From: Gottschalkiaceae bacterium SANA
GTDB taxonomy: Bacteria > Bacillota > Clostridia > Tissierellales > GPF-1
Direction of reading: 5' to 3'
Assembly (NCBI GenBank): GCA_036323355.1
Contig: AP028876.1
Coordinates: 1,302,001-1,366,000 of the forward strand
DNA length: 64,000 nucleotides
In this document: piece after piece, positions 1 through 64,000 of the stretch
How positions within the stretch are numbered: position 1 is the stretch's first letter
Layout: every line of letters begins with the position of its first letter
The notes under the pieces: model-generated
Databases searched by the model: none
The model's input: only the letters and a program-made list of their open reading frames with translations
Told to the model about the DNA's origin: nothing
Made by a program: the position numbers and the translations under genes

Positions 1-1
1 A

Positions 2-205
2 GATGAAACTTTGTGTTGTGGATGTTCGCTATGCGTGGTGAATTGTCCTTTTGGATGTATAGAAATTTCGAATCCTAAGGAGCGTGGTGATATTCATACG
101 GTTGCAGTGTTGGTTCAACCGGATCAATGTATAGGATGCCAGTTATGTGAAAAGGCATGCCCTATCGATGCAATTTCAATGGTTTTATTATCTACCCATG
201 CATAA
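2..205 (+). CDS. 4Fe-4S dicluster ferredoxin-like protein, C-terminal part
   Basis: The frame is open to the left edge, so only the C-terminal 67 residues are visible. They carry two complete CxxCxxCxxxCP-type [4Fe-4S] binding motifs: CCGCSLCVVNCP near the start and CIGCQLCEKACP near the end. The spacing between them is that of electron-transfer subunits (HydN/CooF/HycB-like) or a small dicluster ferredoxin. Role inferred: electron shuttle for an oxidoreductase encoded further left. The redox partner cannot be named because the upstream genes are outside the window. A strong terminator follows, so this is the last gene of its operon. Confidence 0.75.
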   Translation, partial: DETLCCGCSLCVVNCPFGCIEISNPKERGDIHTVAVLVQPDQCIGCQLCEKACPIDAISMVLLSTHA

Positions 206-221
206 ATGTCTAGTTAGAGAA

Positions 222-258
222 AAAGAACTATTGGCTGAATGGCTAATAGTTCTTTTTT
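222..258 (+). terminator. Intrinsic terminator after the ferredoxin gene
   Basis: A 14-bp stem (left arm 222-235, right arm 242-255, one G-U pair) with a 6-nt loop runs straight into a T tract. It closes the operon ending at 205. Confidence 0.85.
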
Positions 259-313
259 ATAGTGTGCCAAGACTCAATTAGTTTCTCAATTTAAGATTTA
301 CTTAATCTTTCTG

Positions 314-322
314 TGATACAAT
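314..322 (+). promoter_or_regulatory. Extended -10 promoter for the glycerophosphodiesterase gene
   Basis: TGATACAAT fits an extended -10 (TGnTAnAAT) 25 bases before the start codon. The -35 region is poor. The ribosome binding site GGAGG lies at 336-340. Confidence 0.45.
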
Positions 323-346
323 TTTAGTATCTTATGGAGGTGTACC

Positions 347-2116
347 ATGTTAGATGTTTTTCAGCGATCCTGGAAAGACTTTTTCTTTGGATTTCGTCGA
401 TTCACTAAATATCAAATTGTGACAAGATTATTCTTAGCACTGATTATATTACCAATTTATCGGAAGTTTTTTTCATTTCTTATGAGGAGTCGTGGATTTG
501 ATGTCTTCGCTAATAACCAGATTCAGGAGTTTCTCTTTTCAATTCAAGGATTTATAGCAACGCTTTTCTTATTGATTACCGTTACCGTAATCATTTTTAT
601 TGAGATTGGTGGAGTCGTGGTGTTAAGTCAGCAGGTGTATGAACGGTTGCCAGAGTCTTCCTACTGGAAGGTTTTTTCTTTTTGTTTGGAGCGAGCACGC
701 AAGATTGGTATTTTTGGGGGTCTTTTATTTCTTTTTTACATGGCAGTCCTGGTACCATGGTTGAAGATTGGCGTCTCTAATAGTCTGATCCAGTCTTTGC
801 AGATTCCGCCTTTCATTATAGAATATGCGCAAACACGATTGTGGGCAGATTTGATTTTAAAGACAATTTCGGTAATTGGGATCATTTATTCAATACAATG
901 GGTTTTTTCTTTGCATTTGATTCTTTTAAAGGATATGCGAGCCTCGGTAGCCATGAAACGAAGTCGGGTGTTGCTGAAAGAGCATTGGTGGGAGATAATA
1001 AAAGATTTAGCTTTCTTGGCTGTATTGAATGGGGTCGTGATCATAATTATTATCGGTATATTTTTCGCCATTTCAGCGATTTCAATTTTTTTGGTGAATT
1101 CTGGTCTTGCCGGTCAACGTGTTTTCTTGTCTGTGTTTGAAAGCTTTATCGCTTTGATCGCTCTTGCTGGAACATGGGTCATGGTTCCTTATGGAATTCA
1201 TCGTATTACGGTTCTTCTCAATCGCTTTGAAGTGATTGAACCCATTGCAGAAAGGATAAAAATCGGTGGGAATATCCAATGGATTGATTGGTTTTTTACG
1301 CGTAGGAAAGTGATTGCTGGTGTTCTTGTGATCTTTGTATTTTTCCTTGCGGGATTCATGCAGTTTTATACCGCACAGCTAGATCAAACAAGACCGGTCT
1401 ATATCACTGCGCATCGGGGGGACATGCAGGATGCGCCTGAGAATACCATCGCGGGAATAGAATCAGCGATCAAAAAGAAAGCCGATTATGCGGAAGTTGA
1501 TGTGCAGATGCTGAAGGATGGTCATTTAATACTATTGCATGATAGTAATTTCTTGCGGACGACAAATGTTGATTTGCCTATAGCGGAAGCAACTTACGAC
1601 CAGGTCGTTTTGTTGAATGCAGCAGCAAATATGGACTGGCCTCATGTAGAATCGGTTCCTCTTCTAGACAACGTATTAGGGCTTGCAAAGGGGCGAATTC
1701 GATTGAATTTAGAATTAAAAACGGCGGACAATCAGAAGGAAATTGCAATTCAAGTCACTCAAGCGATTGAAGCGGCGGGGATGGAGAGAGAGGTTGTGGT
1801 CACATCGTTGGATGAATCGGTTCTTAATGAAGTAGAGAAGATCATGCCGCAGGTGCGAACTGGATTAATAGTCGTTTTGACTTTGGGTGAGGTGGAGAAA
1901 ATTCCGGTCGATTTTTTCAGTATGGAGATTTCTCGTGTTAATGAAGACCGGGTTGAGAAGATTCATTTGGCTGGTAAAGAGGTTCATGTTTGGACCGTCA
2001 ATACAGAGGAAGAAATGGAAGAGGTACTGAGTATGGGCGTTGATGGACTGATTACAGATCAGGTGGGAATAGCACAGCAAGTATTGAAAGAGAGAAAAGA
2101 ATTACGGTTACAATAA
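347..2116 (+). CDS. Membrane-anchored glycerophosphodiester phosphodiesterase
   Basis: The 589-residue protein has two parts. Residues 1 to about 345 are hydrophobic with several membrane helices, as in the membrane domain that precedes GDPD in Firmicutes. Residues from about 350 form a GDPD/GlpQ TIM barrel that starts with AHRGD and APENT, then AEVDVQ and LLHD, which carry the catalytic His, Glu and Asp and the metal ligands. The known family reaction is hydrolysis of glycerophosphodiesters to glycerol 3-phosphate and an alcohol. A role in turnover of phospholipid head groups or lipoteichoic-acid-type polymers is inferred. ATG follows GGAGG. It is a monocistronic unit between two terminators. 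Confidence 0.9.
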   Translation: MLDVFQRSWKDFFFGFRRFTKYQIVTRLFLALIILPIYRKFFSFLMRSRGFDVFANNQIQEFLFSIQGFIATLFLLITVTVIIFIEIGGVVVLSQQVYERLPESSYWKVFSFCLERARKIGIFGGLLFLFYMAVLVPWLKIGVSNSLIQSLQIPPFIIEYAQTRLWADLILKTISVIGIIYSIQWVFSLHLILLKDMRASVAMKRSRVLLKEHWWEIIKDLAFLAVLNGVVIIIIIGIFFAISAISIFLVNSGLAGQRVFLSVFESFIALIALAGTWVMVPYGIHRITVLLNRFEVIEPIAERIKIGGNIQWIDWFFTRRKVIAGVLVIFVFFLAGFMQFYTAQLDQTRPVYITAHRGDMQDAPENTIAGIESAIKKKADYAEVDVQMLKDGHLILLHDSNFLRTTNVDLPIAEATYDQVVLLNAAANMDWPHVESVPLLDNVLGLAKGRIRLNLELKTADNQKEIAIQVTQAIEAAGMEREVVVTSLDESVLNEVEKIMPQVRTGLIVVLTLGEVEKIPVDFFSMEISRVNEDRVEKIHLAGKEVHVWTVNTEEEMEEVLSMGVDGLITDQVGIAQQVLKERKELRLQ

Positions 2117-2137
2117 AAGCCCTCAATAGAGGGCTTT
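2116..2137. terminator. Bidirectional terminator between convergent genes
   Basis: A 9-bp perfect stem (AAAGCCCTC / GAGGGCTTT) with loop AATA starts in the stop codon of the phosphodiesterase gene. Read on the minus strand it is followed by TTTTATTG, so it can also end the antiporter transcript. Confidence 0.8.
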
Positions 2138-2139
2138 GC

Positions 2140-3387
2140 TTATGCGCTTTGTAGGGTATTTTCAGATTTTTGACTTGCTATTTCTCCAGCTAATTTAAAT
2201 CCTTGCTTTGCGAGGATAACGGCAAAGATTTCATTGATTACGGCTGCAGCCGCAATGGTTCCTTGTATGATACTAGCATATTCAGGTGCATTTTGGCTTA
2301 AGACTCCAACTGAAATTCCGGTAAAAATAAGAGAAACGCCAGAGTGGGGTAATAAAGTGAGGCCCAAGTATTTTTTCACGGTATTGGGGGCTTTTGAGAG
2401 AACGGAGCCCAAGTAGGAACCGCTAATTTTACCGAATGCCCGTGCGAGGATGTAGACGGCGGTAAACCAACCGGCACCTATGATCAGATGAAAATCAAGG
2501 GGAGCACCTAGATCAAGAATCAATAAAATCATGGCAATTACAACAAATAAATTGATTTCACTTTTGATTTTCGTCATCCGTTCTTGTGGAAGCAGGTTTG
2601 TAAAAGTGGCTGCAAAGGAGACGCCAATCAGCATTAAATTCATCATGGGAGAAGGTAAAACGTGTTCATTAATAAGTAAGCTGAATGCAGTAGCGATACC
2701 GACGCATACCCCAAGTGTTATCACAGTTTTGGTTTTGGAAGACTGTGGCTTTAGAAAATAGGAAGCAAAAATGCCGTAGGCAATACCAAGTAGAATTGAT
2801 AGACAAAGGACCAGAGGCGCATAGTACAAGGGAAGTCCACTCCCTGACAATCGGTTGGAGACAATGCCTAACACCGTGAAGAATACGAGGATCGCGATAA
2901 CATCATCTAAAATTGCCAATGGCATCAGGGTTTTTGTAACCGGTCCCTTTGTTTTATACTCACTGATAATGGATAAGGATGGAGCCGGTGCGGTTGCTAG
3001 AGCGATCGACCCCATTAAGAAAGCCAGGTAGAGTGGAATCGCTTGCAAGTAAAAAAGGATTCCAAAGGCAACTGAGACGACGAAAAAGGTATTAAATCCT
3101 TCTGCCAGACAAATGATAAAGATTTGTTTCCCTGATGTTTTCATTTCTTTCCACACAAGCTCTGTACCGATAAATATACCAGCGGTTAACTCGCAGATGC
3201 TAATAATGGCATGAAACCATGAGCTTTCCATGATTTCAAGACTGAACCACCCCAGTGCATAGGGGCCAATGAGCATACCTGTTAACAACCAACCCAGTAT
3301 GGCTGGCATATGAATTTTCGCAATTAGTTTTCCTGCTAGGACGGCAAGTAGCATAAATGTAATGAGTAGTATTATTCCTTTTAGCAT
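2140..3387 (-). CDS. Cation:proton antiporter (CPA-type, NhaP/KefB-like membrane domain)
   Basis: The 415-residue protein is hydrophobic almost throughout, with about 11-13 predicted membrane helices. It starts LAGKLIAKIHMPAILGWLLT, the typical first helices of the Na+/H+ exchanger family. There is no C-terminal RCK/TrkA nucleotide-binding domain, so it is a bare exchanger. Function by family: exchange of monovalent cations or a small solute against protons. It lies 21 bp behind a TetR gene and shares its promoter, so expression is probably induced by a ligand of that repressor. GGAGG precedes the ATG. Confidence 0.85.
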   Translation of the reverse strand: MLKGIILLITFMLLAVLAGKLIAKIHMPAILGWLLTGMLIGPYALGWFSLEIMESSWFHAIISICELTAGIFIGTELVWKEMKTSGKQIFIICLAEGFNTFFVVSVAFGILFYLQAIPLYLAFLMGSIALATAPAPSLSIISEYKTKGPVTKTLMPLAILDDVIAILVFFTVLGIVSNRLSGSGLPLYYAPLVLCLSILLGIAYGIFASYFLKPQSSKTKTVITLGVCVGIATAFSLLINEHVLPSPMMNLMLIGVSFAATFTNLLPQERMTKIKSEINLFVVIAMILLILDLGAPLDFHLIIGAGWFTAVYILARAFGKISGSYLGSVLSKAPNTVKKYLGLTLLPHSGVSLIFTGISVGVLSQNAPEYASIIQGTIAAAAVINEIFAVILAKQGFKLAGEIASQKSENTLQSA

Positions 3388-3408
3388 GGTTCTTTTCCTC
3401 CAGATGAT

Positions 3409-4029
3409 TTATTCGACAATACCATAAAAAAGCATATTGAAAAGATTGATGTATTCGTCAGCATATTGGTTAATATGGTCGGCTGTTTGATTTGTTAAAT
3501 CAATGTATTCCTTTTGGAATCTCATATGAATAAAATCTTCAAGATTCATAATAAGATCGATGGCCTCCTCTTGATTTACATTGGATTTTAAATCTAGTTC
3601 AGATAAAATATGTTGCCAAAATTTGCGATTCGTTTCAATGATTGGGGCACGCATTTTATGGATTTGCGGAATGAGATGCGTCGGTGGATTAAAAATAACG
3701 GTATAAAAGATCCGAGCATATAATTGATTCTCACCAAAAAAGGCAGAACGTTTTTGGATATATGCCTGAAGGTTTGATTCCATAGAGGCTGACTGGGGTT
3801 CGAAGTTTTTCTCGAGATAGTGACTCAAGTCGAGGAATAGTTTCTGGACACAGAGTAAAAATAGTTCATCCTTGTTCCGATAGTAGTGAAACAAGAGTCC
3901 TTTTGAGAGGTGATGTTTTTTACATAATTGATTAATGGTTACAGATGCATAATCTTGACTACCGAATTCAGTTAAACTAGCTTGGAGAATCCTTTTTCGA
4001 CTCATCTTATTTTTTTCTTCTTGATTCAT
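3409..4029 (-). CDS. TetR/AcrR family repressor of the antiporter operon
   Basis: The 206-residue protein has an N-terminal TetR helix-turn-helix at about residues 10-55: RKRILQASLTEFG, then TINQLCKKHHLSKGLLFHYY. The C-terminal ligand-binding half is helical and not assignable to a ligand. It is the first gene of an operon with the antiporter, and a near-perfect palindrome sits between its -10 box and start codon, so autorepression is the simplest reading. AAGGAG lies 7 bases before the ATG. Confidence 0.88.
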   Translation of the reverse strand: MNQEEKNKMSRKRILQASLTEFGSQDYASVTINQLCKKHHLSKGLLFHYYRNKDELFLLCVQKLFLDLSHYLEKNFEPQSASMESNLQAYIQKRSAFFGENQLYARIFYTVIFNPPTHLIPQIHKMRAPIIETNRKFWQHILSELDLKSNVNQEEAIDLIMNLEDFIHMRFQKEYIDLTNQTADHINQYADEYINLFNMLFYGIVE

Positions 4030-4049
4030 AACATACTCCTTTATTAAGA

Positions 4050-4071
4050 AAACAAACCACTTGGTCTGTTT
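4050..4071. promoter_or_regulatory. TetR-type operator palindrome
   Basis: AAACAAACC-actt-GGTCTGTTT is an inverted repeat with 9-bp arms and one mismatch. It lies immediately downstream of the -10 of the TetR/antiporter promoter. The ACC-N4-GGT core matches many AcrR/TetR operators. Binding here would block promoter clearance. Confidence 0.7.
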
Positions 4072-4074
4072 TAC

Positions 4075-4103
4075 AGTATAATCTCATTTTGATCGAAATT
4101 CAA
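4075..4103 (-). promoter_or_regulatory. Sigma-A promoter of the TetR/antiporter operon
   Basis: On the minus strand TTGAAT (4098-4103), a 17-bp spacer, then TATACT (4075-4080). The predicted start of transcription falls in or next to the operator palindrome. Confidence 0.75.
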
Positions 4104-4186
4104 TAAGAAAATTATAGAAAATTGGAATTGTTAACAAACGAGGTTGATAAAAGTTTACCTTTAGGCAAAACAAATACGAAAAATGT

Positions 4187-4215
4187 TTGCAATATAAATA
4201 ACAGTTCGATATAAT
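4187..4215 (+). promoter_or_regulatory. Sigma-A promoter of the DUF2087 regulator
   Basis: TTGCAA (4187-4192), a 17-bp spacer and a perfect TATAAT (4210-4215) lie 37 bases before the start codon, with AGGAGG in between. Confidence 0.8.
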
Positions 4216-4251
4216 GATTATAGAAAAGATAAACGCAGGAGGATTTTGTTG

Positions 4252-5013
4252 ATGAATAAACGAATCAAGGAAGCAAGTCTTGAACAATTGCTGAAGGGTT
4301 ATGTAGAGGAAGAAGATCGTTTTATTTGCTTGCAGTGCGAACAACGATTTATGAAAGGTGAAGTGTATCCCCAAGGTGAGCGTTACTTGATGGCAGAAAC
4401 TGCTACACGGGAGCATGTATTATCAGAGCACCCCCCGCTATATGAAACGTTAATGAATTTGGGAAAGAAAGAAGTGGGTTTGACTGACAAGCAGAAAGAA
4501 GTTTTAATGGATTTTGCAGCAGGGCTAACGGATAAGCAGATTGCTGGAAAACAGGGAATTGCGCAAAGTACGGTCCGTCATCAGCGATTTGTATTTAAAG
4601 AGCGTGCCCAGCAGGCGAAATTGTACTTGGCGATTTACCAACTGGTCGAAGAGGCAACACAAGGAAGAAAAGAGGATGAGTTCTTGGACATACATGAAGG
4701 AGCGAAAATGGTGGATGATCGATATATCATAACAAAGAAAGAAGAAGACAAAGTAAAGAATAATTTTTTACTTTCAGAAGTTCCCTTGCGCTTGAAGGCG
4801 ATTCCAAAAGGCGAAAAAAGAAAACTGGTATTGTTACGGTTGATTGTCAAAGAGTTTGAGATGGAGAAGCGATATACGGAAAAAGAACTCAATCAGATTC
4901 TTTGGGCCGTCTATGAAGACTTTGTTACCCTGCGCCGTTATCTGATTGAGTATGGCTTTATGGATCGAACCAGAGATTGTCGGGAGTATTGGGTACGAGA
5001 GGGTCAAGTTTAA
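4252..5013 (+). CDS. LuxR-type HTH regulator with C-terminal DUF2087
   Basis: The 253-residue protein has three parts. The N-terminus carries CLQCEQRF, a small cysteine pair. The middle (about residues 75-120) reads LTDKQKEVLMDFAAGLTDKQ and STVRHQRF, a LuxR/GerE-like helix-turn-helix. The C-terminus (RYTEKELNQIL, DFVTLRRYLIEYGFMDR) is the DUF2087 signature. Proteins of this build are annotated as transcriptional regulators, but the target is unknown. Two TTG codons precede the ATG in frame; the ATG at 4252 has the best spacing to AGGAGG. It is transcribed divergently from the TetR gene. Confidence 0.8.
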   Translation: MNKRIKEASLEQLLKGYVEEEDRFICLQCEQRFMKGEVYPQGERYLMAETATREHVLSEHPPLYETLMNLGKKEVGLTDKQKEVLMDFAAGLTDKQIAGKQGIAQSTVRHQRFVFKERAQQAKLYLAIYQLVEEATQGRKEDEFLDIHEGAKMVDDRYIITKKEEDKVKNNFLLSEVPLRLKAIPKGEKRKLVLLRLIVKEFEMEKRYTEKELNQILWAVYEDFVTLRRYLIEYGFMDRTRDCREYWVREGQV

Positions 5014-5092
5014 TTAAGATTCGCTTTATTCTTATGAGGGCAGAGCGTTAGCTTGTTTTTGTGGTATCCTTAAATCAAAGGAGGCGTATAAA

Positions 5093-5494
5093 ATGGACCA
5101 AGATAAGAGGGCGAACAACGAATACGCGGACATGTATAATGAGAAGTCGCTCTTTAACAAGTTTAAGACGGTAGCACAAAAGGCGGGCATTATTGTCGTT
5201 TATGCAAGCTTGGTGCTGTATTATACCTTGCAGGATGCGGAGATTCCTTTATGGGCAAAATCAACGATTGTTGGTGCATTGGGTTACTTCATTTCTCCGA
5301 TTGACGCCATTCCTGATTTCACCCCTCTCGTCGGCTTTTCAGATGATTTCGGTGTCTTAGTTCTGGCTATTGCGGCTGTTTACATGTATATCAATGAGGA
5401 AGCCCAGGAAAGGGCGCGCAAGAAGTTGTACGATTGGTTTGGGGATTTTAATCCAGATGATTTAAAATCGATGGATGACCGAATGAAGAAATGA
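5093..5494 (+). CDS. DUF1232 (YkvA-like) membrane protein
   Basis: The 133-residue protein has one DUF1232 domain, recognised by WAKSTIVGALGYFISPIDAIPD followed by GFSDDFGVLVLAIAAVYMYI. At least two hydrophobic segments suggest membrane association. The ISPIDxIPD motif is the hallmark of the family, whose biochemical role is unknown. It is a single-gene unit with AAAGGAGG before the ATG and a terminator shared with the convergent gene. Confidence 0.85.
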   Translation: MDQDKRANNEYADMYNEKSLFNKFKTVAQKAGIIVVYASLVLYYTLQDAEIPLWAKSTIVGALGYFISPIDAIPDFTPLVGFSDDFGVLVLAIAAVYMYINEEAQERARKKLYDWFGDFNPDDLKSMDDRMKK

Positions 5495-5500
5495 ACGAGT

Positions 5501-5529
5501 AAAAAGACCGATGAAAATCGGTCTTTTTT
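5501..5529. terminator. Bidirectional terminator between DUF1232 and DUF218 genes
   Basis: A perfect 12-bp stem (AAAAAGACCGAT / ATCGGTCTTTTT) with loop GAAA gives U tracts in both directions. The stop codon of the minus-strand gene overlaps its right arm. Confidence 0.9.
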
Positions 5530-6151
5530 AGCGGAGAATGGTATCTTTTACAACTGCGACAATTTCTCGGATTGTGTTTTTTACGATAATTATGGGAACG
5601 TTAGGAGCAGATTCTCCAACAGCGTTGATTCCAAATCGCTTTGCCAACATCTTGGCGCGATACATATGATACTCGGTGGTGACAATACCGATATGTCGAA
5701 ATTCAGAATCGTTGGGTTCAAATTCTAAGGAATCGATGATCGTCTTGCTGAAGGTCAGGTTTTCCACCGTTGAAGTGGATTGATCTTCCAATAAAATCGA
5801 TTCGCTTGGTACGTTGAGCTGCACGAGATAGTTGTACATGGCTTCCGCTTCACTGATCCACTCGTCATGACCTTGCCCACCCGAGACGAGGATTTTCATC
5901 TTGGGATTCTTCTCAAAGATCTTTGCAGCAGTTTGTAGGCGTAATTTCAACTGTGGGGAGGGCTGATCACCCCATACACCAGCGCCCAGTACAATTAGCA
6001 CATCTACGGAAGACGGTTCCTCAATGGTTGAGTTCCATTCGCTGCGAATGGCGAGGAATGATAGGGCTGAAGTAATTAGTCCAATAAGCAGAATTAATCC
6101 GACGAAGCGGAAGATTCGGGACTTGTAGGAGATGCTAGAATTTTTACACAT
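5528..6151 (-). CDS. YdcF/SanA-family (DUF218) membrane-anchored protein
   Basis: The 207-residue protein has one N-terminal membrane helix (about residues 14-34, GLILLIGLITSALSFLAI) and then a DUF218 domain. That domain contains VDVLIVLGAGVWGDQPS, KILVSGGQGHDEW, EAEAMYNYL and TSTVENLTFS, in the usual order with the conserved EA and ST-ENL motifs. ElyC, SanA and YdcF relatives act in cell-envelope biogenesis or bind S-adenosylmethionine; the exact reaction here is not known. A promoter TTGACG-N17-AATACT lies upstream. Confidence 0.85.
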   Translation of the reverse strand: MCKNSSISYKSRIFRFVGLILLIGLITSALSFLAIRSEWNSTIEEPSSVDVLIVLGAGVWGDQPSPQLKLRLQTAAKIFEKNPKMKILVSGGQGHDEWISEAEAMYNYLVQLNVPSESILLEDQSTSTVENLTFSKTIIDSLEFEPNDSEFRHIGIVTTEYHMYRAKMLAKRFGINAVGESAPNVPIIIVKNTIREIVAVVKDTILR

Positions 6152-6214
6152 TTTTCACCTTTTCTTTTTGACAAGGAATCGTACAAGGAGTATGTTGATT
6201 TTTATTCTATAGTC

Positions 6215-6243
6215 AGTATTTCTGATTATGACAAAAGCGTCAA
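6215..6243 (-). promoter_or_regulatory. Probable promoter of the DUF218 gene
   Basis: On the minus strand TTGACG (6238-6243), a 17-bp spacer, then AATACT (6215-6220). The -10 is imperfect. Confidence 0.5.
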
Positions 6244-6284
6244 CCCTTAGGTAAAAGAATTAAGAAAAAGGCAAACAATAGTTA

Positions 6285-7328
6285 TTATTTTTCGATTTTA
6301 ACTACCCAGCAGATATCATCGATCTGCAATTTTGTGAGTGTCAACCCCTTTGCGGTTGTGAATTCAGACAGATGTACAATGACGCTGTAGAACTCATCAT
6401 TGACTTCATTGATTTGTTCTTGAGTCATGGTTGCCATCAACCGCTTTTTTTCTGCGTTACTTTCGAACATCATATCGCCGATCACAATGGAACCATGTGG
6501 TTTCAAAACTCGAATCATTTCATCCAGTGCAATCTCTTTTTCCTGTTTTTTGAGATGGTGAAAGGCGTAGGTGGAAGCGATAACTTGAAAAGTCCCATTG
6601 TCGAAGGGGAGGTTCATAAAATCTCCTAAACGTACTTTTAATTGCGGCAATTTTCTTTTGGCTATAGCTAGCATCTCGCGTGATTGATCGACACCAATAA
6701 CCCTGGCGCCTTTATCAAGTAGCCGTTTGGAAAGGTTGCCGGTTCCAATGCCGATATCCAGCAGTAACGGTGGGCTTGTTTGATTCAAGGGGCAATGACT
6801 TGCAACCGTATCCAATAAGTTGTCATAGGATTGATAGATTCCATCCTGATCTTTCATGCGGTTGATGGTGTCATCGTAGTGGGCGGCCCAATCATTGAAA
6901 TTCCATTGATCCTTCCATTGGGTTCTAATCTGATAGCTTGTTTGGTTGTTTTGAATAAGTTGGCTGATTTGTTCGGATTGTGTCTCAGCTGTACTTTCAT
7001 ACAAGGTATCCAGCACCTGTTCAAGTGTGTTGCGAATCCCTGTCAGACGATGAATTTCGTGATTGGTTAATTCCCAAAGCTGGTTGAATTGATCCAGCGG
7101 CGACTTGTCTGTGTCGGATGTTAAGATGGTTTTGATTTGATCAATGGATAGTCCCAATGCACGATAGAGAAGAATACGCTGTAAGCACAAAACATCTGTT
7201 TCCTCGTAGAGACGATAGTCATTATTTGGATCTCGTATCGGTTTGAGCAATCCTTTCTTTTCGTAGAATCGAATTTTATTGGTGGTGACTTGAAACAAGT
7301 CAGCCAACGTTTTGATAGTATGTGGCAT
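6285..7328 (-). CDS. MerR-family regulator fused to a class I methyltransferase
   Basis: The 347-residue protein starts with a MerR winged helix (residues 1-70: TIKTLADLFQVTTNKIRFYE, RLYEETDVLCLQRI), followed by a coiled-coil-like linker to about 130. Then comes an S-adenosylmethionine-dependent methyltransferase: LLDIGIGTGNLSKRLL is motif I, VIGVDQS motif II, and FDNGTFQVIASTYAFHH the motif with the acidic and aromatic residues. The MerR half lacks the usual C-terminal ligand cysteines; the methyltransferase replaces the effector domain. The gene sits behind its own MerR-type promoter, so autoregulation is likely. Methylation substrate unknown. Confidence 0.88.
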   Translation of the reverse strand: MPHTIKTLADLFQVTTNKIRFYEKKGLLKPIRDPNNDYRLYEETDVLCLQRILLYRALGLSIDQIKTILTSDTDKSPLDQFNQLWELTNHEIHRLTGIRNTLEQVLDTLYESTAETQSEQISQLIQNNQTSYQIRTQWKDQWNFNDWAAHYDDTINRMKDQDGIYQSYDNLLDTVASHCPLNQTSPPLLLDIGIGTGNLSKRLLDKGARVIGVDQSREMLAIAKRKLPQLKVRLGDFMNLPFDNGTFQVIASTYAFHHLKKQEKEIALDEMIRVLKPHGSIVIGDMMFESNAEKKRLMATMTQEQINEVNDEFYSVIVHLSEFTTAKGLTLTKLQIDDICWVVKIEK

Positions 7329-7357
7329 ATGTGATCTCCTTTTCTTTGATTAACTTT

Positions 7358-7388
7358 AGTATAAACCTTCGCCTAAGGCGAATGTCAA
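7358..7388 (-). promoter_or_regulatory. MerR-type promoter with 19-bp spacer and central palindrome
   Basis: On the minus strand a perfect TTGACA (7383-7388) and TATACT (7358-7363) are separated by 19 bp instead of 17. The spacer holds the perfect inverted repeat TTCGCC-TTA-GGCGAA (7368-7382). This is the classic layout of promoters that MerR-family proteins activate by twisting the DNA. Confidence 0.88.
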
Positions 7389-7403
7389 AGGTTTATATGA
7401 AAG

Positions 7404-7453
7404 AAAAAAGGACTGCATCAGCCCTAAGTAGTTACTTAGTTATGATACAGTCC
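7404..7453 (-). terminator. Terminator of the ABC exporter operon
   Basis: On the minus strand a long hairpin (outer stem GGACTGTATCA / TGATGCAGTCC, inner stem CTAAGTA / TACTTAG) is followed by TTTTTT. It separates the ABC operon from the MerR promoter. Confidence 0.8.
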
Positions 7454-7460
7454 CTTCGGA

Positions 7461-8417
7461 TTATGTATAGATTTTTTTGATAATTTCTTCGATGCTCGGT
7501 TCATCGACTCGAAAATCTTCGATCTCGAATTGATGAAAGAGGGTACGGGCCAGTTCTGCGACCTGTTTCTTTTCAGTCAATTGTATCTCCAATTGGGACT
7601 TTGCTTGATCAAAGGAAAAGGCATAACGCTCTTTTAAATGATGGAGAGCATCAAGAGGTTGTTCAAGAGGTAATTGTGCGGTGACCAGAATTGGCAACTC
7701 GGTGTTACTTTTCAATTGATCGATAGCGCCCTTGTAGACAATTTGGCCTTGGGAAAGAATCAGCATCTCCTGGCAAAGACTTTCGATATCCTTTAAATCA
7801 TGGGTGGTCAGAAAGATGGTCTTGCCACCCTGGTTCAATTCCTTGAGAAAGTGATTCACCTTTTGTTTTGAGATAATATCTAGACCTATCGTGGGTTCGT
7901 CTAGAAAGAGGATTTTTGGATCGTGAATCATGGCTGCACCCAGTTCCGCGCGCATGCGTTGGCCCAAACTCAATTGCCGCACAGGTTGATGGAGAATCTC
8001 ATCAAGATCCAGACGGTCACAAAGATATTCTAATTGAGCTTTGAATACTTTTTGTGGAACCTTGTAAATTCCACTTAACAAACGATAGGTATCCAGGACC
8101 GGTAGGTCCCACCACATCTGGGTTTTCTGCCCAAAGACGACACCAATGTTTTGTACATAGGCTTTTCTGTCCTTGTAGGGAATATAGTTGCCGACTTTTG
8201 CTTCTCCACCATCGGGCGTCATAATTCCTGTGAGTACCTTAATGGTTGTTGACTTTCCAGCGCCATTGGGGCCGATATATCCAAGGAAGGCGCCTTCTTC
8301 CACGTTGAAGTCGATATGGTTTAAAGCTTTCACGATTCTTTTATTTCGCTTTAGGCGTCCGGTCTTTTCGTAAATGGTATAGTTCTTTTGCAGATTTCTT
8401 ACCGTAATATAAGACAT
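7461..8417 (-). CDS. ABC exporter ATP-binding protein (COG4586 type)
   Basis: The 318-residue ATPase has a Walker A motif GPNGAGKST near residue 50, a Q-loop region GVVFGQKTQMWWDLP, a signature LSLGQRMRAELGAAM (an SxGQ variant), Walker B ILFLDEPTIGLD and an H-loop TTHDLKD. The FGQ...WWDLP stretch is typical of ATPases that pair with two COG4587/COG3694 permeases, as found directly upstream. About 90 residues after the ATPase form a C-terminal domain. It powers export of an unknown compound. ATG follows AAAGGAGG. Confidence 0.88.
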   Translation of the reverse strand: MSYITVRNLQKNYTIYEKTGRLKRNKRIVKALNHIDFNVEEGAFLGYIGPNGAGKSTTIKVLTGIMTPDGGEAKVGNYIPYKDRKAYVQNIGVVFGQKTQMWWDLPVLDTYRLLSGIYKVPQKVFKAQLEYLCDRLDLDEILHQPVRQLSLGQRMRAELGAAMIHDPKILFLDEPTIGLDIISKQKVNHFLKELNQGGKTIFLTTHDLKDIESLCQEMLILSQGQIVYKGAIDQLKSNTELPILVTAQLPLEQPLDALHHLKERYAFSFDQAKSQLEIQLTEKKQVAELARTLFHQFEIEDFRVDEPSIEEIIKKIYT

Positions 8418-8428
8418 GTCGACCTCCT

Positions 8429-9205
8429 TTAGGTACCTGTGCTGGAATAGCGTTTAATTCCCATTTTCCAGACGCTTATGGTGATGGGCGCCAGAATGGA
8501 AATACCCAGCCAAGGTGCCAGCAGGTATAGGGACTGTTGTGATTTTCCTGTTAAAAACATCAGTGGATAATAGGTAACCGTGAAGAAGGGAATCACATAA
8601 GTCATCACGGATTGGAAGAACTTGTGATAGATCGTTGCCGGATACTGTGCTGCAGTTCGCGTAGCATAGTGCCCAAGAATTACAATATCTTCATTTTTTC
8701 CCGTCCAAAAGGCTGTGGATGCCAATAAAATGCTGATTAGCAGATTCATGGCAATTGAAGCGAAGTAGAGAGTTGGTAGATAGATCCAAGCAAAGGGATA
8801 AATAAACTCGATCTGCGATAATCCCCAAATGCCGACAAGACTGGCTTGCAAGACCAATCCAAGTTTTTTAAAATCGACAGTCTGCAGCATGGCTTGACCG
8901 AGTACGGATGCGGGACGGATCAAGAGGGTGTCAAAGCGACCGGAAAGGATCAGTGTTTCAAAGTTGTTCAGACCGTCACCAATTACACGGTAAATGCCGA
9001 AGCCAAATTCGATGATAGAGTAGATGACGGCAATTTCCACCAAGGTCCATCCCTGGATGTTTTGAAAGCGAATGAGAATCATCGCAATAATTAAAAAGTC
9101 TGCAAAAACGCCAAGGAAGTTTCCGATAATATTGACAATGAAATCGAAAGCATATTGGGTTTGGCTTTTCAATGAGGCGATAAATAAAATTTTAAATAGC
9201 TGCAT
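8429..9205 (-). CDS. ABC-2 type exporter permease (COG3694/4587 type)
   Basis: The 258-residue protein has about six membrane helices and no catalytic motif. The stretch LILSGRFDTLLIRPASVL is characteristic of this permease family. It lies 11 bp before the ATPase gene and 4 bp behind the second permease, so the three form one operon. Family knowledge gives an export system of undefined substrate, often antibiotics or lipids. AAGGAGG precedes the ATG. Confidence 0.85.
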   Translation of the reverse strand: MQLFKILFIASLKSQTQYAFDFIVNIIGNFLGVFADFLIIAMILIRFQNIQGWTLVEIAVIYSIIEFGFGIYRVIGDGLNNFETLILSGRFDTLLIRPASVLGQAMLQTVDFKKLGLVLQASLVGIWGLSQIEFIYPFAWIYLPTLYFASIAMNLLISILLASTAFWTGKNEDIVILGHYATRTAAQYPATIYHKFFQSVMTYVIPFFTVTYYPLMFLTGKSQQSLYLLAPWLGISILAPITISVWKMGIKRYSSTGT

Positions 9206-9209
9206 GGAA

Positions 9210-9986
9210 TTATCCTCCTTGAATCACCAAATATTTGAGACTTTTTTTTGTCAGAAAGATGGCGAGACTGCCAAGAATAAGGATCCAAACGCCTTGGCCA
9301 AGCAAAGCGTCAGCCAATGGATAGGTGCCTTGATAAACAGCAGCTGGTACATAGGTTGAGTAGGCAAAGGGTAATGCCATGCTGAGTTTTTTAATTGCTT
9401 CGGGATAATATTGCATATGGATAAAGGCACCGCTGAAAAGTGCTGTTGCAAAGTAGTACAGCATTTGAACCCCATTGATGGAAATAAAGCGAATGCTCCA
9501 AAGTCCGACATAGTAGTTAAGAAAAAATGCGATGACCATTCCGTTGACCAAGGTAATAAAGTAGGGAAGGATCTGCGATGGGTCTGGCAGAGATACACCC
9601 ATAAAGAGTACACTGAACAGAAAGATGGGTATTGAACGAAACAGGAAGTTATAGAATAGATGTCCTGCGATTTCAAAAAAACTGCCATAAAGCAACCCAT
9701 AAGGACGAAGCCGTTCGAAAGCAATGGTACCTTCTCGCACTTTGTTGGGAATGTAGCATCCTCGAGGGATAAACATAACCAGCCAAAGTCCAGCCTGATT
9801 GACCATTAAGTAAGTGATGGCAGAATAGCCTTCTGGAGTGGCGCCTAAAACAGATAACCAAATACGTACGTTTATGTAGCCAAAGATGATGCTTCCCATA
9901 TTATTGATAATATGGTTGAGTAGATAGACGCGATCACGAGCGAAGGAAGCATTCGCAAGCGCAAGACCTGAAATCATGGTGCTCAC
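9210..9986 (-). CDS. ABC-2 type exporter permease, first gene of the operon
   Basis: The 258-residue protein has six or so membrane helices. The segment VREGTIAFERLRPYGLLYGS corresponds to the G-x-hydrophobic-RP motif of the partner permease (LSGRFDTLLIRPAS), so the two permeases are probably a heterodimer. It is the first gene of the exporter operon, with AGGAGGTGA before the ATG and a strong sigma-A promoter upstream. Confidence 0.85.
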   Translation of the reverse strand: MSTMISGLALANASFARDRVYLLNHIINNMGSIIFGYINVRIWLSVLGATPEGYSAITYLMVNQAGLWLVMFIPRGCYIPNKVREGTIAFERLRPYGLLYGSFFEIAGHLFYNFLFRSIPIFLFSVLFMGVSLPDPSQILPYFITLVNGMVIAFFLNYYVGLWSIRFISINGVQMLYYFATALFSGAFIHMQYYPEAIKKLSMALPFAYSTYVPAAVYQGTYPLADALLGQGVWILILGSLAIFLTKKSLKYLVIQGG

Positions 9987-10045
9987 CTCCTAAATAAAAA
10001 AATAAGTTCGTAGTTGCTCTATTTGGCCAATTTCAAAGGGAGTTA

Positions 10046-10074
10046 ATTATATCGGAATGATTGTTGAAAATCAA
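10046..10074 (-). promoter_or_regulatory. Sigma-A promoter of the ABC exporter operon
   Basis: On the minus strand TTGATT (10069-10074), a 17-bp spacer and a perfect TATAAT (10046-10051). Confidence 0.8.
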
Positions 10075-10100
10075 TATATTTCAGCAAATACGACTGAATA

Positions 10101-10143
10101 AAAAAACAAACACCGCAAGAAGAAAATCTTGCAATGTTTGTTT
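10101..10143 (-). terminator. Terminator after the DUF3892 gene
   Basis: On the minus strand AAACAAACA-tt-GCAAGA pairs with TCTTGC-gg-TGTTTGTTT and a T-rich run follows. It ends the transcript of the 10154-10459 gene and insulates the exporter promoter. Confidence 0.75.
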
Positions 10144-10153
10144 ACAGAGACGG

Positions 10154-10459
10154 TTATTTGTATTCGGGAGTTTCGTCCAAGGTGTGTTCTTTTCCATTGG
10201 CAACTGGCCGGATAAAAAACTCGACTTTGGTTCCGATTTTTCTGGCGAAAGCCGTGCTCTCATCCTTGGAAATCGTGAAGAACTGATCACCGTTTAATAT
10301 TTTTTGGACCACTGATTTTAGGGTGTATTCGATGGTCTTGCCACCGTTTTTCTCGCGGTATACATGGTTATTGCGAATTTCTACCTCGCGGACCTTCATT
10401 TTGATGACTTCTTTTGTTTCTTGATCTTTTTTGATTTTCATAATGATATAGTCTGGCAT
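10154..10459 (-). CDS. DUF3892-like small protein
   Basis: The 101-residue protein starts MPDYIIMKIKKD, has a basic, lysine-rich body and shows no signal peptide or membrane helix. It resembles the DUF3892 family, whose function is unknown. The start at 10459 is chosen because AAAGGAGC lies just before it. The frame extends 26 codons further upstream, but those codons run through the ribosome binding site and have no support. It is a single gene between terminator and upstream pilin gene. Confidence 0.65.
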   Translation of the reverse strand: MPDYIIMKIKKDQETKEVIKMKVREVEIRNNHVYREKNGGKTIEYTLKSVVQKILNGDQFFTISKDESTAFARKIGTKVEFFIRPVANGKEHTLDETPEYK

Positions 10460-10598
10460 AGGAAGCTCCTTTCCATCTCCTCTAATATCAGTGTAAAGCA
10501 GAATTAGGTCTAAGGGAAGAGATATCTGAAAATTCAAACAAATCGTAAGAACTATAGTGATTGTTTATGAAAATCTTGTAACACTCATGTTGATTTAT

Positions 10599-11159
10599 TT
10601 AGTATTCACCAACAATATAATGGGTCCATTTATTATTATCAGAGCGGTACTTTCCTGCTTTAAGACCATCTCCACCATCCAGAATTTCGTCGAGATAAGC
10701 TCTTGCTTCAGCATCAAGTGGAACAAATGGGATTTCTAACACCAAATATTTGATGCTGTCGTGGGTTCTGTAATCAAGTTGATAGGTATCATTGTTTTCA
10801 ACATTTTCTTCGCTTTTTGGATTAAAGGGATTGACTGGCCAAAAATCAAGGTAGGGGCCAGCCCAGCCTTCAGGTCGAAAGACTTCATCAGCCAAGCTAC
10901 CATCAGGTTTTTTTCCTGTTAAGAATTCTTGATTTGTTTTATGCACGTTTTGAAGGGTCGGGTATGACTTAACTGTTGCAAAGTAAACTTCAACAGATTT
11001 TTCTACAATGCGGCAATCATCAGCTACCTTTCGCATATTGGCATATTTGACCATATTGAGATAGTTGGGTACTGCAATGGCAAGGATTAAGCCGAGTATT
11101 GCTAAGCTTACAAGAAGCTCGATTAAAGTAAATCCTTCTTTTTTAAGGTTGTTACGCAT
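10599..11159 (-). CDS. Type IV pilin-like prepilin with N-terminal methylation motif
   Basis: The 186-residue protein starts with a short basic leader (MRNNLKKEG) and the prepilin signature GFTLIELLVSLAILGLILAI, cleaved after Gly by a prepilin peptidase. Glu5 of the mature protein (FTLIE) is present. The rest looks like a globular type II secretion G/pilin head (PNYLNMVKYANMRKV, YFATVKSYPTL). No assembly ATPase, platform or peptidase gene is nearby, so it is an orphan pseudopilin. ATG 11159 follows GGGAGG; an in-frame TTG upstream lies within that site and is rejected. Confidence 0.88.
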   Translation of the reverse strand: MRNNLKKEGFTLIELLVSLAILGLILAIAVPNYLNMVKYANMRKVADDCRIVEKSVEVYFATVKSYPTLQNVHKTNQEFLTGKKPDGSLADEVFRPEGWAGPYLDFWPVNPFNPKSEENVENNDTYQLDYRTHDSIKYLVLEIPFVPLDAEARAYLDEILDGGDGLKAGKYRSDNNKWTHYIVGEY

Positions 11160-11192
11160 AATTCCTCCCTTCAATACAATAATGTAATTTTA

Positions 11193-11221
11193 ATTATATG
11201 ATATGCAGAGCGAAGTGTAAA
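11193..11221 (-). promoter_or_regulatory. Sigma-A promoter of the pilin gene
   Basis: On the minus strand TTTACA (11216-11221), a 17-bp spacer and TATAAT (11193-11198). Confidence 0.72.
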
Positions 11222-11341
11222 CTAAAGCGGTGATCTATCTGAGCCCCCCGATCTCTATTGCTTGTGTCTGTCGTGCGTTTTGTAGGGATATCTTTTGTTA
11301 TGTGGTAGTATATTCTAATAAGAGGAATGTAGTATTGAATT

Positions 11342-11369
11342 TTGTGTTTTTTGAATTATGGATTATAAT
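11342..11369 (+). promoter_or_regulatory. Probable promoter of the TetR gene at 11427
   Basis: TTGTGT (11342-11347), a 16-bp spacer and a perfect TATAAT (11364-11369), 57 bases before the start codon. Confidence 0.5.
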
Positions 11370-11426
11370 TAAAAGATAATAATTACCTTCGAGAAGAGAA
11401 GCGTAATAGAGAATGGAGTTTTGAAT

Positions 11427-12011
11427 ATGAGAGTGTCGATGACGAATCGCCAGCGAAAAGCATTGGAGACAAAAGAAAGAATTTACCAATCAGCATTGGA
11501 ACTATTGGAATCGGATGGTTATGAAAATATTCGAATTGAAGATGTTTGTCAAAAGGCTGAGGTATCGATTGGGACATTCTACAACTATTTTAAATCAAAG
11601 AATGAGATTCTTCACTTGATCTACCAAAAAGGTGACGACTATTTTGAAAACACCGTTAGTGATGCAATCGAGGGGTTGGAAATTGAAGAAGCAGTGATTG
11701 AATTTTTTCGCTATTACGCAAAGTATAATATCAACACGGGTTTGACAACGCTCAAACAGTTGTATAACCCTGAGAATGAGTTCTTCACAAAAAAACGGGG
11801 AATGCAGCTTGTTTTGGGTCGACTGATTCAAAATGGGCAGGACGAAGGTCAACTGACTGAGGAATTTTCGTCCTATGAAATTGTTTGTGACCTATTTGTT
11901 CTTGCAAGAGGGATCGTCTATGATTATTGTTTAAAAGATGGCCAGTTTGACTTGGTTGAAAAAATGGAATCGTATATTCAACGGGTATTGAAAACGTATA
12001 GAAATAAATAG
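11427..12011 (+). CDS. TetR/AcrR family transcriptional regulator
   Basis: The 194-residue protein has a TetR helix-turn-helix in its first 60 residues: RIYQSALELLESDGYENIRI, then CQKAEVSIGTFYNYFKSKNE. The helical C-terminal domain does not reveal the ligand. It lies 130 bp before the lipoprotein flavoprotein gene, whose promoter carries a perfect ATGAAT-GT-ATTCAT palindrome, so it is the likely regulator of that gene. Start ATG 11427 is 8 bases from GGAG; ATG 11439 is an alternative. Confidence 0.88.
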   Translation: MRVSMTNRQRKALETKERIYQSALELLESDGYENIRIEDVCQKAEVSIGTFYNYFKSKNEILHLIYQKGDDYFENTVSDAIEGLEIEEAVIEFFRYYAKYNINTGLTTLKQLYNPENEFFTKKRGMQLVLGRLIQNGQDEGQLTEEFSSYEIVCDLFVLARGIVYDYCLKDGQFDLVEKMESYIQRVLKTYRNK

Positions 12012-12017
12012 CAGATG

Positions 12018-12047
12018 ACAAGGTTGATTTTCGGCCTTGTTTTTTTT
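12018..12047 (+). terminator. Terminator after the TetR gene
   Basis: A 9-bp stem (ACAAGGTTG / CGGCCTTGT with two G-U pairs) with loop ATTTT is followed by a run of T. Confidence 0.85.
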
Positions 12048-12059
12048 ATAACGATTTCG

Positions 12060-12101
12060 ATGAATGTATTCATTGAACTTATTCATTTTCTGTGTTATCC
12101 T
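12060..12101 (+). promoter_or_regulatory. Promoter and operator of the flavoprotein gene
   Basis: TTGAAC (12073-12078), a 17-bp spacer and TATCCT (12096-12101) form the promoter. A perfect palindrome ATGAAT-GT-ATTCAT (12060-12073) touches the -35 box, and a further ATTCAT half-site lies in the spacer at 12081-12086. This is a plausible binding site for the adjacent TetR protein. Confidence 0.65.
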
Positions 12102-12141
12102 TGTTTTGGACAAATAAATAACAATCTTTTGGGAGGTAAAC

Positions 12142-13974
12142 ATGAAAAAGGGGAATGGATTTAGAAGAGTTCTAAGTATCTTGTTATGCTTGGCGATGGT
12201 GTGGTCTTTGGCGGGCTGTTCATCATCTTCGGCATCAGCTCCAGTAGTTGAAGAACCGGCAGTAGAAAATCTGTATACACCGGGAACGTACACAGGAACG
12301 GCGGCAGGAATTAATGGCGATATCACGATGGAAGTTGTTGTAGATGAGAATACGATTACAGCAATTAACGTAATTGAACATAAAGAAAGCCCAGGAATCT
12401 CTGATTTAGCTTTTGAAGAGATCCCACAAGCCATTATCGATGGACAGACATTAGCGGTTGATAGTGTAGCGGGCGCTTCTTATTCAAGTGCGGGCATTAT
12501 TGAAGCGGTTCTTTTAGCCTTGACGGAAGCGGGCGCGGATATCGAAGCACTTTCTTACAAAGAGGCAGTGGTTGATGACGGATCAGGTGCTTCCAAGGAA
12601 GTTGTTGAATATGAGACAGAAGTTCTTGTAATTGGTGCAGGTGGAGCAGGCTTAGCAGCAGCCGTATCGGCACACCAAAACGGTGCTAAAGTTATTGTAT
12701 TAGAGAAGATGCCAAAAGTTGGTGGTAATACAATCATGTCTGGTTCCGCATTCAACTGTGTCGATCCTAGCAGACAAGTGCCACAAGGCATTGAAGACTC
12801 GATTGATCTACATATCCAACAAACCTATGAAGGCGGAGATGAAAAGGGTAATCTTGTTATGATCCGTACATTGGTTGAAAATGGCTACCCAACACTTCAA
12901 TGGTTGGAAGGCATGGGTATGGAATTTAAAGACCAAGTATTTACGGTATTGGGTGGAATGTGGCCACGTGCGCACAAGCCTGTTATGCCATTGGGAACAG
13001 GATACATCGATACATATGAGAGATATATCGATGAACATTCAGATGATATCCAAGTTTTGTTAAATGCGGATGTATTCGAACTTATGATGGAAGATGGTCG
13101 TGTGATTGGCGTAAAAGCTGATGGAAAAGAGAAAGAAATTATTGTACATGCATCAAAAGGTGTTGTGATGGCAACCGGTGGTTTCGGTGCAAATGTTGAA
13201 ATGCGTGTAGCCTATAACACCATATGGAATGATTTAAGTACATTAAATACAACCAACCACCCAGGTGCGACTGGCGACGGTATTGTTATGGCGGAAACGA
13301 TTGGTGCGAATTTGGTTGGCATGGAAGCGATTCAATTGTTACCAATGGGAGATCCTAAGACAGGAAGTTTGTTAGGGAATATCGAGCAAGGCGTTGAAAA
13401 TCGAATTTTTGTCAATGATCAAGGCAACCGTTTTGTAAATGAAGGCGCACGACGCGATGTTATGACGGCGGCTCTTTTGGAACAATCAGACACCCATATG
13501 TGGATTGTTTTGGATAAACATTCTTATCCAGATGGACAAACACGAAATAACTTTAATGAAGTGATTGATGACTTGGTGGAAGCTGGACGTGCGTACAAAG
13601 CAGACACTTTGGAAGACTTGGCTGCACAAATTGGTGTAGATCCAGCAAACTTGATTGCGGCAGTCGACTCCTTTAACAAAGGTGTTGAAGAAGGAACTGA
13701 TGAGTTTGGCAGAACCTTGTATGATCAAAAGATCGATACCCCTCCATTCTATGCAGGTGCTCGCGTACCGACTGTACATCATACCATGGGTGGAATCGAG
13801 ATTGATCCGGAAACCCGAGTATTGGACACTGAAGGCAATGTAATCCCAGGATTCTATGCGGCCGGCGAAGTAACAGGGGGCATTCATGGCGCTAACCGTC
13901 TTGGCGGAAATGCATTGGTAGACATTGCAGTATTCGGCAAGATTGCTGGTGAAAGTGTTGCCTTGGAAAAATAA
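12142..13974 (+). CDS. Lipoprotein fumarate-reductase-like flavoprotein (FMN-binding + FAD domain)
   Basis: The 610-residue protein has a lipoprotein signal ending in LAGC (Cys26). Next is an FMN-binding domain (about 45-140) with DSVAGAS, which fits the Dxx(S/T)GA(T/S) flavinylation motif with Ser as acceptor. The rest is an FAD-dependent fumarate/urocanate reductase domain: VIGAGGAGLAAAVSA is the dinucleotide-binding fold, VGGNT follows, and GGIHGANRLGGNALVD is the C-terminal flavin signature. By family it transfers electrons through covalent FMN to FAD and reduces an enoate-type acceptor outside the cell. No cytochrome domain is present. Substrate not predictable. An ApbE-type flavin transferase is expected elsewhere. 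Confidence 0.88.
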   Translation: MKKGNGFRRVLSILLCLAMVWSLAGCSSSSASAPVVEEPAVENLYTPGTYTGTAAGINGDITMEVVVDENTITAINVIEHKESPGISDLAFEEIPQAIIDGQTLAVDSVAGASYSSAGIIEAVLLALTEAGADIEALSYKEAVVDDGSGASKEVVEYETEVLVIGAGGAGLAAAVSAHQNGAKVIVLEKMPKVGGNTIMSGSAFNCVDPSRQVPQGIEDSIDLHIQQTYEGGDEKGNLVMIRTLVENGYPTLQWLEGMGMEFKDQVFTVLGGMWPRAHKPVMPLGTGYIDTYERYIDEHSDDIQVLLNADVFELMMEDGRVIGVKADGKEKEIIVHASKGVVMATGGFGANVEMRVAYNTIWNDLSTLNTTNHPGATGDGIVMAETIGANLVGMEAIQLLPMGDPKTGSLLGNIEQGVENRIFVNDQGNRFVNEGARRDVMTAALLEQSDTHMWIVLDKHSYPDGQTRNNFNEVIDDLVEAGRAYKADTLEDLAAQIGVDPANLIAAVDSFNKGVEEGTDEFGRTLYDQKIDTPPFYAGARVPTVHHTMGGIEIDPETRVLDTEGNVIPGFYAAGEVTGGIHGANRLGGNALVDIAVFGKIAGESVALEK

Positions 13975-14025
13975 GAACGATCATTTCTTGTATAGCAAGT
14001 GATGAATGGAATGATACAAAAAGGG

Positions 14026-14049
14026 ATGCTAATTATAGCATTTTTTTTT
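14026..14049 (+). terminator. Terminator after the flavoprotein gene
   Basis: A short stem ATGCTA / TAGCAT with loop ATTA followed by nine T. The stem is weak but the T run is long. Confidence 0.6.
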
Positions 14050-14118
14050 GTGTTGAAAAAGATGTGTTTGATGAGTTCATTCGTATAAAATTTAGAAAAT
14101 CTGCTAGTGATCATGGTT

Positions 14119-14182
14119 TGTCACGTTTGATGGAAATGTTATTTCATTTATTGTCACAATATGTTTTGCTGTCACGATATGT
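14119..14182. promoter_or_regulatory. TGTCAC repeats, candidate enhancer (UAS) for the sigma-54 operon
   Basis: The 360-base gap 13975-14334 holds the terminator, this cluster and the sigma-54 promoter. TGTCAC occurs three times (14119, 14152, 14170). The last two belong to the 13-base direct repeat TGTCACRATATGT, 18 bp apart, and the final copy continues into GTGATA to give a CAC-N5-GTG palindrome. Their place about 135-170 bp before the predicted start suits an enhancer bound by the LevR-like activator. Binding is inferred. Confidence 0.5.
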
Positions 14183-14292
14183 GATAAAATAAGAATGATA
14201 TTAAAAGAATATTCAAATTATTATTTTTTTGTTCTAGTATTTCCAGTGGTTTGAGGCAAAATAGCAGAATTTGAACAAATTGTGACGAACTT

Positions 14293-14309
14293 TTGGCACG
14301 TGAATTGCA
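14293..14309 (+). promoter_or_regulatory. Sigma-54 (-24/-12) promoter of the PTS operon
   Basis: TTGGCACGTGAATTGCA matches the consensus TTGGCACG-N4-TTGCW at every position, with GG (14295-14296) and GC (14307-14308) exactly 10 bases apart. The gene start must lie downstream, which decides for ATG 14335. Confidence 0.92.
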
Positions 14310-14334
14310 AATAGAAAGAGTGGGAGAGAGAATC

Positions 14335-17289
14335 ATGGAAAAGAAGAATTTGGTAAACGCATTAATGCAAGTGATTCGAGAGGAAGATCCAAGAAACCCC
14401 TACACCGATCAGGAGATCGCAAGACAATTGCATATTTCTCGCAGTGAAGTTTCAATTCTTCGGGGTGAAAATGCTATCGAAGATTCACGTGATCGAAGAA
14501 AGGCTAGACTGATCAGTGCGATAGAAAGTATTTTGCTTGAGGATCCAACGGCTTCAGTACGGGTTGCAACAAGTTTATTGAATGAGAGAGGCTTTCGAAT
14601 TTCACGAAATGGAGTGGCAGGTTTGCTTAAAAATCTGAAAGAAAACCTGGATGAGAAAACCGATTCAATCGTTCAAAAAAATTCGTATCGCAAGAATAAG
14701 GTTTTTGCATTTGAACCGCTTATTGGTGCAAATGGTAGTCTGAAGGCACAGGTTGAATTGGCAAAGGCGGCTATTCTTTATCCGTCTAATGGACTGCATA
14801 CCTTAATCTATGGTGCAACTGGGGTTGGAAAGAGCCAAATGGCTGAATGTATGTATCGCTTTGCAATTGAGTCGAAAACAAAGGTCCTGAATGCTCCGTT
14901 TATCGTTTTTAATTGCGCGGATTATGCAGATAATCCTCAATTGTTAATGTCTCAATTGTACGGATACAAAAAAGGTTCCTTTACAGGAGCGGAGGAAGAT
15001 AAAGCGGGTTTAGTCGAAAAGGCAAATCACGGAATCTTGTTTCTTGATGAAATTCATCGCCTTCCGCCAGAGGGGCAAGAAATTCTATTTCATTTAATTG
15101 ATAAGGGTAAATTTCGTCGATTGGGCGAAACAGATCTTTATCGAGATGCACAAATCCTATTGATTGCAGCGACAACTGAAAATTTGGAATCCAATCTCCT
15201 AGCGACTTTTCGGCGAAGATTGCCAATGATTATCGAATTGCCAAGTTTGGCTGAACGTCCATTTATTGAGCGTTACCAAATTATCGAGAAATTTTTCAAA
15301 CAAGAAGCTTCACGCATGAATGCAAATCTTGTGGTTTCGAAGAATGTGATCAAGGCGCTGATTCTTTATGAACCAACCGGAAATATTGGAAAGGTATTAT
15401 CTGATATTCAAGTGATTTGTGCTCGAAGTTTTTTAAAGTTGATTGCTCGCCCAGATTCTACAATTAAGATTGATGTAACGGTGTTACCGAATCTTGTATT
15501 ACAAGGATTACTGAAATTAAACTTATTTCGGCAGGAAATTGAGATGGTTGTCACAGAAGATCTTAGTATTTTTAGTTCGGAAGAAGTGATACCAGAATGC
15601 GTTGCCGATACCCCATACTTACTTCCAAGAGAAATTTATAAAACCATTGAGAAGAAGTACAAGGAAATGCAATATAAGGGGATCGATGAAGAAATTATTA
15701 ATCGAATTATTGAAAATGAATTGGAAACGCAGGTTTATCAATCAGTTAAGCGAATCCGAAAAGACAAATCAAAGCTTGTGAAAAATGATTTGGAGCGCAT
15801 TGTGGGACCACAAATCATAGAAGTGGTTGAACAGATGATTTTAATTGCCAAGGAGTATTATCAGGATATTGACGATAGTTTGTTCTATTGTTTGGCAACA
15901 CATCTCGCAGCTTCCTATGACCGTTTGGTACAAAATGAATCCATTAAAAATCCAAAGCTTGAAAAAATTAAGATTCAACATCCGAAGGAGTTTCAAATAG
16001 CCAAGGAAATGGCAGAGTTAGCGGGGGATCGATTAACGATAGAGCTTCCGGAGGATGAAGTAGCATTTATTGCCATGTATGTAAAAGCATCTGCATCAAA
16101 AGAAATGGTGCCGCAAAATCAGGTTGGTGTTTTGGTCTTAAGTCATGAGCAAGTTGCCCAAGGGATGGCAACCGTTGCAAATCGACTATTAGGTGTGGAT
16201 CATGCGAGAGCGATGGAGATGTCATTGGATGAGGCACCAAGTATCGCTCTAAATCGTACGATGCAAATAGCCAAAGAAATGGCCAGTGAAAAGGGAATTC
16301 TCTTTTTATCGGATATGGGGTCTCTTGTGGGCTTCGGGAAGCTCGTAGGAAAAGAATTGTCTATGAAAACGAGAACGGTATCACGGGTAGATACCATGAT
16401 GGTGATTGAAGCCGTTAGAAAGGCTTTGATGCCCGATTCGAATCTTGATGATATAGCCGATTCGCTTCAAGCGGGTCAATTGGTCGATAAAGGAATTGCG
16501 CTCAAACATTCAAATCCACGTCTGAAGAAAGCGATTATATCCGTGTGTTTGACGGGTGAGGGATCAGCGAAGATTATGGCAGATGCCATTGAAGAAGCGA
16601 TCGTGTCTATTCATGAAGAGATTGATGTGATCACAATGAGTGCGATTGAAGAAAGGTCGATTGCCCAGCGTGTAGAAAGCATGGGAAAAACCCATAAAAT
16701 TGTTGCTATTGTAGGCACTATCAATCCAGAAGTTCGAGAGTTTCCATTTATTGAAGCCAGATTCATTTTGGATGGAAGTGGAATCACAAGTCTAAACCAG
16801 TACATTCGTGATGGAGGATTTCAAATTTCGGAAAGCGCACAGGAACAAATTAATCCTCAAATCGTACTGGCAGATCAACTGATTCACGAAACGACAACCG
16901 TGTTGAAGTCCAATATGTTATCCAAGAGAGAATGTATCGAAAAAATGACTAATCTTCTTCATGAGTTTGGTTATGTAACCGAGGATTTTCAAGATTCAGT
17001 TTACAAACGGGAAGATTTAACACCGACCTTGTTTGGCGGTGGGATTGCAGTACCTCATGGGGACCCACAGCAGGTAAAGAAATCGGTGATCGGCATTTTA
17101 ACGTTAGATGAGCCGGTCTTATGGAATGATAAGGACTATGTGGATTGCATTTTCTTTATGGCAATCAATGAATATTATAAAGCAGAATTTAAGAAGCTGT
17201 ACAAGATCACAACGGATCCATATGTCCTAAAAAAGATCAAAGAATGCAGCAGTTTTGAAGAATTAAGGGAGGTCATTCGAAATGCATAA
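14335..17289 (+). CDS. LevR-like sigma-54 activator with PRD and PTS domains
   Basis: The 984-residue protein has an N-terminal helical DNA-binding region and then a sigma-54 AAA+ domain: Walker A YGATGVGKSQ near 160, GSFTGA near 213, Walker B ILFLDEIH. A PRD follows near 480-530 (LATHLAASYDRL), then an EIIA(Man)-like domain near 595 (VLVLSHEQVAQGM, a phosphorylatable His), then a CLTGEGSA domain of LevR proteins. A C-terminal EIIA(Fru/Ntr)-like domain carries VPHGD near 906. It is expected to activate its own operon under control of PTS phosphorylation. An in-frame TTG at 14293 is rejected because it lies inside the sigma-54 promoter. GGGAGAG precedes ATG 14335. Confidence 0.9.
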   Translation: MEKKNLVNALMQVIREEDPRNPYTDQEIARQLHISRSEVSILRGENAIEDSRDRRKARLISAIESILLEDPTASVRVATSLLNERGFRISRNGVAGLLKNLKENLDEKTDSIVQKNSYRKNKVFAFEPLIGANGSLKAQVELAKAAILYPSNGLHTLIYGATGVGKSQMAECMYRFAIESKTKVLNAPFIVFNCADYADNPQLLMSQLYGYKKGSFTGAEEDKAGLVEKANHGILFLDEIHRLPPEGQEILFHLIDKGKFRRLGETDLYRDAQILLIAATTENLESNLLATFRRRLPMIIELPSLAERPFIERYQIIEKFFKQEASRMNANLVVSKNVIKALILYEPTGNIGKVLSDIQVICARSFLKLIARPDSTIKIDVTVLPNLVLQGLLKLNLFRQEIEMVVTEDLSIFSSEEVIPECVADTPYLLPREIYKTIEKKYKEMQYKGIDEEIINRIIENELETQVYQSVKRIRKDKSKLVKNDLERIVGPQIIEVVEQMILIAKEYYQDIDDSLFYCLATHLAASYDRLVQNESIKNPKLEKIKIQHPKEFQIAKEMAELAGDRLTIELPEDEVAFIAMYVKASASKEMVPQNQVGVLVLSHEQVAQGMATVANRLLGVDHARAMEMSLDEAPSIALNRTMQIAKEMASEKGILFLSDMGSLVGFGKLVGKELSMKTRTVSRVDTMMVIEAVRKALMPDSNLDDIADSLQAGQLVDKGIALKHSNPRLKKAIISVCLTGEGSAKIMADAIEEAIVSIHEEIDVITMSAIEERSIAQRVESMGKTHKIVAIVGTINPEVREFPFIEARFILDGSGITSLNQYIRDGGFQISESAQEQINPQIVLADQLIHETTTVLKSNMLSKRECIEKMTNLLHEFGYVTEDFQDSVYKREDLTPTLFGGGIAVPHGDPQQVKKSVIGILTLDEPVLWNDKDYVDCIFFMAINEYYKAEFKKLYKITTDPYVLKKIKECSSFEELREVIRNA

Positions 17290-17749
17290 GGGGTTTGTGT
17301 TAGCAGAAGAGGTTGTACGGGTTCAGGTGGATGTGCCAGATCGCGAAGCAATTATTAGCTTGTTGGCAGATGTATTAGAGAAGGAAGGGTATGTGAAGGG
17401 GACATATAAGGAAGCGGTTTTAGCTAGAGAAGAAGTATTCTCTACGGGATTGCCCTTACAAGAGTATTGTGTCGCAATTCCACATACGGATGCTATTCAT
17501 GTGAATAAGCCGATGATTGGAGTTGCAACCTTAAAAAACCCGGTTCAATTTGCTGAAATGGGAAATCCGGAAGAGTTATTGGATGTGAAGCTTGTATTTA
17601 TGTTGGCCATGCAAGATGGAAGGGATCAAATTAAACTGTTAACACAAATGATGAAAATTGTGCAGGATCAAGAACTGCTCAATCGGATTTATCAGGCTGA
17701 TCAGAAAGAAATTGTTGAATTAATCAATCAAAAGCTTTGCATGGAATAA
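17282..17749 (+). CDS. PTS EIIA component, galactitol/fructose type
   Basis: The 155-residue protein is a stand-alone PTS EIIA type 2 domain. The active-site His is in CVAIPHTDAIHV, preceded by FSTGLPLQEY, as in GatA-like proteins. It accepts phosphate from HPr and passes it to the EIIB encoded next. Its ATG overlaps the stop codon of the regulator gene (ATGCATAA), so the two are translationally coupled. The preceding regulator ends in a related EIIA domain, and this gene may have arisen by duplication of that module. Confidence 0.9.
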   Translation: MHKGFVLAEEVVRVQVDVPDREAIISLLADVLEKEGYVKGTYKEAVLAREEVFSTGLPLQEYCVAIPHTDAIHVNKPMIGVATLKNPVQFAEMGNPEELLDVKLVFMLAMQDGRDQIKLLTQMMKIVQDQELLNRIYQADQKEIVELINQKLCME

Positions 17750-17797
17750 GCTGTAGCATAGGGATTGAATGAAAATAATGATGAGAGGAGGGAGAAT

Positions 17798-18100
17798 ATG
17801 CGTACATTTAAAGTATTAACGGTTTGTGGAACTGGAATTGCGACATCAACTGTTGCTTCTGAAAAATGCAAAGAAATGCTGCTAGATCGTGGGTTGAACA
17901 TCGAGGTTATTGAGTGTAAGGCAACAGAGGTGGAATCAAAGATATTGGTTTACCGACCAGATGTGATTGTACATACGACAATTTTGGGAGAAGATGTGGG
18001 GAATACGGTAAAGAAAATTCGTGGGCTGGCTTTTGTCACAGGTGTAGGGATGGACAAGTTAGCTGATGAGATTGCAGATTACTTAAAGAGTGTGGAATAG
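17798..18100 (+). CDS. PTS EIIB component, galactitol type
   Basis: The 100-residue protein begins MRTFKVLTVCGTGIATSTVA. The Cys in VCGTGIATS is the phosphocysteine site of GatB-type EIIB domains. It receives phosphate from the EIIA upstream and transfers it to the sugar bound by EIIC. The start at 17798 is chosen because AGGAGGG precedes it; an in-frame ATG 33 bases upstream has no ribosome binding site. Confidence 0.9.
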   Translation: MRTFKVLTVCGTGIATSTVASEKCKEMLLDRGLNIEVIECKATEVESKILVYRPDVIVHTTILGEDVGNTVKKIRGLAFVTGVGMDKLADEIADYLKSVE

Positions 18101-18121
18101 AGAAAATTCGGGAGGGAAATT

Positions 18122-19372
18122 ATGGCGTTTATTCAATTTATACTTGATTTAGGGGCAACCATTATGATGCCCATCGTCGTTACCATCTTAGGTCTTATTT
18201 TTGGACAAAAGTTATCAAAAGCATTTCGTTCAGGCTTAACCGTCGGAATTGGATTTGCAGCAATTTTTATGATCGTTGGAATGTTGGTTTCAAATCTTTC
18301 TCCAGCAACTCAAGCGATGGTGCAGAACTGGGGATTGAAACTGGATGTTATGGATGTTGGCTGGCCAATTTCTGCATCGATTAGTTTTGGAACCAGCATC
18401 GTTCCTGTTGTATTTGCCGCATGTTTTGGTTTGAACATCATTATGCTGGCTTTGAACTGGACCAAAACCATGAACGTAGATATTTGGAACTACTGGCATT
18501 TTATCTTTACTGGCGCATTGGTTATGTATGTAACAGATAGTGTTGCATTGGGTGTGTTGGCTTCACTGATCTGTTTTGTCATTATTATGAAACTAGCCGA
18601 TTACACGCAACCCTATGTTGCTGATTTCTTTGGAATGCCAGGTATTTCCTTGCCACATACAGAAACAGTATCGTGGGCGCCATTGGGAATTTTGATTGAT
18701 AAGATTATCGATCGTATACCAGTGATTAATAAGATTGTAATTAAGCCGGAAGGGATTCAAAAGAAGTTTGGACTCTTTGGAGAACCGATGATCATGGGTC
18801 TGTTATTGGGCATGGGCATTGGCGCATTGGCAGGGTATGACGCAGCAGGCATTTTAATGCTGGGTGTTAATATGTCAGCGGTTATGTTCTTGATGCCTAG
18901 AATGGTACGTGTTTTGATGGAAGGTTTAATGCCATTGTCGGAAAGTGCACGGGACTTTATCAATAAGCGATTCCCTGGCAAAGAAGTATTTATTGGTATT
19001 GATGCAGCAACAGCAATTGGTCATCCTTCTGTTATCTCAACGGGTTTGATCTTAATTCCAATCACCTTGGTTCTTGCGGCAATCTTGCCTGGAAATCGTG
19101 TATTGCCGTTTACAGATCTGGGACTAATTCCAATTCTGATGATTTGGGCAGTTGCACCATCTCGCGGGAATGTATTTAGAGGTGTTGTGACAGGAACGAT
19201 TTTCATGGCATTGATTCTGTTGATCGCAACGGATTTGGCAGAAATCACAACCTTGATTGCACGGGATGTACAGTTCCCGATTCCAGAGGGAACAAGCTTG
19301 ATTTCATCTTTGGATGAAGGTGCTCACTTGGTACCATATCTAATTTATAAATTATTTAGTCTGTTTGGATAA
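18122..19372 (+). CDS. PTS EIIC component, galactitol (GatC) family
   Basis: The 416-residue integral membrane protein has about ten or more hydrophobic helices and the GatC-type regions GLTVGIGFAAIFMIVGMLV and ATAIGHPSVISTGLILIPI. It is the sugar-translocating subunit that works with the EIIA and EIIB encoded just upstream. The sugar cannot be read from sequence; the class II aldolase downstream suggests a ketose 1-phosphate or alditol pathway. GGGAGG precedes the ATG. Confidence 0.9.
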   Translation: MAFIQFILDLGATIMMPIVVTILGLIFGQKLSKAFRSGLTVGIGFAAIFMIVGMLVSNLSPATQAMVQNWGLKLDVMDVGWPISASISFGTSIVPVVFAACFGLNIIMLALNWTKTMNVDIWNYWHFIFTGALVMYVTDSVALGVLASLICFVIIMKLADYTQPYVADFFGMPGISLPHTETVSWAPLGILIDKIIDRIPVINKIVIKPEGIQKKFGLFGEPMIMGLLLGMGIGALAGYDAAGILMLGVNMSAVMFLMPRMVRVLMEGLMPLSESARDFINKRFPGKEVFIGIDAATAIGHPSVISTGLILIPITLVLAAILPGNRVLPFTDLGLIPILMIWAVAPSRGNVFRGVVTGTIFMALILLIATDLAEITTLIARDVQFPIPEGTSLISSLDEGAHLVPYLIYKLFSLFG

Positions 19373-19390
19373 ACCGATACAGAAAGACAT

Positions 19391-19418
19391 GGCGAGGGGC
19401 AATCCTGCCCCGATCGCC
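19391..19418 (+). promoter_or_regulatory. RNA hairpin between EIIC and aldolase genes
   Basis: GGCGA plus GGGGCA (19391-19401) pair with TGCCCC and TCGCC (19406-19418), with loop ATCC and a 2-nt bulge. No T tract follows, so it is not an intrinsic terminator. An mRNA-processing or stability element that sets the EIIC:aldolase ratio is a reasonable inference. Confidence 0.55.
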
Positions 19419-19443
19419 CTTACATCAAGGAGGAGTTACGAAT

Positions 19444-20091
19444 ATGTTATTACAAGAAAAAAGAGAAGAATTAATTGCGGTGGCACAACAGATTCAAAAG
19501 GACAAATTGGTGCCTTTGACATTTGGAAACTTTAGCTTACGGGATTTTGAAACGGGATATGTTTGTATCACGCCATCAGGTATGCTTTATGATCAACTGA
19601 AACCAGAAGACATTGTCGTTGTGGATGTAGACGGTAAGCATGTTGATGGAGATCGCTTGCCATCTATTGAAAAAGATCTTCATTGTGCGGTATTTAGAAA
19701 TCGCCCGGAAGTTGGCGCAGTCGTGCATACACATTCGACTTTTGTTACAACTTGGGCATGCTGTAACAAAGCAATTCCAACCATTGTCGCCGAGGTAGCA
19801 GCTTTGGTGAAGGGGAAAATCAAGTGTGCGCCATATGCTTTATGCGGTTCTCAAGAACTAGCGGATGTTACTGCAGAGTATCTTAAGGATGACGATGCTG
19901 TTTTGATGGCAAACCATGGTGTACTAGTGGTTGCTGATTCGATTCAACGTGCATATGTCAATGCGGTAATCGTGGAAGAGGGTGCTAAAGTAGCCTTCTA
20001 CGCAGAACAACTAGGCGGTATGTATGTATTTACTCCAGAAGAATGCGAAACAGAACGATTGAGTGCTAATGCTGGTTACGGCCAAAGATAA
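19444..20091 (+). CDS. Class II aldolase (fuculose/ribulose-phosphate aldolase family)
   Basis: The 215-residue protein shows the class II aldolase/adducin pattern: TFGNFSLRD (phosphate-binding GN-S), ITPSGMLYDQL, PSIEKDLHCAVF with the catalytic Glu, VVHTHSTFVTTWA with the first zinc His pair, and LMANHGVLVV with the third. Known members cleave L-fuculose 1-phosphate or L-rhamnulose 1-phosphate, or epimerise ribulose 5-phosphate. Placed in a PTS operon it probably cleaves the phosphorylated sugar to dihydroxyacetone phosphate and an aldehyde. AAGGAGG precedes the ATG. Confidence 0.88.
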   Translation: MLLQEKREELIAVAQQIQKDKLVPLTFGNFSLRDFETGYVCITPSGMLYDQLKPEDIVVVDVDGKHVDGDRLPSIEKDLHCAVFRNRPEVGAVVHTHSTFVTTWACCNKAIPTIVAEVAALVKGKIKCAPYALCGSQELADVTAEYLKDDDAVLMANHGVLVVADSIQRAYVNAVIVEEGAKVAFYAEQLGGMYVFTPEECETERLSANAGYGQR

Positions 20092-20102
20092 GGAGTGAAA
20101 AA

Positions 20103-20261
20103 ATGATCTATGAAGCCATGCGATTCATGGCAGGCCCATATATGTGCCGTGTCATGGACTTTTGCTTACAATATCAAGGCGTTTTTAACATTTTACTTGT
20201 AACAGGTGCTTTTGCGTACCTGGCACATAAACGGACCAAGAAAAAGATACAACACCCTTAG
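20103..20261 (+). CDS. 52-aa small membrane protein, last gene of the PTS operon
   Basis: A 52-codon open frame starts at an ATG 11 bases after the aldolase stop, with AAGGAGTG before it, and ends directly before a strong terminator. The peptide begins MIYEAMRFMAGPYM and has a hydrophobic stretch (GVFNILLVTGAFAYLAH) followed by a basic tail (KRTKKKIQHP), which fits a single membrane helix. No family is recognised. Position suggests a helper or inhibitor of the PTS transporter, but that is inference. Confidence 0.65.
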   Translation: MIYEAMRFMAGPYMCRVMDFCLQYQGVFNILLVTGAFAYLAHKRTKKKIQHP

Positions 20262-20265
20262 AATG

Positions 20266-20293
20266 CTGCCCTCAAATGAGGGCAGTTTTTCTT
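20266..20293 (+). terminator. Terminator of the sigma-54 PTS operon
   Basis: A perfect 8-bp GC-rich stem CTGCCCTC / GAGGGCAG with loop AAAT is followed by TTTTTCTTTT. Confidence 0.92.
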
Positions 20294-20358
20294 TTGCTTT
20301 CATATTTCTGAAGGGGTGAAAATTGGGCAGTTATTCCTTATAAATAGTAAAGGAGAGA

Positions 20359-20807
20359 ATGGAGGGATATGATGTGCTGGTTTCATATGCGAGGGAAGAT
20401 CGAGAAGTTGCTGCGTATTGTGTAATCAACTGGTTGCGGAGGGTGTTGAGGCAAGAATCGCATCAAGGGCGATAATTATGGATGAGAGATATATTATGGA
20501 AGTCACCGAGATGATAAGATCAGTAAAAATTGCAGTGGTGGTTATTTCGACATATTCTGGCTCTTCTGGACAAGTAAAGAGGGAATTGGAATTGGCTACG
20601 AAGAATCAATTAGAAATATTGCCAGTGAGGTTGGATGATACGAAACCTTCCGGTAGTTTAGGATATTATCTTTCGGGGAAGCAATGGTTCAGCATGAAGC
20701 GAAATGAAGTTGAACCTTGGGAGACGGCCCATCAGATTAGTCGCTACCTTCAAACTGGAGAAGTCGAATCAGAGGCGGCTGAGAAAAAGAGCCGTTTCAG
20801 TTTTTAA
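20359..20807 (+). pseudogene. TIR-domain gene, frameshifted copy
   Basis: From ATG 20359 the frame reads MEGYDVLVSYAREDREVAAY and then runs into a wrong frame at about 20418. From there the next frame continues CNQLVAEGVEAR to the end at 20807. Compared with the intact TIR gene at 22497 (MAYDVVVSYAREDRGIAVTL then CNQLQAEGVQAR), exactly one base is missing. Joined, it would be a TIR_2-type protein of about 149 residues with no membrane helix or LRR. The 5' leader is also shared with the intact copy (AAAATTGGG, TATTCCTT, AAGGAG). The missing base could be a real inactivating deletion or a sequencing error; no slippery heptamer is present. Confidence 0.75.
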
Positions 20808-20827
20808 AATTCAAGAGGAAATAAGGA

Positions 20828-20851
20828 AAGATGCCGAGAATTCGGCATCTT
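20828..20851. terminator. Hairpin between the TIR copy and the convergent secreted-protein gene
   Basis: A perfect 10-bp stem AAGATGCCGA / TCGGCATCTT with loop GAAT. T tracts are short on both sides, so termination may be moderate in either direction. Confidence 0.6.
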
Positions 20852-20854
20852 ATT

Positions 20855-22261
20855 CTATGGCACTGCAATATGATGAATCAGCGAAGTGCAATCATTTAGC
20901 GATTCCTTCGTTAGTAACTCTTTTTGATCAAGTTGGATGTCGTCTTCTTTCATGGACAAATGCAAACGCAGGGTCGCATTGCTTGTGCAGGAAGCCTGCG
21001 AGAGTGTCTTATCGTAGTTCATTGAATCGAGGGGAAGTGCCAGTTCGGCGTCGTTCCATTCGATCAACAATGTTTTACCTTCACGGTCAAAACCTTTTTG
21101 AAGATCACAATAGGGAATATCCAGTGTTGTTCGTAAATTAGTGGACCGCAAAGGTGCCAAGATGATCGATTGATCTCGTGCGTTTTCATTGTCCGGATCG
21201 TGTAATGATGGGTGAAAGAGACCGAATCCGTTGTCGATGAAATGTGCTTGCGTGCAAGTCCCTTGAGGGCTCTCTATAATGAGCGGTTGGAAACGGCTGC
21301 CACTTGAATGATCAGTATCATGTTTTGAAGGTTCGCTCCAAACAATTTTTGCAATTCTGTAATAGGGAATGGGCTGAACGTTATCATCAAAGTCGTCCAT
21401 CGTGATTGTTGAACCCTCTGGACCGAGTGTTAAAGGCGTTTGATGGGCACGAAAAGCACTGGTGCCAGTTAGCTCCCAATTGGAATTGTAATGTTGGTGT
21501 AGGTGATATGCACCAAAGGTGTAGAAGATGGTGTCTGTGATAAAAGAATCCTGGGTACAGATTAAATCGTGTACACAAGTCAAGTATTGAGAGTGAAGTT
21601 CAAAAACCCGAAGTACTTCATAAGTAGTGGCATCTAATTTTGTGATTTCGTTACAAGTTCCTTCGGAACCAAGGGTATTTATGTAAATGTGTTTGCCATC
21701 CATGGAGTAATCAAAACCGAAATAAAAATTTGTATTTAGGGGAACGGGTTGAATTGATCCGCTTACTAAGTCTTCTGTGCTTAGGTCATAAAAAGCAAGT
21801 TGATCATGTTTGTTATGGGCGATCATGCCAATTCGACCATTCCTAATTTTAAAGGAATAAAGAGAGTCGATGAAAGGGAGTTTGATCAAGGAACCAGAAA
21901 AATCATTTAGGAAGTACGTGAATTTATCGTTTTCATCTTTGCCGTATTCAATGGCTGCTGCTTGCTTGCCATCAAATGCCATAAAGAGCCGACGATTTTC
22001 TGTAAAAGGATAAGTGGGCGTTTCAACTAGACTGCCGTCTAAATGAATGACGTAACCATGAGAGTGTACATAGTCATCTTCTAGCTCGCCTACATATAAT
22101 TCATCATGTGCGGCATCATAAAAATAATTATCAAGATGATCGGTATTTGTATAGGACCCTAAAAGCTGTAGATTTGGATACTCCTCGGTCGTACAAAAAC
22201 TCAAATTCATAAAAAAAGTTATAAGCAAAATTACGTACAATAATTTTTTTGTGTATTTCAT
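20855..22261 (-). CDS. Secreted protein of unknown function, possible beta-propeller
   Basis: The 468-residue protein starts with a signal peptide (MKYTKKLLYVILLITFFMNL). A Cys in LSFC might be a lipoprotein site, though Phe at -1 is unusual. The mature part is rich in short beta-strand-like stretches with repeated D-G and aromatic positions (SYTNTDHLDNYFYD, DEKFTYF-like, FGFDYSMDGKHIYINTLG), which suggests a beta-propeller or similar extracellular fold. No enzyme motif is recognised. It sits between two TIR genes on the opposite strand. GGAGG precedes the ATG. Confidence 0.7.
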   Translation of the reverse strand: MKYTKKLLYVILLITFFMNLSFCTTEEYPNLQLLGSYTNTDHLDNYFYDAAHDELYVGELEDDYVHSHGYVIHLDGSLVETPTYPFTENRRLFMAFDGKQAAAIEYGKDENDKFTYFLNDFSGSLIKLPFIDSLYSFKIRNGRIGMIAHNKHDQLAFYDLSTEDLVSGSIQPVPLNTNFYFGFDYSMDGKHIYINTLGSEGTCNEITKLDATTYEVLRVFELHSQYLTCVHDLICTQDSFITDTIFYTFGAYHLHQHYNSNWELTGTSAFRAHQTPLTLGPEGSTITMDDFDDNVQPIPYYRIAKIVWSEPSKHDTDHSSGSRFQPLIIESPQGTCTQAHFIDNGFGLFHPSLHDPDNENARDQSIILAPLRSTNLRTTLDIPYCDLQKGFDREGKTLLIEWNDAELALPLDSMNYDKTLSQASCTSNATLRLHLSMKEDDIQLDQKELLTKESLNDCTSLIHHIAVP

Positions 22262-22496
22262 ACGTGCCTCCTTTTGTAACCAACTACTACTATAATAGCA
22301 AGTTTGTTTTTGCCTAACATTACATATAATTACAATTGTTGTGATTATACCAAAAGTTAAGAACTTTGTTGGAAAGCACTCTGATGAATTGTGATATTTT
22401 CATTGCATCAATCTGCCCGAGAGTGATATTTGACTTTGAAACGGTTGGTGTTAAAATTGGGTATATATTCCTTGAAAACGATGAAGGAGTAAAGCG

Positions 22497-24074
22497 ATGG
22501 CTTATGATGTGGTAGTTTCATACGCAAGAGAGGATCGGGGAATAGCAGTAACTCTCTGCAATCAATTGCAAGCAGAGGGCGTGCAAGCTCGTATTGTAAC
22601 TCGGGTGACAAGGCTGGATGAGGGGTTTGCTGCAGAAATCGCTGGCATGATTTCAATGGCAAAAGTGCTTATTGTTGTTATGTCTGCAAATTCCAATCAA
22701 TCGGGTCAAGTGATTCGAGAAGTGGAGCTGGCGACAACGAATGGACTAGAAATTCTGATTGCAAACCTGGACGAAACAAAACCAACGGGAAGCTTGGGGT
22801 ATTTTTTATCCGATAAGCGATGGTTCAGTATGAAGAACAAAGAAGTGGAAGCGTGGGAGACGGCAAGTGAAATTCGTGCTTATCTCGGAAAAGAGATGAG
22901 CGGACAAGAGGATGCAGTTGAAAAGGTGCAGGCGACAATCAATGAGATAAAAAACAAACCGGAAACGGAAACACAGAACTTTAAACGGAAAACCACCAAG
23001 GCGGTTTTAGCCATGCTCGCGATCCCCATTTTTTTTATTCTGGTCATCTGGATGATCTTGTCGCAATTTGATTTCAGTGGATCTCCGTCTGATAAAGACT
23101 ACGAGGCAGCCATGCAACATATTATTGTGATGCAGGATTCTACCTTGGAGAAGGCGATTGTTAAAACGCTGTCCAACCAGGGGTATATGGTGGAAGGTGA
23201 GTTGACAGAGGCTGATTTATGGGAACTGACTTCGTTGAAAGTGATTTCACCCGATGAAAGAGAACGACGACTCGAGGACTCGCTGTTAAAAGATTTTAAT
23301 CAAGAAATTGCTGAAAATGGTTTGATTGAAATCGATGGAATTATTGAAAGTCTGGATGGTTTGGAATATGCCAAGAATCTAAATGCATTGATTATTGCAG
23401 GACAATCGATTCAAAAAATCGATGCTCTTGAAAGTTTAACCAGTCTTACCTATTTGGATTTGGGTGGCAATCAGATCAATAATATCGTGTCTTTAGGGAG
23501 TCTTAAGAATATTCGAGTGCTAAATTTAAATGATAATACAATTCGTGATATTGGTCCCCTTGAAACATTAGAACGGGTGACTGATTTGAACTTGTCAAAC
23601 AATGAGATCATTGATATTTCGTCTTTAGAAAAGATGGGAGAGATCAAAAACATAAAGCTGATGAACAACAAGATTCATAATATTAGAACCCTTGGGAAGC
23701 TAACGTCATTAGAGGCGATTTATCTTTCTGGAAATGAAGTTGATGAGATTAGCCATTTAGCAGAGCTAAAAAAGTTGATTTTTTTGAATGCCAAGGGTAA
23801 TCGAATTATTTCAATTAATGACCTGTCTTCGTTAAATAAATTGAAGTGGCTGTATCTAGGTGAGAATACCATTCGAGATCTTTCCGTACTGAAGGAGTTT
23901 GAGTCTTTGATCGAATTAGGAATCGAGCATAACCAACTTCAAAATATAAATGTCTTGGAAGATCTGAACGAAGAGTTTAAAATGCTTTGGATTGACGAGC
24001 AAACTTATCGTGCTAATCTTGAACTTATGGAGCGTCTTGAGGAAGCCGATCTCGTTATTCAGGTAATCGAGTAA
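22497..24074 (+). CDS. TIR - transmembrane - leucine-rich-repeat protein
   Basis: The 525-residue protein has three parts. Residues 1 to about 130 are a TIR_2 domain: YDVVVSYAREDRG, VTRLDEGFAAEI, VLIVVMSANSNQSGQVIREV (with the Glu at the NADase catalytic position) and LDETKPTGSLGYFLS. A basic stretch (KRKTTK) and one membrane helix follow at about 166-190 (AVLAMLAIPIFFILVIWMIL). From about residue 285 there are roughly nine 22-residue leucine-rich repeats of the SDS22/internalin kind (LTSLTYLDLGGNQINNI). Positive residues before the helix predict TIR inside and LRR outside. It may act as a receptor with NAD-cleaving or scaffold TIR. AAGGAG precedes the ATG. Confidence 0.88.
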   Translation: MAYDVVVSYAREDRGIAVTLCNQLQAEGVQARIVTRVTRLDEGFAAEIAGMISMAKVLIVVMSANSNQSGQVIREVELATTNGLEILIANLDETKPTGSLGYFLSDKRWFSMKNKEVEAWETASEIRAYLGKEMSGQEDAVEKVQATINEIKNKPETETQNFKRKTTKAVLAMLAIPIFFILVIWMILSQFDFSGSPSDKDYEAAMQHIIVMQDSTLEKAIVKTLSNQGYMVEGELTEADLWELTSLKVISPDERERRLEDSLLKDFNQEIAENGLIEIDGIIESLDGLEYAKNLNALIIAGQSIQKIDALESLTSLTYLDLGGNQINNIVSLGSLKNIRVLNLNDNTIRDIGPLETLERVTDLNLSNNEIIDISSLEKMGEIKNIKLMNNKIHNIRTLGKLTSLEAIYLSGNEVDEISHLAELKKLIFLNAKGNRIISINDLSSLNKLKWLYLGENTIRDLSVLKEFESLIELGIEHNQLQNINVLEDLNEEFKMLWIDEQTYRANLELMERLEEADLVIQVIE

Positions 24075-24174
24075 ATTTGAGAAGATAAAAGAAAACAACC
24101 TAGAAAGTATGAAACGATGAAACGTGATAAACGAAAGGCAATGATAGAAATTAAATGGTAAAAGGGGTGGGAGA

Positions 24175-24636
24175 ATGTCATTTGAAATCGTATGCGGCGA
24201 CATTACAAAGATCCAGGTGGATGCAATTGTAAACGCAGCGAATGCTGACTTACAAAGAGGCGGAGGCGTTTGCGGTGCAATTTTTTCAGCGGTGGGAGCG
24301 CAAGAATTGCAGGCTGAATGCAATCAAATCGGCCATTGCGATACGGGTCAGGCAGTCATCACCAAAGCATACAAGTTGCCTGTGCAATACATTATTCATA
24401 CTGTGGGGCCAGTTTGGCATGGTGGAGATAGCAATGAAGAAACCTTGTTATATAATTGTTATATGAATTCACTGAAACTTGCTAAGAAAAATAATTGTAG
24501 ATCGATTGCCTTTCCTTTGATCTCATCAGGGATCTATGGTTATCCGAAAGAAGAGGCGAGGGCGGTCGCAGAAAGTGCCATTCTGGATTTTTTAGAATAT
24601 CAGCAAATGCAAGTGAAGCTCGTTTTGTTCCAATGA
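24175..24636 (+). CDS. Macrodomain protein (YmdB-like ADP-ribose binding)
   Basis: The 153-residue protein is a single macrodomain: VDAIVNAANADL, RGGGVCGAIF, CDTGQAVITKAY, YIIHTVGPVW and FPLISSGIYGYP are in the order and spacing of YmdB/MacroD relatives. Known members bind ADP-ribose and hydrolyse O-acetyl-ADP-ribose or mono-ADP-ribose esters. It ends slightly earlier than usual for the family (after VKLVLFQ) but the core is complete. It lies 100 bp after the TIR-LRR gene with no terminator between, so both may share a transcript, and a TIR NADase product could be its ligand. GGGTGGGAG precedes the ATG. Confidence 0.9.
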   Translation: MSFEIVCGDITKIQVDAIVNAANADLQRGGGVCGAIFSAVGAQELQAECNQIGHCDTGQAVITKAYKLPVQYIIHTVGPVWHGGDSNEETLLYNCYMNSLKLAKKNNCRSIAFPLISSGIYGYPKEEARAVAESAILDFLEYQQMQVKLVLFQ

Positions 24637-24651
24637 AGTGAATAAGAAAGA

Positions 24652-24689
24652 AAAAGAACGCCAATCGCAAATGTGATTGGCGTTCTTTT
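24652..24689. terminator. Strong bidirectional terminator
   Basis: A perfect 15-bp stem AAAAGAACGCCAATC / GATTGGCGTTCTTTT with an 8-nt loop gives T tracts on both strands. It ends both the TIR/macrodomain unit and the convergent HyuA operon. Confidence 0.93.
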
Positions 24690-24736
24690 AGGAGTCACAA
24701 GGATGAATGAGGTTCGTTGCGTCAACGATTGTTGGT

Positions 24737-26290
24737 TTACTGGCAAAGATCTCCGACTGCTTTGACTCGAATTCGAGTCGCATTGCCAGGGTGATAAGCC
24801 AAAGGAATATCTTCCACTTCTTGAATTTCAATGGAACTTGGTTCAGCACCAGCCTTGATGGCTTCTTCGGTAGCAGTTGTTTTTGCGCTGACAATCGCTT
24901 CGTCGCGCGTGATATCAACCAAGGAGAAGACACGGTTGATTTCGCCGCTGACTTGTGAAATGGCGGATCCAACAGCGTTAGCCACAGGGAAGTGATTGGG
25001 TCGAATAATCTCCGAGATCCCTTCCAACTCATCCGTGACAAGGACACTTCCGCCTCCTACTAATATTACGGGAACAGGATCGGCTGATATCTTCATTCGA
25101 TCAACGCCTTCGCTGATCAAGCGCATCCACTCAGTCATCGCTTTTTTCGCAAAGCCTTCATCAATGTGCGCAACCAAAGTGGAATCGCCTAAGTCCATCA
25201 TGCCAAGACGAACTGCGATGTCGGAAGTGGTTAAGGTATCGCCACCAAAAATCAGGGATTTTTCCGTGATTTGATAACCTACACTTTCGGGTCCCACAAT
25301 CACTTTATCTCCTACTTCTTTAACCAAGGTGCCGCCGCCAACGCCGATCGCTGTGATATCCGGCATTCTGAAATTGGTACGAGCACCGCCAATAGTAACG
25401 GCTAGAGAAGATTCCCGTGGAAATCCACTCATAATGACACCGATATCGGTCGTTGTACCGCCGACATCCAATACGATAGCATTTTGATTTTGACTGAGGT
25501 ATGAAGCGCCTCGAATGCTGTTGGTAGGACCGCAAGCAATGGTCAAAATGGGGTAGCGCTGCGCGTATTCAGAGGACATTAAGGTACCGTCGTTCTGGCA
25601 TAGATACAATTCTGCATCCAATATGCCTTCTTGCTTTAATCCAGCCTTAAAGCCTTCCACTGTTCTTGTCGCAACATTGTGAAGTGCTGCATTTAAAATA
25701 GTTGCATTCTCTCTTTCAATTAGCCCAACGGATGCAATTTCACTTGATTTGGAAATTGGAATGTCTCCCAGTTCTTCGCGTAAAATGCTTTCCACTTCAT
25801 ACTCGTGATCATTTCGAACGGGTGAGAAGACAGCTGTAAGGGCAATGGTATCTACCTTGCCTTTTAGTTGTTTTGCAACCTCTCGAATCTCTTGTGCATC
25901 AAGCGGTGAGATCTCGCGACCATCAAATTCGTAGCCGCCCTTAATGATGTGAATATTGCTGCCGATTGCTTGACGAAGGGATTCTGGCCAGTCTGGCATG
26001 GGTCGGATGCTGAAGGTGGCCGGTGCTGCGATTCGGATGATTCCGACACGGCAGAGACCTTTTCTTTCAACAATGGCATTGGTGCAATGGGTGGTGCCCA
26101 GCATAGCGTAGTCTATTTTCTGTTTATTGATTTGACTTTCACGAAGCACTTTCTTGATGGCATTATTAATTCCAGTTGTAACATCAAGGGTTGTAGGCAT
26201 TTTTACACCTGCAACAACATGCAAAGATTCATCTATGATAACTGCATCGGTATTTGTACCGCCAACATCAATTCCTAATCTATATTTCAT
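24737..26290 (-). CDS. Hydantoinase/oxoprolinase-family (HyuA-type) protein
   Basis: The 517-residue protein has the actin-like ATPase fold of the hydantoinase A family: YRLGIDVGGTNTDAV at the N-terminus, GTTHCTNAI near 65, and the second phosphate loop LDVGGTTTDIGVI near 270, both glycine-rich motifs intact. Known relatives hydrolyse hydantoins, 5-oxoproline or carboxylate ketones in an ATP-dependent way. No HyuB subunit is nearby; the partner here is a DUF917 protein whose stop codon ends 1 base before this ATG. It is the last gene of a sigma-54 operon. Confidence 0.88.
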   Translation of the reverse strand: MKYRLGIDVGGTNTDAVIIDESLHVVAGVKMPTTLDVTTGINNAIKKVLRESQINKQKIDYAMLGTTHCTNAIVERKGLCRVGIIRIAAPATFSIRPMPDWPESLRQAIGSNIHIIKGGYEFDGREISPLDAQEIREVAKQLKGKVDTIALTAVFSPVRNDHEYEVESILREELGDIPISKSSEIASVGLIERENATILNAALHNVATRTVEGFKAGLKQEGILDAELYLCQNDGTLMSSEYAQRYPILTIACGPTNSIRGASYLSQNQNAIVLDVGGTTTDIGVIMSGFPRESSLAVTIGGARTNFRMPDITAIGVGGGTLVKEVGDKVIVGPESVGYQITEKSLIFGGDTLTTSDIAVRLGMMDLGDSTLVAHIDEGFAKKAMTEWMRLISEGVDRMKISADPVPVILVGGGSVLVTDELEGISEIIRPNHFPVANAVGSAISQVSGEINRVFSLVDITRDEAIVSAKTTATEEAIKAGAEPSSIEIQEVEDIPLAYHPGNATRIRVKAVGDLCQ

Positions 26291-26291
26291 C

Positions 26292-27380
26292 CTACTTGGC
26301 TCCCTTCACTCGTTCTTCGATTGGTACATAGTCTATGTCATATTTGAAGTAGCGTGGCCCCACAGTCTCGATTCCTTTTTTTGTTCTCCACTTTTCATCA
26401 CAGCGCAAGCCGACAACCACAACACGGCGTCCATATTTCAAGGCTTCCGTTGTAATGGGAACACCGGTTTCCAAGTCAACGATCGTAATTAGATCTGGGG
26501 TGGTTGCCAAGACTTCATCGCCCTTCATCACAACCAAGTTTTCGTTTTGGAAGTCCACGTGGCAGGATTCGCCCTTGTCTGCATTAATGCCAACGATTTT
26601 CGCTTTCCCGAAGTTGAAACCTTGACGGGTTTCTCGCAGAATATCAACGATTTTACCGGTAAACAGCTTGTATCCGTCTACGAAGTTGATCATGCGGTCG
26701 ATGGGAAGAATGTCAGAGTCATCTTTATCCATAATGGAAGCTCCAATATTCTCGGCAAGGGTTAGGGTATTGTAAATGGCTGATTTTTTCAACTGATGTC
26801 CAAACATGGAATAAATGGAGATCATAACGGACCCGCCCATGGTGATGGTAGCGGTGCGGGCCAAGGTTTCTGACCAGGTGTTGCTGACGGTTTCCATGAT
26901 CATGGAGTTGCCTTTTTCATCGGTAACGACCATGGGGCTTGTTGTAATTCCATCTAAATGAAAGGTAACCATCTGAAGCTCGGGGAAGGCGCGCCCCATG
27001 CCATCGCAATCAATGATGGGGATGCCTAATTTGGCAGCAACAGCGAATGGAAGCATGGAATTCACACCGCCAGCTTCGATAGGAAGGGTAGCGAATACCT
27101 TTTGGCCCGTGTATTTTTCAAGATGATTGATGATGACATCAAATTCTTGTCCATTGGCAATTTTCTCAATTAAAACAGTGGGGGCACCCATCATTGCTGT
27201 TGGCACCACGAAGGCGTCATCGGGCACTTCGCTCGGATCCAACATTTGTATGGGCCCGTATTGTCGGATGGCCTCTATGGCCATCAGTTTGCCGATGTAG
27301 GGGTCTCCGCCACCACCGGTGCCTAGTAGTGCGGCACCTAAAGCGATTTTTTCAATAGCTTTTTCGTCAATCAGTCTCAT
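26292..27380 (-). CDS. DUF917 (S-methylthiohydantoin desulfurase-like) protein
   Basis: The 362-residue protein starts MRLIDEKAIEKIALGAALLG and shows the DUF917 signatures GTGGGGDPYIGKL and PIIDCDGMGRAFPELQM. A characterised relative of this family is an S-methylthiohydantoin desulfurase; most members are encoded next to HyuA-type proteins, as here. The start at 27380 follows AGGAGG; the 25 in-frame codons upstream overlap the permease gene and are not used. It lies 13 bp behind the permease in one operon. A second, related copy is at 30718. Confidence 0.88.
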   Translation of the reverse strand: MRLIDEKAIEKIALGAALLGTGGGGDPYIGKLMAIEAIRQYGPIQMLDPSEVPDDAFVVPTAMMGAPTVLIEKIANGQEFDVIINHLEKYTGQKVFATLPIEAGGVNSMLPFAVAAKLGIPIIDCDGMGRAFPELQMVTFHLDGITTSPMVVTDEKGNSMIMETVSNTWSETLARTATITMGGSVMISIYSMFGHQLKKSAIYNTLTLAENIGASIMDKDDSDILPIDRMINFVDGYKLFTGKIVDILRETRQGFNFGKAKIVGINADKGESCHVDFQNENLVVMKGDEVLATTPDLITIVDLETGVPITTEALKYGRRVVVVGLRCDEKWRTKKGIETVGPRYFKYDIDYVPIEERVKGAK

Positions 27381-27393
27381 GTCTTTTTTCCTC

Positions 27394-28707
27394 CTATGCA
27401 CTGACCTCTTTGTCAGTGTTACTTTCTTCTTTGGAACCTGTGTCTTTGTTTTCAAATTTATTCAAAATGACATTGGCGATCATCGCAACAACAATGGCAT
27501 TGACCGGTGCGCTGCCCATATGAACAAAGTAGCCAACTGCAAAGCCGATTAACCAAGAGATTACGCCTGTCCAACGAACGCCTTCCTCTTCTTTCCACTT
27601 GCTTGGGTCACCTTTTCGAATAATCCAGTAGTCTGCGATCATAACGCCGGCAATCGGTGAGATGCCTGTTGTTAATACCAATAGGAAGGGGATAAAGTGG
27701 TTCATAATTCCAACAACGGCTAAAACCGTGCCGATGATGCCGGCAATTGCTGTTGCCATAGGACGCTTGTCGTCTTTCAGATGGAACATACTTGTCAAAG
27801 CGATACCACCTGAATAGGCGTTTACCGCATTGGTTGTCCAGGTTGCCAAAATTAGAATCATCAATCCGATCAAAGGGAAACCTAAATTGGAAACGACCTG
27901 AGTCATATCCGCGGAGCCTGCGGTAATGGCCATTAGTGCCCCTGCACTCAATAAGATGACACCCATTGGCAATACGCCCAAAACGGAGGAAAGGATGGCA
28001 CCCTTTCGGTTTTCTGCATAGCGAGAGTAGTCGGGAGCGATAACGCCACCAACGGCGAAACCGCCAACGGTGATTGCAACGCCTTGCAAGAATGAGAAAG
28101 GTGCAGCTGGCGTATAGCTTAGCAATGCGTCCATGCCAAAGTTTGAAACAACACTATAGGTTCCGTATATGGCCATAAGCAAAAGAGCTGGTACAGCAAC
28201 ATAATTCAAGTAAGCCAAAGCCTTGTAACCATAAACAGCCGTCATCAGCATAATGGCACCCCAAATGGCAGCAGACAATTGGAAGGAAATGTTGACGCCT
28301 AGCCAATCATTCATAATGCTTGAGAATGCGCTTCCTGTGATGCTGGTCTGAACACCAAACCAACCCATAACGGAAATGCCAATTACGAATGAGATGATAA
28401 AGGATGCTCCACTCTTTCCAAATGCCGAACTGGCGGATGAAACGGTGGGTCGACCTAGGTCAGCGCCTTGGACACCTTGGAAAGTCATAAATAAAACGAC
28501 GATTGCATAGCCGACGAAACCAGCAAGCAAGGCTTGTTTTAATGGCAAGCCTGAAACGAGGACACCACCAACCATCAAAGATGATACGCTGATAATTGCA
28601 CCGATCCAGATGAGTGCGATACTCACCCAATGCTTTCTTTCGGACTGGGGAATTGATTCCAGTGCATGCTTTTCAATAAATCCATCATTTTTCTTTTCTG
28701 TGTTCAT
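27394..28707 (-). CDS. NCS1-family (cytosine/hydantoin permease-like) transporter
   Basis: The 437-residue protein has about 12 membrane helices. The patterns LMVGGVLVSGLPLKQALLAG, GADLGRPTVSSASSAFG and GWFGVQTSITGSAFS are those of NCS1 nucleobase:cation symporters (CodB and the hydantoin carrier Mhp1). It probably imports the substrate of the DUF917/HyuA proteins. Start ATG 28707 follows AAAGGAGG; further upstream codons in frame fall between promoter and ribosome binding site. It is the first gene of the minus-strand sigma-54 operon. Confidence 0.88.
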   Translation of the reverse strand: MNTEKKNDGFIEKHALESIPQSERKHWVSIALIWIGAIISVSSLMVGGVLVSGLPLKQALLAGFVGYAIVVLFMTFQGVQGADLGRPTVSSASSAFGKSGASFIISFVIGISVMGWFGVQTSITGSAFSSIMNDWLGVNISFQLSAAIWGAIMLMTAVYGYKALAYLNYVAVPALLLMAIYGTYSVVSNFGMDALLSYTPAAPFSFLQGVAITVGGFAVGGVIAPDYSRYAENRKGAILSSVLGVLPMGVILLSAGALMAITAGSADMTQVVSNLGFPLIGLMILILATWTTNAVNAYSGGIALTSMFHLKDDKRPMATAIAGIIGTVLAVVGIMNHFIPFLLVLTTGISPIAGVMIADYWIIRKGDPSKWKEEEGVRWTGVISWLIGFAVGYFVHMGSAPVNAIVVAMIANVILNKFENKDTGSKEESNTDKEVSA

Positions 28708-28765
28708 GCTTTCCTCCTTTAAATCTAAATTAGTAAGAATAAATTCGTCTTGCAAGCCTTACATT

Positions 28766-28782
28766 TGCAAGTTTCGTGCCAA
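28766..28782 (-). promoter_or_regulatory. Sigma-54 promoter of the permease-DUF917-HyuA operon
   Basis: On the minus strand TTGGCACGAAACTTGCA matches TTGGCACG-N4-TTGCW completely, with GG and GC 10 bases apart. It lies 59 bases before the permease start codon and faces the sigma-54 activator gene. Confidence 0.93.
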
Positions 28783-28860
28783 AAGGAAAATGGCATTTTT
28801 GTGAAAAAGACAATAATAGCAGATGAAACAAGTCGAAATCGAGAGTAATCGTATAGATTA

Positions 28861-28941
28861 TTCTCATGATTTCCAATTTGTTTTGCATAAATTCTCGTTT
28901 TTTCTCATTTTTTCTAAAAAAATCGCATTTTTCTCATTTTT
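28861..28941. promoter_or_regulatory. TTCTCATTTTT repeats, candidate enhancer for the divergent sigma-54 operon
   Basis: The 347-base gap 28708-29054 holds two promoters and this region. TTCTCATTTTT occurs at 28902 and 28931 (29 bp apart), with related TTCTCAT at 28861 and TTCTCG at 28892. The distance to the sigma-54 promoter (about 100-170 bp) suits activator binding. The low complexity of the tract weakens the case. Confidence 0.4.
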
Positions 28942-28943
28942 AA

Positions 28944-28972
28944 TTGTTTTGCCTCGAAATTTCTTCTATACT
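28944..28972 (+). promoter_or_regulatory. Sigma-A promoter of the sigma-54 activator gene
   Basis: TTGTTT (28944-28949), a 17-bp spacer and TATACT (28967-28972), about 80 bases before the start codon. Confidence 0.65.
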
Positions 28973-29054
28973 GGTATTAACAAACTTGAAAAAGATGAAT
29001 TTCATGGATAAATAGTAATCATTTGAATTGATGGTTGATGGGAGGACACAGATT

Positions 29055-30683
29055 GTGGAAGAATTGAAACGTCTTTTAATGAGCTTTGGAGAACGGACCT
29101 ATCAAACAATCGTCTTGTTTGATCAAAACCAAATCATTTATATTATCGGAAAGTCTGTTTCATTTGAGGGCTTCAGTGAATTGTGGGAGCAGCGGAATAA
29201 TCAACCTGTGAATGAATTTGACTGCCCTGGGCGTGTCAGTTTTCATGGAAACTATGGATTATTATGGATTGCAGAGTCATTTGATGAGCGTTATCCGATC
29301 TATTTAAAGATGGTGGACTTACATGTTGAGAATGATCGGCTTCAAAAATTGCAACACTTCTATAACCACATCATTCGGGAAATTGGACGTGTTTCAGATA
29401 CAGGAATCTTAGTTGTTAATGACAAGGGACAGCTTTTATATGAGAATGATGCATCGCAGCAGATTGATTTGAAGATGACAGTTGCTGAGCTAGCTAAGAT
29501 TGATGAGCCGGCACCAATGAAATTTGATGAGATGATTAGAGAGTATCCCTCTCACAAAATTTATCGTAGAGGATTGCCAGATCAAAAAAGTACCCTTATT
29601 TTTTCTAAGGTGATGCAAGGAGAGGTTCAAAAAACACAAGCTTATGAATCTGCGGCATCTCTAGAAAGAAAAATTATCGGACAGACTTCTACTATGGAAG
29701 AAATTATGAATACCATTAACAAGGTTGCGCCAACAGACTCTACGATATTGATTCGCGGAGAAAGTGGAACCGGTAAAGAAGGCTTTGCCAAGTTAATTCA
29801 TAACAAAAGCCCGAGAAAAAACAAGCCGTTCATAGCCATCAATTGCGCGTCGATACCAGAAGACTTGTTGGAAAGTGAGTTATTTGGCTATGCAAAAGGC
29901 TCTTTTACAGGCGCTTTAAAGGGCGGAAAAACAGGTAAATTTGAAGCTGCTAACAAAGGAACGATCTTTTTGGATGAAATTGGCGACATGTCAATGAATT
30001 TACAGGCGAAATTATTACGGGTCTTAGAGGAAAAGACAATAGAGAAGGTCGGGGGGGGTCGGTCGATCAAGGTAGATGTGCGAATTATCAGCGCTACCCA
30101 TCAGAATTTGGAGACTATGATTTTAAAGAAACAATTCAGAAAGGATTTGTTTTATCGGTTGAATGTCATTCCCATACCGATCCCTGCACTTCGCGACAGA
30201 GCAGAAGATATCGAAAATCTGGTGCATTACTATATTAAGAAGCATAGTATCGTGAACAGTCGTTCCTTTATGCGACCATCAGTAGAAGTAATTGAAAAGA
30301 TGAAGGCCTACAATTGGCCAGGAAATATTCGCGAATTGATTAATGTGGTTGAGTATATTGTATCTACCGAAGACGGAGAAATTATTACAGAGAAGATGCT
30401 CCCTCGTGAAATTTTGAATATAAAGCGAAGAGAGAAGCCGGATGGGAAATTATATCAAGCCATTGAAGAGACCGTGAAACGACATGTTGTGCCGATTGAA
30501 AACTACCAAAGACAATTGGTGAAGAAATCGAAGGCAAAACCAAGAAAACCGAATCGGAAGGAACTTTTAAAATTGCTTGACGAGTTCGGATATTCCAGTG
30601 AGAACAAAAAGGAACTAGCCAAACATTTGGGTATTAGTCCAGCTACTTTGTATCGATGGCTGAAAAAGAATGAGATCACTTGA
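29055..30683 (+). CDS. Sigma-54-dependent transcriptional activator
   Basis: The 542-residue protein has an N-terminal sensory region with a PAS-like segment near 120 (GILVVNDKGQLLYENDA). An AAA+ domain follows: Walker A GESGTGKEGFAK, GSFTGA, Walker B TIFLDEIGDM, and the sensor/arginine region RKDLFYRLNVIPI. The C-terminus has a helix-turn-helix (LAKHLGISPATLYRWLKKN). It very probably activates the sigma-54 promoter at 28766-28782. GTG 29055 is chosen as start because GGGAGG lies at 29039-29044; TTG 29028 and ATG 29031 lie upstream of that site. A run of eight G (30051-30058) lies inside the AAA+ coding region. Confidence 0.9.
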   Translation: MEELKRLLMSFGERTYQTIVLFDQNQIIYIIGKSVSFEGFSELWEQRNNQPVNEFDCPGRVSFHGNYGLLWIAESFDERYPIYLKMVDLHVENDRLQKLQHFYNHIIREIGRVSDTGILVVNDKGQLLYENDASQQIDLKMTVAELAKIDEPAPMKFDEMIREYPSHKIYRRGLPDQKSTLIFSKVMQGEVQKTQAYESAASLERKIIGQTSTMEEIMNTINKVAPTDSTILIRGESGTGKEGFAKLIHNKSPRKNKPFIAINCASIPEDLLESELFGYAKGSFTGALKGGKTGKFEAANKGTIFLDEIGDMSMNLQAKLLRVLEEKTIEKVGGGRSIKVDVRIISATHQNLETMILKKQFRKDLFYRLNVIPIPIPALRDRAEDIENLVHYYIKKHSIVNSRSFMRPSVEVIEKMKAYNWPGNIRELINVVEYIVSTEDGEIITEKMLPREILNIKRREKPDGKLYQAIEETVKRHVVPIENYQRQLVKKSKAKPRKPNRKELLKLLDEFGYSSENKKELAKHLGISPATLYRWLKKNEIT

Positions 30684-30717
30684 TGGGTAGAAGTGAGCTC
30701 GAAGGGAGATGACTCAT

Positions 30718-31794
30718 ATGAAAAAGATTGATAAGCAATCGCTTGAAGCCCTTATGGTAGGCAGTCAATTTCTGGGTTCTGGTGGTGGCGGAAAGATTCA
30801 CATTTTAAGACAATTGGTTAAGGATAGTTTTGATGATTCTTTTTCGGTTGATTTGATGGCAGTCGATGAAATAGCCGAGGAAGGGATTGGTACAACGGTC
30901 GGTATGGTTGGCTCTCCAGAAGCCCTCGAGGAATTCTTGCCTACAGGACAAGAAGGCAGAGAATTATTGGATAAAATGCAGGAACTGACGGGGAAGAAAA
31001 CCGATGCAATCTTTACCATAGAGGGAGCGGGTGTTAATTTGATTTATCCGGTTATCGTTGCCTATGCGACGGGATTGCCAATCATTGACGGTGATGGCAT
31101 GGGGCGTGCATTTCCGGAATTGCCCATGACAACCTTTCAATTCAATAATCAACCAATTGCGCCCATCGTTTTTCAGGACATCGACCATATCTCCTATGTG
31201 TACAATGACCAAGACGCCAGCATGGTGGATTTAAAAATCAGGCAGAAGATTGCGGAGACCACGGGTATGGCATTTTTTGCTGGCTATCAAGCTCCTTATG
31301 CTGCGTTGAAACGAATCTTGATTCCTCATACCTTTTCGGTTGGGTTGAAGATTGGAGAAGCGTTTTTGCATGCGAATAATTTTGATGACCTGATGAGTGA
31401 GTTGGGCCACGTAACGCGTAATTCTCTTTATGGTTCTGCCATTGAAATTACGCGTGGTGTTGTCAGTGAACATGTCGCTATGGACCACTCTAATATCGCA
31501 TCGTATCAGGTGGGCGAATACAAAGTATACTATCACTATGAAAATCTAATGGTCTACCATAACAAGAAGTTGGTGGCCAATGTGCCTGATTTAATTACTT
31601 TGGTAGACTTGGATACTTTAGAGCCAATCTCTGTGACTGATGCGGAACTAGGCATGCGGGTTGCCATCGTGGCTACACCGGCGCCTTTGCAATTGAGAAC
31701 ACCGACTGCGCTCAGTTATGTAGGACCAAAAGCCTTTGGATTCAAGTCGGCTTATGAACCCTTGGAGAAGATTCATTTCAAGCATTTTTTCTAA
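30718..31794 (+). CDS. DUF917 family protein, second copy
   Basis: The 358-residue protein starts MKKIDKQSLEALMVG and carries FLGSGGGGKIHIL and PIIDGDGMGRAFPELPM, matching the signatures of the DUF917 protein at 26292. It lies 34 bp behind the activator gene, in the same direction. The start ATG 30718 is 9 bases after AAGGGAG; an earlier ATG at 30709 abuts that site and is unlikely. Together with the following gene it mirrors the DUF917-HyuA pair on the other strand. Confidence 0.85.
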   Translation: MKKIDKQSLEALMVGSQFLGSGGGGKIHILRQLVKDSFDDSFSVDLMAVDEIAEEGIGTTVGMVGSPEALEEFLPTGQEGRELLDKMQELTGKKTDAIFTIEGAGVNLIYPVIVAYATGLPIIDGDGMGRAFPELPMTTFQFNNQPIAPIVFQDIDHISYVYNDQDASMVDLKIRQKIAETTGMAFFAGYQAPYAALKRILIPHTFSVGLKIGEAFLHANNFDDLMSELGHVTRNSLYGSAIEITRGVVSEHVAMDHSNIASYQVGEYKVYYHYENLMVYHNKKLVANVPDLITLVDLDTLEPISVTDAELGMRVAIVATPAPLQLRTPTALSYVGPKAFGFKSAYEPLEKIHFKHFF

Positions 31795-31813
31795 AAGATG
31801 GGAGGTGAAGCAA

Positions 31814-32908
31814 ATGGCGCAATTGGGTCTTGTGATTCAGAAGGGTCAAGTGAAATATTTGTACGGGGAAGCGGGAACCATTGTTTTTTCTCAGTTGAAT
31901 GGGGATTTCGTAGAATGGATGGATGCATGTGGCATTGCTCTTGCTAGGATCGATTCTCTTGTTGTTCAAAAGGACTTTTGCGAGGAACTGCCACCAATTC
32001 AAGCTGAAGGTGGGCAATATCGGTTGGAGTTCGAAGGGTTTGTAAGAGAAAAGCTTTTTGATTCGAATCAAGGGTCTACGATAAGTCTTGAGGAAATGCG
32101 GCAGAAACAATTGGCAGAGTTTGATGCAGAGGATGTAGTTACCCCCGACGTAGAACTGATTCGTAATCAAATAACCCGGGAGGATTACTGGGTGATGAAT
32201 CTGATGCTGCATGAGCGGGCAAAAGAGTTTGTAAATGATCTTGAAGAAAAGCAAAAGCAATTTGGAATCAAGGTGCCGATCTACTTCTTGACGGGGAGCG
32301 GGTTTCTTACGGATGCCAAGAATGTGTTAAGAAATCCTGTATTAACTTGGCGGTCTGCTCAGGTATTGGAGTTGTTATCAACTGCTCGTCATCATCGATT
32401 AGAAAACTTTATTTATGTAAAGAAGCAAGAGGATGCCTATTCTCTTGCAGTGATGAAAGAAGGGGAAGTCATTGACTATCAGAATCGCTGTAGCTTTAAT
32501 GGGTTTGAACTGCCACCATGGTTTGTGAAAATCAGCAAATCTAAATCAAGCGATGTAGAGAATGCCATTACATTTCTAAAACGGATTCATGGAGAATTAC
32601 CTCTGGTGACAGAAGGCGAAAGTTGGAATAAGCGAGTTGAATACAGCCAGTATGCAGCCATGAGAAACCTGGTGGCGGGGTTGTTTCAGATTCCATACCG
32701 AAAACGACTCTTTCGACAGATCAACATGGCGCAAGGTAAGTTGACGGATCAAATAGAAGAAGAAATCAGACGGGCGATGGATCAGTACCTGATAAGAAAC
32801 GGGATCCGTCTTAAAGATCCAACATACACCATCAGCAGTGAGAACTGGCAGTACTCCTTGGAGAGGATTGCAAGGCTGGAGTTGAGGGTTGTTGGAAAAA
32901 TTGATTGA
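31814..32908 (+). CDS. Degenerate HyuA-like protein without ATP-binding motifs
   Basis: The 364-residue protein aligns by eye with the intact HyuA at 24737. ITREDYWVMNLMLHERA matches its IERENATILNAALHNVA, and YFLTGSGFLTDAKNVL-x-NPVLT matches its YLCQNDGTLMSSEYAQ-x-YPILT. The glycine-rich loops are gone: where HyuA has LDVGGTTTD this protein has IYVKKQEDA, and the N-terminal GGTNTD is absent. It is therefore probably a non-catalytic paralogue, perhaps a structural or regulatory partner of the DUF917 protein encoded 19 bp upstream. Homology is inferred from short matches. GGGAGGTGA precedes the ATG. Confidence 0.65.
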   Translation: MAQLGLVIQKGQVKYLYGEAGTIVFSQLNGDFVEWMDACGIALARIDSLVVQKDFCEELPPIQAEGGQYRLEFEGFVREKLFDSNQGSTISLEEMRQKQLAEFDAEDVVTPDVELIRNQITREDYWVMNLMLHERAKEFVNDLEEKQKQFGIKVPIYFLTGSGFLTDAKNVLRNPVLTWRSAQVLELLSTARHHRLENFIYVKKQEDAYSLAVMKEGEVIDYQNRCSFNGFELPPWFVKISKSKSSDVENAITFLKRIHGELPLVTEGESWNKRVEYSQYAAMRNLVAGLFQIPYRKRLFRQINMAQGKLTDQIEEEIRRAMDQYLIRNGIRLKDPTYTISSENWQYSLERIARLELRVVGKID

Positions 32909-32913
32909 GTTAG

Positions 32914-32938
32914 ATGCTGAGAAATCAGCATTTTTTTT
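32914..32938 (+). terminator. Terminator of the activator/DUF917 operon
   Basis: A perfect 7-bp stem ATGCTGA / TCAGCAT with loop GAAA runs into eight T. Confidence 0.88.
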
Positions 32939-33024
32939 GTTTGTCGGTAAACATTGGATTACAATTCCTCAAAACTTGTAAACTATAATTTAAACACATG
33001 TTAATTAAGTGGGATATATCCATA

Positions 33025-33053
33025 TTGTATAGCTATAAATTTAGATGTATAAT
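33025..33053 (+). promoter_or_regulatory. Candidate promoter of the TPR-CSD / RNase H-RnlA / RnlB operon
   Basis: TTGTAT (33025-33030), a 17-bp spacer and a perfect TATAAT (33048-33053). A second possibility, TTGACG at 33059-33064 with TATATT at 33084-33089, has a 19-bp spacer. The 33054-33207 leader shows no other clear element. Confidence 0.55.
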
Positions 33054-33207
33054 TTAAATTGACGATTCGAAGTTTTGGGTGGTTATATTATTGAGTTCTT
33101 TTGAGGTTTATTTTGCTGAGGGTAGAGCTGGAATAATTATTCTGAATTTCAAGCAAAGTGATTTGAGTTAGCAAATTCATTTTTTAGATATTGGGGTAGG
33201 TGATAGA

Positions 33208-34503
33208 GTGAAAGAGATTCGAAGTGAAGCTAAGAAATTAAAAGATACTGGGAAATATCATGAAGCTATAAGATTGTATGAGCAAATCTACGAGGAAGTT
33301 TTTGATAAGTGGATTGCATGGGAGTATTCATATTGCCTAAAAGGGTCTGGTCATATTGATAAAGCGATTGAGGTATCAAAAAGTATTTATAAGCACTCTA
33401 GTGATTTTAAAATTAACAATGATATGTTGGCGTGGTTACTTTTTGAGAAATATTATAAAGAGAAAAAAGATAATTATTCTTATATTGAAGTCGATAACAT
33501 GTATAAAATAGCATTGTTCGTTCCAAGGTTAGTTACACAAGAAAAAAAGTCTCCATTTGAAAGAATAGTGCTTACAATGATAAAAATAATTAAGAATCAT
33601 GATGGTAATTCAATAAACGCAAATGAAAAAGTTCTCAATTTGATTGAATTAATCGATCCAAATAAATTATCTCTTGAACCGCGTATAAGCAAATCATCAC
33701 GAAAACAAAGAGTCTACCAATCGAATAGAGAAATGTATTATGCAACTAAAACCAAAGTGTTGTTAAATTTGGATAAGTTTAGTGAGTGTCTGGATTGTTG
33801 CGAAGATGCTTATGCATCAATTAAAGTGTTTCACCATGACAATGATATTTGGATTGATATTAGAAGAGCATTGTGTAAAGCGAAATTAGAAGGACCGCTA
33901 GTCGCAATTGCAGAAATGAAGCAAATTTCAATGAAGAAAAAACACTGGATTATTTTTTATGAACTTGGAAAGTTATACGAGAGTGTAGGGGATCAGGAAA
34001 ATGCTTTGCTGAATTATTGTCGAGCAAGTATTTCTTCTGAGCCCATAAAGATGAAGGTGAAGCTCTATTATGATACATATCAATTATTGAAAGAAGCTAA
34101 GGAAAAGAATTGGGCTGAAGTGCACGCATTTTATATCGTGAGAATCAAAGAGCAACAAGGGTGGAATTTAACACCAGAATTGGCTGAGATAAAAAAGAAA
34201 AATGAAGGATATGATAAATCAATTGAATTTATCGGAGCATGTTTGCGAAAATATTGGATTGACTCTATCCATAAAGTTCTAGGGGAAAAGACCGGAAAAA
34301 TTATTAAAATTGATAAAAGCAATAGGTTTGGATTTATTAAAAGCAATAATGAAAGTTACTATTTTCAGAGTAAATCAGTTTTGAATTCTCATAAGATTGT
34401 GGTTAATGACCAAGTAAAATTCTGTATTATTGAATCTTTTGATTATAAAAAGAATAGAGTTAGTGAAGAGGCAGCATATATAACAATTAGTAATGTGGAT
34501 TAA
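33208..34503 (+). CDS. TPR-repeat protein with C-terminal cold-shock-like domain
   Basis: The 431-residue protein begins with helical repeats of the TPR type (AKKLKDTGKYHEAIRLYEQI, ALCKAKLEGPLVAIAEM, YELGKLYESVGDQENALLNY). Its last 70 residues resemble a cold-shock/S1-type RNA-binding barrel: GKIIKIDKSNRFGFIKSNNE contains an RNP1-like RFGFI, then YYFQSKSVL. RNA or nucleic-acid binding with protein-protein contacts is inferred. It is the first gene of a three-gene unit with the RNase H-RnlA fusion. Start GTG 33208 follows TAGGTGAT. Codon use is clearly more A/T-rich than in flanking genes. Confidence 0.75.
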   Translation: MKEIRSEAKKLKDTGKYHEAIRLYEQIYEEVFDKWIAWEYSYCLKGSGHIDKAIEVSKSIYKHSSDFKINNDMLAWLLFEKYYKEKKDNYSYIEVDNMYKIALFVPRLVTQEKKSPFERIVLTMIKIIKNHDGNSINANEKVLNLIELIDPNKLSLEPRISKSSRKQRVYQSNREMYYATKTKVLLNLDKFSECLDCCEDAYASIKVFHHDNDIWIDIRRALCKAKLEGPLVAIAEMKQISMKKKHWIIFYELGKLYESVGDQENALLNYCRASISSEPIKMKVKLYYDTYQLLKEAKEKNWAEVHAFYIVRIKEQQGWNLTPELAEIKKKNEGYDKSIEFIGACLRKYWIDSIHKVLGEKTGKIIKIDKSNRFGFIKSNNESYYFQSKSVLNSHKIVVNDQVKFCIIESFDYKKNRVSEEAAYITISNVD

Positions 34504-34525
34504 ACTTCAGTATATGGAGGCTGAG

Positions 34526-35947
34526 ATGGCGAAAAAATTTTATGCAGTGAAAAGTGGACGTAAAACAGGGATATATGAATCATGGGAAGAATGTAAGGAG
34601 CAAGTCGATGGGTTTTCTGGGGCATCGTACAAGAGTTTTCCAGCTCGCAAACTAGCTTGTGACTTCCTAGGTATAATTGATGATGTTCAAACTGGGATTG
34701 AAAGGTCAGGGATCGCGGAGGCAATAGCATATGTAGATGGTAGCTTTAATAATAAGTCCAAAGAATTTTCATTTGGAGTAATTATTTTTCACGATCAGAT
34801 AGAAGAACGTTTTGCAGAGATAGGTTCCGATCCTAATCTTGTAGCGATGAGGAATGTGGCTGGAGAGATACAGGGTGCCGAAAAGGCGATGAAGTTTTGC
34901 ATTGAAAACGGAATTGCAAGTTTGGATCTTCATTATGATTATGAAGGGATAGAAAAATGGTGTACAGGAGAATGGAAGGCAAAAAAAGAAGGGACAAAAG
35001 CATATAAGGAATTTTATAATGGGATCAAAAATGAGCTGAGCGTTAATTTTATTAAAGTTAAGAGTCACTCTGGAGATACATACAATGAACTAGCAGATGA
35101 ACTTGCAAAAAGTGCATTGGGAATAATCAGCGCACAAGAAATTACGCATACAGATAATAATATGACTGCTAAGAATATTGAATTCGGTGATTTGATGTGC
35201 ATTGTTGATTTATTGAATGAAGAGATAAAAGACTTAAAAGTATCACCATGTAGCATACCATATGGAGAAGGTTTTTATTTGAGTGTTAAGGAACCTAAAA
35301 GGCAAAAACTGAAAGTTGTTCATTTTGCTGATAAAAGCAAATTGTGGGTACAAGGAAAAAGGGAAGAGCTATTCAATAGATTTTCGACATATTTGATTGA
35401 GCTGTTAGAAACTGAGGATGTTTCGGAATTTTTGAATACTGTTCATAATCTACATATCAAAAAGGTGGAAATTGAATCTGAATTCGAGCTTTATTTTCCA
35501 AATGCTATTGGACAGCTTCCGGAAAAATTGAATAATTATCTGCATCAAGCAGTTTATAATTTAAGAATTCAAGGAAATGTTTACAATGCAACTTTTTTGG
35601 TCGAACCTGCGATTAGACCATTAGAAGCGTTAATTAAAATTGCTTTGCAGGATAATGATATACCTATTAGAGAAGATGGTAATAAGTATGATTCGTTCTT
35701 TGTTTTTTATAAAGAGCACGGGATATGCAAGTTGAATAGTAATTATATTACATCTAGTCATAGTGAGGCGTTTATTGAATACATAGAAAGGTGTTATAAT
35801 CACTATAATAAGAATAGGCATACATTATCACATTGGGATAATCCTAGTGACAGTGTGGATACTACAAGAATAATTAAATCGGTATATGATGCACACATGC
35901 TAATTAAGGATACATTATGTATAATAGATGAGTATTATTCTTTGTAA
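34526..35947 (+). CDS. RNase H1 fused to an RnlA-type HEPN toxin
   Basis: The 473-residue protein has an N-terminal hybrid-binding (viroplasmin) domain (AKKFYAVKSGRKTGIY). An RNase H1 domain follows with the catalytic set visible: D71 in YVDGS, E114 in GEIQGAEKAM, D138 in LHYDYEG, D191 in NELADELAK. The C-terminal half (about 210-473) resembles RnlA, the RNase LS toxin. R364 and E367 in AIRPLEALIK, and R431-x4-H436 in RHTLSHW, reproduce the spacing of the E. coli RnlA HEPN active site (R255, E258, R318, H323, from memory). An mRNA endonuclease toxin is inferred. ATG 34526 follows TGGAGG; the upstream in-frame ATG 34493 overlaps the previous gene. Confidence 0.85.
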   Translation: MAKKFYAVKSGRKTGIYESWEECKEQVDGFSGASYKSFPARKLACDFLGIIDDVQTGIERSGIAEAIAYVDGSFNNKSKEFSFGVIIFHDQIEERFAEIGSDPNLVAMRNVAGEIQGAEKAMKFCIENGIASLDLHYDYEGIEKWCTGEWKAKKEGTKAYKEFYNGIKNELSVNFIKVKSHSGDTYNELADELAKSALGIISAQEITHTDNNMTAKNIEFGDLMCIVDLLNEEIKDLKVSPCSIPYGEGFYLSVKEPKRQKLKVVHFADKSKLWVQGKREELFNRFSTYLIELLETEDVSEFLNTVHNLHIKKVEIESEFELYFPNAIGQLPEKLNNYLHQAVYNLRIQGNVYNATFLVEPAIRPLEALIKIALQDNDIPIREDGNKYDSFFVFYKEHGICKLNSNYITSSHSEAFIEYIERCYNHYNKNRHTLSHWDNPSDSVDTTRIIKSVYDAHMLIKDTLCIIDEYYSL

Positions 35948-35961
35948 AGTGGGGTGGTGTT

Positions 35962-36324
35962 GTGAATGCATATACAATATTTTTGAAATCGACAGAGGGT
36001 TTTAAGGTGTTAATTACTATGCGTAATTCAGAGGCTCCGTTACAATATTTTAGAAGCATTGAACGAGAGTTAAGTGAGCTCGATGTTTCGGGGGAAGTAT
36101 TGTTAGATCAAATGTTACATGTAGGGAATACGGAGGAAAGATTTATATCGATGATAATAAAAGGAAAAAATATCGATGAATCATCACTTAGATTCGTAAG
36201 GTTAAAGAAATCTTCTGAGTACAGACAACTTACTTGTAAGTTATTGAAAGAAGAAAGACTTGTTGAGAATTCAATATTGAGTAAAATTCAAAAGAAGATG
36301 ATATTGAAAGGAATGTCAATTTAG
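35962..36324 (+). CDS. RnlB-like antitoxin
   Basis: The 120-residue protein has no membrane helix. Its size and the segment SGEVLLDQMLHVGNTEERFI resemble RnlB, the antitoxin that keeps E. coli RnlA in check. It directly follows the RnlA-type gene (14-bp gap), the expected toxin-antitoxin order. The start is GTG at 35962, after GTGGGGTGGTG. Assignment rests on size, position and a short similarity, so it is less certain than that of the toxin. Confidence 0.7.
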   Translation: MNAYTIFLKSTEGFKVLITMRNSEAPLQYFRSIERELSELDVSGEVLLDQMLHVGNTEERFISMIIKGKNIDESSLRFVRLKKSSEYRQLTCKLLKEERLVENSILSKIQKKMILKGMSI

Positions 36325-36377
36325 AATCGAAAAGTGTGGTGATATTGTTTAATTCGGAAATAGGTATTATTAAAAAT

Positions 36378-36407
36378 AAAAAAGACGATCATTTGATCGT
36401 CTTTTTT
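36378..36407. terminator. Bidirectional terminator between rnlB and tRNA-Leu
   Basis: A 13-bp stem AAAAAAGACGATC / GATCGTCTTTTTT with a 4-nt loop ends the tRNA transcript on the minus strand and the toxin-antitoxin operon on the plus strand. Confidence 0.9.
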
Positions 36408-36408
36408 G

Positions 36409-36495
36409 TGGTGCTGAAGAAGGGACTTGAACCCTTACAATGTCACCATCGCCAGATTTTGAGTCTGGTGCGTCTGCCAATTCCGCCACTTCAGC
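36409..36495 (-). tRNA. tRNA-Leu (anticodon CAA)
   Basis: On the minus strand the acceptor arm GCTGAAG pairs with CTTCAGC, followed by discriminator A and an encoded CCA (36409-36411). The anticodon loop CTCAAAA between CCAGA and TCTGG gives anticodon CAA, reading UUG. A long variable arm and GGTTCAAGTCC T-arm fit a class II tRNA-Leu. Its 3' end faces the toxin-antitoxin island. Confidence 0.95.
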
Positions 36496-36646
36496 ATATT
36501 TCGTTGATGTGTTGTTCTTTCTGTAACAATGACTAGTATAAGGGCAAACGGGACTTGTGTCAATAGTCTTTTTTAAATTTATATTGGTTTATTTTTCCTT
36601 CCACATTCTGTATGATAGAGGAAAGAGCATAGATGGAGGTGAGTCT

Positions 36647-37255
36647 GTGGATAAGCAGCAAGAATTCGAATTAATCAGAGAATTCCGACGCGGAAACATC
36701 CAAGCATTTGAGACATTGATTCTAGATTATGAGAAATCTGTATATGGAATCTGCTTTCGAATGTTGAGGGACCGGGAAGAGGCCTATGACCTTTCCCAAG
36801 AAGTATTTATTAAAGCATATAAGGGATTATCCAATTTTCAATTTCAATCCAAGTTTTCAACCTGGATTTATCGAATTGCAACCAATGCCTGTCTGGACTA
36901 TTTGAAGAAGAAGCGAGTGGACGTGGCCTTTTCCTTGAATCAAACCGTGGGGGAAGATGAATTCACCCCTGAGATGGAAGATGAAACGGCGCCAGAACCG
37001 CAAGCTGAGCTGGAAAGAAAAGAGGTTCGAGAGCAGATTGAGGATGCCATTGGACAATTAAGTGAAAAGTACCGGCAAGCGATTATTCTTCGAGAGTTGG
37101 AAGGCTTAAGTTATGAAGAAATAGCCGATATTACCGAGAGTTCCCTTGGAGCAACCAAGACGAGGATTAAGAGGGGCAGGGAGAGACTTCGAGAAATTTT
37201 AGAAGAAATGAAACTTCGAGCCACAGAAATCGTCTATGAAAACAGAAAGGGGTGA
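36647..37255 (+). CDS. ECF-type RNA polymerase sigma factor (SigW-like)
   Basis: The 202-residue protein has sigma region 2 (AFETLILDYEKSVYGICFRM, DREEAYDLSQEVFIKAYKGL, FSTWIYRIATNACLDYLKKK) and region 4 (LSEKYRQAIILRELEGLSYE, TESSLGATKTRIKRGRERL). It directs transcription in response to a cell-envelope or similar signal and is held by the anti-sigma factor encoded next. GTG 36647 is chosen because ATGGAGGTGAG lies directly before it; further in-frame codons upstream are low-complexity and unsupported. Its stop overlaps an in-frame GTG of the next gene. Confidence 0.9.
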   Translation: MDKQQEFELIREFRRGNIQAFETLILDYEKSVYGICFRMLRDREEAYDLSQEVFIKAYKGLSNFQFQSKFSTWIYRIATNACLDYLKKKRVDVAFSLNQTVGEDEFTPEMEDETAPEPQAELERKEVREQIEDAIGQLSEKYRQAIILRELEGLSYEEIADITESSLGATKTRIKRGRERLREILEEMKLRATEIVYENRKG

Positions 37256-37260
37256 AATGC

Positions 37261-38220
37261 ATGACTTGTAACGAATTCATGGAGCTGATCGAGCCGTACA
37301 TGGAAAATAGATTGACGACAGTAGAACGAGAAGCTTTTGAAACGCATATGGAAACGTGTGAAGCATGCCGGATCGCCTTTCAAAATACTGTGATGGTGAT
37401 CGAGGAGCTTCACGAGATTAAAACTGAACTCCCAACAGGCTTTCATTCAGACCTGATGGGAAAAATTAATGAATTAAACGATGATCAAGAGGTACTTTCT
37501 CTAACAACGACTACAAAACGGAAAAAGGTGAAACCGCAATGGTTGGCCTACGGGTCTGCCGCAGCGATTTTCCTCATCTTTTTGGCAAGCGGGGGAATGG
37601 AGTTGAGTCCTAGGGAAATGCAGGAAGCAGCAATGGAACCGGCCGCAGCTATCGCGGAAACGGAGATGCTGGACCGTTCTGGAACCCGAGAATTTGCAAT
37701 GGACGAAGCGTCGCCTGAAGAGGCTGGAGTTTCGGCGAAGAATGAAGAAGCCTATGCTGGCGAGGCACCAAATATTCTCGCGGCGGAAGCGCCTTCAGTG
37801 GCGATGATGGCTTTGGATTATTCCACTCTTGTATTAGAGATGGAGATGCCTTTGCTTGAAGATCGGACCTTGGCGGGGATCCAAACGGATCTTTTAAAAA
37901 CGCTGCAGGAATATGACGGTACTTTTTTACAACCGGATGACCTGACCCATGATTTTCAGTTTGTATTGCCGCGATCTGCTTACGACTTATTCCTGCGTGA
38001 TTGGGAATCGATGTATCCAGATGCGATTGTTAACGAAGAAATCAACAACATCGACGACTTTGCTCAGCAAGAGACCGCCATCTATGAAAAAATTGCTGGT
38101 GCAAAACAAGGAGACGATGACAGATTGGTTAAAGCTTATGAAAGAGAACTTGACGATCTTTATAAGCAAATCGATCAGGTCACAGTATATTTGAAATTAG
38201 ATCGGAATGGAAAGGAGTAG
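37261..38220 (+). CDS. Anti-sigma factor with zinc-finger domain and single membrane helix
   Basis: The 319-residue protein starts MTCNEFMELIEPYMENRL, then HMETCEACRIAF, a zf-HC2 (ZAS) motif HxxxCxxC for sigma binding. One membrane helix lies near 95-115 (WLAYGSAAAIFLIFLAS). The external part is acidic and alanine-rich, then a DUF4349-like domain (DLLKTLQEYDGTFLQPDDLT). It is coupled to the sigma gene. ATG 37261 has AAAGGGG at good distance; GTG 37252 is an alternative start. Confidence 0.85.
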   Translation: MTCNEFMELIEPYMENRLTTVEREAFETHMETCEACRIAFQNTVMVIEELHEIKTELPTGFHSDLMGKINELNDDQEVLSLTTTTKRKKVKPQWLAYGSAAAIFLIFLASGGMELSPREMQEAAMEPAAAIAETEMLDRSGTREFAMDEASPEEAGVSAKNEEAYAGEAPNILAAEAPSVAMMALDYSTLVLEMEMPLLEDRTLAGIQTDLLKTLQEYDGTFLQPDDLTHDFQFVLPRSAYDLFLRDWESMYPDAIVNEEINNIDDFAQQETAIYEKIAGAKQGDDDRLVKAYERELDDLYKQIDQVTVYLKLDRNGKE

Positions 38221-38223
38221 ACA

Positions 38224-38955
38224 ATGAAAAAAGGATTAATCATTCTTTTGGCTTTGGGTCTTGTGGCAACAGGCGCAGTCCTCGCAGGGCAACAGACATC
38301 CTATCTTGAGACGCCTGAAGCTACGCCTCGGGTCATTAGTGTAAATGGGCAAGGTGAAATCATTGCAGAACCCGATATCGCCATGATCGAATTGGGTGTG
38401 CAGACAGAACATGCAGACAGTGGAATTGCACAGCGAATGAATACGGGTCTTATGAATCAAGTCATGGAGAATTTACAATCAAACGCCATTGATGAAAAAG
38501 ACATTCAGACCGTTCGCTATTCGATTTACCCAATTAATGAATGGAATCCTGAACTGCAACGCAGCGAGCCCAAGGGCTTCCGCGTGGAGAACATTGTTCG
38601 GGTAACCATTCGTGATCTAGAGAACGTAGGCAGTGTAATTGACGGAGTTGTCGATAATGGAGCTAACTCGATCAACAGCATTCAATTCGCTCTCAGCGAT
38701 CCGGAAACAGCGTATTTGCAAGCATTGGAACTAGCAGTGAAAAACGCACAAGGCAAGGCAGGGCGGATTGCAGAAGCGGCTAATGTTAGCTTGGGCGAAC
38801 CGTCTAGAATTACCGAAGGGTACACGTCGATTGCGACACGTAGCGACATGGTGATGGAAGCGGCAGCGTATGGAGCGAAAGCTGATATGCCAACACCCAT
38901 CAGCGGTGGTGAATTGACAATTCGAGCCAGTGTCAGCATGGATTTCAACTTCTAG
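38224..38955 (+). CDS. SIMPL-domain (DUF541) exported protein
   Basis: The 243-residue protein has a signal peptide (MKKGLIILLALGLVATGAVLA) and one SIMPL domain: VISVNGQGEIIAEPDIAMIELGV, then FRVENIVRVTIRDLENVGSVID. Members oligomerise in the periplasm or on the cell surface; the molecular role is unclear. It is the third gene of the sigma/anti-sigma operon, 3 bp after the anti-sigma stop, so it is likely a target or sensor part of that envelope-stress system. Confidence 0.88.
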   Translation: MKKGLIILLALGLVATGAVLAGQQTSYLETPEATPRVISVNGQGEIIAEPDIAMIELGVQTEHADSGIAQRMNTGLMNQVMENLQSNAIDEKDIQTVRYSIYPINEWNPELQRSEPKGFRVENIVRVTIRDLENVGSVIDGVVDNGANSINSIQFALSDPETAYLQALELAVKNAQGKAGRIAEAANVSLGEPSRITEGYTSIATRSDMVMEAAAYGAKADMPTPISGGELTIRASVSMDFNF

Positions 38956-38981
38956 ATGAACAAAAGATGAACAAGGGAAAA

Positions 38982-39017
38982 GGTGGTAGATGAATTCATT
39001 CTACTATCTTTTTTTTT
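38982..39017 (+). terminator. Terminator after the SIMPL gene
   Basis: A 9-bp stem GGTGGTAGA / TCTACTATC (two G-U pairs) with a self-complementary TGAATTCA inside is followed by nine T. Confidence 0.82.
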
Positions 39018-39048
39018 GCTGTTTTTTGCCAGGGATTTCTCGTGTTTA

Positions 39049-39057
39049 TGGTATACT
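39049..39057 (+). promoter_or_regulatory. Extended -10 promoter of polA
   Basis: TGGTATACT fits an extended -10 (TGnTATAcT), 30 bases before the start codon. No convincing -35 is seen. Confidence 0.6.
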
Positions 39058-39087
39058 AAGAGCAGTAATTTGAAGAGGAGTCGAAGA

Positions 39088-41763
39088 ATGAAAAAAGAGA
39101 CGATCTTATTAATCGATGGAAGTGGATTGGTCTTTCGCGCGTTTTATGCCTTGCCGCCGTTGACGGCATTGGATGGAACACACGTGAATGCAGTCTACGG
39201 ATTTGCAAATATGATTCAAAAATTAATGGAACGATTTAAACCGGAATATGTTGCTGTGGCCTTTGATTTGAAGGGACCAACCTTCCGACACAAGGAATAC
39301 AAGGAATATAAGGCGACGCGAAAAAAAGCGCCGGATGAACTTTTAAATCAATTTGCCGTAGTGAAGGAATTCTGCGACCGGTTTGGACTCAGCCGATTTG
39401 AACAAGAAGGCTTTGAGGCCGATGACTTGGTGGGAACCATGGCCAAGCTCGCTGAAGAAGCGGGTTACAATGTAGAAATTGTAACGGGGGACAAGGATTA
39501 CTTGCAACTGGTTACTGAGATTACAACGGTTCATTTAACCCGTCGTGGAATTACAGAGCTGGAAAGCTATACCCCGGAAGCGCTGGATGAAAAATATGGT
39601 TTGACTGCGGATCAATTCTTGGAATTGAAAGGTTTGATGGGAGATCCATCTGACAATATCCCTGGTGTGCCAGGGGTCGGCGAGAAGACTGGAATTAAAC
39701 TATTAAAAGCCTATGGCACTATCGATGGGGTTTATGAAAACCTGGATCAACTGAAGGGCAAGATGAAAGAAAAAATTGAAGCCAATCATGTGCAGGCCTT
39801 GATGAGTTTGCGGTTGAGCCGCATCATCAATGATGTGCAGATGGATTTCAAATGGGAAGAGTTAAAACAAGAGGTGCCTGATGATGAGGCCTTGTATCAA
39901 TTGTACAAAAAGCTGAACTTCAAGAGCCTGATGCGAAAATTTGAGAACCGAAAGATTGAAAAGAATCCAACCGTAGAAGGCGACCTGGTGGTGGAAGCGG
40001 AAGCCGCAGCTTATACCTGGGTTGATGATGCTCGTGGTTTGCAGGTCTTGATGACAGCGGTCAATCAAGCCAAATTTGTCATCATGCACAGCCGTGTGAA
40101 TGGCGGACGCCATGTCTTCGACGAATTGATTGATTTGGGTCTTCGGATTAAAGAGGTTAATTATATAGTTGATGTACGAGCTTTCTCTCAATTAGAGATG
40201 ATGAGTCTCTTGCAAGTCCTTGGAGAAAAACGACTGATTGGTCATCGTTTGGTCAATGAAACCTTGATGATTATGAGGTATGGCGGCAAGGTGATGGAAT
40301 TGGGATTCGATACGGCCGTGGCGCAATATCTGGTACACCCTGAGGTGGGCAAGTATCCACTTCGCGGTCTGGGAATTGAGGTAGCGGACAGGGTCTTACC
40401 GGCAGATGATGATTTCTATGGCAAGGGCCGAAAAAAAGTTGCTTGGGCCGATATGGAGAAAGCAAAGCGAGGCGATTATCTGGCTCAGTGTCTGGAGATT
40501 ATCGATAAGGCGGTTGCTGTTTTAGAAGCGCGCCTGAAAGAGGAGTCGCTGACGGAGCTCTACCAGACCATCGAGTTGCCTTTGGTGCGAATCTTGGCCA
40601 AGATGGAGAAGCGTGGGGTTGCTGTGGATGAAGGCTATCTGAAAATCTTGGGTGACAAATTCAAGCTACAGATTGCAGAGTTGGAAACTCGAATCTTTGA
40701 ATTGTCCGAGGGAGATTTTAATTTAAACTCACCCAAGCAATTAGGGGTTGTTCTCTTTGAAACCCTGGGGTTGCCAGTTGTTAAAAAAACCAAGACGGGA
40801 TATTCCACCAATGCGGAAGTTTTGGACAAACTGGGCGATGCCCATCCGATTATTCCATTGATCTTGGAATATCGTAAATTGACCAAGCTCAACTCCACCT
40901 ATGTGGAAGGGTTGACCACGGCCACTTATAAGGGGCGCATTCATTCGCATTTTACGCAGACCATCGCCTCAACCGGGCGACTGTCTAGCATTGAACCCAA
41001 TATTCAAAACATCCCGGTGAAAACAAAAGAGGGACGAGAATTACGTCGTGTCTTTGTGGCATCGGAGGGCATGCAATTGGTTGATGCCGATTACAGCCAG
41101 ATTGAGCTTCGAGTATTGGCACATATTTCTGGGGATGAAAATTTGATTCGTGCTTATAATGAAAAGCTAGATATCCATACTCAAACAGCTGCAGAGGTTT
41201 TTCATCTTAAACAGGATGAAGTCACGTCTTTGATGCGTTCACGAGCAAAGGCGGTTAACTTTGGCATTGTCTATGGAATTAGTGATTATGGATTGGCGCG
41301 GGATTTAAAAATTTCCAACAAAGAAGCCAAGGCTTATATCGAAGGGTATTTGGAACATTATCCTGGCGTTGCCAAGTATATGAAAGACGTTGTTGAAGAA
41401 GGCAAGGCCAAGGGCTATGTAGAGACCTTGTTCAACCGCAAGCGCTGGTTGCCTGATTTGAATGCCAAGAACCATATGCTTCGTTCCTTTGCGGAGCGAA
41501 CGGCTATGAATACACCCATCCAAGGAACTGCTGCGGACATTATAAAAATTGCCATGATTCGCGTGGATCAAGCCTTGGAAAAAGAAAATCTTAAAACCAA
41601 AATGATCCTTCAAGTGCATGATGAATTGATCTTGGACGCTCCGGCGAACGAGGTTGATCGTGTAACGGCGCTTTTGGAAGAAGCGATGGAGGAGGCAGTA
41701 AGCCTTTCGATCCCGATGGATGTAGATTTAAAAGTCGGAGGAAACTGGTATGAAACAAAGTAA
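39088..41763 (+). CDS. polA: DNA polymerase I
   Basis: The 891-residue enzyme has the 5'-3' exonuclease/flap domain in its first 290 residues (LIDGSGLVFRAFYALPPL, VTGDKDYLQLV, GLMGDPSDNIPGVPGVGEKT). A region follows in place of the proofreading exonuclease in which the catalytic DxE of E. coli Pol I is missing, and then the polymerase domain with motif A LVDADYSQIELRVLAHISGD, motif B RSRAKAVNFGIVYGIS and motif C LQVHDELIL. It fills gaps and removes RNA primers. Loss of proofreading is common in Firmicutes. ATG 39088 follows GAAGAGGAG. coaE overlaps its end by 14 bases. Confidence 0.97.
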   Translation: MKKETILLIDGSGLVFRAFYALPPLTALDGTHVNAVYGFANMIQKLMERFKPEYVAVAFDLKGPTFRHKEYKEYKATRKKAPDELLNQFAVVKEFCDRFGLSRFEQEGFEADDLVGTMAKLAEEAGYNVEIVTGDKDYLQLVTEITTVHLTRRGITELESYTPEALDEKYGLTADQFLELKGLMGDPSDNIPGVPGVGEKTGIKLLKAYGTIDGVYENLDQLKGKMKEKIEANHVQALMSLRLSRIINDVQMDFKWEELKQEVPDDEALYQLYKKLNFKSLMRKFENRKIEKNPTVEGDLVVEAEAAAYTWVDDARGLQVLMTAVNQAKFVIMHSRVNGGRHVFDELIDLGLRIKEVNYIVDVRAFSQLEMMSLLQVLGEKRLIGHRLVNETLMIMRYGGKVMELGFDTAVAQYLVHPEVGKYPLRGLGIEVADRVLPADDDFYGKGRKKVAWADMEKAKRGDYLAQCLEIIDKAVAVLEARLKEESLTELYQTIELPLVRILAKMEKRGVAVDEGYLKILGDKFKLQIAELETRIFELSEGDFNLNSPKQLGVVLFETLGLPVVKKTKTGYSTNAEVLDKLGDAHPIIPLILEYRKLTKLNSTYVEGLTTATYKGRIHSHFTQTIASTGRLSSIEPNIQNIPVKTKEGRELRRVFVASEGMQLVDADYSQIELRVLAHISGDENLIRAYNEKLDIHTQTAAEVFHLKQDEVTSLMRSRAKAVNFGIVYGISDYGLARDLKISNKEAKAYIEGYLEHYPGVAKYMKDVVEEGKAKGYVETLFNRKRWLPDLNAKNHMLRSFAERTAMNTPIQGTAADIIKIAMIRVDQALEKENLKTKMILQVHDELILDAPANEVDRVTALLEEAMEEAVSLSIPMDVDLKVGGNWYETK

Positions 41764-42373
41764 AGTCATTGGTATTACGGGAGGCATTGCCACTGGAAAA
41801 TCCACGGCAATTGCCCATATTCGTGAGTTGGGATACCCAGTGATCGATTCGGATCTTTTGGCACGAGAAGTTGTGGAGCCAGGTTCTGAGGGCTTGGATG
41901 CGATTCAGGCGTTTTTTGGTGCTGATATTGTCGTTGACGGCCAATTAAACCGACAGATGCTGGGCGAAATCGTATTTCAGAATGAGACCATGCGTCTTGC
42001 TTTAAACGATATTGTTCACCCTTTGGTCTATAAAGCGATCAAGGAACGAATCGATACTTGCGTGGAGGGCATTGTTTTCGTAGACTCGCCACTGCTCTTC
42101 GAAGGCGTGGGAAAAGCCAAAAGCTACGGCATTCATTATGACGAGGTTTGGCTGATCGATTTGGACGAGGATCAACAATTAGCACGATTAATTGCGAGGA
42201 ATGGCATGACCGAATTTGAAGCAAAGAATCGAATGGATGCTCAATGGTCCATGGAGAAGAAACGTCAATTGGCAGATGTAATCATAGACAATCGAGGAAG
42301 TCGCCAACAGCTATATCATCAGGTGAATGAGGAAATTCAGCGTGTTGAGGAGGTTGTCCGTGGCGAAAACTAA
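41750..42373 (+). CDS. coaE: Dephospho-CoA kinase
   Basis: The 207-residue protein has the P-loop GITGGIATGKST and the CoaE patterns VIDSDLLAREVVEPG, NDIVHPLVYKAI and VFVDSPLLFEG. It phosphorylates the 3'-hydroxyl of dephospho-CoA, the last step of coenzyme A synthesis. The gene overlaps polA by 14 bases and the next gene by 14 bases, so the three are translationally coupled. polA-coaE adjacency is common in Firmicutes. Confidence 0.95.
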   Translation: MKQSKVIGITGGIATGKSTAIAHIRELGYPVIDSDLLAREVVEPGSEGLDAIQAFFGADIVVDGQLNRQMLGEIVFQNETMRLALNDIVHPLVYKAIKERIDTCVEGIVFVDSPLLFEGVGKAKSYGIHYDEVWLIDLDEDQQLARLIARNGMTEFEAKNRMDAQWSMEKKRQLADVIIDNRGSRQQLYHQVNEEIQRVEEVVRGEN

Positions 42374-42923
42374 ACGCAGATCCATTGGGATCCTTGCAAT
42401 TTCATTGGTACTCTTGCTTGCCTTGTACGCGGGCTTGCAGATGCTTTATCCCTTGAAGTATAGAGAAGAAATTGAGTCAGCTGCTGGTGAGTATGGTGTG
42501 CCAGCAAGTTTGATTGCAGCCATGATTGAAACTGAAAGTGGATATCGCGCTAGGGTTGTATCGGAAAAAAATGCCTATGGATTGATGCAAGTGACGAAAT
42601 CGACAGGAATTTGGATTCGAGGCAAGATGGGACGAGATGATGCCATGCCTGACGGGCTTTTGGATCCAGATGTGAACATTCAATACGGTACCTGGTATAT
42701 GCGATATTTACTCAACAAATATGATCAAGAAAATTTGGCCTTGATTGCTTATAACGCGGGTCCTGGAACGGTAGATCGATGGTTGTCTGAAGGGACAATC
42801 ACGCCAGATGATCTTTCTGAGATTCCTTATGGCGAGACGGCAGAGTATCACATGAAAACAAAGCGTAGTCAATTTTTTTATCGCTTGATGTACCGGTTAG
42901 ATGACCGATTAGAGGAGGAATAG
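42360..42923 (+). CDS. Membrane-anchored lytic transglycosylase (SLT family)
   Basis: The 187-residue protein has a signal anchor (residues 8-27, IGILAISLVLLLALYAGL) and a GH23 transglycosylase domain. AAMIETESGYRARVVSEKNA holds the catalytic Glu; AYGLMQV and LALIAYNAGPGTVDRWL complete the signature. It cleaves peptidoglycan glycan strands to 1,6-anhydro ends. Start GTG 42360 is 6 bases after GAGGAGG; other in-frame codons upstream lack a ribosome binding site. Confidence 0.9.
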   Translation: MAKTKRRSIGILAISLVLLLALYAGLQMLYPLKYREEIESAAGEYGVPASLIAAMIETESGYRARVVSEKNAYGLMQVTKSTGIWIRGKMGRDDAMPDGLLDPDVNIQYGTWYMRYLLNKYDQENLALIAYNAGPGTVDRWLSEGTITPDDLSEIPYGETAEYHMKTKRSQFFYRLMYRLDDRLEEE

Positions 42924-42926
42924 ACA

Positions 42927-44633
42927 GTGAAGAGAATCATCATTTGGGGCTTGGTTTTAATCCTGAGTTTAGGATTGTTGGCAGGATGCGGCGAAACAGT
43001 CGTGACCGAGGAGCAGCCTCCGGCGGAACCAGAGGTAACCATAGAAAAAATTCCTATGGCAGGGGGGACCATTACGGTGCCCATCGGCTATTTTAATGGC
43101 TTGAATCCATATTTGAATATGGACAGAAGCATGTATTATTTTAATCAACTGATCTTTGAAGGTTTGTACCGTGTCAATGAGGCTGGGGAAGTAGAGCCTG
43201 TTTTGGCCGAGTCCATTGTGTGGAGCGAGGGTGGACGCATTGCAACCATTACCCTAAAGTCAGGGATTGTCTTCCATGACGGCAGCCGTTTGACTGCTGA
43301 GGATGTGGCCTTCACTCTTCGAGCCTTGCAAGCAGGTGCAGAAGGATTCGAATACAATCAATTCTTTGAATTGACCAATGCCATGGCAGATGAAGAGGAT
43401 TTGTCACAGATTTATCGCGTGACGGCGACATCTGATTCTGAGCTTGTGGTACGTTATGACCAAGCTTATGCCAACGCGGCGAGGGCTTTGATCTTTCCGA
43501 TTGTAAAAGCTTCTTCTTTTGGGGAAGAACTTTCCGAACAGGAACGAATTAAGAATTTTTACGATGCGGAGTATGATTATATGCCCATGGGCACAGGTCC
43601 ATTTCAATACAAATCCAGTGAAAAGCTAAAATCCATTGAACTCGTTGGAAATGAGCAGTGGTGGCAGGAAAGTCCTTGGTTGGATGGTGTTACAGGTGTT
43701 GTTGTAGAAAGTCAGGCTGGTGGAATTGAATCTTTTACAAATGGGATTTTGGATGTGATGACGACAACGGAGAATGATCCGCAAAAATATGGACAAAATG
43801 AAGTACGGGTTGCTAGTTTTGAAACGGATCGGGCGGAGGCCTTGTTCTTTAATTTTCATTCAGACTTGTATGAACGGGAAGAAGCAGCTGCTATTCGCCG
43901 TGCCATTGCCAAAGCAATTGATCAAAATGCGATTATCGATTCCGTTTATGGCGGACACGCAAAACCAGCAAGTTATCTTTTGCCGCCGGGGATTAACGAT
44001 GGGGCCATTCGTCCTGTAGACCTGGCAAGTGCAAAAGCAGAATTGGATGCGGCAGGCATTGTGGACGGTAATGACGATGGGGTTCGAGAGCTGGATGGAC
44101 GCAAGTTCCAGATGACTCTTTTGGTAGATGCTGAGAATGCCATGCGAATGAAAATTGCGGAGCAAATCAAGTCCGACTTGGCAAAAATAGGGGTTGAAAT
44201 TCTGGTCCGATCGCAGTATACTGATAAGGCGGATTTGATCCAATGGTACCGTACGTCCTTGGTTGAGAAACAAGATGATTTGGTTCTTCTTGGATGGGAA
44301 CTTGGATTTGTTCCAGATCCAGGTTTTGCACTTGTTACCGATGATTCGGAAACAACGATGAATCTGACAGGTTATACAAATGAAGAAATGGACGCCATTC
44401 TTCGATCCTTGTTTATGACAACAGATTCTGCACAATGGGATGAAGAATTGGACCAATGGAAAGAGGCAATGAATGTGGAAATGCCAATACTAGGACTAGT
44501 TAATCGCAAAGCAGCCTTGCTGGTAAACGGAAGGGTGAACGGCGATTTGAACGGAAATGTCTATGAAATGTATCGTGGTATGGAGCATTGGTTTGTTGAG
44601 TACGAAGAAAAAGAAATAAATCCCGGGCAGTAA
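42927..44633 (+). CDS. Oligopeptide/dipeptide-binding lipoprotein (SBP family 5)
   Basis: The 568-residue protein has a lipoprotein signal ending LLAGC and an SBP_bac_5 domain. FNGLNPYLNMDRSMYYFNQLIFEGL is split over the usual N-terminal region, then VLAESIVWSEGG, LKSGIVFHDGSRLTAEDVAF and YMPMGTGPFQYKS. It binds peptides or similar solutes for an ABC importer, but no permease or ATPase gene is adjacent, so it is an orphan binding protein or works with a distant importer. GTG start after GAGGAGG. Confidence 0.9.
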   Translation: MKRIIIWGLVLILSLGLLAGCGETVVTEEQPPAEPEVTIEKIPMAGGTITVPIGYFNGLNPYLNMDRSMYYFNQLIFEGLYRVNEAGEVEPVLAESIVWSEGGRIATITLKSGIVFHDGSRLTAEDVAFTLRALQAGAEGFEYNQFFELTNAMADEEDLSQIYRVTATSDSELVVRYDQAYANAARALIFPIVKASSFGEELSEQERIKNFYDAEYDYMPMGTGPFQYKSSEKLKSIELVGNEQWWQESPWLDGVTGVVVESQAGGIESFTNGILDVMTTTENDPQKYGQNEVRVASFETDRAEALFFNFHSDLYEREEAAAIRRAIAKAIDQNAIIDSVYGGHAKPASYLLPPGINDGAIRPVDLASAKAELDAAGIVDGNDDGVRELDGRKFQMTLLVDAENAMRMKIAEQIKSDLAKIGVEILVRSQYTDKADLIQWYRTSLVEKQDDLVLLGWELGFVPDPGFALVTDDSETTMNLTGYTNEEMDAILRSLFMTTDSAQWDEELDQWKEAMNVEMPILGLVNRKAALLVNGRVNGDLNGNVYEMYRGMEHWFVEYEEKEINPGQ

Positions 44634-44640
44634 TTGCCCG
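44624..44640 (+). terminator. Hairpin over the stop codon of the binding-protein gene
   Basis: CGGGCA / TGCCCG with loop GTAAT, followed by CTTTAT. The T tract is short, so some read-through into the tRNA is possible. Confidence 0.5.
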
Positions 44641-44646
44641 CTTTAT

Positions 44647-44733
44647 GCAAGAGTGGTGGAATAGGCAGACACGCAAGTTTGAGGGACTTGTGGCAGAAAT
44701 GCTGTGTGGGTTCAAATCCCATCTCTTGCACCA
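44647..44733 (+). tRNA. tRNA-Leu (anticodon GAG)
   Basis: Acceptor GCAAGAG pairs with CTCTTGC, then A and an encoded CCA (44731-44733). Loop TTGAGGG between CAAGT and ACTTG gives anticodon GAG. The variable arm is long and GGTTCAAATCC fits the T-arm. Confidence 0.95.
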
Positions 44734-44737
44734 ATTC

Positions 44738-44768
44738 GGACGTTCATTTATTTGGACGTCCTTTTTTT
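44738..44768 (+). terminator. Terminator after tRNA-Leu(GAG)
   Basis: GGACGT / ACGTCC stem with a 12-nt loop, followed by seven T. Confidence 0.75.
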
Positions 44769-44819
44769 CATATCGACGTGGAAGGGACTTTGTTATATAA
44801 TAAACACAATCAATTTTGA

Positions 44820-44848
44820 TTGTGGCAAACGATTGCCGTGGATATAAT
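44820..44848 (+). promoter_or_regulatory. Promoter of the sensory-hydrogenase cluster
   Basis: TTGTGG (44820-44825), a 17-bp spacer and a perfect TATAAT (44843-44848), directly before AAGGAGGA and the first gene. Confidence 0.65.
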
Positions 44849-44860
44849 AAGGAGGACCCG

Positions 44861-45211
44861 ATGAAATTAAAAGAAATTAAGGAGATACTCGACGCCGAAT
44901 GCCTGACAGATGAAGCCTGCCTGGAGTATGAGGTGGAACATGCCTTTGGATCCGATTTAATGAGTGATGTATTGGCGTTTGTCGATGATAACACCTTATT
45001 GCTGACAGGTCTTGTGAATCCGCAAGTCATTCGTACGGCGGAGATGATGGATATCAAGCAAATCGTTTTTGTTCGTGGCAAACAACCGGCAGAAGGAACC
45101 ATTCGACTGGCCCAAGCCAATGGAATCGCGCTACTGGCAACCCGAGAGATTCTTTTTACTGCTTGTGGAAAACTTTACGAGAAGGGATTAAGAGGAGTGT
45201 CGATACTATGA
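44861..45211 (+). CDS. DRTGG-domain protein, first of two
   Basis: The 116-residue protein starts MKLKEIKEILDAECL and has the DRTGG fold pattern (FGSDLMSDVLAFVDDNTLLLTG, MDIKQIVFVRGKQP). DRTGG domains occur in phosphotransacetylase and CBS proteins and are thought to bind nucleotides or CoA-like ligands. A second copy lies at 46949. In Clostridia such genes group with sensory [FeFe]-hydrogenase genes, as here. The ATG follows AAGGAGGA; an earlier in-frame codon at 44816 overlaps the -35 box. Confidence 0.85.
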   Translation: MKLKEIKEILDAECLTDEACLEYEVEHAFGSDLMSDVLAFVDDNTLLLTGLVNPQVIRTAEMMDIKQIVFVRGKQPAEGTIRLAQANGIALLATREILFTACGKLYEKGLRGVSIL

Positions 45212-45639
45212 CAGAAGAAGTGGCAGCATCCTTTGATTATGAAATTGAAAAGGATGATTTTAAAATAGCGGGCTCGGCATCGAGTCATATCAAAAAAATA
45301 TTAAAACAATTGGGCTTGCCAAATCCCTTAATCCGTCGCGCGTCTATTATTGCCTATGAATTGGAAATCAATTTGGTGATCCATACATTTGGAGGTTCTA
45401 TGCGCCTCGAGGTACATCCGGATCGTATTGTGATTTTAACAGAAGATGTAGGACCAGGGATTGAAGATGTCGATCAAGCCTTGATAGAAGGATATTCCAC
45501 GGCAAATGACAAAGCCAGAGAAATGGGTTTTGGCGCGGGGATGGGACTGCCGAATATTCGGCGTTGCTCCGATGATTTTTCCATTCGCTCAAAGCTTGGG
45601 GAAGGAACTTGGATTCGATCGGAGATTCATGTAGGATAG
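45208..45639 (+). CDS. RsbW-like ATP-binding protein
   Basis: The 143-residue protein has a GHKL ATPase fold: RASIIAYELEINLVIHTFGG (N-box), VILTEDVGPGIEDVDQA (G1) and GFGAGMGLPNIRRCSDDFSI (G2), then GTWIRSEI. This is the build of serine kinases and anti-sigma factors such as RsbW and SpoIIAB. Its partner is unknown; the cluster suggests it passes on a redox or hydrogen signal. The ATG overlaps the stop of the DRTGG gene (ATGA). Confidence 0.85.
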   Translation: MTEEVAASFDYEIEKDDFKIAGSASSHIKKILKQLGLPNPLIRRASIIAYELEINLVIHTFGGSMRLEVHPDRIVILTEDVGPGIEDVDQALIEGYSTANDKAREMGFGAGMGLPNIRRCSDDFSIRSKLGEGTWIRSEIHVG

Positions 45640-45678
45640 CGGGTCATAATGACAAGCAGTATAGATACGGAGGAAATT

Positions 45679-46962
45679 ATGATGGGTAAGGATGCACATG
45701 CAGTCAAAGTACGAGCGGATCGCTGCACGGGATGCACGCGGTGCATGCAAAGCTGTCCCACGGAAGCGATTCGTGTGAAAGAGGGGCTAGCAATTATTAA
45801 TGCAGCCCGTTGTATCGATTGCAGTCAATGTATAGAGAGTTGCCCTTTTGACGCTCACAGCATTGATAGTGGAAGCTTGGAAGATATCAAGAACTTTAAA
45901 TATACGATAGTAATTCCGGCCATCACCTTCGCTGCCCAATTTTCGGGTGGACCGAAGATTGATGTGCTTTGTTCAGCTTTGCGCAAGCTGGGATTTGACC
46001 TTGTTTTCAGCGAAGGATTGGCAGTTGATTATTTAAAGGACCGTGTTCGTGAAATTGTTGTGAATAATCAAGTGAAGAAACCGATTATTTCATCGCATTG
46101 CCCAGCAGTGATTCGGTTGATTCAGACCAAGTATTCTTCCTTAATCGATCACATTATGCCAACGGGATCGCCTGTGGATATTGCAGCCAACATGGCTCGA
46201 AATCTGATTAAGGAAAAATATGGGTATTCAGATTCGGATATCGGAGTCTTTTATCTCTCACCTTGTCCAGCAAGAATCACCAATGTCGTCAATCCCATCG
46301 GCATGCAAGAATCTGCTATTAATGTGACGATTCCCATTAAGGATGTTTACGGAGATGTATTGCGAATTTTAAGTGGTATGAAAGAGCCTGTAAGTGAATT
46401 CAGCAATTGCATGAAGCCGGAAAATCTGCCATGGGCTGAAGTTGGTGGTCAGGCAAAGATGAGCGGAGTAGATAATTATATCGCTGTTTCTGGCATCCAT
46501 GAAGTAGCCAAAGTGTTTGACCAAATCGAGATGGGAGAATTGGATGAGGTAGATTTTATTGAAGCTTCTTCCTGTACCGGTGGCTGTGTAGGGGGGCCTT
46601 TAAATATCGAAAATCCCTTTGTGGCTCAGCGAAATATTCGAAGACTGGCAGAAAATTCATCGCAAGGATACTTTCAAATGATCGATTCTGTCTTGGCACA
46701 GTTTAAACACATCTACTTGACGGAAGAAATTTCGCCGAAACAAACCAATATTCTTGACGAGGACTTCACCAAAGCAATCGAAAAGATGAAACAGATTGAA
46801 GAGATTACATCTAGATTACGGGGCCTAGATTGCGGATCTTGCGGGGCGCCAAATTGTCGTGCGTTGGCTGAAGATATTGTTCAAGGAAAGGCGCGCATGG
46901 AAGATTGTGTATTCTATCAAGAACAACAACATTTATGGAGGTTAGAAGATGAAAGTGAGTGA
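45679..46962 (+). CDS. Putative sensory [FeFe]-hydrogenase-like protein
   Basis: The 427-residue protein has two N-terminal [4Fe-4S] motifs (CTGCTRCMQSCP, CIDCSQCIESCP). An [FeFe]-hydrogenase domain follows in which SSHCPAV (near 138) stands for TSCCP, SPCPARITN (near 193) for PCxxKxxE, and SSCTGGCVGG (near 296) for CxGGCxxGG. All four H-cluster cysteines appear kept, but the proton-transfer Cys is His, Lys is Arg and Glu is Asn. A C-terminal Fe-S motif CGSCGAPNCRALAED ends it. These changes and the neighbours point to a sensor rather than a high-turnover enzyme. ATG 45679 follows CGGAGG. Confidence 0.85.
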   Translation: MMGKDAHAVKVRADRCTGCTRCMQSCPTEAIRVKEGLAIINAARCIDCSQCIESCPFDAHSIDSGSLEDIKNFKYTIVIPAITFAAQFSGGPKIDVLCSALRKLGFDLVFSEGLAVDYLKDRVREIVVNNQVKKPIISSHCPAVIRLIQTKYSSLIDHIMPTGSPVDIAANMARNLIKEKYGYSDSDIGVFYLSPCPARITNVVNPIGMQESAINVTIPIKDVYGDVLRILSGMKEPVSEFSNCMKPENLPWAEVGGQAKMSGVDNYIAVSGIHEVAKVFDQIEMGELDEVDFIEASSCTGGCVGGPLNIENPFVAQRNIRRLAENSSQGYFQMIDSVLAQFKHIYLTEEISPKQTNILDEDFTKAIEKMKQIEEITSRLRGLDCGSCGAPNCRALAEDIVQGKARMEDCVFYQEQQHLWRLEDESE

Positions 46963-47284
46963 AATGCTGGCAGGAGCCGAGTTGATTCAAGTAGCCGGCG
47001 AATCGGGGAATGGCAACGAAATCAAGGGTGCCTATATTGGTGATCTTTTAAGTCTAGTTATGTCCCGCGCCTTGGAAGGGAATCTTTGGATTACCATTCA
47101 AGCCCATGAAAATATTGTGGCCGTTGCAAGTTTGGTTGAAGTCAGTGCGATCGTTGTTGCTGAGGGAATTCGTGTAGAAGCAGGAACCATTGAAAAGGCC
47201 AATGAATTGGATATTCCGATTTTCGAATCAATAGCTCCAGCATTTGAACTAGCGAAAACGATGATTGGGCTGGGTATCCAGTGA
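46949..47284 (+). CDS. DRTGG-domain protein, second of two
   Basis: The 111-residue protein reads MKVSEMLAGAELIQVAGESG, then IGDLLSLVMSRALEGNLWIT and LDIPIFESIAPAFEL, the same small fold as the protein at 44861. It overlaps the end of the hydrogenase gene by 14 bases and its stop overlaps the next gene start, so it is tightly coupled. Ligand unknown; an adenylate or acyl-phosphate-type signal is possible. Confidence 0.85.
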   Translation: MKVSEMLAGAELIQVAGESGNGNEIKGAYIGDLLSLVMSRALEGNLWITIQAHENIVAVASLVEVSAIVVAEGIRVEAGTIEKANELDIPIFESIAPAFELAKTMIGLGIQ

Positions 47285-47988
47285 AAGTAGCAGCGGATCT
47301 GCATATTCATTCAGGGCTGTCGCCATGCGGTCATGATGATATGACACCGCACAATATTTGTGGCATGGCGAGTGTCAAGGAATTACAGATGATTGCTGTC
47401 ACCGACCATAATTCAGTAGGTAACTTACGACGTTTAGAAGCTGCAGCCCAGGATTATGGAATCATTCTTCTACCTGGAATTGAGATTCAGACACGTGAAG
47501 AAATTCATGTCTTAGGGTATTTTCCAACGGTTGAAGCGGCAGAGGCTTTTGCAAAAGACTTAGCGCTAGCGCTTCCTAAAAGGAAGAATGTAGTTAAGCT
47601 TTTTGGCCATCAGTGGCTGTATAATGAAGAAGATGAAGCTCAAGGTGAGGTGGCGGATTTGTTGCTTCAAAGCATTGAGTGGGACTTGAAGGAAACCATC
47701 CAAAGGGTGAAAGCCTTTGGCGGGGTTGCTGTTCCTGCGCATGTGGACAAGGCAGCTAACAGTCTTGTGGCAACATTGGGGTTTGTACCGCCGGATCTAC
47801 CGGTGGCTACTCTTGAGATCAGCGGGCGATACGATCGTGAAAATGATCCGATGATGCTAGCTTCTTTTCAATTGATTCGATCTTCCGATGCACATTTTTT
47901 ACGAGATCTATTGGAGGCGGAAGAAATTTACGAACTGCCAACCTGTAGTCGCGAGGCCATGTTGGCTTATTTACGAGGAGGGGAATGA
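47281..47988 (+). CDS. PHP-domain phosphoesterase
   Basis: The 235-residue protein starts MKVAADLHIHSGLSPCGHDD, the PHP metal-binding HxH motif. IAVTDHN, LLPGIEIQTREEIHVLGYF, PAHVDKA and RSSDAH supply the other His/Asp metal ligands. PHP proteins hydrolyse phosphate esters such as histidinol phosphate or 3',5'-nucleotide ends; the substrate here is unknown. GTG start overlaps the previous stop. It is part of the hydrogenase cluster. Confidence 0.9.
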   Translation: MKVAADLHIHSGLSPCGHDDMTPHNICGMASVKELQMIAVTDHNSVGNLRRLEAAAQDYGIILLPGIEIQTREEIHVLGYFPTVEAAEAFAKDLALALPKRKNVVKLFGHQWLYNEEDEAQGEVADLLLQSIEWDLKETIQRVKAFGGVAVPAHVDKAANSLVATLGFVPPDLPVATLEISGRYDRENDPMMLASFQLIRSSDAHFLRDLLEAEEIYELPTCSREAMLAYLRGGE

Positions 47989-47989
47989 G

Positions 47990-48550
47990 ATGCGTGATCT
48001 TTCCTTGCACCTGTTGGATTTGGCTGAAAATGCCATACGGGCGGAAGCTACCTTGGTGCATGTTTTGGTAGAGGAGTCTCCATCAAGCAACCGACTGAAA
48101 CTAGCCATTATTGATAATGGGAAAGGGATGAGTCCGGAATTCTTGGCTTCGGTGAAGAGCCCGTTTTCAACCACAAGAACCACACGTAAAGTGGGACTGG
48201 GCATTCCCTTGATGAAAGCGACTGCGGAGCGGTCGGGTGGAAATCTGACGATTGACTCTACTTTGGGAAAAGGAACAACCATTATTACGGAACTGGAATA
48301 TAACCATATCGATCGACCACCCCTGGGACGGGTTGAGGATACGATCGTAAGTTTGATGTCTTTCCATCATGGAATTGATATCCATTTCACCTATCGTTAT
48401 GATGCGAAGGTGTTTGAATTTCATACCGAGGAAATTAAGGCGATTTATACGGATCTTGATTATTACCCCACCGAAGTGCTGGCGTGGGTAAAGACTTATC
48501 TTTTGGAGAATATGGAGGAACAAAAGAGTCAAATTCCTAATCAAGCGTGA
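47990..48550 (+). CDS. GHKL ATP-binding (histidine-kinase-like) protein
   Basis: The 186-residue protein has HLLDLAENAIRAEATLVHV (N-box), IIDNGKGMSPEF (G1), TTRTTRKVGLGIPLMKATAE (G2) and GKGTTIITELE, the ATPase half of a histidine kinase without a phosphorylatable His domain. A 60-residue C-terminal extension follows. In Clostridia this protein accompanies DRTGG and PHP genes near sensory hydrogenase genes. ATG 47990 follows GAGGAGGGG; earlier in-frame codons overlap the PHP gene. Confidence 0.85.
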   Translation: MRDLSLHLLDLAENAIRAEATLVHVLVEESPSSNRLKLAIIDNGKGMSPEFLASVKSPFSTTRTTRKVGLGIPLMKATAERSGGNLTIDSTLGKGTTIITELEYNHIDRPPLGRVEDTIVSLMSFHHGIDIHFTYRYDAKVFEFHTEEIKAIYTDLDYYPTEVLAWVKTYLLENMEEQKSQIPNQA

Positions 48551-48567
48551 TAATTATTTAACGCTTG
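48542..48567 (+). terminator. Hairpin at the end of the hydrogenase cluster
   Basis: CAAGCGT / ACGCTTG, a perfect 7-bp stem over the stop codon, followed by TATTGGTGGTTTTTT. A T tract is present but delayed, so this may be a weak terminator. Confidence 0.45.
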
Positions 48568-48594
48568 TATTGGTGGTTTTTTCAGTGTTATAAT
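48565..48594 (+). promoter_or_regulatory. Promoter of the rnf operon
   Basis: TTGTAT (48565-48570), an 18-bp spacer and a perfect TATAAT (48589-48594). Confidence 0.75.
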
Positions 48595-48627
48595 GAATTT
48601 GATTTAAAATAGAATTTGTCAAATCAA

Positions 48628-48657
48628 AGCATCAGGGGAAATCCTGAGCTTTTTTTG
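48628..48657 (+). terminator. Terminator hairpin in the rnf leader (possible attenuator)
   Basis: AGC-a-TCAGG pairs with CCTGA-GCT around GGGAAAT, followed by seven T. It lies between the rnf promoter and rnfC, about 30 bases after the predicted start of transcription, with no other promoter of comparable quality before rnfC. Confidence 0.7.
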
Positions 48658-48712
48658 GGCTTATGTTGCATAATGTATACAAAGTGAAAAAAGTAAGATT
48701 GGGGTGAAAGAG

Positions 48713-50038
48713 ATGGGTGAAAAAGTATTTACATTTAGTGGAGGAATCCATCCGCCGCATTTTAAGAAGCAGACTGAAAAGTTGGCTTTAGCGAATGCCG
48801 AGTTGCCGAAAATGGTAACGATTCCTCTTCAGCAACACATTGGAGCACCTTGTCAACCAATTGTAGCGGTAGGCGATCTCGTAAAGGTAGGTCAAGTCAT
48901 TGGACAGGCAGAAGCCTTCGTCAGTGCGCCGATCCACTCGAGCGTGTCGGGTACCGTTAAAAAAATTGGTAAGTTTCTAGCGCCAGGCGGCGCGACAACT
49001 TGTGTTGTCATTGAAGCGGACGGGGAGGATGCTTGGGATGAAAGCATTCAACCAACGAAAAACTGGCTGCAAGCCGATGCAAAGGACTTATTACGTATTG
49101 TTAAAGAAGCAGGAATTACCGGTATGGGTGGGGCATCGTTCCCAACTCATGTCAAACTGTCTCCACCGAAAGATAAGCCAATTGATGTGGTAATCTTGAA
49201 CGGTGCAGAGTGTGAGCCTTATTTGACTGCCGATCATCGTTTGATGTTGGAAATGCCAGAGAAGGTTGTTACTGGATTGAAAGTTATGATGCGGATTCTT
49301 GGGGTTACAACTGGATACATCGGGATTGAAAATAACAAGATGGACGCAGTAGCGGCAATGGAAAGAGCCGTTGCAGATGAGCCTGGCATTGAAGTGCGCG
49401 TTATGCAGGTCAAATACCCACAGGGTGATGAAAAACGCTTAATCAACGCAACAACAGGACGTGTAGTCCCTTCAGGAGCCCTTCCTATGGAAGTTGGCGC
49501 TGTTGTTTCTAATGTTGGAACTGCAGCAGCGATCTGTGATGCTGTTGTAGAAGGCAAGCCGGTTATAGAACGGATTGTAACAATTACGGGTTCAGCGATT
49601 GAACAACCAAAGAACTTGGTGGTTCGAATTGGAACGCAGTTTTCAGAAGTGATTGAACAATGCGGCGGTTACAAAGGAACACCTGGGAAACTTCTAATGG
49701 GTGGACCGATGATGGGCTTGGCGCAATATACTGATGAGGTTCCAGTGATTAAGGGAACGTCGGGAATCTTGGTTCTTTCAGAAGAAGATGCACGTCTACC
49801 TGAACCATCTGCATGTATTCGTTGTGGAAAATGTGTGGATGCTTGTCCGATTAATTTGCTTCCTCTGTTTATCAGTCGATATTCTTTGAACGGCGACTTT
49901 GAAGCCGCAGAAAAATATCGTGCTATGGATTGTATTCAATGTGGGTCATGCTCCTTTGTATGTCCGGCAAAACGTCCATTGGTTGAAGCGATTCGTGTGG
50001 CACGAGGCGAGATTATCGCGAAAAGAAGAAAGGGCTAG
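48713..50038 (+). CDS. rnfC: Rnf complex subunit RnfC
   Basis: The 441-residue protein has the RnfC N-terminal pattern FSGGIHPPHFKKQTEK, the flavin/NADH-binding region VILNGAECEPYLTADHRLML, and two [4Fe-4S] motifs CIRCGKCVDACPINL and CIQCGSCSFVCPAKRPL. It is the peripheral NAD(H)-side subunit of the sodium- or proton-pumping ferredoxin:NAD+ oxidoreductase. ATG 48713 follows GGGGTG. First gene of the six-gene operon rnfCDGEAB. Confidence 0.95.
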   Translation: MGEKVFTFSGGIHPPHFKKQTEKLALANAELPKMVTIPLQQHIGAPCQPIVAVGDLVKVGQVIGQAEAFVSAPIHSSVSGTVKKIGKFLAPGGATTCVVIEADGEDAWDESIQPTKNWLQADAKDLLRIVKEAGITGMGGASFPTHVKLSPPKDKPIDVVILNGAECEPYLTADHRLMLEMPEKVVTGLKVMMRILGVTTGYIGIENNKMDAVAAMERAVADEPGIEVRVMQVKYPQGDEKRLINATTGRVVPSGALPMEVGAVVSNVGTAAAICDAVVEGKPVIERIVTITGSAIEQPKNLVVRIGTQFSEVIEQCGGYKGTPGKLLMGGPMMGLAQYTDEVPVIKGTSGILVLSEEDARLPEPSACIRCGKCVDACPINLLPLFISRYSLNGDFEAAEKYRAMDCIQCGSCSFVCPAKRPLVEAIRVARGEIIAKRRKG

Positions 50039-50050
50039 GGGGAAGAATCA

Positions 50051-51010
50051 ATGAAGAATAAACTAATTGCTTCTTCATCACCGCATATTCGTTCGAAAGA
50101 TACAACGACTACGGTGATGCGTGATGTGTTGATTGCTTTGGCTCCAGCGGCTCTTGCAGGGATTTATTTCTTTGGATTTGGCGCGGTGAAGATTTATCTT
50201 CTATCCATTGCTTCAGCGGTTATAACGGAATATATTATTCAAAAATTCATATTAAAAACAAGCGTAACGATTGGTGACTTGAGTGCGGTTGTAACGGCAG
50301 TACTTTTGTCCATGACTTTGCCTGTAACGGCACCATGGTGGATTCCAGTAATTGGCGCAGCCTTTGCCATTGGTATTGTAAAGCAAGCCTTTGGTGGAAT
50401 TGGCAGCAACTTTATGAATCCTGCTTTGGCGGCACGTGCATTTATGGTGGCGTCTTGGCCAGTGATTATGACAGGTAGCTGGGTAACACCAGGTGTGGAT
50501 GCCGTATCAACGGCAACACCCTTGGGTTTGATCAAAGAAAGTGGCGGATTTGGCGCTTTGAGTGAAGCTGGTGTGAATTTTACGGATCTTTTGATCGGTA
50601 ATGTGGCTGGCTGTTTGGGTGAAACCAGTGCGCTTCTGTTGATTCTTGGTGGATTGTATCTGCTATGGAAGAAGGTTATCTCTTGGAGAATTCCAGTGGC
50701 CTATATCGGGACAGTTGCAGTGTTATACTTGGTAACAGGCGCCGCGATGAGCGAGATCTTGGTTCAATTGGCAGCAGGTGGTTTGATGTTGGGTGCCTTC
50801 TTTATGGCAACTGATTATGTATCTTCTCCTGTAACACCTAAGGGTCGACTGATTTTTGGTATCGGTTGTGGGGTCTTAACCTTTGTTATTCGTAAATTCG
50901 GTGGATACCCAGAGGGTGTTTTGTACTCTATTCTTTTGATGAATGTGGTATCACCATTGATTGATCGTTATACGACACCGAAAGTATTTGGGGAGGTGAA
51001 AAAGGCATGA
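50051..51010 (+). CDS. rnfD: Rnf complex subunit RnfD
   Basis: The 319-residue membrane protein has about 10 helices and the motif DAVSTATPLGL, in which the Thr of STATP is the covalent FMN site. It carries electrons across the membrane part of Rnf. It starts 12 bp after rnfC with GGGGGAAG before the ATG and overlaps rnfG by four bases. Confidence 0.95.
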   Translation: MKNKLIASSSPHIRSKDTTTTVMRDVLIALAPAALAGIYFFGFGAVKIYLLSIASAVITEYIIQKFILKTSVTIGDLSAVVTAVLLSMTLPVTAPWWIPVIGAAFAIGIVKQAFGGIGSNFMNPALAARAFMVASWPVIMTGSWVTPGVDAVSTATPLGLIKESGGFGALSEAGVNFTDLLIGNVAGCLGETSALLLILGGLYLLWKKVISWRIPVAYIGTVAVLYLVTGAAMSEILVQLAAGGLMLGAFFMATDYVSSPVTPKGRLIFGIGCGVLTFVIRKFGGYPEGVLYSILLMNVVSPLIDRYTTPKVFGEVKKA

Positions 51011-51555
51011 AAGAAACAATAAAACTAGGGTTCACCTTATTCCTATTTACAGCGATTGCCGCTTTAATCCTTGCCTATTCCAATGGTGTAACAGCACCGG
51101 AAATTGAAAAGGTGGAAGAACAAATTAAGAATCAAGCGCGGATGGAGATTCTACCGTCAGCCGATGCCTTTGAAGTAGTGGAAGGCATTGATGGAGCCCA
51201 AGAAGTTTATGCGGGCATGGCAGGTGGAGAAACCGTTGGCTATACATTGAATATGGTTTCTTCAGGATACGGCGGAGATTTGGAAGTTGCAGTTGGAATC
51301 TCAAATGACGGAACTGTTTCCGGCATTAAGATTTTGAAGCATTCGGAAACGCCTGGCTTGGGTGCAAATGCCAAGAATCCTTCCTTTTCGGATCAATACA
51401 AGGGCAAGTCTGTAAATACCATGATCGAAGTGGTGAAGACACCGCCTACCGCTGATGAAGAAATTCAAGCAATTACCGGCGCGACGATTACCTCCCGTGC
51501 CGTAACCAAAGCCGTCAACGAAGCTCGTGAAATTTATACGAGCACGTTGCAGTAG
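51007..51555 (+). CDS. rnfG: Rnf complex subunit RnfG
   Basis: The 182-residue protein has an N-terminal membrane anchor and an FMN-binding domain ending QAITGATITSRAVTKAV, where the Thr of TGAT takes covalent FMN. NVSSGYGGDLEVAVGI-type and SETPGLGAN motifs are typical of RnfG/NqrC. It faces the outside of the membrane in known complexes. ATGA overlap with rnfD. Confidence 0.95.
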   Translation: MKETIKLGFTLFLFTAIAALILAYSNGVTAPEIEKVEEQIKNQARMEILPSADAFEVVEGIDGAQEVYAGMAGGETVGYTLNMVSSGYGGDLEVAVGISNDGTVSGIKILKHSETPGLGANAKNPSFSDQYKGKSVNTMIEVVKTPPTADEEIQAITGATITSRAVTKAVNEAREIYTSTLQ

Positions 51556-51566
51556 GGGGGAGACAG

Positions 51567-52172
51567 ATGAAGAAGAATTTAGGACAAGTATTGAAGAATG
51601 GCTTGATCGATGAGAACCCAACCTTTGTGCAATTGTTGGGCATGTGTCCGACCTTGGCAGTAACCACATCAGCAACTGATGGTCTAGCCATGGGACTTGC
51701 TACAACAACAGTATTGGTGGGTTCAAACCTAGTGATCTCGGCATTGAGAAAAGTGATTCCAGATAAGATTCGTATCCCGGCGTTTATCGTCATAATTGCG
51801 ACTTTTGTAACGATTATCGAGATGTTTATGCATGCATACGCCATTGATCTGTATGGATCTTTGGGTCTCTTTATTCCATTGATTGTTGTAAACTGCATTA
51901 TCTTGGGTCGTGCGGAATCCTTCGCATCCAAGAACACGGCACCAGCTTCCATTGTAGATGGTTTGGGTATGGGTCTTGGTTTTGCCGGTGCATTGACAGT
52001 CTTGGGTAGCATTCGTGAACTTTTGGGTGTGGGTTCTATCTTTGGTCATGTTATCCTTGGCGGTAGTTTCAAACCAGCGATCATGATGATCTTGCCTCCG
52101 GGTGCTTTTATCACGCTTGGACTTTTGATTGCCCTGTATCAGCATTCGAAAATCCGAAAGGAGGGACGTTAA
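51567..52172 (+). CDS. rnfE: Rnf complex subunit RnfE
   Basis: The 201-residue integral membrane protein begins with ENPTFVQLLGMCPTLAVTTS and contains VVNCIILGRAESFASKN, the cysteine-bearing RnfE/NqrD signatures. RnfE and RnfA together hold an intramembrane [2Fe-2S] centre in known complexes. GGGGGGAG precedes the ATG. Confidence 0.95.
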   Translation: MKKNLGQVLKNGLIDENPTFVQLLGMCPTLAVTTSATDGLAMGLATTTVLVGSNLVISALRKVIPDKIRIPAFIVIIATFVTIIEMFMHAYAIDLYGSLGLFIPLIVVNCIILGRAESFASKNTAPASIVDGLGMGLGFAGALTVLGSIRELLGVGSIFGHVILGGSFKPAIMMILPPGAFITLGLLIALYQHSKIRKEGR

Positions 52173-52175
52173 TCC

Positions 52176-52754
52176 ATGAATCTATTTGCGATTTTTATTA
52201 GCGCTCTTTTTGTAAACAACTTTATCCTGGCACGTTTCTTGGGAATTTGTCCGTTTCTAGGGGTTTCAAAAAAAGTTGAAACGGCAGTAGGCATGAGTAT
52301 GGCAGTAACCTTTGTTATGCTGTTGGCGTCGTTGATTACGTATATGCTTCAAATTTTGGTCTTGGACAAGTTTGGCCTTGGCTACTTGCAGACCATTATG
52401 TTTATTCTTGTCATTGCTTCCTTGGTACAATTGGTAGAAATGTTTGTGAAGAAAGCAAGTCCGACGCTTTATGAAGCGTTGGGGGTTTATCTTCCCTTGA
52501 TTACAACCAACTGTGCGGTATTGGGTCTTGCGATCTTGAATATCCAAATGGAATTCAATCTTATTGAATTGGTTGTCAACTCTGTTGGCGCTGCCCTTGG
52601 TTTTTCCATGGCGATTATTCTTTTCGCAGGGATCCGGGAGCGTTTGGAGTTATCGAATATGCCGCGTGCGATGGAAGGCTTTCCAATTGCCTTGATCACG
52701 GCGGGATTGATGGCAATGGCTTTCTTAGGCTTTGCCGGATTTAGCATCGGATAG
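52176..52754 (+). CDS. rnfA: Rnf complex subunit RnfA
   Basis: The 192-residue membrane protein starts with ISALFVNNFILARFLGICPF and has LPLITTNCAVLGLAILN, the RnfA/NqrE counterparts of the RnfE cysteine motifs. It begins 3 bp after rnfE. Confidence 0.95.
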   Translation: MNLFAIFISALFVNNFILARFLGICPFLGVSKKVETAVGMSMAVTFVMLLASLITYMLQILVLDKFGLGYLQTIMFILVIASLVQLVEMFVKKASPTLYEALGVYLPLITTNCAVLGLAILNIQMEFNLIELVVNSVGAALGFSMAIILFAGIRERLELSNMPRAMEGFPIALITAGLMAMAFLGFAGFSIG

Positions 52755-52764
52755 GAGGCGTAGA

Positions 52765-53616
52765 ATGAATTTAATCGTATATGCAATAATTGCCCTCGGA
52801 GCAGTGGGCTTATTCTTCGGCGTGCTTCTTTCCATAGCATCGAAAGCATTTGCCGTCAAAGTGGATCCAAAGGAAACCTTGGTGCGGGCAGCCGTACCGG
52901 GAGCCAATTGTGGTGCCTGCGGATTTCCTGGATGTGACGGTTTTTCGAAGGCTGTATTAGCGGGAATTGCTCCCGTTAACGGCTGTCCAGTTGGTGGAGC
53001 GGCTACGGCTGCAAAAATCGCTGAAATTATGGGTGTTGCTGCGGGAGACTCAGAAAAACAAGTTGCTCGAGTTGCTTGCAATGGAACAAGTGAGAGTGCT
53101 GTAGACAAATATGAGTATTACGGCGTAGAGACATGTAAGGCGGCCATGGCTGTACAAAAGGGACCCAAGGGCTGTGAGTATGGTTGTATGGGTTTTGGAG
53201 ACTGCGTAACGGCGTGTGCCTTTGATGCGATCCATATCGTAGACGGCATTGCTAAAGTGGATCCAGACAAGTGCACTGGCTGTAAGGCTTGTGTAAAGGC
53301 GTGTCCAAAGAATGTAATCGATATGGTACCGGCATCACAAAAGGTGTTTGTTGATTGCAAGAATCTAGATAAAGGCAAGGCAGTTAAAGATGTTTGCCAA
53401 GTTGGTTGTATCGCATGTACCTTATGTGTGAAAGCTTGTCCGTTTGATGCCATTCATATGGTGAACGGAGTAGCGAAGATCGACTACGCGGCTTGTAAAA
53501 ACTGTAAAATTTGTGCGAAGAAGTGTCCAACGGGCGCTATTTTCCCACAACTTCGCTTGAAAGAATTGGCGGATAAAAAAGCAGCTGCAGCAGCTGCGAA
53601 ACAACAAGAAGCCTAA
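52765..53616 (+). CDS. rnfB: Rnf complex subunit RnfB
   Basis: The 283-residue protein has one N-terminal membrane helix, the Fe-S motif NCGACGFPGCDGFSKAV, and further [4Fe-4S] motifs: GCMGFGDCVTACAFDAI, CTGCKACVKACPKNVI, CIACTLCVKACPFDAI and CKNCKICAKKCPTGAI. It is the cytoplasmic entry point for electrons from reduced ferredoxin. ATG 52765 follows ATAGGAGGCG; the in-frame codons before it overlap rnfA. The tail is alanine/lysine-rich. Confidence 0.95.
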   Translation: MNLIVYAIIALGAVGLFFGVLLSIASKAFAVKVDPKETLVRAAVPGANCGACGFPGCDGFSKAVLAGIAPVNGCPVGGAATAAKIAEIMGVAAGDSEKQVARVACNGTSESAVDKYEYYGVETCKAAMAVQKGPKGCEYGCMGFGDCVTACAFDAIHIVDGIAKVDPDKCTGCKACVKACPKNVIDMVPASQKVFVDCKNLDKGKAVKDVCQVGCIACTLCVKACPFDAIHMVNGVAKIDYAACKNCKICAKKCPTGAIFPQLRLKELADKKAAAAAAKQQEA

Positions 53617-53623
53617 GAATCAG

Positions 53624-53649
53624 AGCCTCCCGTTTGGGAGGCTTTTTTT
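53624..53649 (+). terminator. Terminator of the rnf operon
   Basis: A perfect 8-bp stem AGCCTCCC / GGGAGGCT with loop GTTT and seven T. Confidence 0.93.
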
Positions 53650-53682
53650 ATTGGTCCATAAATGTCGGTTACAAGAAAAGGC

Positions 53683-53712
53683 TTGTTGCATGTGTTTATA
53701 TTTTTATATAAT
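53683..53712 (+). promoter_or_regulatory. Promoter of the aldo/keto reductase gene
   Basis: TTGTTG (53683-53688), an 18-bp spacer and TATAAT (53707-53712), leaving a leader of about 95 bases in which no known riboswitch is recognised. Confidence 0.6.
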
Positions 53713-53809
53713 GAAAAGGTGATTGTCTTGCAAAGAGGTGGTTGTATAAAACAATCGTGTATAGGTGGATTTTGGATTTTTTTATCCGGTGAACAAAGGA
53801 GAGACGAAA

Positions 53810-54970
53810 ATGAAATACAGGAAGATCAACGAACGTTATGAGTCGTCAATCTTGGCTCTTGGTTGTATGCGATTGCCCGTCATTGACGGTGACTATGGCA
53901 GGATCGATGAAGACAAAGCCATTGAAATGATCCGATATGCCTTGGATCATGGTATTAATTATATCGATACGGCCTATCCCTATCACCAAGAAAATGGGGA
54001 ACGAGTTGTCGGGAAAGCCCTGAAGGACGGGTATCGTGAAAAAGCGATCCTAGTCACAAAAAACCCTGTTTGGAAGGTTGAAAAGCGGGAAGATTTAGAG
54101 AAATACTTGGATGAGCAATTGGCTAAATTGGATGTGGAATATCTTGATTTTTATTTGATGCATGGACTGCGCCCTGAACGATGGGATAAGATACTTGCAC
54201 TTGATGGGTTGAGATTTTTAGATGAAATGAAAGCCAAAGGCAAGATACGAGAGGCGGGTTTCTCCTTTCATGGCGACAAAAAATTATTTGAGCAGATTGT
54301 GGATGCCTATGACTGGTCCATAGCGATGATTCAAATGAATTACAAGGATATCGATGTACAGGCGACGGTGGAGGCCATTTCTTATGCAAAGACCCGAGGA
54401 ATACCGATGGCAATTATGGAACCCTTGAAGGGGGGACAATTGGCCAATCTTCCGCAATCAATTACAGATATTTGGAATGATGAACTGGGACTTGGCCAGG
54501 TCGAAAGGGCATTCAGATGGCTGGCAAATTTTGAAAATGTGAAAGTGATTTTAAGTGGCATGTCCACCCTTGATCAAGTGAAAGACAATATTGAAGTCGC
54601 CGATCGATTGGAAGCGGGTGTCATCAATGAGGAAGAAGCGAAACGCTATATAGAGGTAAAAAAGCAAATTGAATTGCGGGCGCAAATCCCTTGTACGGAT
54701 TGCAAATATTGCATGCCGTGTCCGGCTGGTGTGAATATACCAGGAAATTTTATGCATTACAATCGATCCTTTATGTATGAAGATCTGGAATGGGCAGCGC
54801 ATGTTTATCAGGATAAGTACAAAGAGGAACAAAGAGCAAGTGCTTGTGTTGAATGCGGGAGGTGCCAAACCCTTTGCCCCCAAAGTATACACATTATTGA
54901 TCAACTAAAAAACGTGCACAAGCATTTGAATCAAGAGGTTAAATTAAAAAAAGATCATTGGGCTTTATAA
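53810..54970 (+). CDS. Aldo/keto reductase with C-terminal [4Fe-4S] clusters
   Basis: The 386-residue protein has an aldo/keto reductase barrel (YIDTAYPYHQENGERVVGKA with the catalytic Asp/Tyr, LDFYLMHGL with the His). A C-terminal ferredoxin-like domain follows with CTDCKYCMPCPAGVNIP and CVECGRCQTLCP. Such fusions are common in anaerobes and are thought to use ferredoxin as well as NAD(P)H; the substrate is unknown. AAAGGAGAG precedes ATG 53810. It lies directly after the rnf operon with its own promoter. Confidence 0.9.
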   Translation: MKYRKINERYESSILALGCMRLPVIDGDYGRIDEDKAIEMIRYALDHGINYIDTAYPYHQENGERVVGKALKDGYREKAILVTKNPVWKVEKREDLEKYLDEQLAKLDVEYLDFYLMHGLRPERWDKILALDGLRFLDEMKAKGKIREAGFSFHGDKKLFEQIVDAYDWSIAMIQMNYKDIDVQATVEAISYAKTRGIPMAIMEPLKGGQLANLPQSITDIWNDELGLGQVERAFRWLANFENVKVILSGMSTLDQVKDNIEVADRLEAGVINEEEAKRYIEVKKQIELRAQIPCTDCKYCMPCPAGVNIPGNFMHYNRSFMYEDLEWAAHVYQDKYKEEQRASACVECGRCQTLCPQSIHIIDQLKNVHKHLNQEVKLKKDHWAL

Positions 54971-54994
54971 GAAGAGCCAAAGCCTCTTTTTTTT
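54961..54994 (+). terminator. Terminator after the aldo/keto reductase gene
   Basis: GGCTTT pairs with AAAGCC over a 12-nt loop that includes the stop codon; TCTTTTTTTT follows. Confidence 0.65.
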
Positions 54995-55045
54995 AGCCAC
55001 TAGGAATGGTACACTTGAAAGGAGAAGCTCAAGGAGGAAGAACAT

Positions 55046-55294
55046 ATGGCTAGACAAAAAAGAGGTAGCATTTTATGGGTGTTTTTACTGGTGGGCTTTA
55101 TATTAGGCGGAATTTTTGGTGAACTACTGGGTGGGATTTTCCCGCTCTTGGCAAAATCGGTTACCATCGGTCTGGATCCTAGTTTTCATTTGGATCTTCA
55201 CTTATTTAAATTTACCCTTGGATTTTTGTTTCATGTAAATTTGATGAGTATTGCGGGTGTGATCATTGCGATGATTATGTACCGCTGGCTGTAG
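55046..55294 (+). CDS. DUF4321 small membrane protein
   Basis: The 82-residue protein has two membrane helices (ILWVFLLVGFILGGIFGELL and LMSIAGVIIAMIMYRWL) around FHLDLHLFKFTLGF, the DUF4321 pattern. Function unknown. It often precedes maf in Clostridia, as here, 10 bp away. AAGGAGGA precedes the ATG. Confidence 0.88.
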   Translation: MARQKRGSILWVFLLVGFILGGIFGELLGGIFPLLAKSVTIGLDPSFHLDLHLFKFTLGFLFHVNLMSIAGVIIAMIMYRWL

Positions 55295-55304
55295 GAGTAT
55301 AATC

Positions 55305-55934
55305 ATGAAAATTGTTTTGGCGTCGAAGTCGCCTAGAAGGCAAGAAATCATAAGTAAATATATCAAAGACTTTATTATTGTGGAAAGTAGCGTTGAAGAG
55401 GTCATGGATGACTCGCTTGATCCTGCTGCCCTAGCCATGAGTTTGGCTTATCAAAAGGCGGCTGATGTGCAACAGCAAGTGGAAGAAGACGACTTGGTGA
55501 TTGCCGCAGATACAATTGTCGTTACGCCTAGTACCGTTGGTGAAAAGTGTCAGGGAAAACAGATCTTAGGAAAGCCAAAGGATCGAACAGATGCAAAGAA
55601 TATGATTCAAGCGCTGGTGGGGAAGACCCACATGGTGCTTACTGGAATTGCTTTGCTTCAGGGTGAGATTAAGCTGGTGGACCATCAATGTACCTGGGTA
55701 AGCTTTTCGGCTATGAGCGAAGCTGAGATCGAGGCTTATTTGGATGCCGGAGACTATGGCGATAAGGCTGGGGCTTACGGAATTCAGGGATATGCCGAAC
55801 CCTTTATTCAAGGGATACGCGGTTCCTATTCCAATGTAGTGGGATTGCCGGTGGAACGATTGTATCCTCTGCTGAAAAATCATTTTAAGTTGAACATGAT
55901 GAAAGGAACGATGGCGGCTCATGAAGACAAATAG
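55305..55934 (+). CDS. maf: Maf nucleoside triphosphate pyrophosphatase
   Basis: The 209-residue protein has the Maf signatures LASKSPRRQEII, VIAADTIVV and GDYGDKAGAYGIQGYAEPFI. Maf enzymes hydrolyse dTTP, UTP or modified nucleotides and affect septation. The next gene (mreC) overlaps it by 14 bases, so translation is coupled. Confidence 0.93.
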   Translation: MKIVLASKSPRRQEIISKYIKDFIIVESSVEEVMDDSLDPAALAMSLAYQKAADVQQQVEEDDLVIAADTIVVTPSTVGEKCQGKQILGKPKDRTDAKNMIQALVGKTHMVLTGIALLQGEIKLVDHQCTWVSFSAMSEAEIEAYLDAGDYGDKAGAYGIQGYAEPFIQGIRGSYSNVVGLPVERLYPLLKNHFKLNMMKGTMAAHEDK

Positions 55935-56751
55935 AAAATGGATTGTAGCCGGTTTGATTATGATTGTGATGGTCTTATTGGTGATTAGCGCCATTGGTGT
56001 TTCTCAAACTGTTAATAATCCTGCGCTTGAATCAGTTGTACCTATGCAGCGTGTGATTAATCGAATGGGAACGGCGATCAGCGGATGGACAAATTCCCTT
56101 GGGGAGTGGTCGACGCTAAAAGAGCAAAATGAAGCCTTGCAACTGGAGCTTGCTCGAAAAGATGCGGAGCTACAGGCTGCGGAAGCGGTGATGGAATCGC
56201 AAGCCTATTTGGCTGCTGCATGGGAGGCAAGGAAGGAAAATAACCGAACTGTGATTGAAGCGCGGGTGATTTCTAAATCAAAGGGGATCTGGTTTCAAAC
56301 CTTTGTGATTGATCAGGGAAGTGATGCGGGGATTCAGCCTAATGATACTGTGGTGACAGGGATCATTGATGAGGGCCAATTTGGCGCATACGGATTGATT
56401 GGTCAGGTGTCCGAGGTGGGCAAGGGATATGCTGTTGTACAAACCTTGGCTAACAAGGAAACCAATATCGCCTTCGAGATTCTTCGAACGGGTGACCAGG
56501 GGATTCTGGAAGGCGATTTAAACACCGTTCACGAGGGCTTTCTTTTTAATACCGAAGCCAATGTGGCGACGGGTGATGACCTGGTTACGACAGGGATCAG
56601 TGATTATTACCTGCCGGGAATATTGATTGGCGAGGTGACCTCCATTCAAAAAGAGGGCGATCAACTGGTTAAGCATCTGCAAGTGGAAACCCTGGTGGAT
56701 TTTCAAAAAATCAAGTCGGTCTTTATTATTCGGGAGGCCGAATATGAATGA
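55921..56751 (+). CDS. mreC: Rod shape-determining protein MreC
   Basis: The 276-residue protein has an N-terminal membrane anchor (residues 8-28), a coiled coil (WSTLKEQNEALQLELARKDA) and an MreC beta-domain (IEARVISKSKGIWFQTFVIDQGSDAGIQPNDTVV split as usual). It links the elongasome to peptidoglycan enzymes outside the cell. No mreB gene precedes it. It overlaps mreD by eight bases. Confidence 0.93.
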   Translation: MKTNRKWIVAGLIMIVMVLLVISAIGVSQTVNNPALESVVPMQRVINRMGTAISGWTNSLGEWSTLKEQNEALQLELARKDAELQAAEAVMESQAYLAAAWEARKENNRTVIEARVISKSKGIWFQTFVIDQGSDAGIQPNDTVVTGIIDEGQFGAYGLIGQVSEVGKGYAVVQTLANKETNIAFEILRTGDQGILEGDLNTVHEGFLFNTEANVATGDDLVTTGISDYYLPGILIGEVTSIQKEGDQLVKHLQVETLVDFQKIKSVFIIREAEYE

Positions 56752-57265
56752 ACGATATAAGGATTATTTGCGTCTACTGCTTTTAGGCTTATTGGTATTC
56801 TTATTGGAGACTGCATTTTTACCTCTGTTTCCCTTTGCCATGGGCAAACCCAATTTAATACTATTATTTGTAGCTTCTGTTGGGCTTTTTGTTGGCTTTT
56901 TGCCTGCAGCAGTTTCGGCTATTATTTTAGGTATTTTAATGGATTCCTTATTCTCTCCTGCTCTTGGGCTTTGGACACTGATTTACCTAACCGTGGGCTG
57001 GGTATTTTCCTTAGTCAAGGAATCGGAATGGGAAGCGGAGAAGATCTATTTGATGCTGATGATGGGGCTGGTTACAGCAGTGACCTATGGAATGATGGGT
57101 TTTTTTCTGTTTTTCTTTGGCTATCATTATCAATGGGGCATCGAAATTTTGCCTTATGCAGGCATGGAAGCAATCGTCAATATGGTCATATGGATTGGTG
57201 TGATGTGGCTTTTCCCGCGTTTAATTCGGGAAGCTGGCAAGGATTATAAGAGCACCTTACTGTAA
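56744..57265 (+). CDS. mreD: Rod shape-determining protein MreD
   Basis: The 173-residue protein has five or so membrane helices and the MreD pattern (LRLLLLGLLVFLLETAFLPL, KPNLILLFVASVGLFVG). It is the membrane partner of MreC in the elongasome. GGGAGG precedes the ATG inside mreC. Confidence 0.9.
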   Translation: MNERYKDYLRLLLLGLLVFLLETAFLPLFPFAMGKPNLILLFVASVGLFVGFLPAAVSAIILGILMDSLFSPALGLWTLIYLTVGWVFSLVKESEWEAEKIYLMLMMGLVTAVTYGMMGFFLFFFGYHYQWGIEILPYAGMEAIVNMVIWIGVMWLFPRLIREAGKDYKSTLL

Positions 57266-57274
57266 GGAAAAAGG

Positions 57275-60200
57275 GTGAAGGATTTGAATATCAAACAATT
57301 ATTTCAGAATCGATTTTATTTTTTTATTTTTGCAATCTGGATCCTTCTGATTCTTTTGACAATACGTCTGGCAGATTTAACAATCAGCCAAGGGGAAGAC
57401 TATCGAGAGATTTCTGATAGTCGTCGTCTTCAGCAGGTGGAGATTCCCGCAAGTCGTGGGATGATTTTCGATAGCAGCGGACAACTCTTGGCTGGGAATC
57501 AACCCAGCTTTGTTGTGCAATTGTCCAAGGATGAAATTAAGAAGGCAGAGCGCAATGAAACCCTTTGGCGTTTGGGGACAATCTTGGATCAAAACGCAGA
57601 ACGCGTTGTGAATGAATTGCCTATTACCATGAATGGATTGGTGCGAGAGGTGAATGGAGACATTTTACCTGTCGATCTTTTTGCCTACCTGAAGGAACGA
57701 CCAGACTTGATTCAGTCTGTTTTGAGTCAGGTTATAATTGAATCGCCATATGGGGGACAATTCAGCGCAAAGCGCGCTCTTTGGATACTCTCGCGGGATG
57801 ATGAATCTTGGATGCGACTTTGGGATGAGGAAAGTCAAGGAGTCAAGAACGAAAACGATATGGCTCGATTGGCCCAAGCACTCTTGGAGCAGGAAAATGA
57901 TCTGCGGGAATGGATGGCCCATCCTGTTGTGAGGAAAAATATTTTTGAGATTTATGGGAAGGAAGATCCCAATCTTCAATTGGTGGCCTATGAATATACC
58001 TTTGAAGAGGATCGTCTGGACAAGAAGCGGAGCCTGTCGCAGCATTTTTCAGGAATCACAGCGGAAAGTCAAGCGGCAGAAGACTTTTATCAGATCGCCT
58101 ATCAATTGGTTGCTGAAGAGATGGCTTTGTCGGTAACGTCCGATGGAAAGAACCTGGGCCGTGCCGTGGTTGATCTTTTGCAGCTGCCGATAACGGTTAG
58201 TGTATCGGAACGCGGAACCGTCGCTTATCAAGAGGATGCTGCCATGTGGACCGCGGAGGCGCGGGCTCGATTAGCACTACCCGAAACAGCTTCCCTTATG
58301 CAGGTTGTGGTGGAAGAAGCCCATGCACAAGGGAAATTAAAAGAAGTGATTCTATCTGATTCCTTTAAATATCAGGCACAGAAGTTGATTCTCTCTCATG
58401 GGTTAAATCCGGGCATATCGGTTTCTAAATGGAAGTATACAGCGATTTTACTTTTGGATAATTGGAAGCAAGCCAACAAGGTGCCGGCAGAAACTCAAGC
58501 GAAAGAAGCTTTGGGTGTTTTGGCTGAGCGCTATGGTCTGAATTCGGCCTGGACAGACCGAGAGAAAATGTTAACCTTGAATCTAATTGCTCTGATGAAT
58601 AAACAGGGCTATCGGGCTTATGAGGCCATTGATGTCGCTTACCAGTTGAATGCGACAAGCATTGTCAAGTTGATGGAAAATGAGTATCGCATGCCAGGGG
58701 TTCAGGTGAATTTCAAATCGGTTCGAACCTATCCAAATGGATCGGCCGCTGCTCATACGCTGGGGTATTTGGGAAAAATATCTCAACAAAACGAGATTGA
58801 AAAGTATATCGATTCATTGGGGTATTCACCCAATGAATTTATTGGAAAAACAGGAATAGAAAATCGATTCGAGTCCGTGCTTCGGGGAACGCCGGGTAGT
58901 CAGGATGTAGAAGTGGATGTTCGCGGTAAAACCTTGAATGTGGTGAAGGAAGAAAAGCCCGTTCAAGGGGGCAATGTCTATTTAAGTATTGATCTTCATG
59001 TGCAACAAATGGCTGAGGAGGCTTTGGCTAAGAGTCTGGATGCTATGCAGGTGGCAGGGGTTTATGAAAGTCCCTGGGGAAATTACAACTATAAAGAAGC
59101 TAAACCCAATGCAAAATCGGCGGCCATGGTGGCTATCGATGTGAAGACGGGGAAGATCATTGCCATTGCCAATGTACCGGATTATGATCCAAATCTCTTT
59201 GCGGTGGGAATTTCCCAGAGTGATTGGGATGCACTTTTGCCAGAAAACGAAAAGGATTTGATTGCACCGCGTCCTCTATTGAATATTGCATCGCAATCTA
59301 TGATTCAGCCGGGTTCTACCTTTAAGATGGTGACCGCCTTGGCAGCTTTGGAAAACGGGGTCAATCCGAAACAAAAAATTAATACCAAGGGATTTGTAGA
59401 GATTGGCACCCAAACTTATGGATGTTGGATATGGAACCGCTATCATTATAGCCATGGACCTGAAGATATGCGGGATGCCATCGCTGATTCCTGTAACTAT
59501 TATTTTTATAGTTTGGTTTTGGGAGAAAATCAGCAGACGGGTGAACGATTGTCGGCTCGTACCTCTGCTGAGGATATCTTGGCTATGGCAACAAAACTTG
59601 GATTAAATGATAAAACTGGAATTGAGATTTCCATTCCCAGTGAGAAATCGGCCGGCGTGCCGAGTGAGGCGAAAAAGCAAAGCGCCATGAAGTCCTCTTT
59701 GCAGCGTTGGCTAAACAAGCATCTGTCGGAGTTTGTGCCGGAAGAAACAAATCCCGATGCAGATCAGATGGAGGATTGGGTCGAGGAAATTAGCTCTTGG
59801 GTAGAAATTGAGCCAATTTTGTCGGGTTCTGAGGTAAGAAGGCGTTTATTGGATATGGGTCTCTTGCCGGATATGCCTATGGAGGATGGACAATCCCTCA
59901 AGGATGTGATTAAATACTCATATCTGAACTTTGCATCTTGGAAAATGGGGGATGAACTCATCATGAGTATCGGTCAGGGCGATAATGCTTATACCTCGCT
60001 TCAGATGGCGAATTACGTAGCAACCCTAGCCAATGGTGGCAAGCGATATGAATTGACCTTGATGGACCGTGTGGTCGACCAGGAAGGTCATGAAATTGTG
60101 TATGGAAGCAAGCCGTATGAACAATTGGAATTCGAATCTCCGGGTGCTCTGCAGGTGATCAAGGAAGCCATGTTGCAGACTACGGAGGAAGGAACCGCTC

Positions 60201-60478
60201 GATCTATCTTTGCGAATTTCCCGATTCAGGTGGGAGCAAAGACGGGATCTGCCGAGAAAGATGGTTTGAATCCAGTGACGGGAGAGCCTTATGACGAATT
60301 TGGTTGGTTTGTTGCTTTTGCACCCTATGACGAGCCAGAGATTGCTGTTGCGGTTATTGGATTTCAAACGGGGTCCGGTGGTGCCATGGGTGCTGCTGCG
60401 CGTGATGTGATTGCGGAGTATTTGGGATTGAATAGTGAGAAGAGTCCGATCGCGGCCAAGCCGAGATTGATGGAATAG
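57275..60478 (+). CDS. mrdA: Penicillin-binding protein 2 (elongation transpeptidase), unusually long
   Basis: The protein has 1067 residues, against about 630 for E. coli PBP2. A membrane anchor (residues 15-35) is followed by the dimerisation region (RRLQQVEIPASRGMIFD, GQLLAGNQPS) and a transpeptidase domain with PGSTFKM near 680, DSCNYYF near 739 and AKTGSAEK near 988. Residues about 100-450 and a stretch of about 90 residues between the SxN and KTG motifs are extra. It cross-links peptidoglycan during elongation. The start could be GTG 57275 or TTG 57284. Confidence 0.92.
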   Translation: MKDLNIKQLFQNRFYFFIFAIWILLILLTIRLADLTISQGEDYREISDSRRLQQVEIPASRGMIFDSSGQLLAGNQPSFVVQLSKDEIKKAERNETLWRLGTILDQNAERVVNELPITMNGLVREVNGDILPVDLFAYLKERPDLIQSVLSQVIIESPYGGQFSAKRALWILSRDDESWMRLWDEESQGVKNENDMARLAQALLEQENDLREWMAHPVVRKNIFEIYGKEDPNLQLVAYEYTFEEDRLDKKRSLSQHFSGITAESQAAEDFYQIAYQLVAEEMALSVTSDGKNLGRAVVDLLQLPITVSVSERGTVAYQEDAAMWTAEARARLALPETASLMQVVVEEAHAQGKLKEVILSDSFKYQAQKLILSHGLNPGISVSKWKYTAILLLDNWKQANKVPAETQAKEALGVLAERYGLNSAWTDREKMLTLNLIALMNKQGYRAYEAIDVAYQLNATSIVKLMENEYRMPGVQVNFKSVRTYPNGSAAAHTLGYLGKISQQNEIEKYIDSLGYSPNEFIGKTGIENRFESVLRGTPGSQDVEVDVRGKTLNVVKEEKPVQGGNVYLSIDLHVQQMAEEALAKSLDAMQVAGVYESPWGNYNYKEAKPNAKSAAMVAIDVKTGKIIAIANVPDYDPNLFAVGISQSDWDALLPENEKDLIAPRPLLNIASQSMIQPGSTFKMVTALAALENGVNPKQKINTKGFVEIGTQTYGCWIWNRYHYSHGPEDMRDAIADSCNYYFYSLVLGENQQTGERLSARTSAEDILAMATKLGLNDKTGIEISIPSEKSAGVPSEAKKQSAMKSSLQRWLNKHLSEFVPEETNPDADQMEDWVEEISSWVEIEPILSGSEVRRRLLDMGLLPDMPMEDGQSLKDVIKYSYLNFASWKMGDELIMSIGQGDNAYTSLQMANYVATLANGGKRYELTLMDRVVDQEGHEIVYGSKPYEQLEFESPGALQVIKEAMLQTTEEGTARSIFANFPIQVGAKTGSAEKDGLNPVTGEPYDEFGWFVAFAPYDEPEIAVAVIGFQTGSGGAMGAAARDVIAEYLGLNSEKSPIAAKPRLME

Positions 60479-60486
60479 GAGTCGAG

Positions 60487-61107
60487 ATGGGCAAGTTTGT
60501 GCAAGTAAAAGGAAATTCGAAGGGATTTGCAATCCAGATTTTCGAACCTGGATTTGAAGAAATATGCGACGAAGTCACTGAAATGATGCGAGAATCCAAG
60601 GGCTTTTTCAAGGGGGCGAAGTTTGCTGGTTTTCAGGGGCGGAATCTTCGAGAAGACGAAGAAGCAAGGCTTTTAGAGATCGTGGAATCAGATTTTGATC
60701 TAAAGGCCATGCAGGAGGAAGCTTGCAAGGATCAACCGAAGAAAGAAATTGAAGAAACTTCCGCTGAGAGTGGACCGGAACGAGTGCCACTGCATGTGAT
60801 TGCAAGGACCCTTCGATCGGGACAAAGGATTGATGTAGAGGGTGATTTGGTCTTGATGGGTGATGCCAATCCGGGTAGCATATTGACTGCAACAGGAAAT
60901 ATCGTTGTCGTTGGTGCCCTTAGGGGAACCGCTCATGCAGGGATCAATGGCGATGATGGTGTGAGTGTATCGGCCTATCGCTTGGAACCCTTGCAGCTGA
61001 GGATTGCTGACGTAATCGCTCGCTCACCGGATCGCGCAGAGCAAGATGGAAAACGAGAAATTGCTCGTTTGAACGAGCAACACGAAATAAGTATTTCAAC
61101 CATTTGA
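60487..61107 (+). CDS. minC: Septum-site-determining protein MinC
   Basis: The 206-residue protein has a small N-terminal domain and a C-terminal MinC beta-helix: RTLRSGQRIDVEGDLVLMGD, NPGSILTATGNIVVVGALRG, AHAGINGDDGVSVSAYRLEP. It inhibits FtsZ polymerisation away from mid-cell with MinD. GGAGTCGAG precedes the ATG. Confidence 0.92.
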   Translation: MGKFVQVKGNSKGFAIQIFEPGFEEICDEVTEMMRESKGFFKGAKFAGFQGRNLREDEEARLLEIVESDFDLKAMQEEACKDQPKKEIEETSAESGPERVPLHVIARTLRSGQRIDVEGDLVLMGDANPGSILTATGNIVVVGALRGTAHAGINGDDGVSVSAYRLEPLQLRIADVIARSPDRAEQDGKREIARLNEQHEISISTI

Positions 61108-61121
61108 CAGGAGGGAAAACC

Positions 61122-61913
61122 ATGGGCAAAGTGATTGTTGTAACATCAGGAAAAGGCGGGGTTGGAAAGACCACGACAACAGCCAATTTGGGAACCGGTT
61201 TAGCATTGGCAGGAAAGCGAGTGGTTGTAATCGACGCCGATATCGGGCTGCGCAATCTAGACGTGATTCTAGGCCTAGAAAATCGAATTGTCTATAATCT
61301 TGTGGATATTGTAGAAGAGACTTGTAGACCCAAACAGGCGATGATCAAGGATAAAAAATTAGAAGGTTTGTTTTTAATTCCCGCGGCACAGACCCGGGAT
61401 AAATCGTCAGTTACGCCAGACCAGATGAAAATTCTGACAGCTAAACTGAAAGAAGACTATGATTACGTATTGATTGATTGTCCAGCAGGTATTGAACAGG
61501 GTTTTAAAAACGCCATTGCTGGTGCAGATGAAGCCCTTGTAGTGACAACACCAGAGGTTTCCGCAGTGCGGGATGCAGACCGCATTATCGGGATGCTTGA
61601 AGCCGCTGAGGTGCCGTCTACTCGATTGGTGATTAATCGGATTAAGCCAGAGATGGTTTTAAAAGGTGAGATGATGGGGATTGACGATGTGGTGGAAATC
61701 CTTGCTGTGGATCTTTTGGGAATTATTCCCGACGATAGTGAGATCGTGGTCGCCAGCAACAAGGGCGAACCGGTAATTTACAATAAAAAGTCCTTTGCCG
61801 GAAAGGCCTATCAAAATATTACTGATCGAATCGAAGGCAAGGAAGTGCCTTTGATGGATTTGAATGAACAGGTCAGCGTATGGACTCGACTTTTTAGTCG
61901 ATGGTCAAAATAG
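61122..61913 (+). CDS. minD: Septum-site-determining ATPase MinD
   Basis: The 263-residue ATPase has the deviant Walker A SGKGGVGKTTTTANLG, VVVIDADIGLRNLD, and DYVLIDCPAGIEQGF. Its C-terminal amphipathic helix (VSVWTRLFSRWSK) mediates membrane binding. It recruits MinC and is displaced by MinE. ATG 61122 follows AGGAGGG. Confidence 0.96.
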   Translation: MGKVIVVTSGKGGVGKTTTTANLGTGLALAGKRVVVIDADIGLRNLDVILGLENRIVYNLVDIVEETCRPKQAMIKDKKLEGLFLIPAAQTRDKSSVTPDQMKILTAKLKEDYDYVLIDCPAGIEQGFKNAIAGADEALVVTTPEVSAVRDADRIIGMLEAAEVPSTRLVINRIKPEMVLKGEMMGIDDVVEILAVDLLGIIPDDSEIVVASNKGEPVIYNKKSFAGKAYQNITDRIEGKEVPLMDLNEQVSVWTRLFSRWSK

Positions 61914-61924
61914 GAGGGTAGCCG

Positions 61925-62203
61925 ATGTTTAACTTTTTCAAGAAAACAAAGAAAACAGATCCGAAAAGCAAACATGTGGCCAAGGAACGCTTGCAATTGG
62001 TTTTGATCCATGACCGTGCCAGCATTCCACCCAATGTGATTGAGGCCATTCGTAAGGATATTATCCTTGCGATTTCAAAACATATTGATATTGAGCCAGG
62101 CAATGTCTCGGTTTCTATTGAGGCACATCCAGGTCAGAGCCGCAATTCACGTTCTATCGTCGCGGATGTTCCGCTTCGGAAAAAAGGGGAGGCGACAAGA
62201 TGA
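61925..62203 (+). CDS. minE: Cell division topological specificity factor MinE
   Basis: The 92-residue protein begins [12 protein letters not shown] (membrane-targeting) and has the MinE core [35 protein letters not shown]-like. It drives MinCD oscillation. Its stop overlaps the start of mgsA (ATGA). Confidence 0.95.
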
Positions 62204-62592
62204 ATATCGCATTAATCGCTCATGATAAGAAAAAGCCAGAAATGATGCAATTGGTTGTTGCCTATGAAGCAGTTTTTCAGGAGCATACTCTGTTTGGTAC
62301 GGGAACCACGGGGCAACGAATTATGGAAGAAACCAACCTGCAGGTTCATCGATTTATGTCGGGACCTTTGGGTGGCGATCAACAGATCGGTGCCAAGATT
62401 GCATCGAACGAAATGGATTTGGTGATTTTCCTTCGGGATCCATTGACAGCCCAACCCCATGAGCAGGATGTAATGGCCTTGATGAGACTTTGTGACGTAC
62501 ATCGAATTCCCTTGGTAACAAACCTGGGCGGTGCCGAAATCGTTGTTAAAGCATTGAAATTGAATCTGATGGAATGGCGAAACAAGAAATAA
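62200..62592 (+). CDS. mgsA: Methylglyoxal synthase
   Basis: The 130-residue protein has the MgsA signatures [37 protein letters not shown] (catalytic Asp in GGDQQ) and [15 protein letters not shown]. It converts dihydroxyacetone phosphate to methylglyoxal. In many Clostridia rodA lies between minE and mgsA; here mgsA follows minE directly with a 4-base overlap. Confidence 0.95.
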
Positions 62593-62597
62593 TTTGG

Positions 62598-62627
62598 AAG
62601 GGAATAGCGGACGCTGTTCCCTTTTTT
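62598..62627 (+). terminator. Terminator of the maf-mre-min-mgsA unit
   Basis: A stem of 9 bp or more, AAGGGAATAGC / GCTGTTCCCTT (one G-U pair), with loop GGAC and six T. Confidence 0.9.
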
Positions 62628-62687
62628 CTTTCTTTTCAGAATTATTTTGTATATAATAAGAATGCATTTTTAGAAAGGTGGAAATTA

Positions 62688-64000
62688 ATGATTAATCAAA
62701 AGCAATTGGAAAGGATCTTGCCAAAGGTCGAAAAACCCGCGCGATATACAGGTGGGGAAATCAATAGTGTAGTCAAACAAGAAGCCAAGGTTCGTTTAGC
62801 CTTTGCATTTCCAGATCTTTATGAGATCGCAATGTCTCATATGGGCGGACATATTTTGTATCAACTCATCAATGAAGAAGAAGGATTGGCCTGTGAACGC
62901 GTTTTTTCTCCATGGACGGACATGGAAGCCATCATGCGAAAAGAGGGCATGCCCCTTTTTAGTTTGGAGACCAAACGGACTCTAAAGGAATTTGATTTTG
63001 TCGGATTTACTTTGCAGTATGAAATGAGCTTCACCAATATCCTGAATATGTTGGATCTTGGCGGACTTGAAGTGCGAAGGGAAGACCGCTTAGAATCAGA
63101 TCCACTGGTGATTGCTGGAGGACCTTGCGTTTATAACCCGGAGCCCCTGGCCGATTTTATCGATCTTTTTGTTGTCGGCGACGGTGAGGATATTACCCTC
63201 GAAATTATGCGCCGCTACGAAAAAGGGAACTTTTCTTCCAAGAAAGAATTTTTACAATCCCTGCTTTCCTTAGAGGGCATTTACGTGCCGGAGTTTTACG
63301 AGGTGGATTATAAGGAAGACGGAACCATTCAGTCTCGCCGCGCCTTGGTAGCGGAGGCACCATTGGTGGTGCAACGCACCATCCTGAAGAACTTGGATGA
63401 GGTATATTTCCCAGAAAAAATGATTGTGCCATTTATTGATACGGTTCATGATCGGGTGATGTTGGAATTGTTCCGCGGATGTACCCGGGGATGTCGGTTC
63501 TGCCAAGCAGGGATGATCTATCGTCCTGTGCGGGAAAGGAAAAAAGACACCTTGGTCCAATTGGCCGAAAAACTGGAAGCAAGTACAGGATATGAGGAAC
63601 TCAGTCTTTCCTCTTTAAGTTCTAGTGACTATACGGAAATCGAACCCTTGATCAATGAGTTGACAGAAAAATTCGCTGAAAAGCGGGTCTCTTTGTCATT
63701 GCCGTCTATGCGACTGGACACCTTCCCCAAGGAACTCTTGAAGAAGATGCAAGAAGTGAGAAAATCAGGCCTTACCTTTGCACCAGAAGCTGGTTCTCAG
63801 CGTTTGCGCGATGTGATCAACAAGGGAATCACGGAAGATGATGTCATAAAAACCACTGAAGAATTGTTCCAAATGGGATGGTCGACGGTGAAGCTATACT
63901 TTATGATTGGCTTGCCAACGGAAACTGAAGAGGATGTCATGGGAATCAAAGACTTGTCCTATCAGGTCAAGGAGAAATTTTTCCAGATTCCGCGTGAAGA
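62688..64000 (+). CDS. B12-binding-type radical SAM protein (YgiQ/TIGR03960-like), N-terminal part
   Basis: The frame runs to the right edge (437 codons visible). An N-terminal B12-binding-like region (VRLAFAFPDLYEIAMSHMGG, VIAGGPCVYNPEPLADFIDL, VVGDGEDI) is followed by a radical SAM domain with CTRGCRFC binding the [4Fe-4S] cluster and YRPVRERK, SLSSLSSSDY and FAPEAGSQRLR. This is the pattern of the TIGR03960 family, usually followed by a small TIGR03936 protein. Reaction unknown. AAAGGTGG lies before ATG 62688. Confidence 0.88.
   Translation, partial: MINQKQLERILPKVEKPARYTGGEINSVVKQEAKVRLAFAFPDLYEIAMSHMGGHILYQLINEEEGLACERVFSPWTDMEAIMRKEGMPLFSLETKRTLKEFDFVGFTLQYEMSFTNILNMLDLGGLEVRREDRLESDPLVIAGGPCVYNPEPLADFIDLFVVGDGEDITLEIMRRYEKGNFSSKKEFLQSLLSLEGIYVPEFYEVDYKEDGTIQSRRALVAEAPLVVQRTILKNLDEVYFPEKMIVPFIDTVHDRVMLELFRGCTRGCRFCQAGMIYRPVRERKKDTLVQLAEKLEASTGYEELSLSSLSSSDYTEIEPLINELTEKFAEKRVSLSLPSMRLDTFPKELLKKMQEVRKSGLTFAPEAGSQRLRDVINKGITEDDVIKTTEELFQMGWSTVKLYFMIGLPTETEEDVMGIKDLSYQVKEKFFQIPRE

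Follow-up and report, generated by a model that had tools for sequence, protein, structure and literature searches.

A degenerate HyuA paralogue encoded with a sigma-54 activator and a DUF917 protein: a candidate receptor module for a hydantoin-type operon

In yeast, Gal3 is a galactokinase paralogue without enzyme activity that acts as the sensor controlling induction of the pathway, and it still binds ATP and galactose. ROK repressors such as NagC and Mlc are relatives of kinases with the ASKHA fold that have turned into regulators and carry their own DNA-binding domain. Bachler reportedly worked in 2005 on DhaR with DhaK and DhaL. The dihydroxyacetone kinase subunits DhaK and DhaL are described as acting on the sensing domain of the activator DhaR (PMC12821955). 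DUF917 proteins are described as uncharacterised, with the suggestion that they are hydantoinases (PMC11055893). The terms hydantoin, oxoprolin, cytosine, purine and permease do not occur in the main text of a paper on the sigma-54 regulon (PMC6615313).

Here we describe a locus of Gottschalkiaceae bacterium SANA in which a sigma-54 activator, a DUF917 protein (DUF917B) and a degenerate paralogue of hydantoinase A (pseudoHyuA) are encoded in series. The window, that is the whole stretch of DNA analysed, is 64,000 nucleotides long, and the genes concerned are the following:

24737..26290, minus strand: intact HyuA, 517 aa, with glycine-rich loops (PF05378 1.9e-43, PF01968 1.8e-35)
26292..27380, minus strand: DUF917A, adjoining the intact HyuA (PF06032 and PF20906)
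27394..28707, minus strand: NCS1 family permease (PF02133 8.3e-35)
29028..30683, plus strand: sigma-54 activator (enhancer-binding protein) with a divergent N-terminal domain (PF00158 6.4e-73)
30718..31794, plus strand: DUF917B, S-Me-THD family, paralogue of DUF917A (Pfam PF06032 8.2e-41, PF20906 8.9e-35)
31814..32908, plus strand: pseudoHyuA, degenerate HyuA paralogue, 364 aa (exact ORF)
32171..32221, plus strand: codons for ITREDYWVMNLMLHERA, the best-conserved core of pseudoHyuA (alignment with HyuA)
32282..32308, plus strand: codons for YFLTGSGFL, counterpart of HyuA YLCQNDGTL (alignment)
32912..32933, plus strand: hairpin resembling a terminator, with a T run after it, immediately 3' of pseudoHyuA

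It can be seen that the permease, DUF917A and intact HyuA genes are divergent from those for the activator, DUF917B and pseudoHyuA, the latter three lying on the same strand. Both HyuA-type genes of the window adjoin a DUF917 gene, in agreement with the pairing described in the earlier note. The sequence GGGAGGTG stands 5' of the pseudoHyuA ATG, and an ATG at 30709 may be an alternative start for DUF917B. The hairpin at 32912–32933 is not above chance, since the region holds three such sites and shuffled sequences hold 3.4.

With the HyuA (hydantoinase A-oxoprolinase) family (PF05378 and PF01968) pseudoHyuA shares near full-length homology and an adjoining DUF917 gene, but it is without the phosphate loops and the GTT and GGG motifs, misses 48–79 residues and falls below the Pfam cut-offs. 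Control of DhaR is a precedent for what is proposed here from gene linkage, namely that the sensing domain of an enhancer-binding activator would be the target of subunits from a catabolic enzyme; with DhaR it is the active enzyme itself that does so, whereas the candidates here come from a separate duplicate in which the ATPase half is dead. Like Gal3, pseudoHyuA would be an inactive paralogue of a pathway enzyme that controls induction of that pathway, although Gal3 has kept ATP and galactose binding, belongs to another fold family and is eukaryotic. Like NagC and Mlc, it would be an ASKHA-fold relative turned regulator, but there the DNA-binding domain is in the same protein, whereas the present locus has a sigma-54 activator as a separate regulator. 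The thiohydantoin desulfurases (S-Me-THD, DUF917) are in one superfamily with DUF917A and DUF917B, but with the NCBIfam models of these enzymes (NF058529 and NF058532) the latter two reach at best 96 and 40 bits, respectively, under the cut-off of 450, so their reaction need not be that of the desulfurases. No published description of a module of activator, DUF917B and pseudoHyuA was found in the portions of the DUF917, hydantoinase, sigma-54 and pseudoenzyme literature that were available.

Homology of pseudoHyuA to HyuA, and its losses

Scanned by itself, pseudoHyuA matched the Pfam Hydantoinase_A model at residues 126–181 (E 0.0013, 18.4 bits), below the cut-off of 22.9 bits, and a sequence search of the PDB gave no match up to E 10. 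The cut-offs for PF01968 and PF05378 were passed by none of nine relatives, or by none of the 10 members scanned when the window protein is counted. The earlier note had nevertheless matched two stretches to the intact HyuA, and both lie in register: ITREDYWVMNLMLHERA (pseudoHyuA residues 120–136) with HyuA IERENATILNAALHNVA, and YFLTGSGFL (residues 157–165) with YLCQNDGTL. A profile made from four pseudoHyuA members, none of them an intact HyuA, picked out the HyuA encoded in the window's genome with E 1.4e-5. Profile comparison, the kind of check proposed in that note, here by hhalign, upholds the relationship, with 96.8% (E 3e-10) for six members against four HyuA sequences and 99.8% (E 5.3e-30, 423 columns) for 13 members against 20; the alignment spans HyuA from the N- to the C-terminus (template 20–537 of 539), and the controls DUF917A, DUF917B, activator and permease score 0.1% each. 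The 13-member profile omits two copies that are short or broken (genomes G302 and G729) and three found late (G766, G794 and G863). Two orthologues share 83% and 80% identity with pseudoHyuA (contigs JABXKS010000071 and DAOUQF010000031); since the three genus orthologues alone reach 42.5% (E 2.6e-4), the distant relatives are needed for homology to be recognised. Judged by these profiles, pseudoHyuA is homologous along nearly the whole of HyuA.

In a tree of HyuA and pseudoHyuA, with G302 and the three late members left out, pseudoHyuA falls on one side of a 100/100 branch; since very long branches meet in this tree, its inner order was not used. AlphaFold models of pseudoHyuA were unreliable, both from an alignment of the three orthologues (mean pLDDT 38.9) and, not independently, with the window HyuA added (38.8). 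A structure that includes a HyuA part, that of N-methylhydantoinase (7hk5), was identified by sequence.

The earlier note also stated that both phosphate loops are absent, and this extends to all 18 members: DxGGTxTD (N-terminal) and DxGGTTTD (second domain) are present in 20/20 intact HyuA and in 0/18 pseudoHyuA members. The motif GTTxxTN, the adenosine motif GGG(T/S) and the C-terminal VGGG are likewise found in none of the 18, as against 19–20 of 20 intact HyuA. Right after the GGG position a block containing VGPxSVGY and FGGDTL is missing, amounting to 48–79 HyuA residues in the 16 members aligned, in all of which HyuA residues from about 322 to 369–400 stand opposite a gap; in the window protein the missing block is 69 residues (HyuA about 322–390). 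The RTNFRMPD stretch before this block is unrecognisable, not wholly deleted. What is kept includes the Arg-Glu of the ERENATILN stretch (18/18 members), the (D/S/N)GxL of the YLCQNDGTL stretch (15/18) and, at the C-terminus of many members, a sequence resembling PLRYLPxNA...G, the counterpart of PLAYLPGNA...G in HyuA.

Retention differs greatly between the two partners of the duplicate. Eight pseudoHyuA members keep 16–35 of the 108 columns that are invariant in 15 HyuA sequences, whereas nine DUF917B sequences keep 41–51 of the 72 columns invariant in 14 DUF917A (both counts omit G302, G729 and the three late members). The DUF917A residues E102, D124 and D126 are kept in 9/9 DUF917B, the whole DPYxG stretch of DUF917A is found in none of the nine aligned, and the window DUF917B lies above the Pfam cut-offs for both DUF917 domains (140.1 and 120.2 bits, the cut-off being 27 for each).

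Nei-Gojobori dN/dS values for three pairs within the genus are 0.14–0.17 for pseudoHyuA, 0.033–0.040 for HyuA, 0.034–0.054 for DUF917B and 0.075–0.105 for the activator. PseudoHyuA is under purifying selection, constrained but differently from HyuA. Compared across eight lineages, pseudoHyuA has a median identity of 19%; the corresponding values are 17% for the N-terminal domain of the activator, 43% for DUF917B and 63% for HyuA. Distances for the activator N-terminal domain and pseudoHyuA correlate with r 0.88; since all protein pairs compared correlate at 0.76–0.96, specific co-evolution of these two is unsupported (this comparison omits the three late members).

Linkage of the module and the sigma-54 promoter

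Homologues of pseudoHyuA were found in 18 genomes, 15 by sequence and three by position, in searches that covered the relatives, the order, the class, the phylum and one further order, all within one phylum. As the neighbourhood in G302 is a contig end, this genome is left out of the linkage counts, which leaves 17 clusters with a visible neighbourhood, distributed over 11 family labels within the phylum (12 labels with G302). In all 17, DUF917B is next upstream of pseudoHyuA on the same strand and the activator precedes DUF917B, its copy being cut by a contig end in G1023 and short in G729. Gaps within the module are mostly short, with some overlaps, and reach 253 bases in G657. The module is divergent from an intact DUF917A-HyuA operon on one contig in 14/17 clusters, 13 of which include the NCS1 permease (G021 is without it). 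The clusters of G002 and G1023 are split over contigs. The G729 assembly has neither DUF917A nor the permease at the locus, and it shows a short activator and an interrupted pseudoHyuA. There, at L063 7697–9300, two pseudoHyuA parts lie about 270 bases apart and the N-terminal part of the activator is missing; provided that the assembly is correct, the module and the operon seem to be decaying together.

The linkage was also examined from the DUF917B side, by searching 60 genomes with pseudoHyuA members or HyuA matches with a DUF917B profile. This returned 14 known genes at 549 bits or more and three new ones at 430–438 bits (the late members' genomes G766, G794 and G863); the next-best match, at 349 bits, is a DUF917A gene beside an intact HyuA. 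At each of the three new loci the activator, DUF917B and an ORF of 402–438 aa face the permease, DUF917A and HyuA. These ORFs score 25.6, 25.6 and 45.6 bits with the pseudoHyuA profile (E 3e-9, 3e-9 and 3e-15, calculated per few ORFs of each locus, not per genome), and as a set they reach 96.5% to pseudoHyuA and 79.5% to HyuA by hhalign, with controls at 0.2% or less. Three DUF917B genes lacking a recognised pseudoHyuA thus each precede a still more diverged one, as predicted from linkage, and since these further loci fit, 17/17 DUF917B genes of module type are followed by pseudoHyuA.

Sequence searches had returned fewer of these genes. In that of the phylum, 13/398 genomes passed E 1e-24; five of the matches are pseudoHyuA and the other eight are open frames of 517–564 aa like intact HyuA (clusters inspected: G664, G723, G730, G766 and G863). 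The pseudoHyuA genes of G766 and G863 were missed by the phylum searches at E 1e-24 and E 1e-6, and that of G794 by the search of the further order. In a DUF917 tree of 33 rows without an outgroup, which omits the three late members, DUF917B lies on one side of a 100/100 branch.

Two features lie in the intergenic region between the divergent gene sets:

28766..28781, minus strand: sigma-54 -24/-12 promoter TGGCACGAAACTTGCA, directed towards the permease/DUF917A/HyuA operon, no mismatch
28841..28865, no strand assigned: imperfect palindrome GAGAGTAATCGTATAGATTATTCTC, candidate activator site

The promoter lies 58 bases before the permease start, and a strict site of its type arose in 0/2000 shuffles of the window intergenic region. 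Across the seven intergenic regions shuffled, this was 0/2000 in six and 1/2000 in G997; the G021 region was shortened for this test and has its site in the fuller region. A sigma-54 promoter precedes the catabolic operon in 16/17 clusters, the exception being G729, with the variants TGGTAC in G1062 and G1063 and TTGCG in G1023. In G021 and G1055 the first gene, taken at its longest reading, includes the site; the true start of this gene is presumably further in. Neither the 12 intergenic regions scanned nor the three late loci contain a sigma-54 site towards the module. Since the promoter is at the catabolic operon and none faces the module, the position of the module suits control, not co-induction. 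Since two clusters without the module (G664 and G730) have an activator and a sigma-54 site, the module is an addition to a wider regulon. A second match to the sigma-54 consensus without mismatch, TGGCACGTGAATTGCA, is present elsewhere in the window (14294–14309, plus strand).

The palindrome was not seen in the same form in seven other regions compared. By comparison with 300 shuffles, the hexamer GAGAAA is over-represented in 9/12 intergenic regions (fraction of shuffles under 0.05), and not so in the window (0.097), G997 (0.21) or G657 (1.0); it is only a hint of an activator site.

The window activator has an AAA+ domain with GSFTGA (a GAFTGA-type loop) and a Walker A pattern. A Pfam PAS domain above cut-off is present in the activators of 2/2 clusters without the module and in none of the seven tested with it, a pattern that, in small numbers, fits a hand-over of sensing to the DUF917B-pseudoHyuA pair. 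Since there are PAS-like matches below cut-off in some module activators, some of these may sense directly. Several of the activators of L062, L064, L065, L068 and L094 have an HxLCxxCPxxxxC-like cysteine motif before the PAS-like part, which is absent from those of the window genus, G021 and G060.

A possible receptor and its alternatives

The earlier note proposed a regulatory or scaffold role for pseudoHyuA, perhaps in sensing the substrate for the sigma-54 activator. The parts of this that stand strongly are a HyuA paralogue without nucleotide-binding loops, maintained by selection, in an operon-like series with the activator; the regulatory role is putative. Tied to the sigma-54 activator, such a role is the best-supported inference, since the activator link is found in 17/17 visible clusters from 11 family labels.

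We favour, with some caution, the reading that pseudoHyuA is a paralogue of HyuA, an ASKHA ATPase, that has lost the nucleotide-binding parts and is now the non-enzymatic half of a receptor. The disabled ATP-using half, together with linkage to the activator gene in every cluster examined, suggests that the duplicated enzyme pair serves as a sensor and not as an enzyme. PseudoHyuA and DUF917B would still associate in the way presumed for HyuA and DUF917A, and DUF917B, with most of its conserved residues kept, would bind the substrate or a product. Without ATP-driven turnover the ligand-bound state would persist, and the complex would switch the sigma-54 activator via its fast-evolving N-terminal domain, the catabolic operon thereby being made only when substrate is present.

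Other functions have to be weighed against this receptor. DUF917B may still be an enzyme, and it could be a second active one, for example making the inducer or opening a different ring without ATP, with pseudoHyuA only as a structural subunit and the activator in the same operon to couple its production to that of the inducer. This we consider unlikely, though it deserves attention: the 41–51 of 72 invariants kept, among them E102, D124 and D126 in 9/9 sequences, and the low dN/dS (0.034–0.054) speak for it, but no sigma-54 promoter is seen towards the module, unlike the catabolic operon, the whole DPYxG stretch is in 0/9 DUF917B, and an enzyme would not need strict linkage to an activator. 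Less probable still is that pseudoHyuA and DUF917B are non-catalytic tuning or scaffold subunits of the active HyuA-DUF917A enzyme, with the activator sensing the ligand itself. The module is with the regulator and not in the enzyme operon in 17/17 visible clusters, and the median identity of pseudoHyuA (19%, against 63% for HyuA) is unlike that of a subunit fitting a conserved partner, even if homology would allow mixed complexes and weak PAS-like stretches occur in some module activators.

That pseudoHyuA is simply a decaying pseudogene is scarcely credible. It would account for the fast divergence and for the two broken or truncated copies among 18 (G729, interrupted, and G302, with an early stop), but the other 16 of the 18 have open reading frames, the dN/dS of 0.14–0.17 contradicts decay, and the same gene order is kept in 17 clusters from 11 family labels.

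As to whether the receptor would represent a new class of sigma-54 activator input, in which a complete duplicated catabolic enzyme complex serves as a stand-alone substrate receptor encoded with the activator, we regard the case as evenly balanced. In such a receptor, its ATPase half deprived of nucleotide binding, the pocket of the enzyme would be put to use again as the sensor, and specificity would thereby come from the pathway. If the receptor reading is right, a metabolic enzyme pair would have been duplicated whole to become the receptor for its own operon, its ATPase half gutted yet kept, and a function would be assigned to a protein family without a Pfam cut-off pass in 10 members scanned. 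It would also suggest that clostridia-like bacteria have a sigma-54 regulon serving a hydantoin-type pathway, and would make the role of DUF917 proteins directly testable, since ligand binding would be separable from turnover.

Substrate and flanking genes

Selection by size and position gave eight ORFs near HyuA, from G664 and seven module clusters; of these ORFs, seven are members of the Asp/Glu/hydantoin racemase family and one is an ABC protein. In G1057 a carbon-nitrogen hydrolase lies behind HyuA, and no racemase lies beside HyuA in the window. The racemases, together with the NCS1 permease, point to a hydantoin-like ring that would be opened to an N-carbamoyl compound. The gene cluster probably breaks down a hydantoin-like compound, and the putative ligand is deduced from neighbouring genes only.

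Just past the end of the HyuA operon, a gene for a TIR-domain protein with leucine-rich repeats adjoins one for a macro-domain protein (window 22497–24074 and 24175–24636); PADLOC gave no match for either. Behind pseudoHyuA, window 33208–35947 encodes two proteins that may form a toxin-antitoxin or defence pair: one matches the PADLOC model for a fusion of TPR repeats and a cold-shock-like domain, and the other is a fusion of RNase H with RnlA-toxin/HEPN RNase LS-like domains. Three close relatives differ in the region that follows pseudoHyuA: L010 7325–12135 encodes a Vsr endonuclease, a helicase with matches to PADLOC NERD-helicase models and a protein whose C-terminus is DrmE-like, L009 4185–9289 has genes that, judged by eye, resemble a PTS operon with a regulator, and the window has the RNase H pair at the corresponding place. 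This stretch may be an insertion hot spot.
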